Part shown: positions 1-64,000 of the stretch, one piece after another | Position numbering within the stretch: the stretch's first letter is position 1 | Layout of the letters: every line of letters starts with the position of its first letter | Assembly: GCF_032108445.1 (NCBI RefSeq) | Contig: NZ_CP134876.1 | Span: 4,526,001-4,590,000 of the forward strand | Direction: 5' to 3' | Length of the DNA: 64,000 bases | DNA from: Micromonospora halotolerans | GTDB lineage: Bacteria > Actinomycetota > Actinomycetes > Mycobacteriales > Micromonosporaceae | The notes under the pieces: generated by a model | Seen by the model: only the letters and a program-made list of their open reading frames with translations | What the model was told of the DNA's origin: nothing | Databases searched by the model: none | Translations under genes and position numbers: made by a program

Positions 1-1
1 C

Positions 2-1768
2 ACCGAGCCGGGTGCGCTCGCCGGCTGGCTGGCCACGCACGCCCCGGCCGGCACCCCGGTCGGCCTGGCGGTCAAGCTCGACACCGGCCCGAACCGCCGG
101 CACACCGCCGCGGTGACCGGCATGGCGCTGGCCACCGTCGACGGCGCGGGCGCCTGGTTCGACCCCGCGCTGCTGGCGGCCGACGACGAGGCCGCGCTGG
201 CCGGCTGGCTCGCCGACGAGGCCCGCCCCAAGGTGCTGCACGACAGCAAGCCGGCCGTGCTGGCCTTCGCCGCGCACGGCTGGGACCTGCAGGGCATCTC
301 CCGCGACACCCAGATCGCCGCCTACCTGGCCCGGCCCGACCAGCGCTCCTACGACCTCACCGACCTGGCGCTGCGCTATCTGCACCGGGAGCTGCGGGTC
401 GACGCGCCGCAGAGCGGCCAGCTCACCCTCGACGGGCTCGGCGACGACGAGGCGGCCGAGCAGAACCTGATGCTCCAGGCCCGCGCGACCCTCGACCTGG
501 CCGACGCGATCGACGCCGAGCTGTCCCGCGACGGCGAGCAGTCCGCCCGGCTGATGGTCGGCGTCGAGCTGCCGCTCATGCGGGTGCTGGCCACCATGGA
601 GCGCACCGGCATCGCGGCCGACACCCACTACCTCTCCGAGCTGGAGGCGCACTTCGCCGCCGAGGTGAAGGCCGCCGCCCAGGGCGCCTACGCGGCGGTC
701 GGGCGGGAGTTCAACCTGGGCTCGCCCAAGCAGCTCCAGGAGATCCTCTTCGGTGAGCTGGGCCTGCCCAAGACCAAGAAGATCAAGACCGGCTACACCA
801 CCGACGCGGACGCCCTCCAGTGGCTCTACGCGCAGAACCCGCACCCGGTGCTCGAGCACCTGCTGCGCCACCGCGACGTCGCCAAGCTCAAGATGACCGT
901 CGACGGGCTGCTCAAGTCGGTCTCCGACGACGGCCGGATCCACACCACCTTCAACCAGACGGTGGCGGCCACCGGCCGACTCTCCTCGACCGAGCCCAAC
1001 CTGCAGAACATCCCGATCCGCACCGAGGAGGGGCGGCGGATCCGGCGCGCCTTCGTGGTCGGCGAGGGCTACGAGTGCCTGCTCACCGCCGACTACAGCC
1101 AGATCGAGATGCGGATCATGGCGCACCTGTCCTCCGACGACGCGCTGATCGAGGCGTTCAACTCCGGGCACGACTTCCACGCCGCCACCGCCTCCTCGGT
1201 CTTCACCGTCGAGGTCGACCAGGTCACCGCCGACCAGCGCCGCAAGATCAAGGCCATGAACTACGGCCTGGCGTACGGGTTGAGCGCGTTCGGCCTGTCC
1301 CAGCAGCTCGGGATCACCGCCGAGGAGGCGCGCGGGCTGATGGAGAACTACTTCGCCGGCTTCGGCGGGGTGCGCGACTACCTCCAGGAGGTGGTGGCGC
1401 GGGCCCGGCAGGACGGCTACACCTCCACCATCCTGGGCCGCCGCCGCTACCTGCCGGACCTGGTCAGCGACAACCGGCAGCGCCGGGAGATGGCCGAGCG
1501 GATGGCGCTCAACGCCCCCATCCAGGGCTCCGCGGCCGACATCATCAAGGTCGCCATGCTGCGCGTGGACACCGCGCTGCGCGACGCCGGGCTGCGCTCC
1601 CGGATGCTGCTCCAGGTGCACGACGAGCTGGTCTTCGAGGTCGCCCCGGGCGAGCGGGAGACCCTGGAGGCGCTGGTGCGCAGGGAGATGGGCGGGGCGC
1701 ACCCGCTCTCCGTGCCGCTGGAGGTCTCCGTCGGCGAGGGCCGCGACTGGAACAGCGCCGACCACTGA
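2..1768 (+). CDS. polA: DNA polymerase I, 3' part (5' end outside window)
   Basis: C-terminal ~588 residues of DNA polymerase I, which fills gaps in excision repair and removes Okazaki primers. The reading frame is open from base 2, so the 5' nuclease domain lies off the left edge. The first ~200 residues match the 3'-5' exonuclease-like domain, but no FDTET-type metal motif is visible, so proofreading is probably absent, as in other actinobacterial Pol I. The polymerase domain carries motif A (DYSQIEMR, about 1091), motif B (RRKIKAMNYGLAYG, about 1231) and motif C (VHDEL, about 1618). It ends at a TGA followed by a strong hairpin. Downstream genes are convergent. Confidence 0.97.
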   Translation, partial: TEPGALAGWLATHAPAGTPVGLAVKLDTGPNRRHTAAVTGMALATVDGAGAWFDPALLAADDEAALAGWLADEARPKVLHDSKPAVLAFAAHGWDLQGISRDTQIAAYLARPDQRSYDLTDLALRYLHRELRVDAPQSGQLTLDGLGDDEAAEQNLMLQARATLDLADAIDAELSRDGEQSARLMVGVELPLMRVLATMERTGIAADTHYLSELEAHFAAEVKAAAQGAYAAVGREFNLGSPKQLQEILFGELGLPKTKKIKTGYTTDADALQWLYAQNPHPVLEHLLRHRDVAKLKMTVDGLLKSVSDDGRIHTTFNQTVAATGRLSSTEPNLQNIPIRTEEGRRIRRAFVVGEGYECLLTADYSQIEMRIMAHLSSDDALIEAFNSGHDFHAATASSVFTVEVDQVTADQRRKIKAMNYGLAYGLSAFGLSQQLGITAEEARGLMENYFAGFGGVRDYLQEVVARARQDGYTSTILGRRRYLPDLVSDNRQRREMAERMALNAPIQGSAADIIKVAMLRVDTALRDAGLRSRMLLQVHDELVFEVAPGERETLEALVRREMGGAHPLSVPLEVSVGEGRDWNSADH

Positions 1769-1793
1769 CCGGCGCGCCGAGACTCGGGCACCT

Positions 1794-1830
1794 CGGCCGG
1801 GTGCCGTTCGCCCCGAACGGCACCCGGCCG
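1794..1830. terminator. Bidirectional terminator hairpin, polA/merR
   Basis: Perfect 17-bp inverted repeat (arms 1794-1810 and 1814-1830) with a 3-nt loop, between the polA stop (1768) and the convergent regulator stop (1851). There is no T-tract, which is usual for high-GC actinobacteria. It can serve both strands. Confidence 0.8.
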
Positions 1831-1850
1831 GGTTCTCCCGGCGTCGAGGG

Positions 1851-2258
1851 CTATGAGCTGATGAGGGTGCGGCCCGTTCCCGGCCGCGGGTCGTCGTCGG
1901 TGGCCGGGGTGGCGGCGGCGTCGCGTAGGGCGGCGGCGAGCCGGTCCCGCACCGCCAGCTGCGCGGCGATCCGGGCGTCCAGCACGGCCAGCCGCTCCCG
2001 CCCCACCCGCAGTCCGGCCGGGGAGGGCGGCGCGGCGGCCACGTCCCCGTCCAGGCAGGGCAGGAACACCCGGACGTCGTCCAGGGTCAGCCCGGCGCCG
2101 AGCAGGTGCCGGATGTTGCGCACCCGGGTGACCGTCGCGTCGTCGTACTCGCGGTAGCCGTTCGCCGCCCGCGTCGCGGCGATCAGCCCCTGCTCCTCGT
2201 AGTGCCGCAGGGCGCGCGGGGTGCAGCCGGTGACCTTCGCCAACTCGCCGATCCTCAC
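1851..2258 (-). CDS. MerR-family transcriptional regulator
   Basis: 135 residues. The N-terminus MRIGELAKVTGCTPRALRHY is the winged-HTH typical of MerR proteins. It is followed by a recognition region (YREYDDATVTRVRNIRHLL) and a coiled-coil dimerisation helix (about 80-120). No cysteine pair for metal sensing and no large effector domain are visible, so the ligand is unknown. GTG start at 2258, with GGAGG about 7 nt upstream. It lies 40 bp downstream of an SDR gene on the same strand, and a MerR-type palindrome sits at that gene's promoter (3063-3086). The pair therefore looks like an autoregulated operon. Confidence 0.88.
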   Translation of the reverse strand: MRIGELAKVTGCTPRALRHYEEQGLIAATRAANGYREYDDATVTRVRNIRHLLGAGLTLDDVRVFLPCLDGDVAAAPPSPAGLRVGRERLAVLDARIAAQLAVRDRLAAALRDAAATPATDDDPRPGTGRTLISS

Positions 2259-2298
2259 GCGCCCGCCTCCGTCCCGCCCCGTCCCCCGCGCCCGCCCG

Positions 2299-3048
2299 TC
2301 AGGCGACCAGGGCGCCGCCGTCCACCGGCAGCACCACGCCGGTGACGAAGGCCGCCCCCGGGTCGCTGAGCCGCAGGATGGCCCAGGCTACGTCGTCGGG
2401 CCGGCCGATCCGTCCCAGGGGAGTGTGGTCGAGCTGCCAGCGGCGTACCGCGGCGCGCTGGTCGGGGGAGAGGCCCTGGTGTTCGCCGATGGGCGTGTCG
2501 ATCGCGCCGGGTGCCACCGCCACCACCCGCACGCCGTGCGGGGCCAGCTCCACGGCCCAGCTACGGGTCAGCGAGTCGAGGGCGGCCTTGCCGGCCGCGT
2601 ACACGGAGCTGCCCGGCCAGGCGCGCTGGCCGACGGTGGTGGTGACGTTCACGATCACGCCGCGGCTCGCGGTCAGCGGCTCGACCGCCGCGTGCGCCAG
2701 CCGGACGGGCGCCAGCAGGTTCGTGTCGAGCTGGCGGCGGGCCGCGGGCTCGTCCAGCCCGGCGAGCGGGCCACCGCCGGCGATCCCGGCGTTGTTGACC
2801 AGCACGTCGAGCCGGCCGTACCGGTCGAGGGCGGCGCCGACCACCCGGGCCGGCGCGTCGTCGTCGGTCACGTCGGCGGTGACCGGGGTGATCAGGGGGT
2901 GGCCGGCAGCCGTCTCCGTCAGTGGCGCGGCGCGCCGGCCGACGGCGAGGACGCGGGCGTCCGCGCCGGCGAAGGCGCGGGCGGTGGCCCGGCCGATGCC
3001 GGTGCCCGCGCCGGTGACCACCACGACCCGCTGCTGTTCGTCGTTCAT
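2299..3048 (-). CDS. SDR-family NAD(P)-dependent oxidoreductase
   Basis: 249 residues, classical short-chain dehydrogenase length. It has the Rossmann motif TGAGTGIG near residue 12, the NNAG motif (VLVNNAGIAGGG, about 84), and the catalytic Ser/Tyr/Lys region with YAAGKAA near residue 150. The C-terminus (GVVLPVDGGALVA) is typical of the 3-oxoacyl reductase-like subgroup. The substrate cannot be told from sequence. ATG start at 3048. A -10-like GACGAT ends 7 nt upstream, so the transcript may be leaderless. The MerR gene follows at 40 bp. Confidence 0.9.
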   Translation of the reverse strand: MNDEQQRVVVVTGAGTGIGRATARAFAGADARVLAVGRRAAPLTETAAGHPLITPVTADVTDDDAPARVVGAALDRYGRLDVLVNNAGIAGGGPLAGLDEPAARRQLDTNLLAPVRLAHAAVEPLTASRGVIVNVTTTVGQRAWPGSSVYAAGKAALDSLTRSWAVELAPHGVRVVAVAPGAIDTPIGEHQGLSPDQRAAVRRWQLDHTPLGRIGRPDDVAWAILRLSDPGAAFVTGVVLPVDGGALVA

Positions 3049-3062
3049 GCCGCCGATCGTCC

Positions 3063-3088
3063 GACCCTGCCGTTAGTGGCAGGGTCAA
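3063..3088 (-). promoter_or_regulatory. Probable MerR operator over the SDR-merR promoter
   Basis: Perfect 9-bp inverted repeat GACCCTGCC-N6-GGCAGGGTC (3063-3086). On the minus strand it starts within a -35-like TTGACC (3088-3083) and is followed by a -10-like GACGAT (3061-3056). The spacer is about 21 bp, longer than the usual 17. MerR regulators are known to bind palindromes inside overlong 19-20 bp spacers and untwist them. Assignment to the MerR gene two positions downstream is inference from this layout. Confidence 0.7.
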
Positions 3089-3098
3089 GCGGCCGCCG

Positions 3099-3527
3099 TC
3101 AACGTCCCGGTCCCCGGCGTTCCTTCGGTGGGGCGCCGTGGCGTTCGAGGGCCTTGCGCGACGGGCCGCCGGGCGGCGGGAGCGGCCCCTTCACCGGGTC
3201 GTGGCCCCAGTTCATGAGGGAGTACCGCCACCGGGTCCGGCGCACGTCGCCGCTGGGTCGCTGGGCCATGTGGCGCCGGACGTACCCGACGACCTTGCGC
3301 ATGTGCTTGTAGTCGGCGGCGGTGAGCTGGTCGCGCTTGCGGCGCAGCAGGTCGATGATCCGCCGGCCGGACTCGTGGCCCACCGATTCGCCGCCCCGGG
3401 TGCCCTTCCGCCAGCCGACGTGCTTGGACTCGTCGGTCTCCAACCACTGCTGGAGTTCACCCGGCTTCATGTTCACCGCGTCGGTGAACTCCCGGTAGGT
3501 CTGCTGCGGGTCGTCACCTCGGCTCAC
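3099..3527 (-). CDS. DUF3140 family protein
   Basis: 142 residues, matching the actinobacterial DUF3140 pattern: an acidic N-terminus (YREFTDAVNMKPGELQQWL), then ESVGHESGRRIIDLL, then a basic segment DYKHMRKVVGYVRRHMAQRP ending with a WRYSLMNWGHDP motif. Helix-rich, basic and soluble; no catalytic motif is seen. Members are often found near DNA-binding or stress genes, but the function is unknown. The start overlaps the end of the upstream DUF2945 gene by 14 bp, so the two are probably translationally coupled. Confidence 0.75.
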   Translation of the reverse strand: MSRGDDPQQTYREFTDAVNMKPGELQQWLETDESKHVGWRKGTRGGESVGHESGRRIIDLLRRKRDQLTAADYKHMRKVVGYVRRHMAQRPSGDVRRTRWRYSLMNWGHDPVKGPLPPPGGPSRKALERHGAPPKERRGPGR

Positions 3528-3735
3528 GGCGCAGCACCTCCGGTCGATGGGCGACGTCGCGGCCCGAGTCGTCGTTGCGGATCCGGTACTGCGGCTCCTC
3601 CGGCGACGCGTTCACGGCGTGCCCGCGCACGTGCGTGCGGTCGATGAGCTTCTCCCTGACGACCCCGTGCGCCCGGCCGCTGTGGCTGGCCCAGGAGACG
3701 TGGTCGCCCCGGCGGAACTCCTCCTTCTCGGCCAT
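3514..3735 (-). CDS. DUF2945 (HVA1/TUDOR-like) small protein
   Basis: 73 residues. The motif FRRGDHVSWASHSGRAHGVV followed by YRIRNDDSGRDVAHRPEVL is the hallmark of the DUF2945 / hypervirulence-associated TUDOR-like family: a small beta-barrel with a GDHVSW strand and a C-terminal 'a.h...LRR' tail. The molecular role is unknown. It is first in a two-gene unit with DUF3140 (14-bp overlap). The methyltransferase upstream (3776) is 40 bp away on the same strand and may share the transcript. Confidence 0.78.
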   Translation of the reverse strand: MAEKEEFRRGDHVSWASHSGRAHGVVREKLIDRTHVRGHAVNASPEEPQYRIRNDDSGRDVAHRPEVLRREPR

Positions 3736-3775
3736 GCCGTCCGGTTACCCGGGGCCGGCGGGCGGAAACGGCGGC

Positions 3776-4582
3776 TCAGCCGGCGGCCGGCTTCTCCGCC
3801 ACGAAGATGGCGGTGCCGGGGAAGAGCCGGCCGCGCAGCGGGCTCCACTGCCCCCAGATCCCCTCGTGCCCCGCCGGCCACTCCGGTTCCACGAGGTCCA
3901 GCAGGCGGAAGCCGGCGCCGACCAGCTCGCGGATCCGGTCGCCGAGCGTGCGGTGCTGCTCGACGTAGGTGGCCGCGCCGTGCTCGTCCTGCTCGACGTA
4001 GGGGGAGCGGTCGAAGTAGGAGTGCACGGCGGTCAGCCCGCCCTCGCCCGGGTCGTCCAGGAAGATCCAGCGCATCGGGTGGGTGACCGAGAAGACCCAC
4101 CGGCCGCCCGGGCGCAGCACCCGCGCCACCTCCCGCATCGCCGCCGCCGAGTCGTCCACGAACGGGATCGCGCCGAACGCCGTGCACACCGTGTCGAAGG
4201 CGGCGTCGGCGAACGGCAGGGCGAGGGCGTCGGCCTGCACGAGCGGCACGCGTACGCCGGTCCGGGCGGCGGCCTCGGCGGCGTGGCGCAACATGCCGGC
4301 GGACAGGTCCAGGGCGACCGGCCGGGCGCCCTGCGCGGCGAGCCAGCGGGCGGCGGCGGCCGCGCCGCAGCCGAGTTCCAGGATCCGCCGGCCGGTCACC
4401 TCGCCGAGCAGCCGGGCGTCGGCCTCGCGCAGCCCCTCCGGGCACCACACGAAGTCCACCTCGCCGAGGAACGCGCCGTGCTCGGCCTGGTAGGCGTCGG
4501 CGTCGGCGTCCCACCAGCCCCGGTTGGCGCGGCGTACCTCGGCGGCGCCCACCCGGCGCCGGGCCACCCTGTCGTCGTCCAC
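3776..4582 (-). CDS. Class I SAM-dependent methyltransferase
   Basis: 268 residues. Methyltransf_11-type Rossmann fold with motif I ILELGCGAAAAARW near residue 68, the acidic post-I residue (PVALDLSAGML), motif II region FDTVCTAFGAIPFVDD, and motif III VLRPGGRWVFSVTHP. The long C-terminal half (YFDRSPYVEQDEHGAATYVE) is typical of a widespread actinobacterial subfamily of unknown substrate. GTG start at 4582. It heads the minus-strand block, divergent from rpsA. Confidence 0.85.
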   Translation of the reverse strand: MDDDRVARRRVGAAEVRRANRGWWDADADAYQAEHGAFLGEVDFVWCPEGLREADARLLGEVTGRRILELGCGAAAAARWLAAQGARPVALDLSAGMLRHAAEAAARTGVRVPLVQADALALPFADAAFDTVCTAFGAIPFVDDSAAAMREVARVLRPGGRWVFSVTHPMRWIFLDDPGEGGLTAVHSYFDRSPYVEQDEHGAATYVEQHRTLGDRIRELVGAGFRLLDLVEPEWPAGHEGIWGQWSPLRGRLFPGTAIFVAEKPAAG

Positions 4583-4954
4583 CCGCCCACGCTAGGCCCA
4601 CGGACGGGTTGCGCGGCGGCCGGGCCGCTCCCGGCGACGGCGTGGCGGGTGGGACGGATGTGACGGACGAGACAGGTGTGGCACCTTACCGCGCGAAATC
4701 TCCGCTTTCGCAGCTGACGAGCCCGAGGAGACCCGGGAGGGCTTGCACGCTGTGGTAATGCAGCGGGTAGGCTAGACGATGCGCTCGCGGATCGTGTGCC
4801 TCGGCAGGGAGCAGGTGCGCGGTCACCGGAGCCACTAATGATCTTCTGATGGCGATCGTTCGGTGTGCCCGGTGGCGGATCCGCTGGCGCGGACTGAGTC
4901 ACCGCGACGCCCACGCCTGCTGTGACAACCCATCCGACCGGAGCAACCGCCCAC
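4583..4954. other. Divergent intergenic region upstream of rpsA
   Basis: 372 bp between the divergent methyltransferase and rpsA starts. It holds the probable rpsA promoter (4743-4773) and about 175 nt of likely 5' leader. No coding sequence, tRNA or known riboswitch was recognised. The long leader would be compatible with post-transcriptional control of S1, but no specific structure was resolved by eye. Confidence 0.6.
4743..4773 (+). promoter_or_regulatory. Candidate rpsA promoter
   Basis: A -35-like TTGCAC (4743-4748) and a -10-like TAGGCT (4768-4773) are separated by 19 bp. TAGGCT is a common -10 form for the principal sigma factor of actinobacteria. The spacing is slightly long, so the -35 assignment is weaker than the -10. 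Confidence 0.5.
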
Positions 4955-6442
4955 ATGACGAGCAGCATCGAGGCCACCTCGAGCGCCAACAAGGTCACCG
5001 TCGACGACCTCGGCTCTGAGGAAGCTTTCCTCGCCGCGATCGACGAGACCATCAAGTACTTCAACGACGGCGACATTGTCGAAGGCACCGTCGTCAAGGT
5101 CGATCGGGACGAGGTCCTGCTCGACATCGGCTACAAGACCGAGGGCGTGATCCCCTCTCGGGAGCTGTCGATCAAGCACGACGTGGACCCGGCCGAGGTC
5201 GTTTCGGTCGGCGACCACATCGAGGCCCTGGTCCTCCAGAAGGAGGACAAGGAGGGTCGCCTGATCCTCTCCAAGAAGCGGGCGCAGTACGAGCGGGCCT
5301 GGGGCACGATCGAGAAGATCAAGGACGAGGACGGCGTCGTCCGCGGTTCGGTCATCGAGGTCGTCAAGGGTGGTCTCATCCTCGACATCGGGCTGCGCGG
5401 CTTCCTGCCCGCCTCGCTCGTCGAGATGCGGCGGGTCCGTGACCTGCAGCCGTACGTCGGCCGCGAACTCGAAGCCAAGATCATCGAGCTGGACAAGAAC
5501 CGCAACAACGTGGTCCTGTCCCGCCGGGCCTGGCTCGAGCAGACGCAGTCCGAGGTGCGCACCGAGTTCCTCAACAAGCTGCAGAAGGGCCAGGTCCGCA
5601 AGGGCGTCGTGTCCTCGATCGTCAACTTCGGCGCGTTCGTGGACCTGGGCGGCGTGGACGGCCTGGTGCACGTCTCCGAGCTCTCCTGGAAGCACATCGA
5701 CCACCCGTCCGAGGTCGTCGAGGTGGGCCAGGAGGTCGAGGTCGAGGTCCTGGACGTCGACCTGGACCGCGAGCGGGTCTCGCTGTCGCTGAAGGCGACC
5801 CAGGAGGACCCGTGGCGGCAGTTCGCCCGCACCCACGCGATCCAGCAGATCGTGCCGGGTAAGGTCACCAAGCTCGTGCCGTTCGGCGCCTTCGTCCGGG
5901 TGGACGACGGCATCGAGGGCCTGGTCCACATCTCCGAGCTGGCCGAGCGCCACGTGGAGATCCCGGAGCAGGTCGTGCAGGTCGGTTCCGAGGTCATGGT
6001 CAAGGTCATCGACATCGACCTGGAGCGCCGCCGGATCTCGCTGTCGCTCAAGCAGGCCAACGAGGGCTTCGTCGAGGGCGAGGAGCACTTCGACCCGACC
6101 CTCTACGGCATGGCCGCGACCTACGACGAGCAGGGCAACTACATCTACCCGGAGGGCTTCGACCCGGAGACGGGCGAGTGGCTCGAGGGCTACGACAAGC
6201 AGCGCGAGGCGTGGGAGCAGCAGTACGCCGAGGCGCGCCAGCGCTGGGAGGCCCACACCAAGCAGGTGCAGACCTCCCGTGCCGCCGACGCCGAGGCCGC
6301 TGCCAACCCGGCCCCGGCCGTGACCGGCACGACCTCGACCTCGACCGCGGCCCCGAGCCGTCAGGCCGAGGAGCCGGCCGGCACGCTGGCCACCGACGAG
6401 GCGCTCGCCGCGCTGCGGGAGAAGCTCGCCGGCGGCAAGTGA
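4955..6442 (+). CDS. rpsA: 30S ribosomal protein S1
   Basis: 495 residues. S1 binds mRNA leaders on the small subunit during initiation. Four S1 (OB-fold) repeats are visible, beginning near residues 35, 120, 205 and 290. Repeats 3 and 4 have the canonical GAFVDLGGVDGLVHVSELSW and GAFVRVDDGIEGLVHISELA signatures. An acidic/alanine-rich unstructured tail follows (from about residue 370), as in actinobacterial S1. The ATG at 4955 is chosen over an in-frame GTG at 4922, because MTSSIEATSSANKVTVDDLG is the family N-terminus and GGAG lies 11 nt upstream. Confidence 0.97.
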   Translation: MTSSIEATSSANKVTVDDLGSEEAFLAAIDETIKYFNDGDIVEGTVVKVDRDEVLLDIGYKTEGVIPSRELSIKHDVDPAEVVSVGDHIEALVLQKEDKEGRLILSKKRAQYERAWGTIEKIKDEDGVVRGSVIEVVKGGLILDIGLRGFLPASLVEMRRVRDLQPYVGRELEAKIIELDKNRNNVVLSRRAWLEQTQSEVRTEFLNKLQKGQVRKGVVSSIVNFGAFVDLGGVDGLVHVSELSWKHIDHPSEVVEVGQEVEVEVLDVDLDRERVSLSLKATQEDPWRQFARTHAIQQIVPGKVTKLVPFGAFVRVDDGIEGLVHISELAERHVEIPEQVVQVGSEVMVKVIDIDLERRRISLSLKQANEGFVEGEEHFDPTLYGMAATYDEQGNYIYPEGFDPETGEWLEGYDKQREAWEQQYAEARQRWEAHTKQVQTSRAADAEAAANPAPAVTGTTSTSTAAPSRQAEEPAGTLATDEALAALREKLAGGK

Positions 6443-6492
6443 CCCGGTGACGACACCGCCTCGGCACGTCCGAGGCCGGCGCAGTCGCTGAC

Positions 6493-6542
6493 GGGCCCCG
6501 TCCCCGCGATCCGGTACCACCGGGTCGCCGGGGGCGGGGCCC
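6493..6542 (+). terminator. Terminator hairpin after rpsA
   Basis: GGGCCCCG (6493-6500) pairs with CGGGGCCC (6535-6542). The stem continues inward through CCCCG/CGGGG with small bulges. It lies 50 bp after the rpsA stop and before coaE. No T-tract. Confidence 0.6.
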
Positions 6543-6597
6543 TCGCCATGTCCGGGGCCGGTTGGCGCCGGACACGGCCATCGGGTTGACTGTTCCG

Positions 6598-7776
6598 GTG
6601 CTGAGGGTGGGGTTGACCGGCGGGATCGGGTCCGGCAAGAGTGCGGTGTCCAGCCGGCTGGCCGCGCTCGGCGCGGTGATCATCGACGCGGACCGGATCG
6701 CCCGCGAGGTGGTCGCCCCGGGCAGCGAGGGCCTCGCCGAGATCGTGGCGACCTTCTCCGACGCGGTCCTCGATGCCGACGGGGCGCTGGACCGGGCCGC
6801 CCTGGGCGCTCTGGTCTTCGGTGACGAGGGCGCCCGTCGCCGGCTGGAGGCGATCACCCACCCCCGGGTCCGCGCTCGCACCGCCGCGCTGATCGCCGCG
6901 GCGCCCTCCGACGCCGTCGTGGTCAACGACGTGCCGCTGCTGGTCGAGGTGGGGCTCGCGCCCACGTACCACCTGGTGCTCGTCGTGCAGGCGGCGGTGA
7001 CCACCCGGCTGGAGCGGCTGGCCCGCGACCGCGGCATGGACCGCGCGGAGGCCGAGCGGCGGATCGCCGCCCAGGCCGACGACGCCCGCCGGCAGGCGGC
7101 GGCCGACGTGCTGCTCGGCAACGACGGCACGCTGGCCGACCTGCACGCCGCCGTGGACGCCCTCTGGCGCGAGCGGCTGCTGCCCTACGAGCGCAACGTG
7201 CGGGAACGTCACGCCGTCCGGCCCGAGCAGGTGGTGCTCGCCGAGCCCGACCCGACGTGGCCCCAGCAGTACGCCCGGCTGGCCGCCCGGATCCGGCACG
7301 CGGCCGGCGCCGAGCTGCGGATCGACCACATCGGCTCCACCGCCGTGCCCGGGCTGGCCGCCAAGGACGTCATCGACATCCAGCTCACCGTGCCGTCGCT
7401 CGCCGAGGCGGACGGACCGCTCGCCGATCGGCTGGCCGACGCCGGCTTTCCCCGGTTGCCCGGCGACTGGTGGGACAACCCCCGCCCGCCGGGCAGCCGC
7501 CGGTGGGAGAAGCGGCTGCACGGCAGCGCCGACCCGGGTCGCCCGGTGTACCTGCACCTGCGGGTGGCCGACTCGCCCGGCTGGCGGTATGCGCTGCTGA
7601 TGCGCGACCACCTCCGCGCCGACCCGGGGCAGCGGTCCGCGTACCTGCAGCTCAAGCGGGAGCTGGCCGCCTCGGCGCCGGACAGCGCCACCTACGGCAC
7701 GTTGAAGGACCCCTGGTTCGACGAGGAGCACCTGCGGGCCGAGGAGTGGGCCGCGCAGACCGGCTGGCGGCCCTGA
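6598..7776 (+). CDS. coaE: Dephospho-CoA kinase fused to a GrpB (UPF0157) domain
   Basis: 392 residues. The N-terminal ~200 residues are dephospho-CoA kinase, the last step of CoA synthesis: P-loop GLTGGIGSGKS at residue 5, then DADRIAREVV and TRLERLARDRGM (LID). The C-terminal ~185 residues form a GrpB/UPF0157 nucleotidyltransferase-like domain (DPTWPQQYARLAARI, HIGSTAVPGLAAKDVIDIQ). The same fusion is known from mycobacterial CoaE, where the extra domain aids stability; its chemistry is not settled. GTG at 6598 gives the usual MLRVGLTGG start; in-frame TTGs at 6562 and 6586 are less likely. It follows rpsA as in mycobacteria. Confidence 0.93.
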   Translation: MLRVGLTGGIGSGKSAVSSRLAALGAVIIDADRIAREVVAPGSEGLAEIVATFSDAVLDADGALDRAALGALVFGDEGARRRLEAITHPRVRARTAALIAAAPSDAVVVNDVPLLVEVGLAPTYHLVLVVQAAVTTRLERLARDRGMDRAEAERRIAAQADDARRQAAADVLLGNDGTLADLHAAVDALWRERLLPYERNVRERHAVRPEQVVLAEPDPTWPQQYARLAARIRHAAGAELRIDHIGSTAVPGLAAKDVIDIQLTVPSLAEADGPLADRLADAGFPRLPGDWWDNPRPPGSRRWEKRLHGSADPGRPVYLHLRVADSPGWRYALLMRDHLRADPGQRSAYLQLKRELAASAPDSATYGTLKDPWFDEEHLRAEEWAAQTGWRP

Positions 7777-7782
7777 GCGGGC

Positions 7783-9291
7783 TCAGCGGCGTTTCGCCGG
7801 CGGGCTGACCGCCCGCTCGGCGCCGGGCAGCGCCGGCACCCGCCCGGGCGCGAGGTCCAGCCAGACCCAGACGCCCCGGCCGGTCCGCAGCTCGAGGCGG
7901 CGCGGCAGCCCGCTCCGGTCGATCCACCAGCGCAGCCCGGGGCGTACCTCGATGACGTCCACCGTCCGGTCCGCCACCCGGTCGTCGCGGATCCGGACCG
8001 CCGCGGCGGCCGCGCCGCCGCCTCGCAGCGCGGCGTCGAGCAGCCGCTCCACGTCGTCGCGGGGCGGTCGCCCGCCCACCCGCACCAGCCCGGCCGGGGC
8101 GGGCAGCGGCGGGGCCGCCGGGCCGCCCGCCGGCATCACGAGCCGGGCCACGCTTCCCGGCCGTGCCCGCAGCAGCGTGCGGCGTCCCGGGTCGTCGCCG
8201 CCCACCGTCGAGAGGTACGCGGCGGAGCCCGCCCAGCTCACCCACCCGGAGCCGCTCAGGTCGGCGGAGGGGGCGGCCAGGGTCAGGCCGGCTCCGCCGG
8301 CCGCTCGCAGCCGGGCGGGCAACCGGGCCAGCCGGTCGGCCTCGGCGTCGGTGAGGGCCCGGGGCAGCCCGGGACGCCCGCCGAGCGCGTCCACCGGGCG
8401 CAGCGTGGGACGGTCGGCGCGGGCCAGCTCGACGGTCACCGGGGTCCCGTCCGGCAGCCGGCCGGCCAGCCGGTGGAGCCGGGCGTCCCGGTCGACCCAG
8501 AGGCGGGGCAGCCGGTCTGGTGGCGGGGTGCTCCGGTCGGCCGGCCGGAGTGTGGCGAGCGGGGCCTGGATGACGTCCACCGGGACCCCGTCGAGGGTCT
8601 CCCCGCGCAGCCAGTGGGCCTCCGGTTCGGCCGGGTCGACGCGGGCCGCGCCGAGCCCGAGCAGCAGGTCCCGCACCGCCGGCAGGCCCCGCCCGCCCGG
8701 CAGCTCCCGCAGCCGCCACCGGTCGCCCGGGGGCACCAGCGGGGGCGGCGCCGGGGCGGACGTCGCGCCGGGATCGGGCCGCACCAGCAGCGTCGACGTG
8801 GTCGCTTGGACGAGGCCCCGTTCGGCGCCCGCGCCGGGGCCGCTGACGTCCAGGTAGACCAGCGGCCGGGCCCAGTCGACCCAGCCGACCAGCTCGGTAC
8901 GGCCACCCCCCGCACCCACGCTGACCCGGACCCCGGCACGGACGTCCCGCTGGTTGGTGACCCGCACGGCGGCCAGCCGGTCGGCCTCGGCGGCGGTGAG
9001 CGGGCGGGCCGCCTCGGTGGGCTCGGCCGGCTCGGGCGACCAGCTCAGCAGCCCGGCGACCAGAGCGGCCGCCGAGGCCGCGGCGGTGGCCGCGAGCGCG
9101 ATCAGGACGGCGCGGCGGCGGCTGGGCCGCTCGACGGCGTCGCCGGTGCCGTCCACCTCCGGGTCGGCGGAGGGCTCGGCGGAGGCGGGCAGCCGTGGGG
9201 TGCTGGCCGCAGCGGCGCGTGGACCGCCGGGGGAGCCGGCGGGCGGGCTGGTGCTGGCGCGGCGGTGGCCGCGTCCGGGAGAGGTCTCCAC
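7783..9291 (-). CDS. Membrane-anchored protein with internally duplicated domain (unknown function)
   Basis: About 502 residues, not assigned to a family. It has a Pro/Ala-rich cytoplasmic N-terminus, then one transmembrane helix (RRRAVLIALAATAAASAAAL, about residue 60), then an external region with two related halves. Each half starts with LT(A/D)AEADRLA, has a GWV(D/S)WA strand, a PPGDRW/PPRDDV segment, a VPVDVIQ/TVDVIEV strand, and ends with (L/R)WxxDRxxxxxRL. The repeat resembles LolA/LppX-like lipoprotein-carrier folds, but only weakly. The start is uncertain: GTG at 9291 is used, with GTG at 9372 or 9156 as alternatives. Longer upstream readings are antisense to uvrB. It converges on coaE with a 6-bp gap. 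Confidence 0.72.
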   Translation of the reverse strand: METSPGRGHRRASTSPPAGSPGGPRAAAASTPRLPASAEPSADPEVDGTGDAVERPSRRRAVLIALAATAAASAAALVAGLLSWSPEPAEPTEAARPLTAAEADRLAAVRVTNQRDVRAGVRVSVGAGGGRTELVGWVDWARPLVYLDVSGPGAGAERGLVQATTSTLLVRPDPGATSAPAPPPLVPPGDRWRLRELPGGRGLPAVRDLLLGLGAARVDPAEPEAHWLRGETLDGVPVDVIQAPLATLRPADRSTPPPDRLPRLWVDRDARLHRLAGRLPDGTPVTVELARADRPTLRPVDALGGRPGLPRALTDAEADRLARLPARLRAAGGAGLTLAAPSADLSGSGWVSWAGSAAYLSTVGGDDPGRRTLLRARPGSVARLVMPAGGPAAPPLPAPAGLVRVGGRPPRDDVERLLDAALRGGGAAAAAVRIRDDRVADRTVDVIEVRPGLRWWIDRSGLPRRLELRTGRGVWVWLDLAPGRVPALPGAERAVSPPAKRR

Positions 9292-9591
9292 GAGTGCACA
9301 ACGCGGCTGCCGGGTTCCGGTGACGAAGCAGGGGCGCTCGCGGCGGCCGGTCAGCGCGTCGAGCGCGACCACCTCGGGTGCGCACGCCGGTTTCTCGGGT
9401 GCTGCGACCCCCGGTGCCGGGGACGGCCGGGCCCCGAAGGGGCGGCCACCTTGCCCGGTCGGCCGCCGCGAGCGGCCTACGGTACGAGGGTAGTCCGGTG
9501 AGATGAGCCACACAATGGGAATATCGAAGCCGATCAGGGACGGTGCGCGCTCGGCCCGGAAGTGTCGGAGCTCCGGCGTACCGTTGACGTC
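9292..9591. other. Divergent intergenic region, uvrB / membrane protein
   Basis: About 300 bp holding the minus-strand promoter (9487-9515) and the uvrB leader. No mycobacterial-type LexA box (GAAC-N4-GTTC) was found upstream of uvrB. No RNA gene was seen. Confidence 0.5.
9487..9515 (-). promoter_or_regulatory. Promoter for the membrane-anchored protein
   Basis: On the minus strand, TTGTGT (9515-9510) is followed after 17 bp by TACCCT (9492-9487), a good principal-sigma arrangement. Transcription would start near 9480, giving a leader of up to 190 nt if the 9291 start is right. Confidence 0.55.
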
Positions 9592-11700
9592 ATGGCGCTC
9601 GACATTCCCCGGCTCGACGGCCGCTTCCAGGTCATCAGCGAGTTCCAGCCGGCCGGTGACCAGCCGGCAGCCATCGACGAGCTTGAGCGTCGTGTGCGAC
9701 GCGGCGACCGCAACACGGTGCTGCTCGGCGCGACCGGCACCGGCAAGAGCGCCACCACGGCGTGGCTGGTCGAGCGGCTGCAGCGGCCCACCCTGGTGCT
9801 CGCGCCCAACAAGACCCTCGCCGCGCAGCTCGCCAAGGAGTTCAGCGAGCTGCTGCCGCAGAACGCGGTCGAATACTTCGTCTCCTACTACGACTACTAC
9901 CAGCCCGAGGCCTACATCCCGCAGACCGACACCTACATCGAGAAGGACTCCTCGGTCAACGAGGAGGTCGAGCGGCTGCGGCACTCGGCGACCATGTCGC
10001 TGCTCACCCGGCGCGACGTGATCGTGGTGGCCACGGTGTCGGCGATCTACGGCCTGGGCACCCCGGAGGAATACCTGGACCGGGCCGTGCGGGTCGCCGT
10101 GGGGCAGGAGCTCGACCGTGACCAGCTGCTGCGCCGGCTGGTCGACATCCAGTACACGCGCAACGACATGGCCTTCCAGCGCGGCACCTTCCGGGTCCGC
10201 GGCGACACGCTGGAGATCATCCCGGCCTACGAGGAACTGGCCGTCCGGATCGAGCTGTTCGGCGACGAGATCGAGAAGCTCTACTACCTCAACCCGCTGA
10301 CCGGCGACGTGGTCAAGGAGGTCGACCAGTTGGTCATCTTCCCGGCCACCCACTACGCGGCCGGCCCGGAGCGGATGGAGCGGGCGATCCGCGACATCGA
10401 GGCCGAGCTGGGCGAGCGGCTGGCCGAGCTGGAGCGGCAGGGCAAGCTGCTGGAGGCGCAGCGGCTGCGGATGCGCACCACCTACGACATCGAGATGATG
10501 CGTCAGGTCGGCTTCTGCTCGGGCATCGAGAACTACTCGATGCACATGGACGGGCGGCTGCCCGGCAGCCCGCCGCACTGCCTCCTCGACTACTTCCCCG
10601 ACGACTTCCTGACCGTGGTCGACGAGTCACACGTGACCATCCCGCAGATCGGCGGCATGTACGAGGGCGACGCCTCCCGCAAGCGGATGCTGATCGACCA
10701 CGGCTTCCGGCTGCCCAGCGCGGCCGACAACCGGCCGCTGCGCTTCGACGAGTTCCTGGAGCGGGTCGGCCAGATGGTCTTCCTCTCCGCCACCCCCGGC
10801 CCGTGGGAGCTGGAACAGGCCCAGGGCGAGTTCGTCGAGCAGGTGATCCGCCCCACCGGCCTGATCGACCCCGAGGTCATCGTGAAGCCGACCAAGGGCC
10901 AGATCGACGACCTGATGCACGAGATCAAGCTGCGGACCGAGCGCGACGAGCGGGTCCTGGTCACCACGCTGACCAAGAAGATGGCCGAGGACCTCTCCGA
11001 CTACCTGCTGGAGAACGGCATCCGGGTGCGCTACCTGCACTCCGAGGTCGACACGCTGCGCCGGGTGGAGCTGCTGCGCGAGCTGCGCAAGGGCGACTAC
11101 GACGTGCTGGTCGGCATCAACCTGCTCCGCGAGGGCCTCGACCTGCCCGAGGTCTCCCTGGTGGCGATCCTCGACGCCGACAAGGAGGGCTTCCTGCGCA
11201 GCGGCCGGTCGCTGATCCAGACCATCGGCCGCGCGGCCCGTAACGTCTCGGGCCAGGTCCACATGTACGCCGACAAGATCACCCCGTCGATGGCCGACGC
11301 GATCGACGAGACGAACCGGCGCCGGGCCAAGCAGATCGCGCACAACGAGGCCAACGGGATCAGCCCGGAGCCGCTGCGCAAGAAGATCCACGACATCCTC
11401 GACGACATCTACCGCGAGGCGGAGGACACCGAGAACAGCCGGGTCGGCGGGGCCGTCCGGCAGCTCTCGCGGGGCAAGGCGCCGGTCAAGGAGACCCGCA
11501 GCCGCAGCCGCGGCGGCGCGGCGACCCCGTCCCGGGAGGGCATGGCCCGGGCCGACCTGGCCAACCTCATCCAGGAGCTCAACGACCAGATGCTCGCCGC
11601 CGCGCGGGAGCTGCAGTTCGAGCTGGCCGCCCGGATCCGCGACGAGGTCGCCGACCTGAAGAAGGAACTCCGCGGGATGGACGCCGCCGGGGTGAAGTGA
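9592..11700 (+). CDS. uvrB: Excinuclease ABC subunit B
   Basis: 702 residues. UvrB is the damage-verifying helicase-like subunit of nucleotide excision repair; it is loaded by UvrA and then recruits UvrC. Walker A is GATGTGKS near residue 45. The damage-probing beta-hairpin [20 protein letters not shown] lies near residue 95, and Walker B DESH near 345. Helicase motif VI is QTIGRAARN near 545. The C-terminal UVR motif ([20 protein letters not shown]) contacts UvrC. ATG 9592 ([12 protein letters not shown]) is taken; a GTG at 9562 is in frame. No clear Shine-Dalgarno is close to 9592. Confidence 0.97.
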
Positions 11701-11725
11701 CAGGTCGGGGTCGGGGGAGGCCGCC

Positions 11726-12547
11726 GTGCTGACCGAGGCCGTGGTCGGGCTTCCCGACCCCCGGCTCACGCCCTACGTGGACCGCTACCTCGGTTACCGC
11801 GAGCACGCGGTCGGTCCGCTGGTGCGCCGGGAGGCGGCCGGCGCCTTCGTGGTGCTGATCCTCGGGTGGGGCGCCCCGCTCGACGTCACCGACCCGCGCG
11901 CCGCCGACCGGGGCGCGTGGGGCACGAGCGCCTTCCTGGCCGGGCCGTTCGACGGCTGGTGCGTGACGCGTACGGCCGGTGAGGGCATGGGCGTGCAGGT
12001 GCTGCTGACCGCCCCGGCCGCCCGCCGGCTGCTCGGGCTGCCGCTGGGCGAGCTGGCCAACCGCGCGCTGCCGGTCGACCGGCTCGGCGGGTGGCTGGTC
12101 CGGCTCCGCGACGAGCTGGCCGATCTGCCCGACTGGGCGGGCCGGTTCGCCCGGCTCGACGCCGCGTTCGCCGCCCGGCTGGCGGTGACCGGGCCGGTCG
12201 ATCCGCGCCTGGTGGGGGCCTGGCGGCTCCTCGCCGCCAGCGGCGGCGGCCTGGGCGTCGGCGCGCTGGCCGACGAGGTCGGGTGGAGCCGCCGCCACCT
12301 GGCGGTCCGGTTCCGGCGGGAGTTCGGGCTCCCGCCGAAGACGGTCGCCCGGCTGCTGCGCTTCCAGCGGGCGTACGCGATGGTGGGCGCCACGCCGGTC
12401 GGTGGCGGGGAGACCGGGCCGGGGTGGGCGGAGCTGGCCGTGCGGCTCGGCTACTACGACCAGTCGCACCTGATCCGGGAGTTCCGCGAGTTCGCCGGCG
12501 CGACGCCCGCGGCGCTGGCCGGATCACATTCGTCCAATCCGGGCTGA
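11726..12547 (+). CDS. AraC-family transcriptional regulator
   Basis: 273 residues. The C-terminal ~100 residues hold two HTH motifs: LGVGALADEVGWSRRHLAVR and, near the end, AVRLGYYDQSHLIREFREF with the AraC signature. The N-terminal half (LTPYVDRYLGYREHAVG) is the DUF6597-like sensor found in actinobacterial AraC proteins, and the ligand is unknown. GTG start at 11726 with GGGGGAGG 7 nt upstream. It is followed after 25 bp by a VOC protein, a common pairing that suggests common regulation. Confidence 0.88.
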   Translation: MLTEAVVGLPDPRLTPYVDRYLGYREHAVGPLVRREAAGAFVVLILGWGAPLDVTDPRAADRGAWGTSAFLAGPFDGWCVTRTAGEGMGVQVLLTAPAARRLLGLPLGELANRALPVDRLGGWLVRLRDELADLPDWAGRFARLDAAFAARLAVTGPVDPRLVGAWRLLAASGGGLGVGALADEVGWSRRHLAVRFRREFGLPPKTVARLLRFQRAYAMVGATPVGGGETGPGWAELAVRLGYYDQSHLIREFREFAGATPAALAGSHSSNPG

Positions 12548-12572
12548 CACCCCCGGCGGCACACTGGGACCC

Positions 12573-12941
12573 ATGCGAAGCATCTATCCGGTCCTCCGGT
12601 ATCCCGACCCCCGTGCCGCCGTCGACTTCCTCCGGTCCGCGTTCGACCTCACCGTCCACGAGCTGCACGAGGGGCCCGACGGCGAGGTGCGGCACGCCGA
12701 GCTCGGCTACGGCGGCAGCCTCGTCATGCTCGGCCCGGGGCCCGCCCCGGCGACCCGGCCGGCCGACGACGACTACCGCGTCTACGTGGCCGTCGACGAC
12801 GTCGACGCGCACCACGAGCGGGCCCGGGCGGCCGGCGCGGAGATCGTCCGGTCGCCGTTCGACACCGACTACGGCTCCCGCGACTACGCCGCCCGCGATC
12901 TGGCCGGCCTGGTCTGGTCCTTCGGCACCTACCGTCCCTGA
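12573..12941 (+). CDS. VOC-family (glyoxalase/bleomycin-resistance-like) protein
   Basis: 122 residues, one vicinal-oxygen-chelate unit: beta-alpha-beta start YPVLRYPDPRAAVDFLRSAF, then HAELGYGGSLVMLG, then VYVAVDDVDAHHERARAAGA and a C-terminal DYGSRDYAARDLAGLVWSFG strand. The YxxRDxxG...W ending is typical of the subgroup once called 'bleomycin resistance'. The substrate is unknown. A -10-like CACACT ends 7 nt before the ATG, so a leaderless transcript is possible in addition to read-through from the AraC gene. Confidence 0.88.
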   Translation: MRSIYPVLRYPDPRAAVDFLRSAFDLTVHELHEGPDGEVRHAELGYGGSLVMLGPGPAPATRPADDDYRVYVAVDDVDAHHERARAAGAEIVRSPFDTDYGSRDYAARDLAGLVWSFGTYRP

Positions 12942-12972
12942 CGGCCGGCCATAGCTCTGCGCGAGCAAGGTA

Positions 12973-13001
12973 TTGCCCTGCGTGACGGTCATGCGTACTC
13001 T
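12973..13001 (+). promoter_or_regulatory. Promoter of the XRE regulator
   Basis: TTGCCC (12973-12978), 17-bp spacer, TACTCT (12996-13001). The start is expected near 13008, just upstream of GGGGAGG and the ATG at 13022. Confidence 0.6.
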
Positions 13002-13021
13002 CCCTCGGTGGGGAGGCGCAC

Positions 13022-13921
13022 ATGCCGTTGTCAGCAAGTCCTGTCGTCCGGCGGGTGCGGCTCGGCGCGGAGCTGCGCCGGCTGCGCCGCCGGGAGTCGC
13101 TCACCCTGGAGCAGGTGTGCGGCCGGCTCGGCTGGGCATCCACATCGAAGCTGTCCCGCATCGAGCTGGGGCAGAGCCGGCCGGACCTGGCCGACGTGCT
13201 CGACCTGCTCGACGTCTACGGCGTGCCACCCCACCAGCGGGACGAGCTGATCGTCATCGCGCGGGACGCGGCCACCGGCCGCGGCTGGTCCCGGGCGCTG
13301 GGTGAGATGGGGGAGCGGCAGCGGGCGTACGCGGAGCTGGAGGCGGGCGCCGTCCGCATCGTGGACTACCAGCCGGTGCTGGTGCCCGGGCTGCTCCAGA
13401 CCCCCGAGTACGCCCGGCTGCGGGTGTCGGCCGGCGCGCTGCTCGCCGAGGACGTCGACGTGGAGGCCGATGTCCGTGCCCGGGCGGTGCGCCAGGAGGT
13501 GCTGCGCCGGCCCGACCCGCCGCACTACACCGCGCTGATCGACGAACGTGCCTGCGACCCGGGCAGCCTCCCCGCCGAGGTGTGGCGGGAGCAGATCCGG
13601 CACCTGGCCGTCCTCGCCGAGTGGCCGCACGTGACCGTCCGGCTGCTGCCCCGCGACGCGGCGCCCCACGGCGACCTGCATCCGCTCGCGCCGTTCTCCT
13701 ACTACGCGTATCCGGACCCGGCCGACCCGCGCACGGTGCTCGTGGAGACGCTCACCACCGACCTGCGGCTGGTGACCGAGGCGGACGTCGCCCGCTACGA
13801 GCAGCTGGTCGACTGGCTGCTCCTGGCGGCGCTGCCGGAGGAGGAGACGGTGGAGCTGCTGACCCGCCGGCTCGGCCCCGCGCCGGTGCCCCGGCCCCGC
13901 GAACCGCGCGAGGCAGACTGA
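13022..13921 (+). CDS. XRE-family HTH regulator with DUF5753 domain
   Basis: 299 residues. N-terminal XRE HTH (LRRLRRRESLTLEQVCGRLG, then ASTSKLSRIELGQ). The rest is the DUF5753 domain (VRIVDYQPVLVPGLLQTPEY near 120, then HLAVLAEWPHVTVRLLP), an actinomycete-specific regulator architecture. Such genes usually sit beside a small DUF397 gene and act in development or antibiotic control (known for the family). No DUF397 ORF is seen next to this one, so it may act on a distant partner or be an orphan. ATG start with GGGGAGG 6 nt upstream. Confidence 0.9.
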   Translation: MPLSASPVVRRVRLGAELRRLRRRESLTLEQVCGRLGWASTSKLSRIELGQSRPDLADVLDLLDVYGVPPHQRDELIVIARDAATGRGWSRALGEMGERQRAYAELEAGAVRIVDYQPVLVPGLLQTPEYARLRVSAGALLAEDVDVEADVRARAVRQEVLRRPDPPHYTALIDERACDPGSLPAEVWREQIRHLAVLAEWPHVTVRLLPRDAAPHGDLHPLAPFSYYAYPDPADPRTVLVETLTTDLRLVTEADVARYEQLVDWLLLAALPEEETVELLTRRLGPAPVPRPREPREAD

Positions 13922-14041
13922 GCGGGCCCGTCAGCCCGGCGCGGCGTCGGGCGCGCGGCCGCCGGGTCCGGCGCCCCCGATGCCCGTCGGGTACCGGCGG
14001 CCGGCGCGTCGCGCGCAGGCTATGCCAGGGGTACGACAGCG

Positions 14042-14335
14042 TCAGGCGGGCACGTCGACGAAGTGCTCGACGAGCGGCGGGCCGGCGAAGTGCGGGCCGA
14101 TCAGTGCCCGCCACTGCGCGAAGCGCTCGCTCTGCCGGAAGTTGACGTCGTGCGCCTCGACCGAGTCCCACTCGACCAGCAGCACGAACCGGGACGGCGA
14201 CTCGACGCCGCGGGTCATCCGCACCGAGCGGCAACCCTCGGTGCCGGCGAGGATCGGGCGCGCCGTCGCGTACGCGGCGGCGAAGTCGTCCTCGTGTCCG
14301 GGCGTCACGTCGATGAGCGCGACCTCAAGAACCAT
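14042..14335 (-). CDS. Antibiotic biosynthesis monooxygenase (ABM) domain protein
   Basis: 97 residues, a single ferredoxin-like ABM domain: MVLEVALIDVTPGHEDDFAA, then GCRSVRMTRGVESPSRFVLL, then EWDSVEAHDVNFRQSERFAQ with the terminal PPLVEHF strand. Such small dimers are cofactor-free monooxygenases or heme/ROS-linked proteins; the substrate is unknown. The real start is the ATG at 14335; longer upstream readings run antisense to pnuC. It is a single-gene unit convergent with the XRE gene. Confidence 0.85.
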   Translation of the reverse strand: MVLEVALIDVTPGHEDDFAAAYATARPILAGTEGCRSVRMTRGVESPSRFVLLVEWDSVEAHDVNFRQSERFAQWRALIGPHFAGPPLVEHFVDVPA

Positions 14336-14437
14336 GCCCGAAGCCTCGCACGCCGCCCGTCGGCGGGTACGCCCCGGGGGCTGTTCCCCGCGCCACACCG
14401 CCTCTAGGGTGTTCGCGCGGGAAACGGGGAGGAACAG

Positions 14438-15091
14438 ATGCTCGACTGGCTCACCGCCACGGCGTTCACGGTCCTGGGCGCCGGCACCACCTGGGCCGAG
14501 TTGCTCGGCTTCGCCACCGGTGTGGTCAACGTCTGGCTGGTGGCCCGGCAGCACATCGCCAACTGGCCGATCGGCATCGCCAACGTGCTGCTGCTCATGC
14601 TGCTGTTCTGGACCGCCGGCCTGTACGCCGACGCCGGCCTCCAGATCGTCTACGTCGTCCTCGGCCTGTACGGCTGGTGGCACTGGCTCTTCGGCGGGGA
14701 GCGGCGGAGCCGGCTGACCGTGGCCCGTACCGGCCGGCGGGAGTGGTGGGCGCTCGGGGTGGCCGGGGTGCTGCTCACGGCCGGGCTCTGGGCGTTGCTG
14801 GACCGGGCCACCGACTCCACGGTGCCGCTGGCCGACGCGGTCACCACCGCGCTGTCGCTGCTGGCCACCTACGGCCAGACCCGCAAGCTGGTGGAGAGCT
14901 GGTGGCTGTGGATCGCCGCCGACCTGATCTACATCCCGCTCTACGCGTACAAGGGACTCTGGCTGACCGGCGGCCTCTACCTGATCTTCCTGGCGCTCTG
15001 CGTGGTCGGCCTGCGGGAGTGGCGGGCGGACCTGCGCCGGCGGTCGGCGGCGATCCCGGTGCCGCCCGGCCCGGCCCCCGTCGCCGCGTGA
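14438..15091 (+). CDS. pnuC: Nicotinamide riboside/mononucleotide transporter PnuC
   Basis: 217 residues with about seven predicted membrane helices. Characteristic PnuC patterns are visible: WAELLGFATGVVNVWLVARQ (first helices), WPIGIANVLLLMLLFW, YGWWHWLFG near residue 82, and a late LVESWWLWIAADLIYIPLYA with the conserved W-W-D-Y substrate-site residues. It takes up nicotinamide riboside, which is trapped by phosphorylation. The nadR gene overlaps its stop by 4 bp (GTGA), so both form a salvage operon. A -10-like TAGGGT lies at 14405, and GGGGAGG precedes the ATG. Confidence 0.93.
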   Translation: MLDWLTATAFTVLGAGTTWAELLGFATGVVNVWLVARQHIANWPIGIANVLLLMLLFWTAGLYADAGLQIVYVVLGLYGWWHWLFGGERRSRLTVARTGRREWWALGVAGVLLTAGLWALLDRATDSTVPLADAVTTALSLLATYGQTRKLVESWWLWIAADLIYIPLYAYKGLWLTGGLYLIFLALCVVGLREWRADLRRRSAAIPVPPGPAPVAA

Positions 15092-16170
15092 GCGGGGGGA
15101 GCGGGCCGGGCCGGGAGTTCCGGCACGGCCTGGTGGTGGGCAAGTTCTACCCGCCGCACGCCGGGCACCACGCGCTCGTCGAGGCGGCCGCGGCCCGGTG
15201 CGCGGCGGTCACCGTGGTGGTCGCGCCGTCCCGGCGCGAGTCGATCCCGCTCGACCTGCGGGTCGCCTGGCTGCGCGAGGCGCACGCCGCCACGCCGTGG
15301 GTGCGGTTCGTCGGCCGCTACGACGACCACCCGGTCGACTACGCCGACCCGGCGATCTGGGACCTGCACTGCGCGGTGTTCGCCGACGCGCTCGGCGGGG
15401 AGCCGGTGGATGCGGTCTTCTCCTCCGAGGCGTACGGGACGGAGTTGGCCCGTCGTTTCGACGCGGTCGCGGTCTGCGTCGACCTGGACCGGCGGGTGGT
15501 GCCGGTCTCCGGCACCGCGGTGCGCGCGGACCCGGTGGCGCACTGGCGGCGCCTGAGCCCGCCGGTGCGGGCGTGGCTGGTCCGCCGGGTCGTGGTGGTC
15601 GGGGCCGAGTCGACCGGCACCACGACGATGGCGGCGGCGCTCGCCGCCCACTACGGCACCGCCTGGGTCCCGGAGTACGGCCGCGAGCTGACCGAGCGCA
15701 AGCTCGCCGGGCTGCGGCGCGTCCGGCCGGACGCGACGATCTTCGACGTCACGTGGGACCGGGCCGACTTCGTCGAGGTGGTCCGGGCGCAGCAGGCCGC
15801 CGAGGACGCGGCGGCCCGCACCAGCGGCCCACTGCTGTTCTGCGACACCGACGCGCGGGCCACCGCGATCTGGGAGGAGCGCTACCTGGGGTCCTCGTCG
15901 GAGGCGGTCCGGGTGGCCGCCCGCCGGCCGGCGCTGTACCTGCTGACCGGCCACGAGGGGGTGCCCTTCGCCGACGACGGGCTGCGCGACGGTGAGCACC
16001 TGCGGGGCTGGATGACCGGGCGGTTCCGGGAGGAGCTGGCCGGCTGCGGGGTGCCGGTGGTCGAGCTGCGCGGGCCGCACGAGGAGCGGCTGGCGGCGGC
16101 CGTCGCCGCCTGCGACGCCCTGCTGGCCGCCGGCTGGTCCTTCACCGACCCGCTGCTTCCGGCCTTGTAG
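15088..16170 (+). CDS. nadR: NadR-type NMN adenylyltransferase / ribosylnicotinamide kinase
   Basis: 360 residues, two domains. The N-terminal ~170 residues are a nucleotidyltransferase fold with GKFYPPHAGHHALVEAA (HxGH site) and the late VSGTAVRADP (ISGTxxR-like) motif. The C-terminal ~180 residues are a P-loop ribosylnicotinamide kinase (VVGAESTGTTTMAAALAAHY, then WVPEYGRELTE). The Walker A lysine position is Thr (GTTT rather than GKTT). The NadR repressor HTH domain of enterobacteria is missing. GTG 15088 overlaps the pnuC stop. Together with PnuC it converts imported nicotinamide riboside to NMN and then NAD. Confidence 0.9.
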   Translation: MSGGSGPGREFRHGLVVGKFYPPHAGHHALVEAAAARCAAVTVVVAPSRRESIPLDLRVAWLREAHAATPWVRFVGRYDDHPVDYADPAIWDLHCAVFADALGGEPVDAVFSSEAYGTELARRFDAVAVCVDLDRRVVPVSGTAVRADPVAHWRRLSPPVRAWLVRRVVVVGAESTGTTTMAAALAAHYGTAWVPEYGRELTERKLAGLRRVRPDATIFDVTWDRADFVEVVRAQQAAEDAAARTSGPLLFCDTDARATAIWEERYLGSSSEAVRVAARRPALYLLTGHEGVPFADDGLRDGEHLRGWMTGRFREELAGCGVPVVELRGPHEERLAAAVAACDALLAAGWSFTDPLLPAL

Positions 16171-16321
16171 GACCCGGCGCGCGAGGGGCCCCAGGTGGAT
16201 CCCTAGCCTCCTAGGACGCCGTGCGCCGCGAGACCTGCCCCACACCAGAAGACCCTTACCCCGGCAAACGGGACCCCCGAAGATGCGGCGACCCGGGCCG
16301 ATGGTGAACAATGGCGGCCGA
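16171..16321. other. Intergenic stretch upstream of the Mn riboswitch
   Basis: 151 bp of the 357-bp nadR-terC gap, before the riboswitch. It should contain the terC promoter, but no convincing -35/-10 pair was picked out. No ORF or repeat was seen. Confidence 0.4.
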
Positions 16322-16439
16322 GGAGGGGAGTATTCCCCCGCGACGGAGTCGTCAGCACGGAAGCGCGCCGGCCCCCCGGTGGCACGACCCGGCTCCGTCG
16401 GTCAGCGACCCTTCGGGGTCGGTGGCGGAAGAGACCTCC
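16322..16439 (+). promoter_or_regulatory. yybP-ykoY manganese riboswitch
   Basis: The conserved elements are present in order. P1 is GGAGG (16322-16326) pairing with CCTCC (16435-16439). Directly inside it lie GGAGTA (16327-16332) on the 5' side and GA before CCTCC on the 3' side, the known L1/L3 metal-site arrangement GGGGAGUA...GACC. The internal motif CGTCAGCACGG (16350s) and the 3' CGGAAGAGACC also fit the family consensus. The downstream gene is a TerC-family membrane protein, a classic member of this regulon. Known family behaviour: Mn2+ binding switches expression on. Confidence 0.85.
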
Positions 16440-16454
16440 GACAGTCACCAGAGT

Positions 16455-16506
16455 CAGCGTCGACGCACCCCGGCTCCTCACCCGGCGTACGGTGTGCCCG
16501 ACGCTG
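16455..16506 (+). promoter_or_regulatory. Possible expression-platform hairpin before terC
   Basis: CAGCGTCG (16455-16462) can pair with CGACGCTG (16499-16506), ending 10 nt before the Shine-Dalgarno GGAGG (16517-16521). Its position between the aptamer and the ribosome site suggests an expression platform, but alternative pairings were not computed. Confidence 0.5.
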
Positions 16507-16527
16507 TGTGTCTGCCGGAGGATGGAT

Positions 16528-17526
16528 TTGAACGTGTCCGGATGGGTGTGGGCGGGAACCCTGGTCGGGATGACCGCGGTCCTGCTGGTCGACCTGTTCA
16601 TCATCGGTCGCCGCCCGCACGAGCCCAGCGTCCGCGAGTCGAGCCTGTGGGTCGGCTTGTACGTGGGGCTGGCCCTGCTCTTCGGGGCGGGCCTGTGGCT
16701 CACCTCAGGCCCCAGCATTGCGGGCCAGTTCTACACCGGGTGGCTCACCGAGTACAGCCTCTCGGTGGACAACCTCTTCGTCTTCGTGATCATCATGGCG
16801 CGCTTCGGGGTGCCCCGGCAGTATCAGCAGAAGGTGCTGCTCATCGGCATCCTGCTGGCGCTGGTCATGCGGGGTGGCTTCATCGCCGCCGGCGCGGCGC
16901 TGATCTCCCAGTTCTCCTGGGTGTTCTACATCTTCGGCGCGTTCCTGATCTACACGGCGGTCAACCTGGCCCGCCAGGGTGAGCCGGACGAGGACGAGTT
17001 CAGCGAGAACGTGCTGATCCGGTGGAGCCGCAAGGCGTTGCCGCTGTCCCGGGACTTCGACGGGGCGCGGATGACCACCCACGAGAACGGGCGGCGGCTG
17101 TTCACCCCGATGCTGATCGTGATGATCGCGATCGGCACCACCGACCTGATCTTCGCCCTCGACTCGATCCCGGCGATCTTCGGCATCACCCAGGAGCCGT
17201 ACCTGGTCTTCACCGCGAACGTGTTCGCGCTGATGGGGCTGCGGCAGCTCTACTTCCTGCTCGGCGGCCTGCTGGACCGCCTGATCTACCTGAGCTACGG
17301 CCTGGCCGTGGTGCTCGGCTTCATCGGGGTCAAGCTGGTCCTGGAGGCCCTCGCCGACAACAACCTGCCGTTCGTCAACGGCGGCGAGCACGTGGGCTGG
17401 GCCCCGCACATTCCGATCTGGCTGTCGCTCACCGTCATCCTGGGCACCCTGGCCGCGGCCACCGTGGCCAGCCTGGTCAAGTCGTCCCGGGACCGGCGCC
17501 GCGAGCTGGCCGAGGCCCGTCGCTGA
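16528..17526 (+). CDS. TerC-family integral membrane protein (probable Mn exporter)
   Basis: 332 residues with eight or nine membrane helices. TerC hallmarks are TEYSLSVDNLFVFVIIMARF near residue 78, with a helix-embedded SVDN motif, and TTDLIFALDSIPAIFGITQE near 210, with the second acidic DSIPA motif. These paired Asp/Asn sites are conserved in TerC/Alx/MeeF manganese exporters. TTG 16528 is chosen because GGAGG lies 6 nt upstream; an in-frame ATG at 16522 overlaps too close to that site. Its position behind a yybP-ykoY riboswitch supports Mn2+ efflux and Mn-induced expression. Tellurite resistance in the family name is historical. Confidence 0.92.
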   Translation: MNVSGWVWAGTLVGMTAVLLVDLFIIGRRPHEPSVRESSLWVGLYVGLALLFGAGLWLTSGPSIAGQFYTGWLTEYSLSVDNLFVFVIIMARFGVPRQYQQKVLLIGILLALVMRGGFIAAGAALISQFSWVFYIFGAFLIYTAVNLARQGEPDEDEFSENVLIRWSRKALPLSRDFDGARMTTHENGRRLFTPMLIVMIAIGTTDLIFALDSIPAIFGITQEPYLVFTANVFALMGLRQLYFLLGGLLDRLIYLSYGLAVVLGFIGVKLVLEALADNNLPFVNGGEHVGWAPHIPIWLSLTVILGTLAAATVASLVKSSRDRRRELAEARR

Positions 17527-17538
17527 CCGGACCGCACA

Positions 17539-17575
17539 CGAAAGGGGCGCCCCGCGGTCGGGGGCACCCCTTTCG
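17539..17575. terminator. Bidirectional terminator, terC / NlpC-P60
   Basis: CGAAAGGGG (17539-17547) pairs with CCCCTTTCG (17567-17575). The inner GCCCC/GGGGGC adds pairs. It lies between convergent stops at 17526 and 17587. Plus-strand transcripts end in CCCCTTTCG, minus-strand in the same sequence. Confidence 0.85.
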
Positions 17576-17586
17576 GCGTACGGGGG

Positions 17587-18504
17587 TCAGATGCGGTGCG
17601 CCCCGACCAGGGTGGCCTCCCGGTCCGGCGGGAGCCGCTCCTCGACGACCCGGCGCTTCACGTAGCAGGCGTGCAGCATCCGCCGCACCTCGCCCTGCGG
17701 CTCGGTGCTGACGATGCCGACGTGGTGGATCCGCCGGCCGGGCCGGGCGAAGAAGTAGAGGTCGCCGGGGCGTTCCTCGCCCAGCGCCAGGGGAGTGGTC
17801 GCCTCCGCCTGGTCGTCGGCGTCCCGGGGCAGGGTCAGGCCGTGCCGGCGCCAGGCCAGGTGCACCAGACCCGAGCAGTCGATGCCGTCGGTGGACAGCC
17901 CGCCCCAGATGTAGATCAGGTCGCGCAGGCGCTCGGCGAGGGCGAGCACCTCCTTGGCCTCCGGCCGCTCGGCGGGCAGCGGGACCAGGTCGCCCTCCGG
18001 GGCCCAGAGCGGGTCGGCCCGACCGGGCGCGAGGACCGGCCGCCAGCCGTCCACGGGCCGCCCGGCCGGGGCCAGGCGGGTGCCGAGGACCACGCCGGCC
18101 AGGACCGGCGGGCCGTCGGGGACGGCGCGCAGCGCGGTGTGTGCGGTGTCCACGACCAGCGGGGTGGCCGGTGAACCGGACTCCGCCGGGGCGCTGAGCT
18201 GGGCGGCGGGCAGCCACCCCGGATAGCCGCGTACGTCGAGCTTGGGGGCGGGCTGCGCCAGGGCGACGACGTGTGCCCAGCCGTCCGCGCGCAGCTCGGT
18301 GACCAGCACCCGCTCGCCGAGCAGCAGCTGGGTCAGGACGCAGTCGCCGACCTGCTGGTCGCGGTCCATGCCGGCGATCCAGGCGGCGACGTCCGGCGGA
18401 TCGTCCAGCGCGGGGCGGTCGACGGGGCGGACCGCCTCGGGGCTGGCCCAGAGGGTCGCCACCGGGACCCGGACGACGGCCTCGCGGCCCGGTTGAAGCT
18501 TCAT
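17587..18504 (-). CDS. NlpC/P60 murein-peptide endopeptidase (YkfC-like)
   Basis: 305 residues. The N-terminal half holds bacterial SH3 segments in YkfC style (VATLWASPEAVRPVDRPALD, then TQLLLGERVLVTELRADGWA, then GYPGWLPAAQL). The C-terminal ~120 residues are NlpC/P60 with catalytic Cys in GIDCSGLVHLAWRRHG, His in RRIHHVGIVS and a later His in RRMLHACYV. No signal peptide, so it acts in the cytosol. In B. subtilis/B. cereus, YkfC cleaves gamma-D-Glu-diamino-acid bonds in recycled muropeptides bearing N-terminal L-Ala. The upstream dipeptide epimerase gene (43 bp away) supplies the next step. ATG 18504 has GAGG 11 nt upstream; GTG 18516 is possible. Confidence 0.87.
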   Translation of the reverse strand: MKLQPGREAVVRVPVATLWASPEAVRPVDRPALDDPPDVAAWIAGMDRDQQVGDCVLTQLLLGERVLVTELRADGWAHVVALAQPAPKLDVRGYPGWLPAAQLSAPAESGSPATPLVVDTAHTALRAVPDGPPVLAGVVLGTRLAPAGRPVDGWRPVLAPGRADPLWAPEGDLVPLPAERPEAKEVLALAERLRDLIYIWGGLSTDGIDCSGLVHLAWRRHGLTLPRDADDQAEATTPLALGEERPGDLYFFARPGRRIHHVGIVSTEPQGEVRRMLHACYVKRRVVEERLPPDREATLVGAHRI

Positions 18505-18547
18505 GCCCACCCCCACCTCACGACCCTATGAAAAATTCCAACGGCGC

Positions 18548-19645
18548 TCAACCATGCGATTGAACCTTTGCTTCACTCACGTTGGCGATCCCGAGGCCGG
18601 GCGCGTCCGGCAGCACGACGGTCGCGCCGTCGTACCGGATCCCGCCGGCGACCGGCGACCAGGCCAGCCACCAGGCGGCGTCGAGGTCCGACACGGCCGT
18701 GGTGCCGTAGGCGGCGACCAGGCTCGCCGCCGCGCCGAGGCCCACCTGGCTCTCCATCATCGAGCCCACGATGGTGCCCATGCCGTGCGCGGCGGCCAGG
18801 TCGAGCAGCGTCCGCGCGGTGTGCAACCCGCCGCACTTGGCCAGCTTGACGTTGACCATGTCGGCCGCCCGCCGCCGGATCACCTCGACCAGGTCGCGCA
18901 GGTCGAAGACCGACTCGTCGGCGAGGATCGGCAGCTCCACCCGGTCGCTGACCCAGGCCAGCCCGTCCAGGTCCCGCCGGTGCACCGGCTGCTCGACCAG
19001 CTCGACGTCCAGCCCGGCGTCCTCGATCCCGCGGATCACCCGGACGGCCTCGCGCGGCGTCCAGCCCTGGTTGGCGTCCAGCCGGATCCGCACGTCGGGC
19101 CCCACCGCGGCGCGGACCGCGCGGACCCGGTCCAGGTCGCCCGGCGCGTCCGTGCCGACCTTGAGCTTCAGCACGGTGAACCCCTCGGCCCGGCGCCGGG
19201 TGGCCGCCGCCGCCAGGTCCACCGCGTCCCCCGCGGCCAGCGTGACGTCCGTCGGGACGCGCAGGGTGGTGCCGCCGAGCAACCGCACCAGGGGTACGCC
19301 GAGCCGCCGCGCGGCCAGGTCGTGCAGGGCGACGTCGACGGCCGCCTGGGCCGACTCGTTGCCCACCACGGCCCGGCGCACCTCGGCGCAGCGGGCCTGG
19401 AGGTCGTCGGCGTCCCGCCCGGTCAGCAGCGGCCCGAGCAGTTGCCGGACGCACGCCTCGGCGCCGGCGACCGACGCGCCGGTCACCTGCCAGACCTGCG
19501 GCGCCTCGCCGAAACCCGAGCGGCCGTCGGCGTCCACCACCTCGACGACCAGGGTGTCCACGGTGGTGGTGCGGCGCAGCGCGGTGACGAACGGGGTGTG
19601 TAAGGGGGCCGAGAGCCGGTGGGTGCGTACCGCGGCGATCGTCAT
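18548..19645 (-). CDS. Dipeptide epimerase (L-Ala-D/L-Glu epimerase, enolase superfamily)
   Basis: 365 residues. Muconate-lactonising-type capping domain and (beta/alpha)8 barrel. Catalytic KxK is in FTVLKLKVG near residue 155. The metal ligands are in IRLDANQGW (Asp), ELVEQPV (Glu) and LADESVFD (Asp); the second acid/base Lys is in MVNVKLAKCGG. This is the set found in L-Ala-D/L-Glu epimerases (YcjG/YkfB), which convert the murein dipeptide to a form that ordinary peptidases degrade. It forms an operon with the YkfC-like endopeptidase. ATG 19645 fits a leaderless transcript; GTG 19654 is in frame. Confidence 0.9.
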   Translation of the reverse strand: MTIAAVRTHRLSAPLHTPFVTALRRTTTVDTLVVEVVDADGRSGFGEAPQVWQVTGASVAGAEACVRQLLGPLLTGRDADDLQARCAEVRRAVVGNESAQAAVDVALHDLAARRLGVPLVRLLGGTTLRVPTDVTLAAGDAVDLAAAATRRRAEGFTVLKLKVGTDAPGDLDRVRAVRAAVGPDVRIRLDANQGWTPREAVRVIRGIEDAGLDVELVEQPVHRRDLDGLAWVSDRVELPILADESVFDLRDLVEVIRRRAADMVNVKLAKCGGLHTARTLLDLAAAHGMGTIVGSMMESQVGLGAAASLVAAYGTTAVSDLDAAWWLAWSPVAGGIRYDGATVVLPDAPGLGIANVSEAKVQSHG

Positions 19646-19654
19646 GTGCGGCAC

Positions 19655-19660
19655 CCTATA
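19655..19660 (-). promoter_or_regulatory. Leaderless -10 element of the murein-peptide operon
   Basis: Minus-strand TATAGG (19660-19655), with 9 nt to the ATG at 19645 and none to the GTG at 19654. The expected start point falls within a few bases of the ATG. No convincing -35. Confidence 0.45.
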
Positions 19661-19692
19661 CGGAGCCGGTGGCGAACAGGGGAGGGCCGACG

Positions 19693-20487
19693 ATGAGGCG
19701 GGACTGGGAGCTGGTGGGCGCGCCGAACGCCCGTGACCTGGGCGGGCTGCCCACCAGGGACGGGCGGCGGGTACGCGCCGGCCGGCTGCTCCGCACCGCG
19801 GCGCTCGGCCGGCTCACCGACGAGGACCTGCCGGTGCTGGGCAAGCTGGCCCCGGCCTGCGTGGTGGACCTGCGGCACGCCACCGAGCAGGCGGTCGCGC
19901 CGCCCGACCGCCTGGCCGGCGAGCCGCGGGTGGTGCACCTGCCGGTCTACGACGCGGCCCACCCGGTGTTCACCTACGTCTCGGCGGTGCTGCTCGGCCA
20001 CGACCTCGACGCGTACGAGGAGCTGGCCCGGGAGGGCATGCCGGGGGCGATGGCGGCCATCTACCGCTGGTTCGTCACCGGCGAGTCGGCCCGGGCGGGG
20101 TTCGGGACGGCGGTGCGGCTGGCCGCCGACGGCGCGAACCTGCCGCTGCTGTTCCACTGTTCGGCCGGTAAGGACCGCACGGGCTGGCTGGCGGTGGTGC
20201 TGCTCACCGCGCTCGGGGTGGACGAGCCGGCGATCCGGGCGGACTACCTGCGGCACAACGAGCTGACCGAGAGCCTGCGCGAGGTGCTGCTGGCCGCCAT
20301 GACCCGCCGCCGGCCGAACCTGGACCCGGCGGTCGCCCGGCCGCTGCTGGAGGTGCGGCCGGAATACCTGGACGCCGCCTATGACGAGGTGCGCCGCGTG
20401 CACGGCACCTTCGACGCGTACCTGCGCGACGGGCTGGGGCTGACCGACCGGACGCTGGCCGCGTTGCGGGCGAACCTGCTGGAGTGA
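19693..20487 (+). CDS. Protein tyrosine/serine phosphatase (CX5R)
   Basis: 264 residues. The signature loop is HCSAGKDRTGW near residue 155 (Cys nucleophile, Arg phosphate-binding), preceded by the general-acid region VYDAAHPVF. The N-terminus WELVGAPNARDLGGLPTRDG is typical of the Y_phosphatase3 / MptpB-like family. Such enzymes act on phosphoproteins or phosphoinositides; the target here is unknown. Mostly cytosolic; no signal peptide. ATG 19693 with GGGGAGGG 6 nt upstream. It is convergent with the beta-lactamase-like gene, with only 4 bp between stops. Confidence 0.88.
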   Translation: MRRDWELVGAPNARDLGGLPTRDGRRVRAGRLLRTAALGRLTDEDLPVLGKLAPACVVDLRHATEQAVAPPDRLAGEPRVVHLPVYDAAHPVFTYVSAVLLGHDLDAYEELAREGMPGAMAAIYRWFVTGESARAGFGTAVRLAADGANLPLLFHCSAGKDRTGWLAVVLLTALGVDEPAIRADYLRHNELTESLREVLLAAMTRRRPNLDPAVARPLLEVRPEYLDAAYDEVRRVHGTFDAYLRDGLGLTDRTLAALRANLLE

Positions 20488-20491
20488 CCGG

Positions 20492-21358
20492 TCACCCGGC
20501 CAGGTCGTGCCGGGCCGCCCAGACCCGCTCGGAGACGTGCGCGATCAGGCGGCAGGCGTCGTCCTCGACCTCCTCGCCGCTCGGCCCGCCGTCGGCCAGC
20601 TCGGTGGTGGTGCAGACCACGACGGCGTACGGCGGGGCGTCGTCGGGGAAGACCACGCCGGCGCCGTGCCGGACGCCGCGTACCCAGCCGTTCTTGTGCG
20701 CGATCCGGGTCCCCTCGGGCAGCCCGGCGGCGAGGTCCTCGCGGTGCTCCTGGGCGAACAGCACGTCCAGCATGGCCGCGCAGCCGGCCGGCGAGGCCAG
20801 CGGGCCGGGCCGGCCGGCGCCGAGCGTCAGGCCCCCGAGCAGCGCGGCCAGGTCGGCGGCGGTGACCAGGTTGTCGATGCCGGCGTCGCGGGCCGCGAAG
20901 TCCTCGATGCCCCGGCCCGTGACGCTGTGCCGGGCCCCGGCCAGCGTCCAGGCCTCGGCCACGGCGGGCAGTCCGACCTGCGCGATGCAGACGTTGGTGG
21001 CCAGGTTGCTGGAGCGGACGATCATCCGTTCGGCGAGCCAGCGCAGCGGTGCCTCACCGCCCACCCGCGCCCAGACCGCGTCGTCGTTGTCGTAGTGCTG
21101 GGCGTTGCTGAAGCTCGGCGTGCCGGGCAGGGCGGACTCGAAGCTGTTGCGCACGGGGACCGGCCGGTCCAGGTCCAGCCGGCCGGCCTCGGCGGCGCGG
21201 TGCAGCGCCACCAGCACGGCGACCTTCATGGTGCTGGCCGCGTAGTGGGTGGCGTCGGCGTGCCGCGTCCAGGTGGGCGAGGCGCCGAGCCGCCCCACGT
21301 ACGCCGAGACGGTGCCGGGCACCTTGTCCAGGTGCGCGTCGAGTTCCTCCCAGATCAT
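20492..21358 (-). CDS. Class A beta-lactamase-like serine hydrolase (cytosolic)
   Basis: 288 residues. The SxxK motif is STMK near residue 43 (nucleophile Ser). An SDN-like SSN is in MIVRSSNLATNVC near 115. The third motif, normally KTG, is HKNGW near 222. No signal peptide, lipobox or transmembrane segment, so it would stay inside the cell and is unlikely to protect against beta-lactams. Probably an esterase/peptidase-type relative of unknown substrate. ATG start at 21358, divergent from a methyltransferase gene. Confidence 0.82.
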   Translation of the reverse strand: MIWEELDAHLDKVPGTVSAYVGRLGASPTWTRHADATHYAASTMKVAVLVALHRAAEAGRLDLDRPVPVRNSFESALPGTPSFSNAQHYDNDDAVWARVGGEAPLRWLAERMIVRSSNLATNVCIAQVGLPAVAEAWTLAGARHSVTGRGIEDFAARDAGIDNLVTAADLAALLGGLTLGAGRPGPLASPAGCAAMLDVLFAQEHREDLAAGLPEGTRIAHKNGWVRGVRHGAGVVFPDDAPPYAVVVCTTTELADGGPSGEEVEDDACRLIAHVSERVWAARHDLAG

Positions 21359-21412
21359 GCCGGTGACCGTAGCGGATCATCGCGGGGGCTGCGGTGCGGC
21401 CCGGCCCGGGTC

Positions 21413-21418
21413 TAGCGT
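21413..21418 (+). promoter_or_regulatory. Leaderless -10 of methyltransferase gene
   Basis: TAGCGT, 6 nt before the ATG at 21425. The predicted transcription start coincides with the start codon. Confidence 0.5.
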
Positions 21419-21424
21419 GCGGAG

Positions 21425-22087
21425 ATGACGACCGCCGCGTACGACGCCATCGCCGACTGGTACGACGACTACGTCACGACCACCGCCACCGACTACAGCG
21501 ACCGGGTCCGGTCGGTGCTGGCCGAGCTGCTCGGTCACGGTGCCGGGCGCTGCCTGGACCTGTGCTGCGGCACCGGGGCGCACGCCGCCGAGCTGCGCCG
21601 GCTGGGGTGGCGGCCGGTCGGGGTGGACCTGTCGGGCGGGCAGCTGCGCCACGCGCGGGGGCGCCTTCCGGTGGCCCGGGGCGACGCGACCGCGCTGCCC
21701 CTGCCGGCCGGCGCCGTGCCGGCGGTGGCCTGCGTGCTCGCCCACACGGACATGCCCGACTACCCGGCGGCGATCGCCGAGGCGGCCCGGGTGCTGGCGC
21801 CCGGCGGGCGGCTGGTCCACGTCGGCGTGCACCCCTGCTTCGTCGGGGCGTTCGCCGACCGCTCCGAGCCGGGGCGGGCCGTGATCGACGGCGGGTACGC
21901 CGAGCGGGAGCGCAGCTTCCGGTCCTGGAACACGGTCGGCGTGCGCGCCCGGGTCGGCGCCTGGCACCTGCCCCTGGCCGACCTGCTCAACGCGGTCACC
22001 GCCGCCGGCCTGACGCTGACCGCCGTCCGCGAGTCCGGCTCCGGCCCGGTCCCCGACATCCTCGCCCTCCAGGCCACCAAACCCTGA
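21425..22087 (+). CDS. Class I SAM-dependent methyltransferase
   Basis: 220 residues. Methyltransf_11-like core: CLDLCCGTGAHAAELRRLGW near residue 40 (motif I), VGVDLSGGQL, ARGDATALPLPAGAVPAVAC, VLAPGGRLVHVGVHP (post-motif). The ending SGSGPVPDILALQA is seen in small metabolite methyltransferases. Substrate unknown. No Shine-Dalgarno; a TAGCGT -10 element ends 6 nt upstream, so it is probably translated from a leaderless mRNA. Confidence 0.86.
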   Translation: MTTAAYDAIADWYDDYVTTTATDYSDRVRSVLAELLGHGAGRCLDLCCGTGAHAAELRRLGWRPVGVDLSGGQLRHARGRLPVARGDATALPLPAGAVPAVACVLAHTDMPDYPAAIAEAARVLAPGGRLVHVGVHPCFVGAFADRSEPGRAVIDGGYAERERSFRSWNTVGVRARVGAWHLPLADLLNAVTAAGLTLTAVRESGSGPVPDILALQATKP

Positions 22088-22119
22088 CCCCACCTCCACC
22101 ACCTCACCGCCCTGACCCG

Positions 22120-22178
22120 TTGATCATGAGGTTAGCGGCGGTGTCGATCTCCGAAACTGCCGCCAACTTCATGATCGA
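22120..22178. repeat. Dispersed palindromic element (family 1, copy A)
   Basis: Imperfect inverted repeat: arm 22120-22139 pairs with 22159-22178 (17 of 20 positions). The core of the left arm is GATCATGAGGTT and of the right arm AACTTCATGATC. The loop contains GTCGATCTCC. It lies between the convergent methyltransferase and typA stops. The element at 44621-44680 has the same outer GTTGATCA...TGATC(A) architecture, a GTT core and a similar TCGA-containing loop. Confidence 0.7.
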
Positions 22179-22237
22179 GGGCGGTGGGCGGAGGCCGGGT
22201 GGGGAGGGGGCCAGGGGGAGGGAGGGCGGGAATGGGT

Positions 22238-22270
22238 GGAGCCCGGTCCGCCGAGGGCGGGCCGGGCTCC
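22238..22270 (-). terminator. typA terminator hairpin
   Basis: GGAGCCCGG (22238-22246) and CCGGGCTCC (22262-22270), 17 bp after the typA stop in the direction of transcription. The stem can be extended by inner TCC/GGG pairs. Confidence 0.75.
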
Positions 22271-22287
22271 GGGTGGGGCGTGTGTGG

Positions 22288-24156
<1,869 letters not shown>

Positions 24157-24287
24157 ACCCTCCATACTCCTGTCTGCGGTTGCCGGGGCACGCCTCGGGG
24201 TCACCCCGAGATCGCCCGGATCTCTGCCGAAAGTGCTGTCCCGACCGTTCCAGGGACTGGCATGCTGGCTCCCGTGCGGGGGACCGG

Positions 24288-25733
24288 ATGCCTGACCTGC
24301 TGAACTGGCTGCAGGAGCTGCCGCCTCTGCTGATCTACCTGGTCGCCGCGACAATCGTCGCGGGCGAAACCGCGGTGATCTTCGGGCTGCTGGTGCCGGG
24401 TGAGGCGACCCTGCTGCTGGTCGGCTTCTTAGCCTACGCGGGGACGCTGCGGATTATTCCGGCGCTGCTGGCCATGACGGCGGCCGCCGTGATCGGAGAC
24501 ACACTCGCCTATCGCGCCGGCCGGCGGTACGGGCCGAAACTGCGCGCCTCCGGCCTCGGTGCCCGGATCGGGCCGCACCGGTGGCGGCGCGCCGACTCGC
24601 TGCTCGACCGCCTCGGCGGCCGGGGTGTGCTGGCCGCCCGCTGGGTGGCCTTCGCCCGCACCCTGGCGCCCCGGCTGGCCGGCGCGGCGGGCCTGCCGTA
24701 CCGGCGGTTCGCCCCGTGGAACTTGGCCGGGGTGGTGAGCTGGGTGGGGGCGTCCGTGCTGGTCGGTTACGCCGCCGGTGAGTCCTATGAGCGGGTGTCC
24801 CGGTTCCTGGGCCGGGCCACCGGCGCGGTGCTCGTGCTGCTGGTCTGCCTCATCGGGGTGGTGCTGGCCGGCCGCTGGCTGGGTCGCAACCCGGACCCGG
24901 CGCGGGCGCTGGCCGCCCGCGCCGCCGCCCTGCCACCGCTGCGCTGGCTGCGCGCCCGCTACGGGGTGCTGTTCTTCCTGCTCGCCATGCGGTTCGGCCC
25001 GGCCGGGACGCTGCTGATCAACCTGGCGGCCGGCCTGCTGCTGCTGTTCGCCGCCGGGCTGGCCGTCGCAGCGGTGCTGGAGGCCGTGGTCCGGCACAGC
25101 GGGCTCGGGGTGCTCGACGGGCTCGTCGCGGACTGGTTCGCCGCCCGGCGTACCCCCGGGGTGGCCGACACGGCGCTGGCCGCGGTCTCGGTGCTGCGCG
25201 GCTGGGTGCTGATCGCCGCGGTGGCCCTCGTGGCGGCGGTGGTGGCCTGGCGGAGCCGGCCGTGGCGGGCCGACCTGCTCAGCGTCCTCGGCACGGTGGG
25301 GGCGTTCGTGCCGCTGGTGGTGCTGGTCGTGGTCGCCGGCGTGACCGCACCGGGCGGCCCGGACGGCGCTCCGGACCTGCTGCCCACCCAGAACGCGGTG
25401 GTCACGGCGAGTTTCGGCACCCTCGCGTGGCTGCTGTCCCGGGGCGCCCGCTGGCCGGTGGCGGTGGCGGTCTGGACGGGCGCCCTGGCCGGCGTGGTCG
25501 CCGTCACCGGCGCCCGGCTCTACCTGGGGTGGAGCACGGCCAGCGGCACCGCGACGTCGGTGCTGCTCGGTGCGGCCTGGGTCACCGTGCTCGTGGTCGC
25601 CTGGGCCACCCGGGACCACGCGGTCGGCGGGGACGACGCGCCGCCCGGCGCGGACGGGCTGGCCACAGGGGACGGATCGCCGCGGCCGCGGGCCCTCCCC
25701 GGCGGCGTCGCGGGTACCCCGCCGGCCCGTTGA
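24288..25733 (+). CDS. DedA-family protein fused to a degenerate PAP2-like domain
   Basis: 481 residues, about eleven membrane helices. Residues 1-200 are a DedA/SNARE-associated (VTT) domain, with [33 protein letters not shown] and [20 protein letters not shown], a fold linked to lipid-carrier flipping. The C-terminal ~230 residues align with PAP2 phosphatases ([41 protein letters not shown]). The expected SGHA histidine and the second catalytic histidine are replaced, so phosphatase activity is doubtful. ATG 24288 with GGGGG 5 nt upstream; divergent from typA. Possible role in undecaprenyl-phosphate or phospholipid handling (inference). Confidence 0.82.
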
Positions 25734-25773
25734 TCCCTGCTAGGGTGCGGCGGACGACCACGGGGGAGGTCTG

Positions 25774-26652
25774 ATGCGTCGAGGAGTGGGCCGCTGGGCC
25801 ACGGCGGCGGTCGCCGCGGTGCTGGCGGCGACCGTGGTCACCGGGTGCGGCGACGGCGACGGGCCGACCCGCGAGGTGGCGGTGGAGCTGCCCAGCGAGG
25901 CGCCCGTCGACGCGCCGGCGGACGGCCCCGCCGACCTGCCGAGCGACGAACCGCCGGCGGTCGCGGCCATGGGCGGGAAGCCCAGCGCCAAGCCCAGCCC
26001 GAGCGCGTCGTCGAAGCCGAAGCCGAAGCCGACCCGCACCACCACCGGCCCGCTCGCCAAGCCGAAGCCACCCACCGAGACCCAGGTGCCGCCGCCCCCG
26101 CCGAAGCCGCCGGCGAGCGGGTGCCAGCCCAGCTACCGGGGCACCCAGGCGACCCGCAGCCAGGTGAAGTCGGCGCTGTCCGACGCGGCGGCGCGCACCT
26201 ACTGGCCCACCTCCGCGCCGGACATCAAGATCCCGCTGGCCCTGATGAAGGCGACCGCCTGGCAGGAGAGCGGCTGGCAGTCCAACATCGTGGCCTGCGA
26301 CGGGGGCATCGGGCTCATGCAGGTCATGCCGGCCACCGCGGACTGGATGAACCAGCGGTTCGGCCAGTCGTACGACATCGATGCTTACCGCGACAACGCC
26401 TACCTGGGCGGCACCTACCTGGCCTGGCTCACCAAGTACATCGGCGACATGTACTTCGAGTCGGACTACCGGCTGGACGCCTCGCTCTGCACGTCGGAAC
26501 TGAACTCCTGTCTGCTCAACGCGGTGATCGCGGCGTACAACTACGGGCACGGCGCGGTGGCCCGTGAGGGCGAGCCGCTGGCCATCCCGAACCCGCAGTA
26601 CGTGCGCAACGTGCGGGCGCTGATGACGGAGTGCGTCTGCCTCAGCTACTGA
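25774..26652 (+). CDS. Lipoprotein with lytic-transglycosylase domain
   Basis: 292 residues. Lipoprotein signal with lipobox VVTGC near residue 26, then a long Pro/Lys/Ser linker (about 70-110). An SLT-like domain follows: LMKATAWQESGWQSNIVACD (catalytic Glu in QESGW), then GIGLMQVMPATADWMNQRFG and AYLGGTYLAWLTKYIGDM. It likely cleaves peptidoglycan glycan strands at the outer face of the membrane. TAGGGT (25741-25746) is a likely -10, and GGGGGAGG precedes the ATG. It is followed by a perfect 12-bp terminator. Confidence 0.9.
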   Translation: MRRGVGRWATAAVAAVLAATVVTGCGDGDGPTREVAVELPSEAPVDAPADGPADLPSDEPPAVAAMGGKPSAKPSPSASSKPKPKPTRTTTGPLAKPKPPTETQVPPPPPKPPASGCQPSYRGTQATRSQVKSALSDAAARTYWPTSAPDIKIPLALMKATAWQESGWQSNIVACDGGIGLMQVMPATADWMNQRFGQSYDIDAYRDNAYLGGTYLAWLTKYIGDMYFESDYRLDASLCTSELNSCLLNAVIAAYNYGHGAVAREGEPLAIPNPQYVRNVRALMTECVCLSY

Positions 26653-26664
26653 GCGGACGAGAAC

Positions 26665-26694
26665 GGGGCCCCGGCGGAGGATCGCCGGGGCCCC
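26665..26694. terminator. Bidirectional terminator, transglycosylase / MMPL
   Basis: Perfect 12-bp stem GGGGCCCCGGCG / CGCCGGGGCCCC (26665-26676, 26683-26694) with a 6-nt loop, between convergent stops at 26652 and 26702. Confidence 0.85.
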
Positions 26695-26701
26695 GGCCGT
26701 C

Positions 26702-28837
26702 TCAGTCCCGCGTGCCGGCCGGCGTGACCGCCGCCGTGGCGTCCTGCGCGGGGGCGCCGGGTTCGCGGACGATCCGCCCCGGCCACCAGAACCGGTCGCC
26801 GAGCAGGAAGGCCAGCGCCGGCACCAGCACGGTGCGGACCAGCAGCGTGTCCAGCAGGACGCCGACGCAGACGATGATCCCGATCTGGGTGAGGGTGATC
26901 AGCGGCAGCACGCCGAGCACGGCGAAGACCGCCGCGAGCAGCACGCCCGCGCTGGTGATGACCCCGCCGGTGACCCGCAGCGCGGAGCGCATCCCGTCCC
27001 GGGTGCCGGTCCGGCGCGCGTCCTCGCGGGCCCGGGTGACCAGGAAGATGTTGTAGTCCACGCCGAGCGCCACCAGGAACACGAAGGCGAGCAGCAGCAC
27101 CCCGCTGTCCAGCGCCGGGAAGCCCAGCACCCGGTCGAACAGCAGCCAGGCCGCGCCGAGGCTGGCGAAGAACGACGCGATGACCGTCAGCACCAGCAGC
27201 ACCGGTGCGAGCAGCCCGCGCAGCAGCAGCACCAGCACCGCCCCGACCAGCAGCAGGATGATCGGCAGGATCAGCCAGAGGTCCTTCGTGTTCGCCCGGT
27301 CCGAGTCGTAGGTGGCGGCCACCGTACCGCCGACCAGCGCGCCGTCCGGGGCGTCGGCGCCGGTGACCGCGGGCGGCGCGGAGTCCGGCACGGCGGCGAC
27401 CGCGCCACGCAGCGCCTCGACGGTCCGGTCCGAGGCGGCGGTGCCCGGTTCGGCCGCCAGCACCACGTCGACCTGGGCGACCCGGTCGCCGGCGGCGCCG
27501 GGCCGGGCGGAGGCGACCCCGTCGACCGCGCCGGCGGCGGCCAGCACCGCCGGTGCCGCGCCCGGGTTGGTGAGCACGGCGACCGGTTGGGTGGCGCCGG
27601 CCGGAAAGGCCCGGGCCAGGGTCTCGGCGCCGGCCACCGCCTCCGGCTTCACCCGGAACTGCTCGGTCTCGGACAGCCCGGTGCGGATGCCCAGGCCGCC
27701 GAGGGCGAGGGCGGCGAGGAGCAGGACGGACAGCGCGGCGACGGGCAGCGGGCGGCGCGCGACGGCGAGGCCGAGCCGGCCCCAGACCCGGCCGTCCCGG
27801 GCCGTGTCGCCGACCCGGGGTACGAACGGCCAGAACAGCCCCCGTCCGAAGAGCACCAGGGCGGCAGGGAGCACGAAGAGCGCGGAGAGCATGGCGAGGA
27901 CCACGCCGGTGGCGCAGGCCACCGCGAGCGCCCGGTTGGTCTCCTGCTCGGACAGCAGCAGGGTGAGCACGCCGAGCACCACGGTCGAGCCGCTGGCCAG
28001 GATCGGCTCGGCGGTGCGGCGCAGCGCGGCGCGCATGGCGGTGAACCGGTTCTCCTCGCGGTGCAGTTCCTCCCGGTAGCGGGCGATGAGCAGCAGCGCG
28101 TAGTCGGTCGCGGCGCCGAAGACGAGCACGCTCGCGATGCCGGTGACCTGGCCCTCCTGGAGGTGGATGCCGAGCGCGGGCACGATCGTGTCGACGGCTC
28201 GCAGGGTGAGCTGCTCGGTCGCGCCGACGACCAGCAGCGGCACGATCCACAGGAACGGGCTGCGGTAGGTGATCAGCAGCAGCAGCGCCACGACGCCGGC
28301 CGTGACCGCGAGCAGGGTGATGTCGGCGCCGTCGAAGACCTTGCTGAGGTCGGCGGTGAAGGCCGGGGCGCCGGTCACCTCGACGGTCAGCGCGTCGGGC
28401 AGGTCGGCCAGCGCCGCGCGGAGCCGGGCCACCTCGTCCACCACGGCCTCCTGGCCGCCGGCGGTGGCCAGCGGCACGGCGACCAGCGCCACGGTGCCGT
28501 CGGGGGAGAACTGGGCAGGCGCCACCTTCCCGCCGGCGGCGAGCCGGCCCAGCTCGGCGGACGCGCCGTCGAGCGCGGCCCGGTCGGCCGCGGCCAGCGG
28601 TGTCCGGTCGGCGCGGCTGACCACCACGACCGCGGGCTGCACGTCGCTGTCCGGCAACTGGTCCTGGAGGCGCTCGACCTGGGTCGACTCCCACTGCACC
28701 GAGAGGCCGGTGGCCGAGACGGGATCGGGGTTGTCGGGGCGGGGGAGGCCGATGACGACCGCGCCGACGACGAGCGCGGCGGCCACGGTGAGCCAGGCGG
28801 CCAGCCGGCCCCGGGCGACGCGGGTGAACAGTGACAT
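26702..28837 (-). CDS. MMPL-family (RND-type) transporter
   Basis: 711 residues with about twelve membrane helices in two halves, each preceded by a large extracytoplasmic loop. MMPL patterns: FDGADITLLAVTAGVVALLL (first cluster), SVLVFGAATDYALLLIARYR near residue 260 (GxxxDY motif of the proton relay), and VFLVALGVDYNIFLVTRARE in the second half. Family members export lipids, siderophores or drugs; the cargo here is unknown. ATG 28837 with AGAGGG 8 nt upstream. Divergent from a MarR regulator across a near-perfect palindrome that overlaps both promoters, so MarR most likely represses it. Confidence 0.9.
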   Translation of the reverse strand: MSLFTRVARGRLAAWLTVAAALVVGAVVIGLPRPDNPDPVSATGLSVQWESTQVERLQDQLPDSDVQPAVVVVSRADRTPLAAADRAALDGASAELGRLAAGGKVAPAQFSPDGTVALVAVPLATAGGQEAVVDEVARLRAALADLPDALTVEVTGAPAFTADLSKVFDGADITLLAVTAGVVALLLLITYRSPFLWIVPLLVVGATEQLTLRAVDTIVPALGIHLQEGQVTGIASVLVFGAATDYALLLIARYREELHREENRFTAMRAALRRTAEPILASGSTVVLGVLTLLLSEQETNRALAVACATGVVLAMLSALFVLPAALVLFGRGLFWPFVPRVGDTARDGRVWGRLGLAVARRPLPVAALSVLLLAALALGGLGIRTGLSETEQFRVKPEAVAGAETLARAFPAGATQPVAVLTNPGAAPAVLAAAGAVDGVASARPGAAGDRVAQVDVVLAAEPGTAASDRTVEALRGAVAAVPDSAPPAVTGADAPDGALVGGTVAATYDSDRANTKDLWLILPIILLLVGAVLVLLLRGLLAPVLLVLTVIASFFASLGAAWLLFDRVLGFPALDSGVLLLAFVFLVALGVDYNIFLVTRAREDARRTGTRDGMRSALRVTGGVITSAGVLLAAVFAVLGVLPLITLTQIGIIVCVGVLLDTLLVRTVLVPALAFLLGDRFWWPGRIVREPGAPAQDATAAVTPAGTRD

Positions 28838-28873
28838 CGGGGTGCCCTCTGGTGATCGTTTGCGGCGACGACT

Positions 28874-28902
28874 CTCGCTTACCAAGTATCTTGATAAGCG
28901 AG
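28874..28902. promoter_or_regulatory. MarR operator in the divergent MMPL/marR promoter region
   Basis: CTCGCTTACCAAG-TAT-CTTGATAAGCGAG: 13-bp arms with one mismatch around a 3-bp centre. Plus-strand promoter: TTACCA (28879-28884), 17 bp, GATTAT (28902-28907). Minus-strand promoter: TTATCA (28897-28892), 17 bp, GAGAGT. The palindrome covers the -35 and spacer of both, a classic arrangement for a repressor controlling both transcripts. Confidence 0.8.
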
Positions 28903-28963
28903 ATTATCGGTGGAGGTCCTATGCTGCAAGCGGACGGTCCGGGCAGGGGGGAAGCGGCGAGAC

Positions 28964-29503
28964 GTGGCGCAGAGCATGTACCGGCGGCGGGACGACCCGC
29001 GCGGGCGGATGATCGCCGACATCACCAACGACCTGCGCCGCTACTCGGTGGACGCGCAGCACATCGGGCACGCGTTCGCCGGCCTGCACGGCCTCAACGC
29101 CACCGACCTGCACGCCCTCATCGCGGTGATGGACGCCGAGCTGCTCGGCGACCCGATCACCCCCGGCCGGCTGGGTGAGGCGCTCAACCTCTCCTCCGGG
29201 TCGGTGACCGCGCTCATCGACCGGCTGGAGCGTGGCGGGCACATCCGGCGCGACCGGGACACCGCCGACCGGCGCAAGGTCCTCCTGCACTACGCCGACC
29301 GGGGCGCCACCCTGGCCCGCAGCTTCTTCGGCCCGCTCGGCCGGCGGACCGACGAGGTGATGGCCCGGTTCAGTGACGACGAGCTGGCCGTCGTGCACCG
29401 GTTCCTGGCCGAGATGGTGGTCTCGATGCGCGAGCACCGCGACGCCGTGCGCGCGGCCCGAGGCGAGCCGGGGCGCGGCACGCCGGAACCCGCCGCGGAC
29501 TGA
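28964..29503 (+). CDS. MarR-family transcriptional regulator
   Basis: 179 residues. Winged-HTH core: ATDLHALIAVMDAELLGDPI, LGEALNLSSGSVTALIDRLE (recognition helix), GHIRRDRDTADRRKVLLHYA (wing with the DRR motif). GTG 28964 is used because AGGGGGGA lies about 11 nt upstream; ATG 28976 is the next choice. An in-frame GTG at 28910 would lie upstream of the predicted transcription start. It probably represses itself and the MMPL exporter through the 28874-28902 palindrome. The ligand is unknown. The CocE gene starts 2 bp after its stop. Confidence 0.87.
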   Translation: MAQSMYRRRDDPRGRMIADITNDLRRYSVDAQHIGHAFAGLHGLNATDLHALIAVMDAELLGDPITPGRLGEALNLSSGSVTALIDRLERGGHIRRDRDTADRRKVLLHYADRGATLARSFFGPLGRRTDEVMARFSDDELAVVHRFLAEMVVSMREHRDAVRAARGEPGRGTPEPAAD

Positions 29504-29505
29504 GC

Positions 29506-31161
29506 GTGCAGGGCGTCGTCACCCGGCTCGCCGCGGCGGCGCTGCGGCTGCCCGCCGCCCAGGCCCGGCGGATCACGGTCACCCGGGACCTCCCGGTCCG
29601 GGTCCGCGACGGGGTGACGCTGCGCACCGACCACTACGCCCCGGACCTGCCCGGGGCGGCCTGCGTGCTGATCCGCACCCCGTACGGGCGGGGCGGTCCC
29701 GTCCGGCTGCTCGGCCGCCTCCTGGCCGAGCGCGGCTACCACGTGGTGATCCAGTCCTGCCGGGGCACGTTCGGCTCCGGCGGCGAGTTCGCCCCGCTGG
29801 TGCACGAGCGCGACGACGGCCTGGACACCCTCGACTGGCTGCGCCGGCAGCCCTGGTGGACCGGCGCGTTCGGCATGTTCGGCGCCAGCTACCAGGGGTT
29901 CGTGCAGTGGGCGCTCGCCGCCGAGGCGGCCGACGAGCTGCGCGCCATGGTCGCCGTGGTCACCGCCTCGGCCACCCGCGACTCGACGTACGCGGGGGAG
30001 TCGTTCGCCCTGGACACGGTGCTCACCTGGGCGGAGCTGCTCCAAGCGCAGACCGTGCCCTGGCTGGCCCGGCAGTGGGAGCTCAAGCGCGGGCAGCCCC
30101 GGCTCACCCGCGCGCTGGCCCACCTGCCGCTGGCCGAGGCGGACCGGATCGCCACCGGGGCGACCGTGCCGTTCTTCCAGGAGTGGCTGCGCCACCACAC
30201 GCCGGACGCCGACTACTGGCGGACCCGGATCTTCGGCGACCGGATCGCCGAGGTCCGCGCGCCCGTGGCGATGGTCAGCGGCTGGCAGGACATCTTCCTC
30301 CCCGCGCAGCTCGACGACTACGCCCGGCTCCGGGCGGCCGGCGCCCGCCCCCGGCTGACGATCGGCCCGTGGACCCACGGCAGCCCCGGGCTGCTCGTGG
30401 CGGCCCTGCGCGAGGGCCTCGACTGGCTCGACGAGCACCTGGCCGGGCGCCCGGCGCCGGGCCGCGCGCCGGTCCGGGTGCACGTCGGCGGTGCCGGCGG
30501 CGGCTGGCGTGACCTGCCCGACTGGCCCCCGCCGGCCGAGCCGACCCGCTGGCACCTGCACCCCGGCCGCGCGCTCGCCCCCGCGCCGCCCGCCGGCTCC
30601 GCACCCGACCGGGTCCACTACGACCCGGCCGACCCCACGCCGTCGCTCGGCGGCCCGCTCCTGGTCGCCCAGCGGGCCGGCGCCGTGGACAACCGGCCGG
30701 TGGAGGCCCGGCCGGACGTGCTGACCTACACGAGCGCACCGCTGGACGGGCCGGTCGAGGTGGTCGGCCCGGTGCGCGCCGAGATCCACGTCCGCAGCGA
30801 GCTGTCCTACCTGGACGTCTTCGTCCGGCTCTGCGACGTCGACCGGCGGGGGCGGTCCTGGAACGTCTGCGACGGGCTGGTCCGGGTCGCGCCCGGGCGC
30901 TTCCCGCGTGATCCGTCCGGTGTGGTCCGGGTGCCGGTCACCCTCTGGCCGACCGCACACCGCTTCGCGCCCGGGCACCGGCTGCGCGTCCAGGTCTCCG
31001 GCGGCGCCCACCCGCGCTACGCACGGAACCCGGGAACCGGCGAGCCGCTCGGCACTGCCGTCACTCTTCGTGCTGGTTGGCGGGAGGTGCTGCACGATTC
31101 CGAGCATCCTTCGGCCTTGGTGCTGCCGATGGTTCCGGTGGCGTCCACAGTCGCCCCATAG
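29506..31161 (+). CDS. CocE/NonD-family hydrolase (X-Pro dipeptidyl-peptidase S15 type)
   Basis: 551 residues. Alpha/beta-hydrolase with nucleophile elbow GASYQGFVQW (Ser near residue 128), catalytic Asp/His region ending in GPWTHGSPG (His near 290), and oxyanion Tyr in RTPYGRGG. The C-terminal jelly-roll (LDGPVEVVGPVRAEIHVRSE, then FPRDPSGVVRVPVTLWPTAH) is the CocE/XPDP lectin-like domain. Such enzymes hydrolyse esters or Xaa-Pro peptides; no signal peptide. It begins 2 bp after the marR stop, without its own ribosome site, so it is probably coupled to marR. Confidence 0.9.
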   Translation: MQGVVTRLAAAALRLPAAQARRITVTRDLPVRVRDGVTLRTDHYAPDLPGAACVLIRTPYGRGGPVRLLGRLLAERGYHVVIQSCRGTFGSGGEFAPLVHERDDGLDTLDWLRRQPWWTGAFGMFGASYQGFVQWALAAEAADELRAMVAVVTASATRDSTYAGESFALDTVLTWAELLQAQTVPWLARQWELKRGQPRLTRALAHLPLAEADRIATGATVPFFQEWLRHHTPDADYWRTRIFGDRIAEVRAPVAMVSGWQDIFLPAQLDDYARLRAAGARPRLTIGPWTHGSPGLLVAALREGLDWLDEHLAGRPAPGRAPVRVHVGGAGGGWRDLPDWPPPAEPTRWHLHPGRALAPAPPAGSAPDRVHYDPADPTPSLGGPLLVAQRAGAVDNRPVEARPDVLTYTSAPLDGPVEVVGPVRAEIHVRSELSYLDVFVRLCDVDRRGRSWNVCDGLVRVAPGRFPRDPSGVVRVPVTLWPTAHRFAPGHRLRVQVSGGAHPRYARNPGTGEPLGTAVTLRAGWREVLHDSEHPSALVLPMVPVASTVAP

Positions 31162-31325
31162 TTCCAGATAGCGCTCTGAGCTGGGCATTCACCTGCGAGT
31201 GTGGATATCCTCCATGCAAGTGCCCGGTGCCGTGCAGTTGCCCGGCGGGGCGCGTCCCCGGATCGTGCGCGTTCACGCGCAGTGATCGTCGTGCCCGCCG
31301 GCCATCGATCCGGAGGGGAGATCCC

Positions 31326-32234
31326 ATGACGTCGGCTCCGGCGAACCTGTTGGCCGTCCGCAACCTGTTGCTCACCTATCTCAACGTCGACAAGAACACC
31401 GTACGGAGTCAGGACCTGGAGCCGGCCGAGGTCGGCATCGTGGGCGACCCCAACCACCGGGGCGGATACCACTGCGGATCAGACCGGGTGGTGGCCCGGG
31501 ACTACTCGGTGGTGGAGTCGCCCCGGGACTCCTCCGGCCTGACCCTGCACGCGTCCGCGCTGGACGTCGGGACGTTCTCGGTCACGTCCGGCGGCGCGAC
31601 GCACAACCTGCGTACCTTCTCCACCTGGTTCGTGTCGCAGTGTGTCGCGGGCGCCGCGGACGCCCGGGACATCCGGGAGATCATCTACTCCCCGGACGGC
31701 AGCACCGTGAAGCGGTGGGACCGGCTGGGCAAGCGCACCACCGGGGACAACAGCCACCTGTTCCACACCCACTTCAGCTTCTTCCGTGACTCCACCAAGG
31801 CGGGCCGGGACCAGACCCCGCTGTTCCGTCGCTACCTGACCGCGATCGGCCTGATCGCCCCAGCGAAACCGGAGACCGGCATGGAACAGACCGACAAGCT
31901 CATCGACAACACCGGATACCCGAACCGAACGGTCGGCAACGTCCTGGCCGACCTGGAGAACCTGCGCAACTGGCTGGTCTCCCCGGTCAACTCCACGGGC
32001 CTGGTCGCCCCGCCCCAGGCGAACTCGCCCCTGCAGCTCATGTTGGCCATGGCGCGGGCCTGGCCGGCGCTCGTCGCCCAGGTGACCGGTCTGTCCACCA
32101 AGGACTTCACCGACGAGCAGCAGATCGTCACCGGGGTGCTCGCCGGGCTGCCGCCGGAGAAGATCGCCGAGGCCATCCCGCCGCAGATCGCCCGCGACGT
32201 CGCCGACGAGCTGTCCCGGCGGCTGACCACCTGA
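31326..32234 (+). CDS. Phage-type hypothetical protein (M15-peptidase-like motifs)
   Basis: 302 residues, no signal peptide or membrane segment. The N-terminal ~170 residues contain HRGGYHCGSDRVVARDYSVV, SSGLTLHASALDVGTFSV and HLFHTHFSFFRDS. The spacing H...D...HxH is reminiscent of M15/VanY-type zinc peptidases, though the canonical SxHxxGxAxD is incomplete. The middle part (DNTGYPNRTVGNVLADLENL) resembles segments seen in actinophage lysin or tail proteins. The helical C-terminus (PPEKIAEAIPPQIARDVADE) may be an oligomerisation region. ATG 31326 with GGAGGGGAG just upstream. No other phage gene is adjacent. Function not assigned. Confidence 0.75.
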   Translation: MTSAPANLLAVRNLLLTYLNVDKNTVRSQDLEPAEVGIVGDPNHRGGYHCGSDRVVARDYSVVESPRDSSGLTLHASALDVGTFSVTSGGATHNLRTFSTWFVSQCVAGAADARDIREIIYSPDGSTVKRWDRLGKRTTGDNSHLFHTHFSFFRDSTKAGRDQTPLFRRYLTAIGLIAPAKPETGMEQTDKLIDNTGYPNRTVGNVLADLENLRNWLVSPVNSTGLVAPPQANSPLQLMLAMARAWPALVAQVTGLSTKDFTDEQQIVTGVLAGLPPEKIAEAIPPQIARDVADELSRRLTT

Positions 32235-32285
32235 TCGACCCGGCCCGCGGCGAGTGCCGCGCCGCGGTCCCGGGCCGGAACTTAG

Positions 32286-32313
32286 GCAAGAGGTATTGCG
32301 CAATAGTTCTTGC
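32286..32313. promoter_or_regulatory. ArsR operator upstream of the arsR-MFS operon
   Basis: A perfect palindrome TATTGCGCAATA (32294-32305) nested in a wider dyad with GCAAGA (32286-32291) and TCTTGC (32308-32313). It covers a possible -35 TTGCGC (32297-32302); a -10-like CATCCT at 32320-32325 ends 6 nt before the ATG. This is the layout of an autoregulated ArsR-type repressor. Confidence 0.78.
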
Positions 32314-32331
32314 GGATGCCATCCTCTCCGT

Positions 32332-32907
32332 ATGGATCAGCCCACCGTCCGGCACGTCACCGACTCCCGCGTCCTCGCCGCGCTCGCCCACCCGCTGCGG
32401 CGCCGCCTCATGGACGTCCTCAAGGTGTACGGCCCCTGCACCGTCGGCCAGCTCGCCGAGCGCACCGGCCAGGCCCCCGCCAACGTCAGCCACCACCTCA
32501 AGGTCCTCGGCGGCGCCGACCTCGTGCTGGAGGCGCCCGAGCTGGCCCGGGACCGCCGGGAACGCTGGTGGCGGCTCCGCGACCGGGGGGTGCGCTGGTC
32601 CAACACCGACTTCGACGCCGACCCCGCCGCCCGGGCGGTGGCCGACGCGGCCAGCTCACTGAACCTGGACCGGCACGTCGCCCTGGTCCGGGCCTGGCAC
32701 GCCGCGCCCGACGAGGACCACGCCGCATGGGGCGACGGCCCGTTCAGCACCGACAAGTGGCTGCGGTTGACCCCGGCGGAGCTGGCCCAGCTCAGCGACG
32801 AGATCAACGACCTGCTCGCCCGCTGGGCCGACCGCCCCGCCCCCGACGACGGGCAGCGACGCGAGCCGGTCTTCCTGTTCGCCCACGGCGTGCCGGGCCA
32901 GCCGTGA
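32332..32907 (+). CDS. ArsR-family (winged-helix) regulator
   Basis: 191 residues. N-terminal HTH: DSRVLAALAHPLRRRLMDVL, CTVGQLAERTGQAPANVSHH (recognition helix), LKVLGGADLVLEAPE. The long C-terminus (about 100-191) is the helical extension of the HTH_20 group often paired with MFS exporters. No cysteine metal site is visible, so the ligand is likely organic. ATG 32332 sits 6 nt after a -10-like element, consistent with a leaderless transcript. The MFS gene overlaps its stop by 4 bp. Confidence 0.9.
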   Translation: MDQPTVRHVTDSRVLAALAHPLRRRLMDVLKVYGPCTVGQLAERTGQAPANVSHHLKVLGGADLVLEAPELARDRRERWWRLRDRGVRWSNTDFDADPAARAVADAASSLNLDRHVALVRAWHAAPDEDHAAWGDGPFSTDKWLRLTPAELAQLSDEINDLLARWADRPAPDDGQRREPVFLFAHGVPGQP

Positions 32908-34184
32908 CCGCCCCGGCCCGCGTGACCGCGCCGGACACCGATCCCCGGCCCCGCGGCGGCCTGCTCCGGCACCGCGACTTCCGGCTGCTCTGGGCCGGGC
33001 AGACGGTCAGCGCCGTGGGCAGCAACGTGACCGCCGTGGCCCTGCCCCTCGTTGCGGTGGCCGTGCTCGACGCGACCACGTTCCAGGTGGCGGTGCTCAC
33101 GGCGGCGGCCTGGCTGCCCTGGCTGCTGGCCGGCCTGCCCGCCGGCGCCTGGGTCGACCGCGTCCGCCGGCGGCCCGTGATGATCGCCGCCGACCTCGTC
33201 TCGGCGGCGCTGTTCGCCAGCGTCCCGGTGGCCGCCCTGCTCGACCTGCTCACCGTCGGCCAGCTCCTGGTCGTCGCCCTCGGCGCCGGCCTGGCCCGGG
33301 TGTTCTTCGAGACCGCCGACCAGGTTTACCTGCCCACCCTGCTGCGCCCCGAGCAGGTGCCCGAGGGCAACGCCAGGCTGCACGCCACGCAGACGGCGAG
33401 CTACCTCGTCGGCCCCGGACTGGCCGGCCTCATCGCCCAGCTCGCCGGCGCGGTGACCGCGGTCCTGCTCGACGCCGTCAGCTTCCTGGTCTCCGCGGCC
33501 TGCCTGAGCCGCATCCGGGCCGTCGAGCCCCGCCCGGGCCGTCCCGCCGGGCCGACCTCGCTGCGCCGGGAGGTGGCCGACGGGTTGCGCTTCGTCGTCC
33601 GCGACCCGTACCTGCGGGTGCTGACGGTCTTCGGCGCGGCCAGCAACATCGGGCTCAGCGGCTACCAGGCCGTGCTCGTGGTCTTCCTGGTCCGCTCCGC
33701 CGGGCTGCCCGCCGGGCTGGTCGGGCTCCTCATCGGACTGGCCAGCGTGGGCGGGCTCGTCGGCGCCGCCCTGGCCACCGGGCTCGCACGGCGGCTCGGC
33801 TCGGCCCGCGCCCTGCTCGCCGCGGGCGCGCTCGCCGGACCGCCCGCGCTGCTCATCCCCCTGGCCGGCCCGGGCGGCCGGGTGGGCTGGCTGGTGCTCG
33901 GCGGCGCGCTGGTCAGCCTGGGCGTCGCCGTCGGCAACGTGGTGAAGGGCAGCTTCCGGCAGACGTACACGCCGCACGGGCTGCTCGGGCGGGTGACCGT
34001 GAGCATGCAGCTGCTCAACTACGGCACCATCCCGCTCGCCGCGCTGCTGGCCGGCACGCTGGGCGCCGTGTGGGGCCCGGCCGGGGCGATCCGCGTGATG
34101 ACCGCCTGGCTCGCGCTGACGCCGCTCATCCTGCTCGCCGGGCCGCTGCGGCGGCACCGTGACCTGCCGGCGGCCCCCGCCTGA
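32904..34184 (+). CDS. MFS transporter
   Basis: 426 residues with twelve predicted membrane helices. It begins with RHRDFRLLWAGQTVSAVGSN, the typical start of the MFS_3 / enterobactin-exporter-like family. The loop motif A-like GAWVDRVRRRPVMIAADLVS lies between helices 2 and 3, and FFETADQVYLPTLLRPEQVP is conserved in this subfamily. A drug or metabolite efflux role is likely. GTG 32904 overlaps the arsR stop (GTGA), so translation is coupled and expression should follow the ArsR repressor. Confidence 0.9.
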   Translation: MTAPARVTAPDTDPRPRGGLLRHRDFRLLWAGQTVSAVGSNVTAVALPLVAVAVLDATTFQVAVLTAAAWLPWLLAGLPAGAWVDRVRRRPVMIAADLVSAALFASVPVAALLDLLTVGQLLVVALGAGLARVFFETADQVYLPTLLRPEQVPEGNARLHATQTASYLVGPGLAGLIAQLAGAVTAVLLDAVSFLVSAACLSRIRAVEPRPGRPAGPTSLRREVADGLRFVVRDPYLRVLTVFGAASNIGLSGYQAVLVVFLVRSAGLPAGLVGLLIGLASVGGLVGAALATGLARRLGSARALLAAGALAGPPALLIPLAGPGGRVGWLVLGGALVSLGVAVGNVVKGSFRQTYTPHGLLGRVTVSMQLLNYGTIPLAALLAGTLGAVWGPAGAIRVMTAWLALTPLILLAGPLRRHRDLPAAPA

Positions 34185-34195
34185 GGATGCGCTGC

Positions 34196-34223
34196 GGCGG
34201 CGGTCGGACAACCGACCGCCGCC
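34196..34223. terminator. Bidirectional terminator, MFS / cspA
   Basis: Perfect 12-bp stem GGCGGCGGTCGG / CCGACCGCCGCC (34196-34207, 34212-34223) with loop ACAA, between convergent stops at 34184 and 34236. Confidence 0.88.
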
Positions 34224-34235
34224 ACCGGCACGAAG

Positions 34236-34439
34236 CTACATCGGACGGACGTTGTCCGCCTGCGGACCCTTCTGCCCCTGGGTCACCTCGAACTCGACCT
34301 TCTGGCCCTCGTTCAGCTCGCGGTAGCCGCTGGATTGAATGGCCGAGTAGTGGACGAACACGTCCGGACCTCCGCCGTCCTGCTCGATGAAGCCGAAGCC
34401 CTTTTCCGAGTTGAACCACTTGACCGTGCCGGTTGCCAT
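34236..34439 (-). CDS. cspA: Cold-shock domain protein
   Basis: 67 residues, a single cold-shock OB-fold. RNP1 KGFGFI at residue 15 and RNP2 VFVHYS near 31. It starts [20 protein letters not shown] and ends [13 protein letters not shown], standard for actinobacterial CspA-type RNA chaperones. ATG 34439 with GGGAGAG 5 nt upstream. The leader contains a small hairpin (CACCGG/CCGGTG at 34468-34485). Confidence 0.96.
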
Positions 34440-34467
34440 GCGTCTCTCCCTGTTCAATGCGGGTGAG

Positions 34468-34485
34468 CACCGGTCGCCGCCGGTG
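34468..34485 (-). promoter_or_regulatory. Hairpin in the cspA 5' leader
   Basis: CACCGG-N6-CCGGTG, 29 nt upstream of the cspA start codon. Cold-shock genes often carry structured leaders; a regulatory role here is inference only. Confidence 0.35.
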
Positions 34486-34617
34486 ATCGCCCTTTACCTT
34501 CCCGACAGTAACCGCCCGAACCGCGATCCGCTGGCGGAAGTGCCGGCGTGGCCCATGATTACGCCGCCAGCGGGAAAGTCCCCCCGGCCCGGGGCGGCGA
34601 GGGGCATGCTTGCCCCG

Positions 34618-35292
34618 GTGAGGACACCGACGCCGCTGGCCGACCTGGAACGGGAGATCGCGGCGCCCGGCGACGGCCTGGACCGGCTGCGGCTGGTCGA
34701 CGCGCCGTTCGTGCCGGAGGTGCGCCTGCACCTCGCCGAGGACGCCATTCTCTGGTGGGCCCGGATGGAGGCGGCGGCCGGCCGGCCCCTGCCGCCGCCC
34801 TACTGGGCCTCCGTCTGGGCCGGGGGGCAGGCGCTCGCCCGGCACCTTCTCGACCACCCCGAACTGGTCGCCGGGCGGCGGGTGCTCGACCTGGCCGCCG
34901 GCTCCGGGCTGGTCGCCATCGCCGCCGCGCTCGCCGGCGCCGACCGGGTGGTCGCCAACGACGTCGACCCGTGGGCGGTGGCGGCCGTGACGGTCAACGC
35001 CCGGGCCAACCGGGTGACCGTCGCCGCCACCGGGGACGACCTGCTGGACAGCACCGCCACCGCCGACCTCGTGCTGGCCGGGGACGTCCTCTACGACGAG
35101 GCGCTGGCCGCGCGGATGCTGCCGTACCTGCAACGGGCCGCCGACCGCGGCGTCCAGGTGCTGGTCGGCGACCCGGACCGGGGGCACCTGCCGCCGGACC
35201 GGCTGCAGCTGGTGGCTAGCTATCCGGTGCCGGTCACCGAACCCTCGGTCGACTCCCCGGTCCGCCGGGTCCAGGTGCTCCGCCCCCGCTGA
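34618..35292 (+). CDS. Class I methyltransferase (ETFB-lysine / METTL-like)
   Basis: About 224 residues. It begins TPLADLEREIAAPGDGLDRL and has PPYWASVWAGGQALARHLLD before motif I RRVLDLAAGSGLVAIAAALA, then VVANDVDPWAVAAVTVNARA and DLVLAGDVLYDE. The Y-W-A-x-x-W and GDVLYD motifs are those of the METTL20/ETFB lysine and small-protein methyltransferase group. GTG 34618 is chosen: a -10-like CATGCT (34605-34610) ends 7 nt upstream, which fits a leaderless message. ATG 34606 lies inside that element and has no usable ribosome site, but remains possible. Confidence 0.82.
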   Translation: MRTPTPLADLEREIAAPGDGLDRLRLVDAPFVPEVRLHLAEDAILWWARMEAAAGRPLPPPYWASVWAGGQALARHLLDHPELVAGRRVLDLAAGSGLVAIAAALAGADRVVANDVDPWAVAAVTVNARANRVTVAATGDDLLDSTATADLVLAGDVLYDEALAARMLPYLQRAADRGVQVLVGDPDRGHLPPDRLQLVASYPVPVTEPSVDSPVRRVQVLRPR

Positions 35293-35370
35293 CCCCTCAG
35301 GGATCATCCGGAGGCGGACTCGGGGGACCGGTGGGGAGCAAACCCGATGTGCCGGGTCGCCCCGGGGCCC

Positions 35371-35376
35371 TAGCGT
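35371..35376 (+). promoter_or_regulatory. Leaderless -10 of dedA
   Basis: TAGCGT, 7 nt before the ATG at 35384. No upstream Shine-Dalgarno. Confidence 0.5.
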
Positions 35377-35383
35377 ACGGAGC

Positions 35384-36952
35384 ATGACGGATCTGCTGGC
35401 CCAGGTCGGGGAGCTGCCCACCACCCTGCTCATGGGGATGCTGGGCGTGGTGATGCTCGCCGACGCCGTACCCCTGCTCGGGGTGCTGGTCCCCGGCGAC
35501 GCCGCGGTGCTCGCCGCGGTCGGCGCGGGGCGGCCGGCGACGGGGCTGGCGACCGTCGTGGCCGTGGTGGCCGGGTGCCTGGCCGGCTGGTCGTTGAGCT
35601 TCCTCGCCGGGCGGCGCTGGGGCGAGCGGCTGCGGCGCAGCCGACTCGGTGACTGGATCGGCGAGTCGCGCTGGGCGGCCGCGGAGACGCTGCTGCGCCG
35701 GGGCGGCGGGCGGATCGTGCTGGTGGCGCCGTTCCTGCCGGTGTTCAACGCGCTGCTGCCTCTCGCCGCCGGCGGCCTGCGGATGTCCTACCGGCGGTTC
35801 GCGGTCAGCGCGGCGCTCGGCGCGACGCTCTGGGCCGGCCTCTACGTGGCCCTCGGCATCACGGCGCGGACGCTGACCGGGCTGCTGCCCGGCGCGCCGA
35901 ACCCGACAGTGCTCACCATGGCGGTCGGCCTGCTGCTCGCCGTGCCGGTGCTGCTCGGCACCCGGCACCGGCTCCGCGCGCTGACCGCCGCCGACCGGGC
36001 CGAGCAGGCCAGCCCGCCGCGGTCACCAGCCGCGGGCCCGCCACTGCGGCAGCGCGGGGCGCTCGGCGCCGAGCGTGCTGTCCTTGCCGTGGCCCGGGTA
36101 GAACCAGGTCTCGTCCGGCAGCCGGCCGAAGAGCTTCCGCTCCACGTCGTCGATGAGCTGGCCGAACCGCTCCGGGTCCTGCTCGGTGTTGCCGACCCCA
36201 CCGGGGAAGAGCGAGTCCCCGGTGAACAGGTGCGGCACGCCGGACGGGTCACGGTAGAGCAGCGCGATCGAACCCGGCGTGTGCCCCTTGAGGTGGATCA
36301 CCTCCAGCGCGCAGTCGCCGACCGGGACCGTGTCGCCCTCGCGCAGCGGCTCGGCGTCGATCGGCAGCCCCTCGGCGTCGTCCGCGTGCACCAGCGGGCG
36401 GGCGCCGGTCTTGGCGACCACCTCCTCCAGGGCGACCCAATGGTCCATGTGCCGGTGGGTGGTGACCACCGCGGCCAGCCCGTCGGCACCGGCCAGGTCG
36501 AGCAGGCGCGGCGCCTCGTTCGCGGCGTCGATCAGCACCTGCTCGCCGGTCTCCCGGCAGCGCAACAGGTAGGCGTTGTTGTCCATGGGGCCCACCGACA
36601 GCTTCGTGATGGCGAGCCGGTCGAGCTCGCGCACGGCCGGCGCACCGCCGGGCGTGACGTCTCCGTTGTAGGTCATGACGGTGTTCAGATCCATTCCGGT
36701 GGAGTCGGCAGGGGACCGGCGGGAGTGACGGTGAGCACCTCGCCCGCGCTGCGGCCGGTCAGCCAGGCGGCGAGTTCCGGCGCGGGGCCGGTGACGGTGG
36801 GCGCCCCCTCGGGGTCACCCACGACGAGTTCCTGGCGGACGCCGTCGAAGCGCAGCACCATGGCCGGCGCCTCCGGGTTGCCGGCGAGGCCGGCCACCAC
36901 CTCGTGCAACAGCCGCTGGGCGAACGCGTCCGGCCAGTCGGCCGGCCGGTAG
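35384..36952 (+). CDS. DedA-family membrane protein with a run-on frame
   Basis: The first ~205 residues are a complete DedA/VTT domain: LADAVPLLGVLVPGDAAVLA, SFLAGRRWGERLRRSRLGDW, APFLPVFNALLPLAAGGLRM with the conserved F/R..G.G region, and terminal helices ending near 36000. The frame then lacks a stop and continues ~310 codons antisense through the MBL-fold gene (36023-36676) and part of the MDMPI gene. That extension is low-complexity, Arg/Val/Gly-rich and looks like antisense translation. The functional product is probably only the DedA part; the missing stop is unusual. A role in membrane lipid-carrier recycling is family knowledge. Confidence 0.72.
   Translation: MTDLLAQVGELPTTLLMGMLGVVMLADAVPLLGVLVPGDAAVLAAVGAGRPATGLATVVAVVAGCLAGWSLSFLAGRRWGERLRRSRLGDWIGESRWAAAETLLRRGGGRIVLVAPFLPVFNALLPLAAGGLRMSYRRFAVSAALGATLWAGLYVALGITARTLTGLLPGAPNPTVLTMAVGLLLAVPVLLGTRHRLRALTAADRAEQASPPRSPAAGPPLRQRGALGAERAVLAVARVEPGLVRQPAEELPLHVVDELAEPLRVLLGVADPTGEERVPGEQVRHAGRVTVEQRDRTRRVPLEVDHLQRAVADRDRVALAQRLGVDRQPLGVVRVHQRAGAGLGDHLLQGDPMVHVPVGGDHRGQPVGTGQVEQARRLVRGVDQHLLAGLPAAQQVGVVVHGAHRQLRDGEPVELAHGRRTAGRDVSVVGHDGVQIHSGGVGRGPAGVTVSTSPALRPVSQAASSGAGPVTVGAPSGSPTTSSWRTPSKRSTMAGASGLPARPATTSCNSRWANASGQSAGR
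36023..36676 (-). CDS. MBL-fold metallo-hydrolase
   Basis: 217 residues. Metallo-beta-lactamase fold with TTHRHMDHW (HxHxDH) near residue 75, KGHTPGSIALLY (His) near 130, FTGDSLFPGGVGNT (Asp) near 150 and YPGHGKDS (His) near 195. This is the glyoxalase-II-like actinobacterial group that handles small thioester or hydroperoxide-type substrates. ATG 36676 (MTYNGDVTPGG) is used; ATG 36694 would overlap the upstream MDMPI gene by 10 bp. Probably co-transcribed with that gene, which belongs to a mycothiol-linked family. Confidence 0.87.
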   Translation of the reverse strand: MTYNGDVTPGGAPAVRELDRLAITKLSVGPMDNNAYLLRCRETGEQVLIDAANEAPRLLDLAGADGLAAVVTTHRHMDHWVALEEVVAKTGARPLVHADDAEGLPIDAEPLREGDTVPVGDCALEVIHLKGHTPGSIALLYRDPSGVPHLFTGDSLFPGGVGNTEQDPERFGQLIDDVERKLFGRLPDETWFYPGHGKDSTLGAERPALPQWRARGW

Positions 36953-37401
36953 GCGGCCCCCAGGTCGACGTGGTGCACCTCGACCTCGCGCAGCCGGCCC
37001 CAGACCAGCATCGCCGCCGGCCACGGGCCGCGCCGGGTCTGCACGGTGGCACCCCACGCCTCCACCGGCATCTCGGCGACCGCCGCGGTGAACCGCTGCG
37101 AGCTGCGACGCAGGTCGTCCACGAGGTCGGCCGGCCCGCGGCCCGCGCCGGCCTCGATGTCGGCCGACCGGGCCTCGGGGCTGACGTACATCGGGATCGC
37201 CTCGCCGGTGCGCGCGGAGGTCAGCAGGTTGACGAAGCCGTCGGCGTTGCGGGACAGGTGGGTCAGGACGTGCCCGCGCGTCCAGCCCGGCAGCAGCGAC
37301 GGCGCGGCCATGTCGTCGGCGCCCAGGGCGGCCACGGTACGCAGCAGCCGGGCGCTCGCCTCGTCCAGCTCACCGGTCAGCAGGAGAGGATCGCTCGTCA
37401 T
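36685..37401 (-). CDS. Maleylpyruvate isomerase-family (mycothiol-dependent) protein
   Basis: 238 residues. MDMPI/DinB-like four-helix bundle: LLPGWTRGHVLTHLSRNADG near residue 38 with the first metal His. REVEVHHVDLGAAYRPADWP near 145 carries the second His pair. The C-terminal SCP2-like segment is MVLRFDGVRQELVVGDPEGA. Members are zinc-dependent, mycothiol-using isomerases or thiol transferases known in actinobacteria. ATG 37401. It is followed by the MBL-fold gene, and together they may form a small thiol-detoxification unit (inference). Confidence 0.86.
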   Translation of the reverse strand: MTSDPLLLTGELDEASARLLRTVAALGADDMAAPSLLPGWTRGHVLTHLSRNADGFVNLLTSARTGEAIPMYVSPEARSADIEAGAGRGPADLVDDLRRSSQRFTAAVAEMPVEAWGATVQTRRGPWPAAMLVWGRLREVEVHHVDLGAAYRPADWPDAFAQRLLHEVVAGLAGNPEAPAMVLRFDGVRQELVVGDPEGAPTVTGPAPELAAWLTGRSAGEVLTVTPAGPLPTPPEWI

Positions 37402-37602
37402 GCCGTCACCCCAGTCGTGCTCACGCACCGACCCTAGCGGTCGGCCGCCGTCGCGTCGCCGGGGAAATCGCTTTCGGCGCGTCGACGCGCCCTCTACGGT
37501 CGGTGCCGACGGTTTCAGGTCGCGGCGGGGCGTCAGACCGCGCCCGAGCTGACGTCGTCGCAGAGCGCGGCACCGGGAGTCGGAGCGGAGGTGGTGGTGA
37601 GC

Positions 37603-37653
37603 ATGCCGGCCGTAGCACGCGTGATCCGCCAGGAACCCCCTCGACACCGATGA
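37603..37653 (+). CDS. Possible 16-residue upstream ORF before rsgA
   Basis: ATG 37603 reads MPAVARVIRQEPPRHR to a TGA at 37651. GGAGG lies about 11 nt before it, and its stop is 7 nt before the rsgA ATG, within the rsgA ribosome-binding region. The basic peptide matches no family I recognise. It could be a translational coupler or chance. Confidence 0.25.
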   Translation: MPAVARVIRQEPPRHR

Positions 37654-37660
37654 GGACAAC

Positions 37661-38740
37661 ATGACCATCGACCTGACCGCCCTCGGCTGGGATGCCGACC
37701 GGGCGGCGTACCCGAATCGACGCACTGACCGCCGACCGGGCCGGGTGGCCCGCGTCGACCGCGGCGTCTGCACCGTGCTCCGCCCGGAGGGGCCCGTCCG
37801 GGCCAGCCTGGGCGGCGGCCTGCTGGCCGCGGCGGCCCGCGACCTGACCGCGCTGCCCTGCGCCGGCGACTGGGTGCTGCTGGCCACGTGGCCGGACGGG
37901 CCGGTCACCGTGGAGACGGTGCTGCCGCGCCGCACCGCGCTGATCCGGCGTACCGCCGGCAAGGACGCCAGCGGCCAGGTGCTGGCCGCCAACCTCGACG
38001 CCGCCGCGGTGGTCGAGCCGGTGCACCCGGCGCCGGACGCCGCCCGCATCGAGCGGCTGCTCTCCCTGGCGCATGAGTCCGGCGCCGAGCCGCTCGTCGT
38101 GCTCACCAAGGCCGACCTGGCCCCCGACCCGGCGGCCGTGGCCCGGCAGCTCGCCGCCCTGGCGCCCGGGGTGCCGGTGCTGCCGGTCAGCGCCGAGCGC
38201 GGCACCGGGCTGGACCCGCTGCGCCCCTACGTGGCGCCGGGGCGCACGCTCGGCCTGCTCGGGCCCTCCGGCGCGGGCAAGTCGAGCCTGGTCAACGCCC
38301 TGGCCGGGGCCGACGTGATGCGCACGCAGGCGATCCGGCGGTCCGACGGCAAGGGCCGGCACACCACCACCTGGCGGGCGCTGGTGCCGATCCCCGGCGG
38401 GGGAGCGGTGCTGGACACGCCGGGCGTGCGGGCCGTCGGCCTGCTGGATGGCTCGGCCGGCCTGGACCGGGCGTTCGCCGACATCGCCGAGCTGGCCGCC
38501 GACTGCCGGTACGGCGACTGCGCCCACGAGGCCGAGCCGGCCTGCGCGGTGCGGGAGGCCCTGGAGACCGGTGAGCTGCCGGTCCGGCGGTGGGAGAACT
38601 GGCGCCGGCTCCAGCGCGAGGTGGCCTACGAGAGCCGGCGCCGGGAGGTCCGGCTGGCCGCCGAGCGGCGGGGCGGCTGGCGTGGCGGCCGGCGGCGGAC
38701 CGGGCGTCCGGCGACCCCGCCCGGACCCGGGGGACTCTAG
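37661..38740 (+). CDS. rsgA: Ribosome small-subunit-dependent GTPase RsgA
   Basis: 359 residues. Late 30S-assembly GTPase with a circularly permuted G domain. The N-terminal OB-fold comes first (VARVDRGVCTVLRPEGPVRA). The G motifs follow in the order VLTKADLAPDP (G4), GPSGAGKSSLVNALAG (G1), KGRHTTTW (G2) and LDTPGVR (G3). The C-terminal zinc knuckle is CRYGDCAHEAEPAC. The basic C-terminal tail is usual. ATG 37661 with GAGGAC 5 nt upstream. It stands alone in front of uvrA. Confidence 0.94.
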   Translation: MTIDLTALGWDADRAAYPNRRTDRRPGRVARVDRGVCTVLRPEGPVRASLGGGLLAAAARDLTALPCAGDWVLLATWPDGPVTVETVLPRRTALIRRTAGKDASGQVLAANLDAAAVVEPVHPAPDAARIERLLSLAHESGAEPLVVLTKADLAPDPAAVARQLAALAPGVPVLPVSAERGTGLDPLRPYVAPGRTLGLLGPSGAGKSSLVNALAGADVMRTQAIRRSDGKGRHTTTWRALVPIPGGGAVLDTPGVRAVGLLDGSAGLDRAFADIAELAADCRYGDCAHEAEPACAVREALETGELPVRRWENWRRLQREVAYESRRREVRLAAERRGGWRGGRRRTGRPATPPGPGGL

Positions 38741-38948
38741 CGGGTACCGGGGCGGTCGGGCGGGCCACGCCGGTGTCCGCCCGACCGCGCTGAGCTGGGG
38801 GAATGTCCGCGCGACGGAAGTTGTCATACCTCGGGGCTAGAGTTGCCGAGGCGTCTTCCCTGCGCCCCGACAACCCTCGAAAACCGCTCAGACCTCGCGT
38901 CGGGCGGACAGATCCGCCTCACCATCTTCTTCCGGGAGCACACGCACC

Positions 38949-41894
<2,946 letters not shown>

Positions 41895-41980
41895 GTGACG
41901 GGTACGACGGACGGGCCGACCACGGCCCGCCCGTTTCGGATATCCATTTCGTGACGCGTCAGTATGAACCGTGCGCAAGA

Positions 41981-42014
41981 GTGATCCGTGTCGTGAAGTG
42001 AGGCCACGGATCAC
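41981..42014. terminator. Inverted repeat between uvrA and the Rieske gene
   Basis: Perfect 10-bp arms GTGATCCGTG (41981-41990) and CACGGATCAC (42005-42014) with a 14-nt loop, ending 33 nt before the next start. It could terminate uvrA transcripts, but its closeness to the Rieske start also allows an operator. No T-tract. Confidence 0.5.
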
Positions 42015-42047
42015 GACGGGTGGCGGCAGCCGAGAGAGAGGCCGGAC

Positions 42048-42539
42048 ATGAGTGACGACGAGGTGCTGACCGGGCCGGGGAGGCAGACTCGCCGGACCCT
42101 GCTGGCGGGCGCCGGCGCGGTCGGGGCGGCCGTGGTGCTGACCGCCTGCGGTGACGACGCCGGCGACACGGCCGGCGGCCCGGCCCCCACCAGCGCCGGC
42201 CCTCCCGGCGCCACCAACGCCGGCGACCCCGAGGGTGGCGACCGGGACAGCAAGGGTCCGCTCGCCCGGACCACCGACATCCCCGTCGGTGGCGGGGCGG
42301 TCTTCGCCAGCCAGGGTGTCGTGATCACCCAGCCCGAGGCCGGCCAGTTCAAGGCCTTCGACCCGATCTGCACTCACCAGGGCTGCCCGGTGTCGAACGT
42401 CGACGGCGGCACCATCAACTGCACCTGCCACAACAGCCGGTTCTCGATCACCGACGGCTCGGTGAAGCAGGGCCCGGCGACCAGGCCGCTCGCGCCGAAG
42501 AACATCAAGGTCACCGGCGAGCAGATCACCCTGGCCTGA
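42048..42539 (+). CDS. Rieske [2Fe-2S] lipoprotein (Tat-type signal)
   Basis: 163 residues. The twin-arginine-like signal [18 protein letters not shown] is followed by lipobox LTAC near residue 36. A Gly/Pro/Ala linker leads to a compact Rieske domain with CTHQGC and CTCHNSRFS, giving the Cys-x-His / Cys-x-x-His cluster ligands. It ends in the usual [18 protein letters not shown] strand. Small exported Rieske proteins of this kind are common in actinomycetes; the electron partner is unknown, and no oxidoreductase gene is adjacent. It lies between uvrA and uvrC without evident functional link. Confidence 0.92.
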
Positions 42540-42615
42540 CCGTCCCGCCGCGTCCCCCGCCCGCCCGACCGGGGGCGGGGACGCGCGGCGACGGCCGGTT
42601 GTCGGGGGCGCGGAC

Positions 42616-42621
42616 TACGCT
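42616..42621 (+). promoter_or_regulatory. Leaderless -10 of uvrC
   Basis: TACGCT ends 6 nt before the GTG at 42628. The predicted start of transcription is the start codon itself. Confidence 0.5.
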
Positions 42622-42627
42622 TGGCGC

Positions 42628-44568
42628 GTGGCTGACCCCTCGACCTACCGTCCCGCACCCGGCACCATCCCGGAGTCGCCAGGGGTCTACCGCTTCCGCG
42701 ACGGCACCGGCCGGGTGATCTATGTCGGCAAGGCGCGCAACCTGCGCAGCCGGCTCAACTCCTACTTCGCCGACCCGGTCAACCTGCACCAGCGCACCCG
42801 GCAGATGGTCTTCACCGCCGAGTCGGTGGACTGGATCACGGTCGCCACCGAGGTCGAGGCGCTCCAGCAGGAATACACCTGGATCAAGCAGTACGACCCG
42901 AGGTTCAACGTCCGCTACCGCGACGACAAGTCGTACCCCTACCTGGCGGTGACCCTCGACGAGGAATACCCGCGGCTGCAGGTGATGCGCGGCGCCAAGC
43001 GCAAGGGTGTGCGCTACTTCGGGCCGTACTCGCACGCCTGGGCCATCCGCGAGACGCTGGACCTGCTGCTGCGCGTCTTCCCGGCGCGGACCTGCTCCTC
43101 CGGGGTGTTCAAGCGGGCCGGCCAGGTCGGCCGGCCCTGCCTGCTCGGCTACATCGGCAAGTGCTCCGCGCCCTGCGTGGGCAGCGTCACGGCCGAGGAG
43201 CACCGGGAGATCGTCAACGGCTTCTGCGACTTCATGGCGGGCCGCACCGACACCATGGTGCGCCGGCTGGAGAAGGAGATGCTGGAGGCCAGCGAGCAGC
43301 TCGAATTCGAGCGGGCCGCCCGACTCCGCGACGACGTGGCGGCGCTGCGCCGCGCCATGGAGAAGCAGACCGTGGTGCTCGGTGACGGCACCGACGCCGA
43401 CGTGGTGGCCTTCGCCGACGACCCCCTCGAAGCCGCGGTCCAGGTCTTCCACGTCCGCGACGGCCGGGTCCGCGGCCAGCGCGGCTGGGTGGTGGAGAAG
43501 ACCGAGGAGCTGACCACCGGCGACCTGGTGCACCACTTCTGCACCCAGGTCTACGGCGGCGAGCAGGGCGAGGCCGACGTCCCGCGCGAGCTGCTCGTCC
43601 CCGAGCTGCCCGGCGACGTCGACGCGCTTGCCGACTGGCTGTCCACCCGGCGGGGCAGCCGGGTGTCGCTGCGGGTGCCGCAGCGCGGCGACAAGCGCTC
43701 GCTGCTGGAGACCGTCGAGCGCAACGCCAAGGACGCGCTCGCCCGGCACAAGCTCAAGCGGGCCGGTGACCTCACCACCCGCAGCCAGGCCCTCGACGAG
43801 ATCGCCGACGCGCTCGGCATGCGCACCTCCCCGCTGCGCATCGAGTGCTTCGACGTCTCGCAGATCCAGGGCACCGACGTGGTGGCCAGCATGGTCGTCT
43901 TCGAGGACGGGCTGCCTCGCAAGAGCGAGTACCGCCGGTTCATCGTGCGGGGCGCCACCGACGACCTCTCCGCCATGTCGGAGGTGCTGCGCCGGCGGTT
44001 CGCCCGCTACCTCGACGCGCGCGCCGAGACCGGGGAGATCGGCGAGGAGACCGCGGGCGACCCGGACCGGCCGGGCATCGACCCGACCACCGGGCGGCCG
44101 CGCCGGTTCGCGTACCCGCCGCAGCTGGTCGTGGTCGACGGTGGCCCGCCGCAGGTGGCGGCCGCCGCGCAGGCCCTCGCCGAGCTGGGCATCGACGACG
44201 TGGCGCTCTGCGGGCTGGCCAAGCGGCTGGAGGAGGTCTGGCTGCCCGACGACGAGTTCCCGGTCATCCTGCCGCGCACCTCCGAGGCGCTCTACCTGCT
44301 CCAGCGGGTCCGCGACGAGGCGCACCGCTTCGCCATCACGTTCCACCGGCAGCGGCGCTCCAAGCGGATGACCGAGTCGGCGCTGGACAACGTCCCCGGC
44401 CTCGGCGAGGTACGCCGCAAGGCCCTGCTGCGGCACTTCGGCTCGCTGAAGCGGCTCAGCGCGGCGACGGTGGAGGAGATCACCGAGGTGCCGGGGGTGG
44501 GCAAGCGGACCGCCGAGGCGATCCTGGCCGCCCTCGACGACGGCGCCCAGCCCACCCCCACCCCCTAA
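42628..44568 (+). CDS. uvrC: Excinuclease ABC subunit C
   Basis: 646 residues. Dual-incision nuclease of nucleotide excision repair. The N-terminal GIY-YIG domain has [20 protein letters not shown] at residue 14 (3' incision). The UVR motif [20 protein letters not shown] near 218 binds UvrB. The RNase H-like endonuclease core has [20 protein letters not shown] near 405 and [11 protein letters not shown] near 495 (5' incision). Tandem helix-hairpin-helix follows at the C-terminus ([36 protein letters not shown]). GTG 42628, with a -10 element abutting the start. Confidence 0.97.
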
Positions 44569-44620
44569 CCCCTCGCGGGTCTCCACTCCTCCCACCCGCC
44601 GCCTCCCACGCCGACCCCTT

Positions 44621-44680
44621 GTTGATCAAGGAGTTTGCGTCAGATCGAGGTCCATTCCCGACGCAAACTCCTTGATCAAC
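44621..44680. repeat. Long perfect palindrome (family 1, copy B)
   Basis: 21-bp perfect inverted repeat, arms 44621-44641 and 44660-44680, with an 18-nt loop. The left arm starts GTTGATCAAGGAGTTTGCG. It lies 53 bp after the uvrC stop. Outer TTGATCA, inner GTT and the loop motif TCGAGGTCC parallel the copy at 22120-22178, suggesting one dispersed family. It may also end uvrC transcription. Confidence 0.85.
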
Positions 44681-44775
44681 GCGGATGGGGCGTGGCTGGC
44701 TGGGGGAGTGGGGTGTGCGGCGGGGAGGATCTACCGCCTCGTGGAGATGGATCGCCCCCCATTGCCTGTCCCGCC

Positions 44776-44838
44776 GCCGGGCGCGCCGGTTCCCGCCCCG
44801 CTGCCGGACGCGCCGGTTCCCGCTGCCGGGCGCGTCGG
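44776..44838. repeat. Short direct repeats
   Basis: GCCGGGCGCGCCGGTTCCCG at 44776 recurs with one change at 44803 and, truncated (GCCGGGCGCGTCGG), at 44825. Two and a half copies lie immediately before the next palindrome. Meaning unknown. Confidence 0.6.
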
Positions 44839-44888
44839 TGGAACGCCATGGGTGTCTCTGGGCGGTGGAGACACCCATGGCGTTCCAC
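44838..44888. repeat. Long perfect palindrome (family 2)
   Basis: 21-bp perfect arms (44838-44858, 44868-44888) around a 9-nt loop. The core is CGCCATGGGTGTCTC / GAGACACCCATGGCG. Unrelated in sequence to the family-1 palindrome 160 bp away. No ORF uses it. Confidence 0.85.
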
Positions 44889-45021
44889 TCACCGCCGCAC
44901 GTTCCCGGCGGGCGATTCCGGCCCTGTGCGAATGTCCCTTGTGTGCGCTCCAGTGCCTGTCGTCGGCGAGGGCCACCACCCTCCGGTTCGCCCGCTGCTC
45001 ATGGTTGCGGGCGTCACCTGC

Positions 45022-45075
45022 GCGGATCTTGGAGACTTGCCGTTTCGCGGTGAACGGGAACTCACCAAGATCTGC
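45022..45075. repeat. Imperfect palindrome (family 3)
   Basis: 23-nt arms (45022-45044 and 45053-45075) pairing at 19 of 23 positions, loop 8 nt. Recognisable ends are GATCTTGG and CCAAGATC. The mismatches look like drift in an old insertion. Confidence 0.7.
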
Positions 45076-45379
45076 GATGTCGGGCTGCCACCGGCATCTT
45101 CTGCCGATGGCCTCAGCGGGGTCGGCTGGTGAGCGGCTCGTGGCTGCGGTGGCCAAGGGTCGGTTGTATGGGCGGCTACGAACTTGATGACGTGAATGGA
45201 TCGGCGCGGCGACAGGGTCGGCCTGTCTCGGCCGGTGCCCTGTCGAGCTGATGTCGGGAGACCGGAGGTTCGTTGCTGGCTGCGCAGGCTGGGGTGGATG
45301 TCGGGTTTCGGGCAGGTCGTATGGGGCGGGTGTCCGCGTTTCGGCCTCGCTGTCAGGTGGTCGGCGCCACCGTGGCGGC
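45076..45379. other. Non-coding stretch between palindromes and promoter array
   Basis: 304 bp with no convincing gene. ORFs here lack ribosome sites and show no conserved motif. It contains a hairpin with arms CGACAGGG (45210-45217) and CCCTGTCG (45238-45245). Confidence 0.5.
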
Positions 45380-45751
45380 GGAATCATGGCGGGGGTGGGG
45401 TCGTTGTACATGGCAGACCGCGCAGCAGCCCGCCCCTCGGGCGAGGCGGATCGCCGGTCGGAATGACCCGGCCCCGCCGGTCGTTACACCCCCCGGACCG
45501 TGCAGGTTCGAGCCGGTCGAGCCGGCGGGAATGACCTCTCGGCCCCGGTCGTTACATCCCCCGGACCATGCACCACCGGTCCGAGCCGGTCGAGCCGGGG
45601 AATGACATCTCGGCCCCGGTCGTTACATCCCCTGGACCGCGCACCACCGGTCCGAGCCGGCCAGCCAGGGAATCATCCCGCGGCGCCGGTGGTTACATCC
45701 CCCGGGACATCGGATCAGGTCGAGGGAATCGCTTCCCCACCGCCGATGGTT
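45380..45751 (+). promoter_or_regulatory. Array of six GGAAT-N18/19-GTT promoter-like motifs
   Basis: GGAAT boxes at 45380, 45460, 45528, 45599, 45669 and 45725. Each is followed by GTT at 45403, 45483, 45551, 45622, 45692 and 45749. Spacing is 18 nt in five copies and 19 in the last. Copies two to six read GTTACA(C/T)CCCC and lie in tandem repeats of 68, 71, 70 and 56 bp that also share GGACC...GGTCCGAGCCGG. GGAAT-N18/19-GTT matches the known SigR/SigH-type ECF promoter pattern. All face the C39-like gene at 45885. Promoter function is inference. Confidence 0.7.
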
Positions 45752-45790
45752 ACACCCCCGGACCGCCCGAGCAGGTCACCCCCGATCGCC
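45460..45790. repeat. Tandem repeat block (five units, about 56-71 bp)
   Basis: Units begin at 45460, 45528, 45599, 45669 and 45725. The consensus contains GGAATGAC, CTCGGCCCCGGTCGTTACAT, CCCCCGGACC, GCACCACCGGTCC and GAGCCGGTCGAGCCGG. Units two and three are the most alike; the last two are shortened and drifted. Within a unit, GGACC and GGTCC can form a hairpin just after the -10-like GTTACA. Confidence 0.85.
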
Positions 45791-45884
45791 GGGCACCGCA
45801 CAGACTTTCCCCCCTTTTGCGGCGGCACCCCCGCACCCCCCTGTGGGTGCCGCTCACCCCCGAACGGAAGGCGCTGATCTCATC

Positions 45885-46538
45885 ATGCGTACCAACACCA
45901 TGCTGCGGAACACCGTCCTGACCGCTGCCGGCTTCGCCGCCACCGCCGGTGGAATCGCCGGCCCCGCGATCGCCGCCCACGCCGCCCCGGCCGAGAAGAC
46001 CACCCAGGTCAGCACCGACCGCAAGGGCCACGGCGAGCGCGAGCTGAACGTCCGCTACGAAGCCCAGCCCAACTTCTACTACTGCGGCCCCGCCGCCGCC
46101 CGTAACGCCATCAGCGTGCTCGGCAAGAACATCGACGTCGACGCCATGGCCAAGGAGATGGGCACCACCGAGAACGGCACCAACAGCATCAACGACATCA
46201 CCCCGGTGCTGAACAAGGAGACCGGCAAGCACTACCGGTCGGTGGAGATCCGCGACGGTAAGGCCGACGACAAGCAGACCGACACCCTGCGCGCCGACAT
46301 CGTGCGCACCGTCGACGACGGCCGCGCCGTGGTCGCCAACATCGCCGGCACCACCACCGACACCGACGGCAACACCCACTCCTTCGAAGGCGGCCACTAC
46401 ATCAGCGTCGTCGGCTACCACGACAACGGCCACACCGTCACCATCGCCGACAGCGCCAACCCGAACATGGCCTCCTACCGCATCACCGTCGACAACCTCG
46501 CCGACTGGATCGCCACCCGCGGCTACAGCGCCTCCTGA
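45885..46538 (+). CDS. Secreted C39-like cysteine peptidase-fold protein
   Basis: 217 residues. A Sec signal peptide (basic start, hydrophobic core VLTAAGFAATAGGIAGPAIA, cleavage likely after AHA). The mature part has a papain-like Peptidase_C39_2 fold: Cys in NFYYCGPAAARNAISVLG, His in EGGHYISVVGY, Asp/Asn in TIADSANPN. The substrate is unknown; related secreted proteins are common in actinomycetes. Codon choice is very strongly C-ending even for this genome, suggesting high expression. ATG 45885 with GGAAGG about 13 nt upstream. It is preceded by the six-fold promoter-like array and followed by a strong terminator. Confidence 0.85.
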   Translation: MRTNTMLRNTVLTAAGFAATAGGIAGPAIAAHAAPAEKTTQVSTDRKGHGERELNVRYEAQPNFYYCGPAAARNAISVLGKNIDVDAMAKEMGTTENGTNSINDITPVLNKETGKHYRSVEIRDGKADDKQTDTLRADIVRTVDDGRAVVANIAGTTTDTDGNTHSFEGGHYISVVGYHDNGHTVTIADSANPNMASYRITVDNLADWIATRGYSAS

Positions 46539-46565
46539 CCGGCTATCCGCTGACAGGAGCGAGCA

Positions 46566-46600
46566 CGAAGGGCCGGCCCCCACAAGGGGCCGGCCCTTCG
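46566..46600. terminator. Bidirectional terminator, C39 gene / recQ
   Basis: Perfect 15-bp stem CGAAGGGCCGGCCCC / GGGGCCGGCCCTTCG (46566-46580, 46586-46600) with a 5-nt loop, between convergent stops at 46538 and 46621. Confidence 0.9.
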
Positions 46601-46620
46601 TCGTGTCTGCGGACCGGGTC

Positions 46621-48462
<1,842 letters not shown>

Positions 48463-48626
48463 CCGCGCAGTCTACGAGCGCCCGCCGACACCGCCCCGCC
48501 CCGAACGGGGGTGTGGCGGTAACCGAACGCGGCGACCGGGCCTCCGCACGCGGCAACCGGGCCTCGACCGGGCGGCGGCCGGACCTTGACAAAACGGACA
48601 AGCGCCTGTTCCGGTCGTCACCCCGT

Positions 48627-48658
48627 GGAATCCCGGGCGGGGTCGGAGCCGTTAGAGT
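48627..48658 (+). promoter_or_regulatory. Candidate promoter of the rapZ operon
   Basis: GGAAT (48627-48631) and GTT (48651-48653) are 19 nt apart, the same ECF-like pattern as the 45.4 kb array. The overlapping TAGAGT (48653-48658) is also a good principal-sigma -10, so either or both forms may act. Confidence 0.45.
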
Positions 48659-48714
48659 CGCTGACTGACCAACGTGCGGCCGACCGGCCGCGGCGCCACG
48701 GCTGGGGGTAGCGG

Positions 48715-49653
48715 GTGAGCGAGGCGCGGACGACGGGAGACCTGGTGCCGACCAACGCGGAGACAGCTCTCGGGCGGCCGGCGCCGGCCGAGGCGGAGAC
48801 CACCCTGGTGGTGGTGACCGGCCTGTCCGGCGGTGGCCGCAGCACGGTGGCCCGGGCGTTGGAGAACGTCGGCTACTACGTGGTGGACAACCTGCCCCAG
48901 GCGCTGATGCTGGACATGGCCGAGCTGGCCTTCAAGGCCGGCGGGGCGGCCCGGCGTACGGCGATGGTGCTGGACGTCCGCTCCCGGGCCTTCTCCACCG
49001 ACCTGGCCGGGGCGATCCGGGAGCTGCGCGAGCGCGGCTTCCAGCCCCGGGTGGTCTTCGTCGACGCCGACGACGAGGTGCTGATCCGCCGCTTCGAGAG
49101 CGTCCGCCGCTCGCACCCGCTGCAGGGTGACGGCCGGCTGGCCGACGGGATCGCCGTCGAGCGGGCGCTGCTGGAGGAGGCCCGCGACCAGGCCGACGTG
49201 ATCATCGACACCAGCCACCTGAACGTGAACCAGCTCCGCCGCCGGGTCGAGGAGCTGTTCGGCGGGGAGGACTCCCGCCGGCTGCGGATCACCGTGCTCT
49301 CCTTCGGCTTCAAGTACGGCCTCCCGCCGGACGCCGACTTCGTGATGGACGCCCGGTTCCTGCCGAACCCCTACTGGGTGCCGGAGCTGCGCGAGCACAC
49401 CGGGCGCGAGGAGGCGGTCAGCGCGTACGTGCTGGGCCAGGAGGGCGCGGACGCCTTCGTGGCCGGGTACGCGGACCTGGTCAACGCCACCACCGCCGGT
49501 TTCGAGCGGGAGGGCAAGCGCTACCTGACCGTGGCCGTGGGCTGCACCGGTGGCAAGCACCGCAGCGTGGCGATCGCCGAGGAGCTGGCCGCCCGGCTGC
49601 GCCGCTCCGGCATCGCCGCCAACCCCCAGCACCGGGACCTGGGGCGGGAATGA
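48715..49653 (+). CDS. rapZ: RNase adapter / nucleotide-binding protein RapZ
   Basis: 312 residues. P-loop domain with TGLSGGGRSTVARALENVGY near residue 34, then VVDNLPQALM and FVDADDEVLIRRF. The C-terminal domain has FGFKYGLPPDADFVMDARFL, NPYWVPELREHTG and the CTGGKHRSVAIAEELAARLR signature. In E. coli RapZ senses glucosamine-6-P and guides RNase E; in actinobacteria the role is less clear. The Walker A lysine is Arg (GGGRST), a form I believe is common in actinobacterial members. GTG 48715. It overlaps yvcK by 4 bp in the conserved rapZ-yvcK-whiA order. Confidence 0.93.
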   Translation: MSEARTTGDLVPTNAETALGRPAPAEAETTLVVVTGLSGGGRSTVARALENVGYYVVDNLPQALMLDMAELAFKAGGAARRTAMVLDVRSRAFSTDLAGAIRELRERGFQPRVVFVDADDEVLIRRFESVRRSHPLQGDGRLADGIAVERALLEEARDQADVIIDTSHLNVNQLRRRVEELFGGEDSRRLRITVLSFGFKYGLPPDADFVMDARFLPNPYWVPELREHTGREEAVSAYVLGQEGADAFVAGYADLVNATTAGFEREGKRYLTVAVGCTGGKHRSVAIAEELAARLRRSGIAANPQHRDLGRE

Positions 49654-50627
49654 ACCCGACGAGGGTGGTCGCCTTCGGCGGCGGGCACGGGCTGTCGGCG
49701 TCGCTGCGGGCGCTGCGGCACTGCGTACCCGGACTGGATCTGGACATCACCGCGGTGGTCACGGTCGGCGACGACGGCGGCTCCAGCGGGCGGCTGCGCG
49801 CGGAGCGCGGCGGCCTCCCGCCGGGCGACCTGCGACAGGCGCTCGTGGCCCTGGCCGGCGACCACCCGGCCACCCGGCGCAGCGCGGCGCTGTTCCAGCA
49901 CCGCTTCGCCGCGGCCGGGGGCGGGCCCGACGGTGCCGATTCGCTCGCCGGCCACGCGGTCGGCAACCTGCTGCTGCACGGGCTGACCGAGCTGCTCGGC
50001 GACCCGGTGGTGGCGCTCGACCACGCGGGCGCGATGCTCGGCGCGGTCGGCCGGGTGCTGCCGATGTCCCGGCAGCCGGTGGGCATCGAGGCCCAGGTAC
50101 GCGGCGCCGACCCGGACCGCCCGGACGAGGTCCGCACGGTGCGCGGCCAGCACCAGGTGGCGGTCACCGCCGGCACGGTCGAGTCGCTGCGGCTCACTCC
50201 GGCCGCGCCGGCCGCCTGCGCCGAGGCGGTGACCGCGGTGCGCGCCGCCGACTGGTTGATCTTCGGGCCGGGCAGCTGGTACACCAGCGTGCTGCCGCAC
50301 CTGCTGGTGCCCGGCCTGGCCGACGCGATCGTCTCCAGCCCGGCCCGTCGGCTGGTGACCCTCAACCTGGTGGCGGAGAAGGAGACCCTCGGCCTCTCCC
50401 TGCCCGACCATCTGGACACACTCCGGCGCTATCTGCCCGAGTTGAAGGTGGACATGGTGCTGGCGGATTCCACGGCGGTGGGTGATCCCGTGGCGGTCGA
50501 ACGTGCGGCAGAATCGCTGGGTGCCCGGCTGGTCCTCGCTCCCGTCGCCGTCACCGACGGCACGCCCCGTCATGATCCGGCCGCCCTGGGCGCCGCGTTG
50601 GTGCCTGTCCTGGGCGCCGATCGTTAG
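49650..50627 (+). CDS. yvcK: YvcK/GlmR-family UDP-GlcNAc-binding regulator
   Basis: 325 residues. CofD-like Rossmann fold beginning VVAFGGGHGLSASLRALRHC, then TAVVTVGDDGGSSGRLRAER and GLPPGDLRQALVALAG. GNLLLHGLTELLGD and FGPGSWYTSVLPHLLVPGLA follow, all hallmarks of YvcK. In Firmicutes and mycobacteria it binds UDP-sugars and directs carbon into peptidoglycan precursors. ATGA overlap with rapZ; whiA follows after 57 bp. Placement just upstream of gap-pgk-tpiA suits a carbon-partition role (inference). Confidence 0.93.
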   Translation: MNPTRVVAFGGGHGLSASLRALRHCVPGLDLDITAVVTVGDDGGSSGRLRAERGGLPPGDLRQALVALAGDHPATRRSAALFQHRFAAAGGGPDGADSLAGHAVGNLLLHGLTELLGDPVVALDHAGAMLGAVGRVLPMSRQPVGIEAQVRGADPDRPDEVRTVRGQHQVAVTAGTVESLRLTPAAPAACAEAVTAVRAADWLIFGPGSWYTSVLPHLLVPGLADAIVSSPARRLVTLNLVAEKETLGLSLPDHLDTLRRYLPELKVDMVLADSTAVGDPVAVERAAESLGARLVLAPVAVTDGTPRHDPAALGAALVPVLGADR

Positions 50628-50684
50628 ACACGTACGTAATCACCGGCGACACGCCGGAACCCGGTCCGTGAGGGGGCGCGCAAC

Positions 50685-54128
<3,444 letters not shown>

Positions 54129-54920
54129 ATGGCGAGCACCACCCGCCGGCCGCTGATGGCCGGCAACTGGAAGATGAATTTGAACCACCTCGAGGCCAAC
54201 CTGCTGGTGCAGAAGCTGGCCGCGAGCCTCAACGAGAAGCAGCTCACCGAGGTCGAGACGGTGGTCCTGCCGCCCTTCACCGACCTGCGCACCGTGCAGA
54301 CCGCGGTGGACGGCGACAAGCTCCTGATCGGCTACGGCGCACAGGACCTGTCGCCGTTCCAGTCGGGCGCGTACACCGGGGACATCTCCGGGCCGATGTT
54401 GGCCAAGCTGGGGTGCACCTACGTGGTGGTCGGCCACTCCGAGCGGCGGCAGTACCACCACGAGGACGACGCCCTGGTCAACGCCAAGGTGGCCGCCGCG
54501 CTGGCGAACGGGCTCACCCCGATCCTCTGCATCGGCGAGGGGCTGGAGATCCGCGAGCAGCTCCGGCACGTGCCGCACTGCTGCGACCAGCTGGACGCCG
54601 CGCTGAACGGGCTCACGGCGGAGCAGGTCACCAAGGTGGTCGTGGCGTACGAGCCGGTCTGGGCGATCGGCACCGGCAAGACGGCGACCCCGGAGGACGC
54701 CCAGGAGGTGTGCGGGGAGGTGCGCAAGCGCCTGGTGGAGACCTTCGGCCAGGACACCGCGGACCAGGTCCGGATCCTCTACGGCGGGTCGGTGAAGTCG
54801 TCGAACGTGGCGGCGACCATGGCCCAGCCGGACGTGGACGGGGCCCTGGTCGGGGGCGCCAGCCTGGACGCCGAGGAATTCGCGCAGATCTGCCGGTTCC
54901 CGGAGCACATCGCCCGCTGA
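54129..54920 (+). CDS. tpiA: Triosephosphate isomerase
   Basis: 263 residues. Interconverts DHAP and glyceraldehyde-3-P. Catalytic Lys in [10 protein letters not shown] near residue 15, His in [17 protein letters not shown] near 100, Glu in [20 protein letters not shown] near 175. The phosphate-binding loops are [11 protein letters not shown] and [15 protein letters not shown]. Directly abuts pgk. Confidence 0.97.
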
Positions 54921-55015
54921 TCGCTCGCTATCCTTGACGCTGCCCGCCCACCGGTCGGTGCCGCTGTGCCCGTCAGGACCGGGCAGTGATCGCAACGAGA
55001 GGATTGACCCCCGCC

Positions 55016-55276
55016 ATGCCGATCTGGTTCGCCTACACGATGATCACGTTGCTGGTCATCACGAGCATCCTGCTCACCCTGCTGATCCTCCTGCACCGCG
55101 GTAAGGGCGGCGGGTTGTCGAGCATGTTCGGCGGCGGCGTCAGCTCCAGCCTGGCCGGTTCCTCCGTGGCCGAGAAGAACCTCGACCGCTACACGGTTCT
55201 GGTGGGGATCATCTGGTTCGCGTGCATCGTCGGGATCGGGCTCTGGCTCCGGCTCCAGACGGGCAGCGGCGCCTGA
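55016..55276 (+). CDS. secG: Preprotein translocase subunit SecG
   Basis: 86 residues, two membrane helices: AYTMITLLVITSILLTLLIL and TVLVGIIWFACIVGIGLWLR. Between them is the conserved cytosolic loop HRGKGGGLSSMFGGGVSSSL. It assists SecYEG export. ATG 55016. It is the last gene of the glycolytic operon, as commonly seen, and is followed by a strong intrinsic terminator. Confidence 0.94.
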   Translation: MPIWFAYTMITLLVITSILLTLLILLHRGKGGGLSSMFGGGVSSSLAGSSVAEKNLDRYTVLVGIIWFACIVGIGLWLRLQTGSGA

Positions 55277-55294
55277 GCGAGCGCTCCGAGTCGT

Positions 55295-55335
55295 ACAATC
55301 TGCGCGCGGTCCGTAACGGGCCGCGCGCAGATTGT
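55295..55335 (+). terminator. Intrinsic terminator after secG
   Basis: 15-bp stem ACAATCTGCGCGCGG / CCGCGCGCAGATTGT (55295-55309, 55321-55335), with inner CC/GG pairs, followed by TTTCT. One of the few hairpins here with a T-tract. Confidence 0.9.
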
Positions 55336-55404
55336 TTCTCCGCGCGTCGCCCGCCGCCCACCCCCGAAGGCGGCGGTCCCCTCCGACGACAGGAGCGACC
55401 AGCC

Positions 55405-55749
55405 GTGTCCAGTGGCAACGTCATCCGCGGCACCCGGATCGGGTCCGCCCCCGAGCGGTTCGAGCAGCGCATCGAGCCGGCGCCCCGCCGGCCCGTCACC
55501 TACTGGTGCGCGAACGACCACCGCGTCCGGTTCCTCATCGCCGCCGAGGCGGAAGCCCCGGAGACCTGGGACTGCCCGCGGTGCGGGGAGCCGGCCGGCC
55601 CCGACCGGGGCAACCCGCCCGGCCCGGCCCGGCCCGAGCCCTACAAGACCCACCTGGCGTACGTGCAGGAGCGGCGCACCCCGGAGCAGGGTGAGGCGCT
55701 GCTCGCCGAGGCCCTGGAGACGCTGCGCAGGCGGCGCGGCGGGGCCTGA
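55405..55749 (+). CDS. rbpA: RNA polymerase-binding protein RbpA
   Basis: 114 residues. Actinobacteria-specific activator that stabilises the RNAP-sigmaA open complex. Basic N-terminal tail and linker (SSGNVIRGTRIGSAPERFEQ), core domain with WCANDHRVRFLIAAEAEAPE and WDCPRCGEPAG (four cysteine/histidine-type positions), C-terminal sigma-interaction domain YKTHLAYVQERRTPEQGEAL. GTG 55405 with AGGAG 9 nt upstream. Own transcription unit after the secG terminator. Confidence 0.94.
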   Translation: MSSGNVIRGTRIGSAPERFEQRIEPAPRRPVTYWCANDHRVRFLIAAEAEAPETWDCPRCGEPAGPDRGNPPGPARPEPYKTHLAYVQERRTPEQGEALLAEALETLRRRRGGA

Positions 55750-55756
55750 GCACGCG

Positions 55757-55786
55757 GGAGCCCCGACCCGCCCGGGCCGGGGCTCC
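55757..55786. terminator. Bidirectional terminator, rbpA / pgl
   Basis: GGAGCCCCG (55757-55765) pairs with CGGGGCTCC (55778-55786), between convergent stops at 55749 and 55795. Confidence 0.85.
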
Positions 55787-55794
55787 GCCGTCGT

Positions 55795-56565
55795 TCAGCG
55801 CAGGCTGCGCAGCCGGGGCGGCACGTTCGCCGCCGCGGAGCGGTCCAGCAGCCACAGCGTCCGGGACACCCCGCGCACGCCGGCCGCCGGCAGCTGCACC
55901 GGCCCGGCCCCGGCCAGGGCCATCCCGACCGCGCGGGCCTTGTCCGCCCCGGCGGCCACCAGCCAGACCTCCTCGGCCGTGTTGATCGTCGGAAGGGTCA
56001 GCGTGGTCCGCACCGGCGGCGGCTTGGGGCTGCCGCGTACGGCGCTGACCGGGCGGTTGTCGTGGTGCACCGGGTGCTCTGGGAAGACCGAGGCGACGTG
56101 CCCGTCCTCGCCGACGCCGAGCATCAGCACGTCGAAGTGGGGGAGGGCGGCGGTCCCCGGCCGGGCGGCCCGGGCCAGTTCCTGCGCGTATCCGGCGGCG
56201 GCCGCCTCCGGGTCGTTGCCGGCCGGCCCGTCGGAGGCCGGCATAGGGTGGATGCGGGCCGGGTCCAGCGGGACCACGTCCAGCAGCGCCGCCCGGGCCT
56301 GGGTCTCGTTGCGCTCCGGGTCGCCGGCGGGCAGGAACCGCTCGTCACCCCACCAGACGTCGACGCGGGACCAGTCGACGGCGTCCCGCGCCGGCAGCTG
56401 CGCCACCGCCCGGTACACCGCCGCGGCGATCCGCCCGCCGGTCAGCACCACCGACGCCTGGCCGCGCTCGGCCTGCGCGTCGAGCAGCTTCACCACCAAC
56501 CGGGCCGCCACCGCCTGCGCCAGCAGGTCGGGGTCGGCGTGTACGGCGACACTCGCCTCACTCAT
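55795..56565 (-). CDS. pgl: 6-phosphogluconolactonase
   Basis: 256 residues, DevB/Pgl type. Second step of the oxidative pentose phosphate path. Motifs: VVLTGGRIAAAVYRAVAQL, RVDVWWGDERFLPAGDPERN near residue 75 and FDVLMLGVGEDGHVASVFPE near 148. Last gene of the tkt-tal-pgi-zwf-opcA-pgl block, 78 bp after opcA. Confidence 0.95.
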   Translation of the reverse strand: MSEASVAVHADPDLLAQAVAARLVVKLLDAQAERGQASVVLTGGRIAAAVYRAVAQLPARDAVDWSRVDVWWGDERFLPAGDPERNETQARAALLDVVPLDPARIHPMPASDGPAGNDPEAAAAGYAQELARAARPGTAALPHFDVLMLGVGEDGHVASVFPEHPVHHDNRPVSAVRGSPKPPPVRTTLTLPTINTAEEVWLVAAGADKARAVGMALAGAGPVQLPAAGVRGVSRTLWLLDRSAAANVPPRLRSLR

Positions 56566-56643
56566 CCGTCGTGCCTTCGTCCTCCGACCGCCCCGCGGCG
56601 GTCACCTGTGCTGTCCGGCCGCCGCGCGGCCCGTCTGTGCCGC

Positions 56644-57660
56644 TCACTCGTGGGCGGTCGCGCCGGCGTGTGCGGTGACCCCCGCCTCGGCCCGCTGGGC
56701 GGTCGCCGGATCCTTCCACACGTGCACCCGATGGGCGGGCCGCTGGTCGAGCGCGGTGAGCCCGGCGGTCGCACCGAGCGCCTCGGCGTAGACCTGGTCC
56801 GCGTCGAGCCGGCGCAGCTCCTCGGCCAGCTCGTCGCCGAGCGGGCGGCGGACCAGCGGCAGCGTCCGGTCCTCCTGGCCGCTCCGCCGGAAGATGGCCA
56901 CGTTCTCGTCGCGGGTCAGCATCAGCTCGTCGCCGTTGGCGCAGCGCAGCTGCACCTCGCGCATCCGGGGGAAGTTGTCGGTGTGCTCCCAGACCGGGTC
57001 GATGCCGAGCCGGGCGGTCAGCCAGCCGCGCATGAGCGCCGCCGTCGGGTCGGTGCGCGGCGCCACCACGGTCGCCTCGGTGATCCGGGCCTGGGTGGTG
57101 TCGAACGCGCCGGCCACGAGGGTGCGCCACGGGGTGATCCGGGTCCAGGCCAGGTCGGTGTCGCCCGGGGCGTAGTCCGCGGCCCGCTGCCGCAGCGCGG
57201 CGATCGGGTCGGCGGCCTGCGCCGCGTCGGTGATCCGCCGGTCGGCCACCACACCGAGGAAGTCGGTGGCGATCTCGTCCGGCGGCTCGCCGTGCCACCA
57301 CGTCACCACCGGCACGTCCGGGACCAGCAGCGGCATCACCACCGACTCGGCGTGCAGCGCGAGCCGGCCGTACATCCGGGTCACCACCGCCTCGCACGGG
57401 CCGAGCCGGCCGCCGACGACGATCTCCGCGTCCAGCCGGTTGCGGTCCCGCTCGACGTCGGAGCGGACCACCACGAGCAGCCGGCACGGGTGGGCGGCGG
57501 CCGCGATGGTCGCCGCCGCCTCCGCCTCCCGGACGCGCTTCTCGTCGACCACCACGATCAGCGTGAGCGCCATGCCGCTGGCCACCCCGCCCGCGCTGCG
57601 CCGCTCGGCGGCGAGCGCCTTGACCACCTCGTTCCCGGTGGTGTCCCACAAGCCGATCAT
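56644..57660 (-). CDS. opcA: Glucose-6-phosphate dehydrogenase assembly protein OpcA
   Basis: 338 residues. Actinobacterial/cyanobacterial OpcA, an allosteric partner needed for full Zwf activity. N-terminal segment [20 protein letters not shown], middle [20 protein letters not shown] near residue 125, [20 protein letters not shown] near 175. ATG 57660 overlaps the zwf stop by 4 bp (ATGA), ensuring coupled synthesis of the two partners. Confidence 0.95.
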
Positions 57661-59171
57661 GCTCTCCTCCAGGACCGGCCCTCGCGGGCCAGCATCTCGT
57701 CGGCGGCCCGGGGGCCCCACTCGCCGGCCCGGTACGGCTCCGGCTTGGTGCCCGTCCAGGCGTGCTCCAGCGGATCCACGACCTGCCAGCTCTGCTCCAC
57801 CTCGGCCGCGTCCGGGAACAGGGTCCGGTCACCGATGAGCACGTCCAGCACCAGCCGCTCGTACGCCTCGGGGCTGGACTCGGTGAACGCCTCGCCGTAC
57901 TGGAAGTCCATGGCGATGTCGCGGACCTCCATGGTCGTGCCCGGCACCTTGGAGCCGAACTTCAGCACCACGCCCTCGTCGGGCTGGACCCGGATGACGA
58001 GCTGGTTGGGGCCGAGCGACTCCATGTCCTCGGGGTTGAACGGCAGGTGCGGCGCCGTCTTGAACACGATGGCTACCTCGGTGACCCGCCGGGGCAGCCG
58101 CTTGCCGGCCCGGATGTAGAACGGCACCCCGGCCCAGCGGCGGTTCTGGATGCCCAGCTTCACGGCCACGTACGTCTCGGTGGTGGAGTCCGCCGGGACG
58201 CCCTCCTCGTCGAGGTAGCCGACGGCGCGTTCGCCGCCCACCCAGCCGGGCAGGTACTGGCCGCGGACGGTGTCCCGGGAGACGTCCTGCGGCACCGTGA
58301 TGGCCTTGAGCACCTTGAGCTTCTCGGTCCGGATCTCGTCGGCGTCGAAGCTCGTCGGCTCCTCCATGGCCACCAGGGCGAGCAGCTGGAGCAGGTGGTT
58401 CTGGAGCACGTCCCGGGCGGTGCCGACGGAGTCGTAGAAGGCGGCCCGGGTGCCGATGCCGACGTCCTCGGCCATGGTGATCTGCACCGAGTCGACGTAC
58501 TTGGAGTTCCACAGCGGCTCGAACAGGTTGTTGGCGAAGCGCAGGGCCAGGATGTTCTGGACCGTCTCCTTGCCCAGGTAGTGGTCGATGCGGAAGACGT
58601 CCTGGCTGGTGAAGACGTCGTCGACCAGGTCGTTGAGCGACTTCGCCGAGGGCAGGTCGTTGCCGAACGGCTTCTCCACCACCACGCGGCGCCAGCCGCC
58701 GGACTTGGCGTTGTCGGCCATGCCGGTGCGGGCGAGCTGCTTGAGCACCACGGGGAAGGCCGCCGGGGGGATGGAGAAGTAGAAGGCGGCGTTGCCCGGG
58801 ATGCCGTGGGTGTTCCGCAGCTCGTCGAGGGTGGCGGCGAGGTGGTCGAAGGCGGCGTCGTCGTCGAACGAGCCGCCGACGAACTTGATGTTGCCGGCGA
58901 GCCGGGCCCAGACCTCCTCCCGCCAGGGAGTACGGGCGTGCTTCTTGGCCGCGTCGTGGGCCAGCCCCTCGAAGTCGCCGTCGCCCCAGTCGCGCCGGGC
59001 GAAGCCCAGGACCACGAAACCGGGCGGCAGCAGCCCCCGGTTCGCCAGGTCGTAGACCGCCGGCAGGAGCTTCTTCTTGGCCAGGTCGCCGGTCACCCCG
59101 AAGATCACCAGAGCGCACGGCTCCGGGATCCGTGGCAGCCGGCGGTCCTGAGGATCGCGCAGCGGGTTCAT
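57657..59171 (-). CDS. zwf: Glucose-6-phosphate 1-dehydrogenase
   Basis: 504 residues. Entry step of the oxidative pentose phosphate path. NADP site [20 protein letters not shown] near residue 20; substrate/active-site motif [20 protein letters not shown] near 195; YADSVQIT-like [21 protein letters not shown]-terminal [20 protein letters not shown] is normal. ATG 59171 ([19 protein letters not shown]) has AGGAGG 5 nt upstream; longer upstream readings are not supported. Confidence 0.96.
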
Positions 59172-59209
59172 GCCGCCTCCTCGCTCCGCCGATGTCACGT
59201 CATTCATCG

Positions 59210-60850
59210 TCACGTCAGTGTCCGTCCGGCCGCATCCAGTAGCTGGGCGACGCCCGCCGCCCGCTCGGTCAGGTGCAGGCGCAGCACCGGCCGCCCGCGA
59301 CCGGCGAGGGCCCGCCGGTCGCCGGCGGCCTGGGCCGCCTGAAGGTCTCCGAAGGTGTAGGGGTGGCCGGGCACCGGCAGGTCGTCGGTGACCGCGCCGG
59401 TCACCTGAAGGTGGCTGCCGGCCCGCGGGCCGCCCCTGTGGTACTGCCCGGTGGAGTGCAGGGAACGCGGCCCCCACCCGAAGGTGACCGGGCGCGCCGT
59501 CGCCCGCGCCAGCAGCGGGCGCAGCCCGGCCACCGCCGCGTCGCCCCGCCGGTCGAGGTAGGCGGTCACCGCCAGGTAGCCGTCGTCGCCCAGCCCGGCG
59601 AGCAGCCAGGCCAGCGCACCGGCCAGGTCGGCGGGGGCACCGGCCGGGGCGTACACCTCGATGGCGCCCTCGGTGGCCGAGGGCGACTCCGCCGGCGGGC
59701 CGGCGGCGAGCAGCCGCGCGGTGTGCTCGGTGCTCTCGGCGACGTCCGGCTGGCCGAACGGGTCGACGTCGAGCACGGCGGCGGCGAGCGCGGTGGCGTA
59801 CTCCCAGGTGAGGAACTGGGCGCCGAGCGGACCGTTGACCGCGAGGTCGGCGGGGCCGGGCGCGACGCCCGGGCCCAGGGCGCCGCCGTAGCCCACGGTC
59901 AGCACGCCGGGGCCGGTGGCGCCGGGGGCGTCCGGGGACTCCACCACGACCGGGAGGATGCCCTGGCCGGCCTTGCCGGTGGACTCGGCGAGCAGTTGCT
60001 CGGCCCAGTCGCCCAGCCCGTCGAGCCCGGTGCCGTCGGACACCAGCGCGACGGTGTCCCGGCCGGTGGTGGCCGCCGCGGCGAGCGCCGCCCCGAGGGC
60101 CAGGCCGGGGTTGTCCCGGTCCCGGTCGAGCGCGCCGGCGAGGGCGTCGGCGTCGTCCAGCAGGTCGGCGACCGGCGCCCCGGCCAGCGCGGCGGGAACC
60201 AGCCCGAACGCGGTGAGCGCCGAGTACCGGGCGCCCACCTCCGGGTCGGACTGGATGACCACCACGCCCAGCTCGTCGGCGACCGCCTCCAGCGGGGAGC
60301 CGGGGTCGGTGACCACCACGAAGTGCCGGGCGGCCTCCGCGTCGGTCAGCCCGGCGTCCAGGAACGCCTGCCAGTACGCCCGCCGGATGCTGTCGGTCTC
60401 GACCGTGGCCCCGGACCTGCCGGCGACCACCACGACGGTGCGGTCCAGCCGGTCGGCCAGGGCCGCGCGGACCTCGCCGGGATCGGTGCCGTCCAGCACG
60501 GTCAGCGGCCGCCCGAGGGTCCGGGCGATCACCTCCGGGGCGAGCGAGGAGCCGGCCGACCCGGCCAGCACCACGTGGTCCAGGTCGGCCAGCTCCTCGG
60601 TCAGCTCGGCGAGCTGGGGGAGCAGCTCCCGGGCGCGCGCGTGGGTGTCCAGCCAGCCCAGCGCCGTCCGGGCCGTCGCCTCGGCGGCCGGCCCCCAGAG
60701 GGTCGGGTCCTTGGCGGCGAGCCGGGCGGGGAGGTCCGCGGCGACCAGCGCGGCCCGCACGGACGCGGGCGCGGACCCGTCGACCGCGTCCGCGCCGTGC
60801 ACGGCCAGCCCGGCGGCGATGTCCGCCCGGCCGGCCAGCAGGTCGCTCAC
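59210..60850 (-). CDS. pgi: Glucose-6-phosphate isomerase
   Basis: 546 residues. SIS-fold sugar isomerase of the actinobacterial Pgi group, clearly shorter in conserved motifs than E. coli Pgi. [20 protein letters not shown] near residue 95 (sugar-phosphate loop), [20 protein letters not shown] near 138, [14 protein letters not shown] near 175, and the C-terminal [20 protein letters not shown] with the catalytic His region. The cluster with zwf and tal supports a G6P/F6P role over other SIS activities. GTG start at 60850. Confidence 0.92.
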
Positions 60851-60913
60851 CTCACCACCCCGTCCTCGTGGCGTGGCGCGTCCCGGGTCCCGGGACGCGT
60901 CCGGCGCCGTCCG

Positions 60914-62092
60914 TCACGCGTCGCCCCCGGCCTTCTCGGCGGCCCGCGCGTTGCCCTTGGCGGCCTGGTTCGGCTGGCCGATGCCCTTGGCCGCCTCGGC
61001 GAGGGACTTCTTGACCCCGTCGAGCAGTTCCATCCAGCTCGTCTCGAACTTCTCCACGCCCTCCCGCTCCAGCGTGTCGATCACGTCGGCCATGTCCACG
61101 CCGACGGCCTGCAGGTCGGTGAAGACCTTGCGGGCCGCGTCGTACGCGCCGGTGACCGTGTCGCTGCGGGTCTCCCCGTGGTCGGCGTAGGCGTGGATGA
61201 CCGCCTCCGGCATGGTGTTGACCGTGCCGGGTGCGATCAGCTCCTCGACGTAGATGACGTCCCGGTAGTCCGGGTTCTTGGTCGAGGTGGAGGCCCACAG
61301 CGGCCGCTGCGGTTGGGCGCCGGCGTCGGCCAGCTTCCGCCACCGGTCGGAGCCGAAGACCTCGGCGTAGCGCTCGTACGCCAGCTGGGCGTTGGCGACG
61401 GCGGCCTTGCCGCGCAGCGCCTTGGCCTCGTCGGAACCGAGCTTCTCCAGCCGCTTGTCCACCTCGGTGTCGACCCGGGAGACGAAGAACGAGGCGACCG
61501 ACCCGATCTTCGACAGGTCGTGACCGTTGGCCTTCGCCTGCTCCAGACCGGCCAGGAACGCCTCCATGACCTGCGAGTACCGGTCCAGGCCGAAGATCAG
61601 CGTGACGTTCACGCTGATCCCCTCGGCCAGGGTCGCGGTGATGGCCGGCAGGCCCGCCTCGGTGGCCGGGATCTTGATGAACAGGTTCGGCCGGTCGACC
61701 AGCCACCAGAGCGCCTTGGCCTCGGCGACGGTCCGGTCGGACTCGTGGGCCAGCCGCGGGTCGACCTCGATCGACACCCGGCCGTCCACGCCGGCGCTCT
61801 TGTCGTAGGAGGGGCGCATCACGTCGCAGGCCCACCGCACGTCGTACGTGGTGAGCATGCGGACCGCCTCCTCGACCTCGATGCCGCGGCTGGCGAGGTC
61901 GCGCAGCTGCCAGTTGTACTCGTCGGCGTCGCTGAGTGCCTTCGCGAAGATTGTCGGGTTGGTGGTCACCCCGGCCACGTGCGACTCGCGGCGGAGCTTG
62001 TCCAGCCCGCCGGAGCTCAGTCGTACCCGGGAAAGATCGTCGAGCCAGATCGCCACACCGGCGGCCTGGAGCTCGCTCAGCCTGTCCGTCAT
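60914..62092 (-). CDS. tal: Transaldolase (long actinobacterial form)
   Basis: 392 residues. Non-oxidative pentose phosphate enzyme. Schiff-base Lys in [20 protein letters not shown] near residue 260; [20 protein letters not shown] near 45; [20 protein letters not shown] near 140. A Lys/Ala-rich C-terminal tail is present. ATG 62092 has GGGGAG 10 nt upstream; GTG 62101 is in frame but too close to that site. It follows tkt by 16 bp. Confidence 0.96.
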
Positions 62093-62108
62093 GCTGTCCA
62101 CGCTCCCC

Positions 62109-64000
62109 TCAGTTGCCGGTCGTGAAACCGGTGATGTCGCCCACCCGGGTGAGCGCCGCGTGCGCGGCGGCCACGATCCGGTCGGGGGTGAACCCGAACT
62201 GCTCGAAGAGCACGGTGTGCGGTGCGCTCGCCCCGTAGTGCTCCAGGCTCACGCTCTCGCCGCTGTCCCCGACGATCCCCCGCCAGGACATGGCGATGCC
62301 CGCCTCCACGCTCACCCGTGCCTTTACCCCGCGCGGGAGCACCGACTCCCGGTAGGCCTCGTCCTGCGCGAAGAACCATTCCTGGCAGGGCATCGAGACG
62401 ACCCGGGTGGGGGTGCCGTCGGCCTCCAGCCGCTCCCGGGCGGTGAGGCAGAGCTGCACCTCGGAGCCGGTGCCCACGATGATCACCTGCGGCTTGCCGT
62501 TGGACGCCTCGGCCAGCACGTAGCCGCCCTTGGTCACGCCCTCGGCGCTGCCCAGCTCGGTGCGGTCGAACGTCGGCAGCGCCTGCCGGCTGAGCGCCAG
62601 CGCGGTGGGCCGGTCGGTGTGCTCCAGGGCCTGCCGCCACGCCCAGGCGGTCTCGTTGGCGTCGGCCGGGCGGACCACGTCGAGGCCCGGGATGGCCCGC
62701 AGCGCGGTCAGGTGCTCCACCGGCTGGTGGGTCGGGCCGTCCTCGCCGAGGCCGATCGAGTCGTGCGTCCAGACGTAGGTCACCGGCAGCTTCATCAGCG
62801 CGGCGAGCCGCACCGAGGGGCGCATGTAGTCGCTGAACACCAGGAACGTGCCGCCATACGGGCGGGTGCCGCCGTGCAGCGCGATGCCGTTGAGGATCGC
62901 GCCCATGGCGTGCTCGCGGATGCCGAAGTGCAGGGTGCGGCCGTACTCGTCGCCCGGGAAGTCCTTGGTGGCGTGCTCGGCCGGGACGAAGGACGGCTCG
63001 CCCTTCATGGTGGTGTTGTTGCTCTCCGCCAGGTCGGCGGAGCCGCCCCAGAGCTCGGGCAGCACCGGGGCGAGGGCCTCCAGGACCTTGCCGGAGGCGG
63101 CCCGGGTGGCGATGCCCTTGGCGTCGGCCGGGAAGGTCGGCAACGCGTCGGCCCAGCCCTGCGGGAGCGTGCGGGTGGACATCCGCTCCCAGAGCGCCTT
63201 GCGCTCCGGGTTGGCCTGCGCCCAGGCGTCGAACGTGGTGGTCCACGCCGCCTGCGCCTCGGCGCCCCGATCCATGACCTGCCGGGCGTGCTTGAGCACC
63301 TCCTCGTCGACCTCGAAGGTGCGCTCCGGGTCGAAGCCGAGGATCCGCTTGGTGGCCTTCACCTCGTCGGCGCCCAGCGCCGAGCCGTGGATCTTGCCGG
63401 TGTTCTGCTTGTTGGGCGCGGGCCAGCCGATGATGGTGCGCAGCGCGATGAAGGAGGGGCGGCCGGTCTCCGCCTTCGCGGCCAGCAGCGCCTCGTGGAG
63501 CGCCTCGACGTCCTCGTGGTAGTCGCCCTGGTCGGCGTCGCCGCGGCGCCAGTCGACCGTCTGGACGTGCCAGCCGTACGCCTCGTAGCGGGCGGCCACG
63601 TCCTCGCTCTTGGCGATCCGGGTGTCGTCCTCGATCGAGATCTCGTTGTCGTCGTAGATCACGCAGAGGTTGCCGAGCTGCTGGTGGCCGGCGAGGGCGC
63701 TGACCTCGTGGCTGATGCCCTCCTCGATGTCGCCGTCGGAGGCGATGCACCAGATGTCGTGGCGGAACGGGGAGTCGGGCCGGTCCGGCTCGGGGTCGAA
63801 CAGGCCGCGCTCGCGGCGGGCCGCCATGGCCATGCCGACCGCGTTGCCGAGGCCCTGGCCGAGCGGGCCGGTGGTGGTCTCCACGCCCGGGGTGTGGCCG
63901 TGCTCCGGGTGGCCCGGGGTGAGGGAACCCCACTGGCGCAGCGCCTTGAGGTCGTCCAGGGCCAGCGGGTAGCCGGAGAGGAAGAGCTGGATGTAGAGGG
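62109..64000 (-). CDS. tkt: Transketolase, partial (5' end outside window)
   Basis: C-terminal ~630 residues; the frame remains open to the right edge, so the N-terminus is missing. Thiamine-diphosphate motif [20 protein letters not shown] (GDG...N-like) near 63740; [20 protein letters not shown] just before it; pyrimidine-binding domain [20 protein letters not shown] near 62900; [20 protein letters not shown] near 62740. First gene visible in the minus-strand carbon operon. Confidence 0.97.

Follow-up and report, generated by a model that had tools for sequence, protein, structure and literature searches.

Why would a single gene for a small secreted protein stand behind six copies of what looks like the same promoter? 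In the 64-kb stretch of the Micromonospora halotolerans chromosome analyzed here (the window), the region from 45380 to 45754 carries six GGAAT boxes, each followed by GTT at a distance of 18 bases (five boxes) or 19 bases (one box). All six were re-found on the + strand, and all are oriented toward the gene at 45885-46538, just as an earlier note on this DNA had described. On the basis of sequence comparisons, we propose, with moderate confidence, that six SigR-type ECF promoters form a homotypic array at 45380-45754, which would raise the dose of secreted peptidoglycan hydrolases. The elements of the array and its gene are as follows, with scores and window ranks taken from a promoter matrix described below.

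45380..45408, + strand: box 1 (distal), GGAAT-N18-GTTGTA; matrix score 10.7, rank 7; N18 also in the paralogues
45460..45488, + strand: box 2, GGAAT-N18-GTTACA; matrix score 28.8, rank 1
45528..45556, + strand: box 3, GGAAT-N18-GTTACA; matrix score 26.7, ranks 2-3, tied with box 4
45599..45627, + strand: box 4, GGAAT-N18-GTTACA; matrix score 26.7, ranks 2-3, tied with box 3
45669..45697, + strand: box 5, GGAAT-N18-GTTACA; matrix score 16.0, rank 5
45725..45754, + strand: box 6 (proximal), GGAAT-N19-GTTACA; matrix score 18.1, rank 4; N18 in the 3.92 Mb paralogue
45885..46538, + strand: gene for a predicted secreted C39-like cysteine peptidase of 217 aa; PF13529, phrog_6007, invariant Cys/His/Asp

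The GGAAT-N18/19-GTT pattern occurs seven times in the 64-kb window against 0.30 expected occurrences, none of 100 shuffles reaches seven, and the array accounts for six of the seven matches. Similarly, GGAAT-N12..25-GTTACA is found five times in the window against 0.01 expected. Start-to-start distances along the array are 80, 68, 71, 70 and 56 bases, and a 71-base tandem repeat spans boxes 2 through 5. The earlier note had set box 1 apart as a copy that keeps the box and the spacing in different flanks. Both are indeed kept, but rather than an isolated look-alike, box 1 is the outermost unit of the array, and each of the two paralogous arrays has it with N18. A division between distal and proximal boxes extends to relatives: at 55 of 65 related C39 loci, the box farthest from the gene is of the GTTGTA, GTTATA or GTTGAA type, and at 57 the proximal box reads GTTACA. 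A small leaderless ORF behind box 1 was considered and set aside, its frame not being kept in the 3.92 Mb paralogue as judged by eye. Elsewhere in the window, a single GGAAT-N19-GTT (48627-48653, score 6.4) lies upstream of a gene at 48715 that appears rapZ-like by eye.

The protein encoded downstream of the array matches Peptidase_C39_2 (PF13529) with an E value of 7.9e-23 and 82.1 bits, against a curated cut-off of 24, and by eye it begins like a signal peptide. Cys67, His171 and Asp189, which we take from general knowledge of C39 peptidases to be the catalytic residues, are invariant in all 28 aligned relatives. The protein also matches two phage endolysin families (phrog_6007, E 4.8e-36; phrog_1519, E 1.5e-21), and because of these matches it is plausible that it cuts peptidoglycan peptides. 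It shares with endolysin C39-like domains these families and the invariant Cys, His and Asp, but differs from them as a stand-alone secreted protein encoded by multi-copy chromosomal genes. A structure model (pLDDT 50.6, no PDB match at E ≤ 0.001) was too weak to use for assigning a C39 fold, and a PDB profile search with the protein returned nothing meaningful (best E 0.5).

The host chromosome is a single contig of 6.96 Mb in which the whole cassette occurs twice more. The copy at 4.648 Mb, which lies on the opposite strand, is 99.4% identical over 1397 bp, and the one at 3.92 Mb is 88% identical over 1259 bp. All six boxes are present in both paralogous cassettes. When the window array is compared with that of the 3.92 Mb paralogue, differences are found at 3 of 66 box bases, 24 of 109 spacer bases and 40 of 329 linker bases; by Fisher's test the boxes differ from the spacers (p 0.002), and the comparison with the linkers is not significant (p 0.08). 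Within the DNA retrieved for three more distant C39 paralogues of this genome (50-62% identity), such boxes are absent. The segment 45143-46539 and its 4.648 Mb copy lie inverted and 76 kb apart, and their identity stops at the stop codon, after which the terminators differ; these differing terminators suggest gene conversion or recent copying.

Relatives were searched for the same spacing upstream of C39-like genes, as the earlier note had recommended. Eighty loci were collected by protein, 15 were dropped for short upstream DNA, and each of the 65 analyzed carries between one and six boxes (one box in 3 loci, two in 25, three in 15, four in 13, five in 6 and six in 3). Within 620 bp upstream of these loci there are 236 GGAA[TC] sequences, many relatives having GGAAC instead of GGAAT, and GTT follows at N18 in 188, at N19 in 7 and at N17 in 3; any other spacer from 8 to 30 bases is seen in at most 2. 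The corresponding controls yield 0 of 43 on the opposite strand, 0 of 27 in the gene body and 0 of 36 further upstream. Viewed from the other element, 118 of 123 GTTACA sequences upstream of the C39 loci have GGAA[TC] at N18 or N19. Spacer positions hold little information compared with the fully conserved boxes, in which GGAA and GTT follow from how the sites were selected, and the final A of the hexamer is kept at 95%. Boxes lie at a median distance of 77 bases from one another and never closer than 53, and the box nearest to the ATG lies at a median of 155 bases (quartiles 150-161). The earlier note had held that GGAAT and GTT drifting freely while the rest of the repeat is kept would speak against its promoter reading; the opposite is found, in that boxes and spacing are kept and the spacers drift.

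The same pattern is widespread in the genus. The chromosome of this strain has 80 GGAAT-N18/19-GTT sites against 8 for the reversed pattern, and 36 of the 80 precede just 12 genes, comprising three C39 genes with six boxes each and nine genes of a second secreted family with two boxes each. All 160 Micromonospora genomes scanned contain GGAAT-N18/19-GTTACA, at 2 to 30 sites per genome, with at most 3 for the reversed control. In a set of 300 genomes of the family, GGAAY-N18-GTTRYACM is present in 106 of 106 genomes of the genus (2-29 each) and in 161 of 194 others, mostly at one or a few sites per genome. Seven genomes from seven other genera have more sites; 18 of the 30 loci returned from these were read, and 16 of the 18 precede a C39 or muramidase gene, one of the other two lying at a contig end and one before another gene. 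At two further loci, L021 and L001 (chromosome 2164748), a single GGAAT-N18-GTTACA lies between a GntR-like and an MFS-like gene, and sequences like it occur among the sites listed for several further Micromonospora genomes.

The second secreted family emerged because many arrays in other genomes of the genus do not adjoin C39 genes. Thus, the earlier description of the array as standing in front of a C39-like gene is true at this locus, but the boxes are not confined to that gene family. Twenty such places were fetched from five other genomes and from this one, and at 17 of them the downstream gene codes for the same small secreted protein, whose signal peptide is similar. At L166 the start of this protein is visible before the contig ends, and at L151 the contig ends before the gene. 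No Pfam or NCBIfam family was found for the protein. However, its structure model (pLDDT 77.3) matches the GH184 entries 8b2e and 8b2h by Foldseek (E 1.8e-6 with a target-normalized TM of 0.82, and E 3.3e-6), and a PDB profile search finds the same two entries (E 5e-22 and 4e-22). In the accessible portion of PMC10394673, these entries are described as fungal muramidases with a catalytic Glu (Glu41/Glu125), the T. terrestris enzyme having catalytic Glu125 and Asp150. The catalytic Glu and Asp150 align with E89 and D103 of the bacterial protein, both of which are invariant in 22 of 22 sequences. By fold and profile, then, the second family appears to be a GH184-type muramidase that probably cuts cell walls. 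It resembles the fungal enzymes in fold, profile match and the positions of the catalytic Glu and Asp, but differs in being bacterial, very small, secreted and multi-copy, and no SH3-like wall-binding part is seen in these proteins of roughly 180 residues.

Nine copies of the muramidase gene, found by protein, are present in this genome. They are 86-100% identical pairwise (median 97; at least 96 for the first seven), and in every copy the 400 bp above the start contain exactly two N18 boxes, the distal box lying 80-146 bases above the proximal one. Over 30 muramidase upstream regions there are 80 GGAA[TC] sequences with GTT at N18 in 62, at N19 in 3 and at no other spacer, although all loci other than the nine in this genome were fetched at pattern hits and the spacing is partly built in. 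Five more distant homologues lack the two-box pair, one of them (L237) having a single site 475 bases upstream. At one locus of another Micromonospora-group genome (L160, oriented 587-1480), the same boxes, a similar leader and a signal peptide precede a third secreted payload with no Pfam and no PHROG match, which looks like a re-use of the upstream module.

Which sigma factor might read these boxes? The array matches the SigR consensus GGAAT-N18-19-GTT as given in the available part of PMC9205884, in line with the earlier note, and the same part names rbpA, trxB and hrdD as SigR targets in Streptomyces, rbpA being a direct one. The motif itself precedes sigR, rbpA, trxA and trxB of this genome, where it is also found before genes for a SigB-like sigma factor, erpA, sufC and L31 (N19 for trxB, N18 for trxA and these four). 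Throughout Micromonospora, GGAAT-N18/19-GTT is present in the sigR promoters of 19 of 19 genomes (18 at N19, one at N18) and in the rbpA promoters of 18 of 18, all at N19. A matrix was trained on 33 of these sigR and rbpA promoters without array sequence. Applied to the 64 kb at starts with GGA and spacers of 17-20 bases, it ranks the five GTTACA boxes 1 through 5 and box 1 seventh. The sole non-array site amid the array boxes in this ranking is GGAAT-N18-GTCATA at 38800-38830 (score 14.2, rank 6), located 150 bases upstream of the point where a uvrA-like gene starts (38949). The calibrating promoters score between 20.8 and 28.8, and the medians are 16.1 for C39 array boxes and 20.3 for muramidase boxes.

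Some of these data run against SigR itself. The median array box falls below the weakest calibrator, box 1 of the window reaches only 10.7, and many relatives carry GGAAC. Spacer length differs as well: the arrays have N18 in 188 of 198 cases (C39 loci, N17-19), compared with N19 in 36 of 37 sigR and rbpA promoters. The boxes could thus be ECF promoters that answer not to the SigR orthologue but to a different sigma factor, which would hold more strictly to an 18-base spacer and tolerate GGAAC. Candidates exist, because only one of the 29 matches to the SigR family model in this genome (E ≤ 0.001) exceeds the cut-off, namely the single SigR orthologue (TIGR02947, 353.5 bits), and other ECF-like sigma factors are therefore present. 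Nevertheless, we consider this alternative rather unlikely. The N18 promoters of trxA, L31, erpA, sufC and the SigB-like sigma gene show the same spacer outside the arrays, the proximal box of the window is itself N19, and the -10 sequence GTTACACC is common to the arrays and to rbpA.

The remaining alternatives dispense with promoter function in whole or in part. The earlier note had raised the possibility that the array acts as a decoy, and in its strongest form the array would mainly titrate SigR, with many high-affinity sites setting the threshold for the rest of the regulon. The share of chromosomal sites involved, 36 of 80, is large, but no positive evidence for a decoy role was obtained. 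A decoy needs neither an orientation nor a set distance from a gene, yet every counted box in the 65 loci is in the sense direction upstream of its gene. In addition, the narrow range of distances between the nearest box and the ATG is better explained by a promoter than by a free decoy, and titration as the main function is accordingly improbable. That the array serves as a sigma-factor sink alongside a promoter role is possible. Repeated upstream sites are also a hallmark of operators, and in some repeats GGGAATGAC looks by eye like an imperfect mirror image of GTCGTTACATCCC, so the boxes might be bound by some DNA-binding regulator and resemble SigR promoters by accident. Against such an accident stand the fixed N18 distance with a drifting spacer, the match to the sigR/rbpA matrix, and an inverted-repeat search that reported none inside the array; we regard it as highly improbable. 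Finally, the array could be a functionless by-product of tandem duplication, since boxes 2-5 fall within the 71-base repeat and whole cassettes have been copied around the genome, as the 4.648 Mb copy illustrates. This explanation is the hardest to credit, because spacers and linkers change while boxes stay, both between paralogues and across the 65 loci, and the assertion of the earlier note that the pattern is not only a by-product of duplication is supported.

Downstream of the proximal box, the C39 and muramidase families have in common a leader layout with two predicted hairpins, located in the window as follows.

45765..45794, + strand: predicted leader hairpin A (GCCCGAGCAGGTC..GATCGCCGGGC), from MFE folds and pair counts
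45822..45853, + strand: predicted leader hairpin B, a stem of varying sequence just upstream of the ribosome-binding region, from z scores

Hairpin A is predicted from MFE folds, which were read for 26 of 58 C39 leaders. In pair counts over 45 leaders, 80.5% of cells are paired, compared with 22-48% when the positions are slid. When columns are shuffled, the percentage paired is not above the control (77 of 500 shuffles reach it), and two-sided change occurs in fewer pairs than expected, although the number of cells with such change exceeds the shuffle (reached by 2 of 500). Hairpin B has a mean z of -2.99 over 58 C39 leaders and -2.42 over 30 muramidase leaders, against -0.46 and -0.19 for control stretches that are longer than the hairpin segment (65 loci each); its sequence varies between species and pairing is retained. 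Covariation among the nine muramidase leaders of this genome is weak (term +0.57, both sides changed in 2 of 26 pairs). Because the covariation tests are mixed, we consider the hairpins likely, but unproven. No Rfam family matches above its gathering score in 44560-46700 of the window or in six muramidase loci, and by eye there is no T-run after hairpin B to suggest an intrinsic terminator in the leader.

Dose amplification by repeated promoters is the best reading of these observations. Each pair of boxes would serve as the -35 and -10 elements for a holoenzyme carrying a SigR-like factor, and the six promoters would fire into one transcript that encodes the putative secreted peptidoglycan peptidase behind a structured leader, with some 100 nt separating the proximal box from the ATG. 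The C39 paralogues and the GH184-type muramidase would likewise be driven by such a layout, with one to six promoters. In Streptomyces, thiol oxidants release SigR and translation-inhibiting antibiotics induce it, according to the accessible text of PMC4921905, and comparable stresses could turn these promoters on through SigR release. If the outputs of the individual promoters add, promoter repetition together with gene multiplication (12 genes) would make the output of secreted wall-cutting enzymes climb far and steeply. Tandem promoters can interfere as well as add, as stated in the abstract of PMC11339919. The enzymes may be used in remodeling the cell's own wall, in germination, or in attacking neighbors.

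A broader and distinctly tentative proposal, which we consider rather unlikely, is that Micromonospora and some relatives possess a portable module of repeated SigR-type promoters, a structured leader and a signal peptide that has taken up different secreted wall-lytic payloads, later copied around the chromosome, with the arrays also setting the threshold of the regulon. In its favor, the two families share the boxes, the two-hairpin leader and similar signal peptides, and L160 offers a third payload.

The individual parts of the system, namely ECF promoters, a C39-like peptidase and a GH184 muramidase, would each be of a known kind, and their combination into repeated promoters with multiplied lytic genes appears to be a new variant. 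Several promoters in series can drive one gene, as in rRNA operons. The array is alike in this respect, but its promoters would be homotypic and of the ECF type, and their number varies from one to six across paralogues and species. Promoters of the SigR regulon in Streptomyces and the SigH regulon in Mycobacterium have the same elements and spacing, also seen here before sigR, rbpA, trxA and trxB, but at this locus up to six copies precede one gene. In the open-access literature searched, we found no case of a SigR-type promoter repeated before secreted lytic genes that are themselves multiplied, which is weak evidence of absence.

Bacteria usually attain higher output through a stronger promoter or more gene copies. 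This lineage seems to combine both routes, placing as many as six repeats of one ECF promoter before a gene and copying the genes as well, such that nearly half of the recognizable sites in one chromosome are spent on secreted lytic enzymes. The natural series of one to six copies, at natural spacings, provides a testbed for addition, interference and titration among tandem ECF promoters. If the portable module is real, stress that frees one ECF sigma factor would call up a dose-amplified burst of peptidoglycan hydrolase secretion. The arrays, which account for close to half of all such sites, would also fix the threshold at which the regulon as a whole responds. Regardless, in a genus noted for its antibiotics, the arrangement would couple thiol or antibiotic stress to the export of wall-cutting enzymes.
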